A stretch of DNA of 8,059 bases from Thermoplasmata archaeon (GTDB taxonomy: Archaea; Thermoplasmatota; Thermoplasmata; Thermoplasmatales; Thermoplasmataceae). Positions 1 to 8,059 of the stretch are shown here, piece after piece (within the stretch, counting starts at the first letter, position 1; each line of letters begins with the position of its first letter). The stretch covers positions 1 through 8,059 of the forward strand of contig JAKAAK010000145.1 of the NCBI GenBank assembly GCA_021797025.1, in the 5' to 3' direction. The notes under the pieces were generated by a model that had not been told where the DNA came from, did not search any database, and worked only from the letters and a program-made list of their open reading frames with translations. Made by a program: the position numbers and the translations under genes.

Positions 1-23
1 TTATAATACTATTTTTTTCCATA

Positions 24-950
24 CTATATAATTATTTCTTCTATACTGGAATTCTCGTGCGCAGAAATTTTAGACCCCTCAGAAATCTTCATGACATTGT
101 CAGGTTCATATTTTCCCGGTGATTTTCCATCTATGAAGCCGGTTCCGTAAAGCACTTTAATTATACTATTTGCCTTAATTACCAGACTTTCCCCCGCTCT
201 GACATAATGTTCCTTTATGATTTTCCCATCTTCCTGATAAATAATCCTGGAATAACCATAATCGGTATCATCCCTGCCCCTGTATAGCTCCTTGATAGTA
301 TTCAGGTCCTTTTCACTGTCAACTCCCATCCAGAAGGCATCCTCAAAATAAACACCCATCTGGTTGTTACTCACCATGTAAGGGAATGCGGTTTTCTCCA
401 CATCCTTTTCCATATACTTCATGAAAAATACCGGAAAGGCAGACTTTTTAATATAATACATCCCGGCATTTATATAATGGTCCAGCTTTGGTTTTTCTCT
501 GAAACTGTCGACCTTGTCCCCGGAAAATTCAACTATCCCATAGGGGCTCTGCATCTTTGTTACATACATGATCATGCCATAATCACGTGATCTGGAAAAA
601 TTAACAAAATTTTTGAAGCTAATATCCGTTACAGTATCGCCGTTCCTGACTATCACATCCTCATCTATATGCTTCATCAGGTTTGATAATGAGTACAGTG
701 TCCCCATTGGCTTTTCTTCCCTGAGATAATGAATACTTATTTCTTCATAATTTTTGTAGCGATCTTCTATAATCTCGCTCAGATAGCCTGAGAGGATATA
801 AACATCCGTAATTCCGATATTTTTAAAATCAAAAAGCTGTCTATCCATTATAGTATAATTGTCCTTTATTTCCACAAGGGCCTTGGGTATATGGTCTGTT
901 ATCGGTTTCAAGCGTTTGCCGTAACCACCGGCAAGAATAGCACCTATCAT
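24..950 (-). CDS. Sugar-1-phosphate nucleotidyltransferase with C-terminal cupin-like tail
   Basis: A cytoplasmic enzyme of the NTP_transferase family that would join a nucleoside triphosphate to a sugar 1-phosphate, making an activated sugar for glycan synthesis. Seen in the 308-residue product: the nucleotide-binding signature GGYGKRLKPIT at 8-18 followed by PK at 22-23, a GTL turn at 83-85, the metal-binding NGD at 103-105, EKP at 152-154, NAG at 161-163 and FWMGVDSEKDL at 206-216. The catalytic domain therefore ends near residue 225. The remaining 80 residues resemble the cupin domain of type II mannose-1-phosphate guanylyltransferase/isomerases, but without its His cluster. The frame is open upstream to 1082, but the signature of this family starts within ten residues of the N-terminus, so I chose the ATG at 948-950. 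A TATA-like box about 25 nt upstream suits a leaderless message. The gene is divergent from the aldehyde dehydrogenase. Base and sugar specificity (RmlA-, GMP- or HddC-like) cannot be told. Confidence 0.88.
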   Translation of the reverse strand: MIGAILAGGYGKRLKPITDHIPKALVEIKDNYTIMDRQLFDFKNIGITDVYILSGYLSEIIEDRYKNYEEISIHYLREEKPMGTLYSLSNLMKHIDEDVIVRNGDTVTDISFKNFVNFSRSRDYGMIMYVTKMQSPYGIVEFSGDKVDSFREKPKLDHYINAGMYYIKKSAFPVFFMKYMEKDVEKTAFPYMVSNNQMGVYFEDAFWMGVDSEKDLNTIKELYRGRDDTDYGYSRIIYQEDGKIIKEHYVRAGESLVIKANSIIKVLYGTGFIDGKSPGKYEPDNVMKISEGSKISAHENSSIEEIII

Positions 951-970
951 GAGGATGTGATTAAATCCTT

Positions 971-980
971 TTATAATTAA
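971..980 (-). promoter_or_regulatory. TATA-like box for the nucleotidyltransferase
   Basis: On the minus strand the sequence reads TTAATTATAA, centred about 25 nt before the ATG at 950. That is the spacing of an archaeal TATA element serving a leaderless transcript. No Shine-Dalgarno sequence lies before the ATG, which fits. The region is AT-rich, so other TATA-like runs exist nearby. Confidence 0.45.
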
Positions 981-1045
981 TTTTGTAATATACTCCATGA
1001 GTTTATTCCAGATTAAATAAATTAAACAATATATGCATTTCAACT

Positions 1046-1080
1046 GGTATTTATGATATTTCCAGAAATACCGCAATACC
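1046..1080. promoter_or_regulatory. Putative operator: inverted and direct AATACC repeats
   Basis: GGTATTT at 1046-1052 and AAATACC at 1066-1072 form a perfect 7-bp inverted repeat with a 13-nt spacer. AATACC occurs again at 1075-1080, eight bases after the previous copy, so three copies of the hexamer lie in 35 bp. The last copy ends only a few bases before the TATA-like run of the aldehyde dehydrogenase, over the place where TFB would bind. A bound regulator could block or assist initiation. That role is inferred from position; only the repeats are seen. Confidence 0.4.
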
Positions 1081-1082
1081 AC

Positions 1083-1095
1083 AAAAATAAAATAA
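1083..1095 (+). promoter_or_regulatory. TATA-like box for the GabD-type aldehyde dehydrogenase
   Basis: AAAAATAAAATAA is centred about 26 nt before the ATG at 1115. There is no Shine-Dalgarno sequence before that ATG, so the transcript is probably leaderless or nearly so. Confidence 0.45.
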
Positions 1096-1114
1096 CATTA
1101 CCATATAATTATAT

Positions 1115-2428
1115 ATGGAAATTACAACACTGAATCCTTATACAGGCAATGAGCTGGGTAAATACGAAATTACAGATATAGATGGCGTAAAACGTATAAT
1201 ATCCGAATTAAAGCATAATCAATTAAGCTGGCGTGAAAATATGGATAAGAGAATTGACATGCTCCGGGAATCCCGCAATAATTTTGAAAGAAATGCAGAT
1301 AATCTAGCAAAATTAATGTCATCCGAAATGGGAAAACCTCTGTCCCAGAGCCTTGCCGAGGTCAAAAAAACACTCTGGCTCTTCGACTACTATCTGGAAA
1401 ATGGAAAAAATTTTCTTGCCGATGAATACGTTCAGACTGAAGCAAAGAAATCTTATGTGAAATTCGATCCACTGGGTGTCATAATTATTATCATGCCATG
1501 GAATTTTCCTCTCTGGCAGGTGGTCAGAGCAGCAATACCGGCATTACTGGTAGGAAACTCAGTGATGCTGAAACACGCCTCAATTGTGAGCGGAACCTCC
1601 CTGAAAATCCAGGAACTGTTTAATCTGGACACTTTTAAATCGGTAATAACCACCGGTAAAATCGTGGATGAAGCTATAAAATATTCGGATGGCGTTTCCT
1701 TTACTGGTTCCACTGCTGCCGGGTCTATAATAGCCTCCGAGGCGGCAAGGAACATTAAAAAATTCGTTATGGAACTGGGCGGTTCAGACCCTTATATAGT
1801 TCTTGACTCATCAAATATCGATGAGGCGGTAAAAAACAGTGTATATGCAAGGCTTCAAAATAACGGGCAGAGCTGCATTGCTTCCAAGAGATTCCTGGTC
1901 CAGGAGGATCTTTACGATGAATTTACAAAAAGAATGCTTGAAGAGTACAGCAAGGTCAAGGTAGGTGACCAGCTGGATAAAGACACATACATAGGGCCGC
2001 TTTCATCCGCATCACAGAAAGACATAATAGATAAACAGATAGCGGAACTCAGAACTATGGGAACAGTTCTATCAACAGGGGAAAATTATGGAAACGTTGT
2101 CAGGCCTACAATAATAAGGATGAACAGGGACTACGGAGAGGAGGTATTTGGCCCTATTGCCATGGTCAAATCCTTCAAAACTATAGAAGAAGCCATAAAA
2201 CTTGCCAACGATACTCCGTACGGCCTCGGATGCTCAATATGGGGGAATTCAGAGAAAGCTGAATCCATGGTTCCATACATAGACAGTGGCACCGTATCTA
2301 TCAATAAAATCGTTGCATCTGATCCCCGGCTTCCATTCGGGGGAACGAAGAAAAGCGGAATAGGGCGTGAACTGTCAAGATACGGAATTCTTGAATTTAC
2401 CAATATAAAGACTGTATGGGTAAATTGA
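1115..2428 (+). CDS. NAD(P)+-dependent aldehyde dehydrogenase, succinate-semialdehyde dehydrogenase (GabD1) type
   Basis: Oxidises an aldehyde to its acid with NAD(P)+ in the cytoplasm. All catalytic parts are present in the 437 residues: PWN at 128-130 (Asn130, oxyanion), Lys153 in MLKHAS (cofactor), FTGST at 196-200, general base Glu220 in ELGGSDP, nucleophile Cys254 in NNGQSCIASKRF, EEVFGP at 342-347 and PFGGTKKSGIGRE at 407-419. Glu220 and Cys254 are 34 apart, as usual in the superfamily. From memory, ELGGSDP, NNGQSCIA and the C-terminal IKTVW closely match the mycobacterial GabD1 type of succinate-semialdehyde dehydrogenase, which is about 20 residues longer. The deficit lies in loops before FTGST and before EEVFGP. 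A Thermoplasmatales glyceraldehyde dehydrogenase role is an alternative. It is the first gene of a likely two-gene operon with the MFS transporter 13 nt downstream. Leaderless start. Confidence 0.9.
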   Translation: MEITTLNPYTGNELGKYEITDIDGVKRIISELKHNQLSWRENMDKRIDMLRESRNNFERNADNLAKLMSSEMGKPLSQSLAEVKKTLWLFDYYLENGKNFLADEYVQTEAKKSYVKFDPLGVIIIIMPWNFPLWQVVRAAIPALLVGNSVMLKHASIVSGTSLKIQELFNLDTFKSVITTGKIVDEAIKYSDGVSFTGSTAAGSIIASEAARNIKKFVMELGGSDPYIVLDSSNIDEAVKNSVYARLQNNGQSCIASKRFLVQEDLYDEFTKRMLEEYSKVKVGDQLDKDTYIGPLSSASQKDIIDKQIAELRTMGTVLSTGENYGNVVRPTIIRMNRDYGEEVFGPIAMVKSFKTIEEAIKLANDTPYGLGCSIWGNSEKAESMVPYIDSGTVSINKIVASDPRLPFGGTKKSGIGRELSRYGILEFTNIKTVWVN

Positions 2429-2441
2429 ATTTCGCGGTTCA

Positions 2442-3584
2442 ATGAAGATCCAGAGTTATTTTATTTCTTTTTCGAAGTCATCAAGGTCCTTTATATTCGC
2501 CATGCTGGCAATTATAACGCCATTCTACCTTGCCAGGTTTGTAAATGTATTCGATGTTGGTATGATAGTGCTTTTCAGCATAGCCTTCTCCACGTTTATC
2601 ATATACCTGTTCCCGGCTATGCAAATCAAAAATAGCTATAAGATGTATATAATTTCAGGCGCACTTGCCATAGCACTGTTGCTGAATTTTATTTTTTATG
2701 ATTTCTATGTTTTCATTATATCGATCATGTTGGGATCAATCTCTCTCTCGGGAAGGGATATAAGCCCCAACCAGCCGATTGAACAGTATGCGATGAGCTA
2801 TTATGAAACAGATGCAAAAGGCAAAGGCAGGGCATTCTCCCTGTACAATTTCTTCTCATACGGCGCAGCAATAATAGCATCAATATTCCTGTTCCTTTAT
2901 ACCGATATAAATTACCGCATTGTTTTTTTTATACTTACGGTTATTGCCCTTTGCCAGTTCATACTTTACCTGTTTATCCGATTCCCGCAGAATAAACGGA
3001 TGGTGGCAAAAGACCTCAACCCTGAAACAAGGAAGCATGTATTTTCATTATCATACCTGTTTTCCATGGATGCACTTGCAGGAGGATTTGTAACTATATC
3101 CATGATATCCCTTTATTTCAAATACGTTTACCATATTTCACTGAGCACTGCAGGACTTATATTCATAGGCGTGAATGTAATAACAACCATATCTATCCTG
3201 ATATCACCGTTAATATCAGAAAAAATCGGGCTGATAAGGACAATGGTGTATACACATTCTGTCAGCAATATATTCCTGATGCTTGTTCCGGTTATTCATG
3301 TGCTGGCCATCAGTGAGATATTCCTGTTCTTGCGGCAGACAACGAGCCAGATGGATGTCCCTGCAAGAGATACACTAATAAATACAATAATTGAACCTGA
3401 TTACAGAATAAAAAGCAATTCTATATTCTCCGCAGTGAGGAATGGCTCAATGATACCCGGTCCGGGAATCGTGGGGGCTCTCATGTCGATATTCCCACCA
3501 TTCATGTTCCTTGCAGGAGGGGGTTTAAAACTTTCATATGATATAATTTTCTTCATAAAATATAGAAAAATCAGGATAGAATAA
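2442..3584 (+). CDS. Major facilitator superfamily (MFS) transporter, substrate unknown
   Basis: A polytopic membrane protein of 380 residues, short for MFS (usually 400 or more). Hydrophobic segments that I read as membrane helices lie near 17-32, 39-59, 68-86, 88-104, 133-152, 158-180, 202-226, 233-257, 270-289, 287-303, 336-356 and 358-374: about twelve, in two halves joined by a charged loop at 181-200 (NKRMVAKDLNPETRKH). The loop ISEKIGLIRTM at 258-268 resembles the C-half copy of MFS motif A. QMDVPARDTLINTIIEPD at 303-320 and the Gly/Pro-rich stretch at 335-346 are typical of small archaeal and bacterial drug or sugar efflux members. The ATG at 2442 is the first possible start after an in-frame stop at 2421-2423. 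There is no clear Shine-Dalgarno site, so translation may be coupled to the aldehyde dehydrogenase. Neither the substrate nor the direction of transport can be read; moving a substrate or product of the neighbouring oxidation enzymes is inference. Confidence 0.85.
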   Translation: MKIQSYFISFSKSSRSFIFAMLAIITPFYLARFVNVFDVGMIVLFSIAFSTFIIYLFPAMQIKNSYKMYIISGALAIALLLNFIFYDFYVFIISIMLGSISLSGRDISPNQPIEQYAMSYYETDAKGKGRAFSLYNFFSYGAAIIASIFLFLYTDINYRIVFFILTVIALCQFILYLFIRFPQNKRMVAKDLNPETRKHVFSLSYLFSMDALAGGFVTISMISLYFKYVYHISLSTAGLIFIGVNVITTISILISPLISEKIGLIRTMVYTHSVSNIFLMLVPVIHVLAISEIFLFLRQTTSQMDVPARDTLINTIIEPDYRIKSNSIFSAVRNGSMIPGPGIVGALMSIFPPFMFLAGGGLKLSYDIIFFIKYRKIRIE

Positions 3585-3680
3585 TAGAATAATATAATTA
3601 TACAATTATTCGGATAAGAGTAAAACTATACAAATTATAAAATTATTATAATATTTTATTGATAAATGTAATTAGCTTGC

Positions 3681-3706
3681 TGGTTCAATTCCTATATATG
3701 GGACCA
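3681..3706. repeat. Inverted repeat TGGTTC / GGACCA
   Basis: Arms of 6 (one G-T pair if read as RNA) flank a 14-nt AT-rich centre containing TATATA. The TTCAATTC stretch looks superficially like a tRNA T-loop, but no flanking 5-bp T stem forms. It starts exactly 80 bp before the next similar element at 3761 (TGGT..AA.TC shared). Confidence 0.3.
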
Positions 3707-3761
3707 GAATAAATGAAATTTATTAAAATATTATCTCGGGCTTTCAATGTCTCGAAAATAT

Positions 3762-3780
3762 GGTCAAAATCTAGTTGACC
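3762..3780. repeat. Perfect inverted repeat GGTCAA-7-TTGACC, possible operator
   Basis: Perfect 6-bp arms separated by AATCTAG, about 80 bp before the TATA box of the downstream operon. The size (19 bp) and symmetry fit a site for a dimeric winged-helix or helix-turn-helix regulator. If transcribed it would form a small hairpin, with TCGGG/CCCGA as an outer stem. Confidence 0.4.
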
Positions 3781-3820
3781 TATTCCCGAATTCATAATAC
3801 TATACATAATTGCATTATAT

Positions 3821-3839
3821 GGGGTCTATATAACACCCC
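3821..3839. repeat. Perfect inverted repeat GGGGT-9-ACCCC enclosing a TATA-like centre
   Basis: Perfect 5-bp G/C-rich arms around CTATATAAC. The arms stand out in an AT-rich stretch. The centre could itself be a TATA box giving a roughly 30-nt leader, or the dyad may be a regulator site lying some 20 bp upstream of the better-placed TATA box at 3861. Confidence 0.35.
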
Positions 3840-3860
3840 TAATGTCCTCATAATAAGATT

Positions 3861-3868
3861 TTTATAAG
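3861..3868 (+). promoter_or_regulatory. TATA box of the 2-hydroxyacid dehydrogenase-decarboxylase operon
   Basis: TTTATAAG is centred about 23 nt before the ATG at 3887. This is a close match to the archaeal TATA consensus, and no Shine-Dalgarno precedes the ATG, as expected for a leaderless first gene. Confidence 0.6.
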
Positions 3869-3886
3869 TATGCGAATTCATTTTAT

Positions 3887-4825
3887 ATGAAAGTAATTGC
3901 TATTTTACCAGCATTTCTCGATATCGGAATGATAAAAAAATCGATAGACCAGATTATGCCGGGCATAGAAATTTTAACGGATATGGATTTTGAAAAAAAT
4001 GATGCGGACGTAGTTGTAATCACAACTTTTACTCCCTTCGGGAAAAAAGAGCTGGATAAATTCCCTGAACTAAAATTCCTGCAGGTAGCCAGTACTGGTT
4101 ATAATAATGTGGACATAAAGGAGATCAGAAGGAGAAACATATTATTATGCAACGTTCCCGTTGCAAATAAGGAAGCTGTCGCGGAACATGTGATAGGCAT
4201 GGTTCTCTCTCTTCTCAAAAATTTTCTTCTGTTCGATAGCCAGATAAAATCGGGCAACTGGCCACTTCTTACAAATTCCAGGGAATTGCAGGGTAAAACA
4301 TTCGGAATAATAGGTATGGGAGCCATAGGAATAAAATTAATCCAGAGACTAATCCCCTTCAATGTTGGTATTGTTTATTATGATCCGAGAAGATTATCCC
4401 CTGAGGATGAGGAATTCTATGGAGTTACCTACCTTGAACTTGACGATCTTGTAGCATCATCTGACATAATATCTATACATACACCTCTGACAAAAAGTAC
4501 AAAACTCATGTTCAATACAGAAAGATTCAATCTAATGAAGGATGGCGCAATATTCATTAATACATCCAGGGGAGAGATTGTAGATGAAACCGCCCTTGTT
4601 AAAGCGATAAAGGAAAAGAACATATATGCCGGCATAGATGTGTTCAGTCAGGAACCGCCTGATTTCTCCTCGGAGCTCCTCCATCTGGATAACGTACTTT
4701 TCAGTCCACATATTGCAGGGGTAACCATGGAAAGCCAGGAAAGATTCATCACGGAAACTATAGGGAATATAATAAGATATTCACAGGGAATAGACCCTCT
4801 TTACAGGGTGGAGGATGAACTATGA
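3887..4825 (+). CDS. D-isomer-specific 2-hydroxyacid dehydrogenase (NAD-type)
   Basis: Interconverts a (D)-2-hydroxyacid and its 2-oxoacid with a nicotinamide cofactor; cytoplasmic. In the 312 residues: substrate-domain motif TGYNNVDI at 70-77, PVANKEAVAEH at 91-101, Rossmann motif GMGAIG at 143-148, Asp166 at the end of the second strand (YYDPRR, which favours NAD over NADP), and the catalytic set Arg228 in NTSRGEIVDE, Glu256 in DVFSQEPP and His275 in SPHIAG. The length equals the core family, with no ACT or other regulatory domain, so this is not a long-form phosphoglycerate dehydrogenase. Glyoxylate, hydroxypyruvate, lactate-like or aromatic 2-oxoacids are all possible substrates. Its stop codon overlaps the start of the ThDP decarboxylase (ATGA), so the two products are probably made together and may share a 2-oxoacid. 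The leaderless start follows a good TATA box. Confidence 0.93.
   Translation: MKVIAILPAFLDIGMIKKSIDQIMPGIEILTDMDFEKNDADVVVITTFTPFGKKELDKFPELKFLQVASTGYNNVDIKEIRRRNILLCNVPVANKEAVAEHVIGMVLSLLKNFLLFDSQIKSGNWPLLTNSRELQGKTFGIIGMGAIGIKLIQRLIPFNVGIVYYDPRRLSPEDEEFYGVTYLELDDLVASSDIISIHTPLTKSTKLMFNTERFNLMKDGAIFINTSRGEIVDETALVKAIKEKNIYAGIDVFSQEPPDFSSELLHLDNVLFSPHIAGVTMESQERFITETIGNIIRYSQGIDPLYRVEDEL
4810..4814 (+). promoter_or_regulatory. Shine-Dalgarno site of the decarboxylase gene
   Basis: GGAGG inside the end of the dehydrogenase gene, 7 nt before the ATG at 4822. It fixes that start and shows that this operon-internal gene uses SD-led initiation, unlike the leaderless first gene. Confidence 0.75.
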
Positions 4826-6363
4826 AAGGATATGAAATACTTGAAAAAACCCTTAATACACTGAAGCTTGGCCCTGTATTCGGAAATCCCGGCACAACGG
4901 AGATACCCATGCTCCGGGGAATAAAGGATTATTATCTCACATTGCATGATTCAATAGCTCTGGGCATGGCTGACGGTTATGCCCAGTACAATGATTGTGC
5001 CTCCACAGTCAACCTCCACTCGCTTCCCGGTCTTGGAAATGCAATGTCATTTGTGAATACTGCAAAATGGAACCGTTCTCCAGTTGTTATTACGGCCGGG
5101 CAGCAGGATACCAGGCATCTGGTGTATGATCCTTTACTGTCGGGCGACCTGATACATACTGTATCCGGGCTTGTGAAGTATAGTTATGAGATCAAGAATC
5201 CATCGGACATACCTGTTGCATTCAGAAGAGCAAAAGCAATAGCCCTTACACCGCCGAGAGGACCTGTATTCATTTCAATTCCCATGGATATTATGGATTA
5301 TGATGCGGAAATCCCCGATCCCAGAGATGTCCATATAAACTTCTCCTACTCGGATTCCGAGGCTATCAAGGAAATAGTTGACAGAATTAATAGTTCAAAA
5401 CGCCCTGCACTGGTATTTGGATATGAGATTGATTTATATGACGCATATAAGGAAGCGGTGGAATTCGCCGGAAAACTGGGAGTGGAGGTCTACAGCGAAC
5501 CACTGGCATCCAGGGGGACCTTCAATACAGATGATGAACATTATAACGGTGATCTCCTTCCCGCATCAACATTGATGAACCTTAAATTTTTGAACAATGA
5601 CCTTATAGTATTTATCGGCGGGGACATCACATTTTATCCATATCTTCCATCCTCTCCATTTCCTGGGAAGGACGTAATATTCATCGGTACAGATATATCC
5701 GATAAGACGGGGGATTCATACATAATTAATCCCAAGGTCTTTCTAAGGGAGGCTGTAAAATCGATCCGGAGGAAGGGAGAATTCCATAAACCCCGTGATT
5801 TTCTATACGCTAATAAGATAGCCAGAGAAAGATTGACTATGGGCGTTGACTACGTTCTGTACAATGCCAGAAAAATCTTTTCTGATTATACGGTTGTCGA
5901 CGAGGCCATATCTGCATCGGAGACCGTCCGGGCAACATTCGGCTACAGCCATAACAAATATTTCACTGCAAAATCCGGTCAACTGGGATGGGCTACAGCA
6001 GCATCCCTCGGCATTGGCATCAAAAATCCCAGGACACTGGTAATTATAGGTGATGGAGCCTTCATGTATACAATACAGGGATTGTGGACTGCAAAGAGAT
6101 ACCATATACCGGTAAAGTTCATTGTGCTCAACAACGGGGGATACAACATATTGAAGAGTTATTCCAAAAGTTATTATCCTGATATGGAGCATAAGGATTA
6201 TTTTGATCTTAAATTGGATGTGGCATCAGCTGCAGCCGGATTCGGGGTTGAAACTATGACGGCATCAGGAAACCTTGAAGAACTGAAATGGCTGCATGAG
6301 GGGAATGAACCAAAAGTTCTGATTGTAAATAGTGAAAAAACTGTGGAAAAAATGTTTTTATGA
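4822..6363 (+). CDS. ThDP-dependent 2-oxoacid decarboxylase, benzoylformate decarboxylase-like, with Asp in place of the catalytic Glu
   Basis: A cytoplasmic thiamine-diphosphate enzyme of 513 residues (Pseudomonas putida benzoylformate decarboxylase, BFD, has 528) expected to act on a 2-oxoacid. The N-terminal pyrimidine-binding domain has FGNPGTTEIP at 20-29, MADGYAQ at 49-55, NLHSLPGLGNAM at 64-75 (His66 = BFD His70) and TAGQQ at 91-95. The central domain spans about 180-330. The C-terminal domain has GQLGWATAA at 386-394 and the ThDP/Mg motif GDG at 410-412 running to NNGG at 437-440. Compared from memory with BFD, Ser26 becomes Thr25, the cofactor-activating Glu47 becomes Asp43, and His281 becomes Pro273 in TFYPY. 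It is therefore family-like but may not be a benzoylformate decarboxylase; a slow decarboxylase, a carboligase or another 2-oxoacid specificity are options. It overlaps the 2-hydroxyacid dehydrogenase by 4 nt and has a strong GGAGG site. An aldehyde product would suit the nearby aldehyde dehydrogenases. Confidence 0.88.
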   Translation: MKGYEILEKTLNTLKLGPVFGNPGTTEIPMLRGIKDYYLTLHDSIALGMADGYAQYNDCASTVNLHSLPGLGNAMSFVNTAKWNRSPVVITAGQQDTRHLVYDPLLSGDLIHTVSGLVKYSYEIKNPSDIPVAFRRAKAIALTPPRGPVFISIPMDIMDYDAEIPDPRDVHINFSYSDSEAIKEIVDRINSSKRPALVFGYEIDLYDAYKEAVEFAGKLGVEVYSEPLASRGTFNTDDEHYNGDLLPASTLMNLKFLNNDLIVFIGGDITFYPYLPSSPFPGKDVIFIGTDISDKTGDSYIINPKVFLREAVKSIRRKGEFHKPRDFLYANKIARERLTMGVDYVLYNARKIFSDYTVVDEAISASETVRATFGYSHNKYFTAKSGQLGWATAASLGIGIKNPRTLVIIGDGAFMYTIQGLWTAKRYHIPVKFIVLNNGGYNILKSYSKSYYPDMEHKDYFDLKLDVASAAAGFGVETMTASGNLEELKWLHEGNEPKVLIVNSEKTVEKMFL

Positions 6364-6374
6364 ATCCACCTCTA

Positions 6375-6379
6375 TTTTT
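6375..6379 (+). terminator. Possible T-run terminator after the decarboxylase
   Basis: TTTTT lies 11 nt after the stop codon. Archaeal RNA polymerase can terminate on short T-runs without a hairpin, and the next gene has its own TATA box. Five T's is a weak signal. Confidence 0.25.
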
Positions 6380-6422
6380 ATCAATGAATTCCAATAACAG
6401 GTATAATATCTTCCTCATAAAC

Positions 6423-6434
6423 TTAATATATATT
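6423..6434 (+). promoter_or_regulatory. TATA-like box for the SCP2 gene
   Basis: TTAATATATATT is centred about 25 nt before the ATG at 6453. No Shine-Dalgarno is visible, so the message is probably leaderless. This suggests the gene is transcribed separately from the decarboxylase operon. Confidence 0.45.
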
Positions 6435-6452
6435 CTACTTGTATAGTTAGTT

Positions 6453-6860
6453 ATGGCAATATTTCCGAGTGAAGAATGGGCAAAGGAATATGTTGAAAAG
6501 CTAAACTCAAACAGTGCTTACCAGGAGGCTGGCAAAACATGGGACGATTCAATAACGTTTGTTGTGGAACCTGATGATTCCTATAATAACTCATGGAATA
6601 TGTTTCTGGATTTGAAGGCAGGGAAGTGCGTGAAATATCAGGTCGGGAAGGAGGAGAGCGATGTTCCTGCATCAACATTCAAATATAAGGGAAAATATTC
6701 AAACTGGGTAAAACTCATCAAAGGGGAAATTGATCCCATACAGGGATTGATGACCGGCAAATTCAAACTGGAAGGGTCAATGATGAAAATTATGAGGTAT
6801 ACCAATGCAGCCAAAGAAATGGTGAATACAGCAGCAAAGGTAGATACACAGTTTAAATGA
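6453..6860 (+). CDS. SCP2 sterol-carrier-fold protein, small hydrophobic-ligand binder
   Basis: A stand-alone 135-residue SCP2-domain protein, predicted soluble and cytoplasmic with no signal peptide or membrane helix. Seen: the start FPSEEWAKEYVEKLNSNSAYQEAGKTW at 4-30 (not all invariant), a central sheet at 34-77 (ITFVVEP, MFLDLKAGKCVKY), YSNWVKLIKGEIDPIQGLMTGKFKLEGSM at 82-110, and the final helix IMRYTNAAKEMV at 113-124. The W..LIKGE.DP..GLM.GK.KL.G pattern is the core of the family and lines its hydrophobic pocket. Archaea of this type do not make sterols, so the ligand is more likely a lipid, fatty acyl or aromatic compound. It lies between the decarboxylase and the second aldehyde dehydrogenase, with its own promoter. 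Binding a hydrophobic intermediate of that pathway is a guess from position only. Confidence 0.88.
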   Translation: MAIFPSEEWAKEYVEKLNSNSAYQEAGKTWDDSITFVVEPDDSYNNSWNMFLDLKAGKCVKYQVGKEESDVPASTFKYKGKYSNWVKLIKGEIDPIQGLMTGKFKLEGSMMKIMRYTNAAKEMVNTAAKVDTQFK

Positions 6861-6867
6861 TAACATA

Positions 6868-6886
6868 TAAATTATAATATAATTTA
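6868..6886. repeat. Perfect 19-bp AT palindrome upstream of the second aldehyde dehydrogenase
   Basis: TAAATTATAATATAATTTA has 9-bp arms around one central A, directly after the SCP2 stop and about 15 bp before the TATA-like element at 6902. It could be an operator. Since every base is A or T in an AT-rich gap, chance is a real alternative. Confidence 0.3.
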
Positions 6887-6901
6887 CAATAATTTTGGCA
6901 C

Positions 6902-6909
6902 ATTTAAAG
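6902..6909 (+). promoter_or_regulatory. TATA-like element for the second aldehyde dehydrogenase
   Basis: ATTTAAAG is centred about 40 nt before the ATG at 6945. A start site about 26 nt downstream would give a leader near 14 nt that carries the GGTGAT ribosome site. An upstream AT-rich run could serve instead. Confidence 0.3.
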
Positions 6910-6935
6910 TTTCATGGGAATTGATTATAAATCGT

Positions 6936-6941
6936 GGTGAT
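6936..6941 (+). promoter_or_regulatory. Shine-Dalgarno site GGTGAT
   Basis: GGTGAT matches the 3' part of the archaeal Shine-Dalgarno consensus GGAGGTGAT and sits 3 nt before the ATG at 6945, which supports that start. Confidence 0.6.
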
Positions 6942-6944
6942 AAA

Positions 6945-8059
6945 ATGGAGAAAGTTTTTGGGAATATAATTAATGGTAAAGAGGAAACAGATGGAGAAAA
7001 AATACCGGTCAAAAGTCCTGTGGACGGGCATCTGATCGGCTATATAGTTGATTCAGGAATGGATGAGGTCAACAGGGCAGTTGATTCTTCGATGGAAACA
7101 TTCAACGGCCAATGGAAACATACAGAAATTGCCGACAGGCAAAAAATGATAGGAAAGCTTGCCGATATCATCCAGGAAAAGGCAGAAGAATATGCAAACC
7201 TTGAATCAATAAATACTGGCAAAACTATCAGGCAGAGCACTTTCATGGATATACCACTGGCAATTTCACACATCCGGTATTTTGCAGAAACGGATGAATT
7301 CAAGTATGAACGGAAGATAGAGCACCCGGAATACCCGGGCACATACGGAATAATACAGAACGCGCCCATGGGTGTTGTGGCATCAATAGCGCCATGGAAT
7401 GTGCCTTTCCTCATGGCAGTATGGAAAACAATTCCACCCATGCTTGCAGGAAACACCGTGGTCTTAAAGCCCTCGCACTATACACCACTTACGGCTATTG
7501 AACTTGTAAAGGATATGAAAAAAGCAGGATTCCCAGATGGTGCAGCCAATCTTATAAACGGTACCGGAAGAAAAGCTGGAAATTATCTTATTGAAAATAA
7601 AAAAATTGGCATGATAAGTTTTACAGGTTCCACTAACACAGGAATAAAGATTATGGAGCAGGGTGCGAAAGGGCTCAAAAAAGTAACACTGGAACTTGGG
7701 GGCAAATCACCGAATATAGTATTTTCTGATGCTGACATGGAACATGCTGCAAAGGGAGTTATATTTGGAATATTCCTGAACGCTGGTCAACTATGCGAAT
7801 CCGCAAGCAGGCTCATAATAGAGGAAAGCGCGCTGGATAGTTTCATGGAAAAAATGAAAAAATACCTGCAGAATATGAAAGCCGGAAATCCAATGGATTA
7901 CGAAACCGATATAAGTGCCATTACAACCATGGAGCAAAAGGAGAAAATAGAGAAGCTTGTCAGTGAAACCATAAATGCAGGCGGGAATGTATTATATTCC
8001 CGGGATCTTGCGGGTTCAGTGCCGGAAAGTGGTACATACTTCCCGCCAACAATGTTGTC
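6945..8059 (+). CDS. NAD(P)+-dependent aldehyde dehydrogenase, C-terminus beyond the window
   Basis: Oxidises an aldehyde to its acid. The frame stays open to the right edge, giving 371 residues of an expected 480-500. Seen: IINGKE at 8-13, as in full-length ALDHs with an N-terminal extension; PWNVPF at 150-155 (Asn152); KPSHYTP at 175-181 (Lys175); FTGST at 226-230; general base Glu250 in LELGGKSPNIV; and nucleophile Cys284 in NAGQLCESASR. Glu250 and Cys284 are 34 apart, as expected. The missing part would hold the E-x-F-GP and C-terminal motifs. It belongs to a different ALDH subgroup from the one at 1115: here ELGGKSP and GQLCxSASR, typical of broad or betaine/aromatic-aldehyde enzymes, against ELGGSDP and GQSCIASKR there. 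The start is set by GGTGAT just upstream. It could oxidise the aldehyde released by the decarboxylase; the substrate is unknown. Confidence 0.9.
   Translation, partial: MEKVFGNIINGKEETDGEKIPVKSPVDGHLIGYIVDSGMDEVNRAVDSSMETFNGQWKHTEIADRQKMIGKLADIIQEKAEEYANLESINTGKTIRQSTFMDIPLAISHIRYFAETDEFKYERKIEHPEYPGTYGIIQNAPMGVVASIAPWNVPFLMAVWKTIPPMLAGNTVVLKPSHYTPLTAIELVKDMKKAGFPDGAANLINGTGRKAGNYLIENKKIGMISFTGSTNTGIKIMEQGAKGLKKVTLELGGKSPNIVFSDADMEHAAKGVIFGIFLNAGQLCESASRLIIEESALDSFMEKMKKYLQNMKAGNPMDYETDISAITTMEQKEKIEKLVSETINAGGNVLYSRDLAGSVPESGTYFPPTML

Follow-up and report, generated by a model that had tools for sequence, protein, structure and literature searches.

A mainly archaeal clade of benzoylformate decarboxylase-like ThDP enzymes with a fixed aspartate in place of the cofactor-activating glutamate

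The DNA analysed in this work (referred to below as the window) is a stretch of 8,059 nucleotides from contig JAKAAK010000145.1 of a Thermoplasmata archaeon (assembly GCA_021797025.1). The genes and catalytic residues present in it are listed in Table 1. The gene for a ThDP-dependent enzyme related to benzoylformate decarboxylase (BFD) overlaps the preceding gene, for a D-2-hydroxyacid dehydrogenase (2HADH), by 4 bases (ATGA), and due to this overlap the two genes are probably translated together. The best scores of the window 2HADH were obtained with models for phosphoglycerate dehydrogenase and glyoxylate reductase, all of them below their cut-offs. The open reading frame of the aldehyde dehydrogenase at the window end begins with a TTG codon at 6921, and an ATG codon is present a few codons further.

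Table 1. Genes and catalytic residues of the window (positions are those of the window)
Feature	Position	Strand	Basis or conservation
Aldehyde dehydrogenase, 437 aa, succinate-semialdehyde-dehydrogenase-like	1115..2428	+	Pfam Aldedh 2.5e-113; best NCBIfam model below cut-off
Major facilitator (MFS) transporter	2442..3584	+	Pfam MFS_1
D-2-hydroxyacid dehydrogenase (2HADH)	3887..4825	+	Pfam 2-Hacid_dh, 2-Hacid_dh_C
ThDP-dependent enzyme, BFD-like Asp clade, 513 aa, ATG start	4822..6363	+	Pfam TPP_enzyme_N, M, C, all above cut-off
Glu27, equivalent of BFD Glu28 (relay proton donor)	4900..4902	+	E in 150/151, the other a gap
Asp43 (GAT codon), opposite BFD Glu47 (N1' contact)	4948..4950	+	Asp in 151/151 clade members
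His66, equivalent of BFD His70 (proton relay and oxyanion hole)	5017..5019	+	H in 151/151
Asp411 of the Mg-binding GDG motif	6052..6054	+	D in 129/151, E in 22/151
SCP2-like lipid-binding protein	6453..6860	+	Pfam SCP2 4.1e-10
Aldehyde dehydrogenase, cut by the window end	6921..8057	+	Matches L084 gene 2909-4396 (Pfam Aldedh)

A sequence-only reading of the window had placed Asp43 of the ThDP enzyme at the position of Glu47 of Pseudomonas putida BFD, within a flanking motif described as fully conserved. The placement is borne out by the open reading frame, the codon and a phmmer alignment with PDB chains, in which the Glu of the LQEA motif of P. putida BFD and its relatives aligns with Asp43. 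This alignment is free of gaps from Asp43 through the following ADGYAQ, which fixes the register and makes it unambiguous at this site. The flanking motif, however, is only half identical, as a hand count on the phmmer alignment of TLHDSIALGMADGYAQ with ALQEACVVGIADGYAQ gives 8 identical residues out of 16. In a predicted model of the monomer without ThDP, Asp43 forms part of the first turn of a helix (residues 43–57) that follows a strand (residues 37–39). The presence of Asp for Glu at this position is confirmed by these observations.

Among the best 120 of 6,685 matches to the window protein, which extend to about 49% identity, Asp is present in all 119 proteins that cover the site. These homologues come from genomes and metagenomes; P0001, one of the 120, is the window's own protein, and P0083, a fragment without the site, was dropped before the counts were made. 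Asp43 is also invariant in all 151 aligned members of the clade, and of the 29 columns of this alignment where Asp is the commonest residue, it is the only invariant one. Since Asp is shared by all of these members, both a sequencing error and a change private to this genome are refuted; the sequence-only reading had named these two possibilities, to be recognized by orthologues carrying Glu, and their probability is now virtually nil. The orthologues that were looked for carry Asp, including those from Ferroplasma acidarmanus and Thermoplasma volcanium (P0062), and the distinct lineage with a fixed Asp that had been suggested is thereby supported; for Picrophilus and Acidiplasma no match by name was present among the matches listed.

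The clade is comprised mainly of archaea, viz. Thermoplasmatota and Sulfolobales-type Thermoproteota. A search with L048, a member of the latter type, yielded 37 Asp and 83 Glu proteins among the best 120 of 1,056 matches, the former consisting of 34 members of the main clade and the proteins P0275, P0290 and P0309, which are considered below. The names among these 34 members include Sulfolobus, Saccharolobus and Acidianus, and one of them is labelled 'bacterium HR19', so that the clade is mainly, but perhaps not wholly, archaeal. When the search was carried out with L052, the top-scoring Glu-bearing relative among the 200 genomes surveyed from the Thermocladium phylum, Glu was found in all of the best 120 of 2,035 matches. 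The two phylum surveys (194 and 200 genomes) gave matches in 48 and 166 genomes, respectively, mostly to other ThDP enzymes, and among the survey loci covering the site (within L007–L074, best matches only) those with at least 30% identity have Asp and those with 21–28% identity have Glu. The codons at the site are GAT in 25 and GAC in 10 of 35 Asp rows, some of which represent the same place fetched repeatedly. Comparison of the window gene with that from Ferroplasma gave a pS of 0.78, at which synonymous sites are saturated, and a pN of 0.13.

The PYR, middle and PP domains are all present in the window protein, as is the Mg/diphosphate motif GDG...N (G410-D411-G412 and N438), and the superfamily's usual Glu at the N1' position is absent, Asp43 being found there. 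The predicted model has a mean pLDDT of 94.9 and matches BFDs best among PDB structures; PDB sequence searches revealed no solved structure from the clade. The protein scored 313.2 bits with the NCBIfam equivalog model for BFD (NF005485; cut-off 493) and 93.5 bits with that for glyoxylate carboligase (NF008431; cut-off 791), below the cut-off in both cases, and the Val of the latter enzyme is not present at its N1' position. In the accessible part of a theoretical study of BFD, Glu28 serves as the proton donor of a relay in which it pairs with His70, and an ionised Glu47 is hydrogen-bonded to the protonated N1' in the model (PMC6028569). The counterparts of both relay residues are conserved in the clade (Table 1); BFD Ser26 and His281 are not kept, Thr25 and Tyr272 occupying their positions in the window protein.

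Other acidic residues were considered as a relocated Glu. Besides Asp43, only Glu27 and Glu123 (148/151) are conserved acids in the N-terminal domain of the clade, and both were rejected as they are also present in the Glu-bearing relatives (29/30 and 25/30, respectively) and the BFD counterpart of Glu27 pairs with His70. The clade-specific acids Glu202, Asp204 and Glu226, which were likewise rejected, are all located in the middle domain. By sequence, no other Glu thus appears to take over the N1' position, a possibility that the sequence-only reading had set against its own claim. A different acid exchange was observed at position 411, where the Mg-binding GDG reads GEG in 22 of the 151 members (P0055, P0056, P0057, P0059, P0063 and 17 others). 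As the GEG members included in our tree (P0055 and P0114) are not sisters, this change from Asp to Glu may also be recurrent.

A maximum-likelihood tree was constructed from 79 rows, with column 43 excluded and four acetolactate-synthase-like rows serving as the root. The rows are cluster representatives, the query being substituted for P0001 and P0275 standing for P0290; the tree does not include L011, L075 or 3 of the 14 representatives with Glu from the L052 search. In this tree, the 43 Asp rows formed one clade (100/100) that was nested inside the Glu-bearing BFD-like enzymes, and P0275 and P0309 branched as a separate Asp pair. Constraining all 45 Asp rows to one clade was 62 log-likelihood units worse (p-AU 0.0026). 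Based upon the separate branching and this result, the change from Glu to Asp most likely occurred twice and was then retained. The proteins P0275, P0290 and P0309 are metagenomic BFD-like proteins in which AHGY replaces the ADGY after the site. They resemble the main clade in having Asp at the same position, and the Glu28-His70 relay is kept in both aligned members (P0275 and P0309), but they differ from it in having Asn at the position of Phe77 and Thr at that of Gly386 near ThDP. A plasmid search with the window protein gave 680 matching records, of which the 40 best were listed and five fetched, the four that are in the tree having Glu; a similar search with P0275 gave 1,622 records, all of less than 60% identity.

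Two residues may possibly have changed together with Asp. Glu226 (5497–5499) is present in all 43 rows of the main Asp clade, both rows of the second Asp lineage and 6 of the 30 Glu rows, the latter including P0146, which is near the second Asp lineage in the tree; with only two origins of Asp this association is without statistical force. The corresponding numbers for Trp490 (6289–6291) are 35/43, 2/2 and 3/30. Phe/Tyr77, Lys/Arg432, Leu/Phe491 and residue 387 distinguish the main Asp clade, but not the second lineage, from the Glu enzymes, and since they fail for the latter they are not required for Asp. The Glu51 motif, as described in the accessible part of PMC3534367, was also tried as a marker; it is absent from the Asp rows (0/43 and 0/2) and yet also from the Glu rows (0/30), and is therefore uninformative.

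The genomic context of the ThDP gene was compared in 26 loci, of which L002 is near-identical to the window, L083 is interrupted by a gap of 0.7 kb and L006 contains broken genes. The 2HADH gene adjoins the ThDP gene in 20 of them (all of L001–L006 and L080–L093) and is absent from the other six (L094–L097 from Thermoproteota, and L098–L099, which are extra Ferroplasma copies), so that this context is not valid for the whole clade. L002, from 'Thermoplasmata archaeon isolate WH5.bin18', is 99.755% identical to the last 3,677 bases of the window. The second of the two aldehyde dehydrogenases is found near the ThDP gene in 10 of the 26 loci and the SCP2-like protein in 12; the idea of lipid alpha-oxidation to which the latter gave rise was set aside for want of evidence. 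In all three loci scanned (L084, L086 and L088) the gene adjoining the aldehyde dehydrogenase encodes an iron-type alcohol dehydrogenase; none is present between the SCP2 and aldehyde dehydrogenase genes in the window or L001. FAD-linked oxidases are located farther away in L084 and L088, and in L088 a diacylglycerol-kinase-like gene (1897–2790) lies between the oxidase and the cassette. The Thermoproteota loci have other neighbours: those in L095 are an aldehyde dehydrogenase, an amidohydrolase, a symporter and a lactate permease, and those in L096 are an amino-acid permease and succinate-dehydrogenase-like genes. Taken together, the neighbouring genes suggest a route involving 2-hydroxyacids, 2-oxoacids and aldehydes.

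In Thermocladium modestius (L006, 5064–7568), the 2HADH and ThDP genes are split over several frames, which reflects either decay or errors in a draft assembly. An intact related cassette is found in a MAG labelled Thermocladium (L003), and in view of this a transfer of the cassette from one archaeal phylum to another is possible.

The best reading of these results is that Asp43 does the job of the Glu; no observation demands another reaction, and we consider it likely that the window protein is a functional archaeal 2-oxoacid decarboxylase of the BFD type, dependent on ThDP and with Asp43 in place of the canonical Glu. In this enzyme, the aminopyrimidine would be held by the adjacent subunit, and ionised Asp43 would form a hydrogen bond to its protonated N1'; the contact would be direct, if the helix or the cofactor moves slightly, or would pass through a water molecule. 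This contact would bring about amino-imino tautomerisation and hence ylide formation, and attack of the ylide on the 2-oxoacid would be followed by the departure of CO2 and release of the aldehyde. Judging from the neighbouring genes, the overlapping 2HADH would exchange the 2-oxoacid with a D-2-hydroxyacid, and the aldehyde dehydrogenase would oxidise the aldehyde, with reduction by the iron-type alcohol dehydrogenase as the alternative in some relatives. Counting against the BFD-type reading are the Tyr for His281 and Thr for Ser26, the score of 313 versus 493 bits, the lack of 2HADH in 6 of the 26 loci and that of the iron-type alcohol dehydrogenase between the SCP2 and aldehyde dehydrogenase genes in the window and L001.

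The suggestion of a reaction other than simple decarboxylation, also made in the sequence-only reading, is so far unsupported, as the relay is kept and the neighbours would fit a route from 2-oxoacid to aldehyde. In one such alternative the enzyme would resemble glyoxylate carboligase: protonation of N1' would be unneeded, C2 deprotonation would not be rate-limiting and Asp would tune a later step, with carboligase or lyase activity possible. The departure to Val marks the whole glyoxylate carboligase family and is read as a different mechanism in the accessible part of PMC3534367, and the best-scoring models for the neighbouring 2HADH, all below their cut-offs, would be in keeping with this. 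However, unlike the situation with Val, the acid is never lost in the clade (151/151), the Glu-His relay of BFD is kept, the glyoxylate carboligase model is far from its cut-off (93.5 vs 791 bits) and the neighbours suit aldehyde metabolism, all of which make this alternative unlikely. From mutants of other ThDP enzymes, an acid that is one carbon shorter is expected to hurt catalysis; those of pyruvate decarboxylase were reportedly studied by Candy in 1996 and Killenberg-Jabs in 1997. This expectation would favour a weak or non-catalytic enzyme of relaxed function, retained for another role, but conservation of the Glu28-His70 relay and of the ThDP-site residues, together with the low pN, argues against this, and we regard it as very improbable.

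Ferroplasma, Thermoplasma, Sulfolobus, Saccharolobus and Acidianus, all of which are among the named members, are acidophiles, and Asp could accordingly be adaptive under heat or at a low internal pH, its lower pKa keeping it ionised in an acidophile cytoplasm. However, all 20 other ThDP enzymes fetched from genomes of the Asp clade, a non-exhaustive choice, have Glu when aligned to acetolactate synthase. With alignment of the same 20 to the window protein, 18 show Glu and the Arg and Val seen in L102 and L114, respectively, are taken for a misalignment of RDER. F. acidarmanus contains three Asp copies (78, 45 and 46%) and has Glu in two other ThDP enzymes (L013 and L015); Asp is also present in all of six further paralogues, which come from six genomes and show 44–47% identity. 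Since paralogues in the same genomes keep Glu, a general explanation in terms of acid pH is distinctly unlikely.

Returning to the reading in which Asp43 replaces the Glu functionally, a plausible although tentative extension is that, in a large branch of archaeal ThDP enzymes, a natural Asp activates the cofactor, directly or via a bound water; the tautomer balance would be shifted and the packing would compensate, Phe/Tyr77, Gln387 and Glu226 being candidates for the latter, and the same change would have evolved twice. If true, nature would have solved ThDP activation in a second way apart from the Val of glyoxylate carboligase, with the acid kept and its reach changed. The fixed-Asp clade with its intact relay, together with the second origin, should make the geometric demand of ThDP activation testable with natural enzymes rather than crippled mutants, and a swap fixed across an old branch of the family provides a natural test of how exact this cofactor switch must be. 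Caution is also indicated against labelling Asp-bearing sequences as inactive or mis-sequenced.

The fold, family and chemistry described here are already known; the fixed Asp clade, its linkage to 2HADH and the two likely origins of Asp are, as far as seen, new. A natural family with Asp at the N1' position was not found described in the accessible portions of the open-licence literature (including PMC4030962, PMC8989435, PMC2831816, PMC6270654, PMC3534367, PMC5020499, PMC6028569 and PMC13327070). According to a superfamily survey, this position is occupied by Glu in 94% of the sequences and by Val in 3%; the other 3% are not broken down in its accessible part, and Asp enzymes may be among them, unremarked (PMC3534367). 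A loss caused by a Glu-to-Asp change in the accessible part of PMC13327070 was not used for comparison, as it concerns a different glutamate (E493).

Of the known systems, BFD (P. putida MdlC, 1BFD, and the M. smegmatis relative 4q9d) shares with the clade its three-domain fold, the ThDP and Mg motifs and the Glu28-His70 relay, and equivalents of Gly401 and Leu403 are found in most clade members. The clade differs from it at Glu47 (Asp), Ser26 (Thr), His281 (Tyr) and Gly402 (Gln) and has Phe/Tyr at what is presumably the equivalent of residue 81, and the identity in structural alignments is 25–34%. The acetolactate-synthase-like ThDP enzymes share both superfamily and genomes with the Asp enzymes, but those examined have Glu. 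Lastly, glyoxylate carboligase is similar in that the whole family departs from the N1' glutamate, according to the accessible part of PMC3534367; however, it has Val at this position, whereas in the clade the acid is kept, and the window protein is far from the carboligase model.
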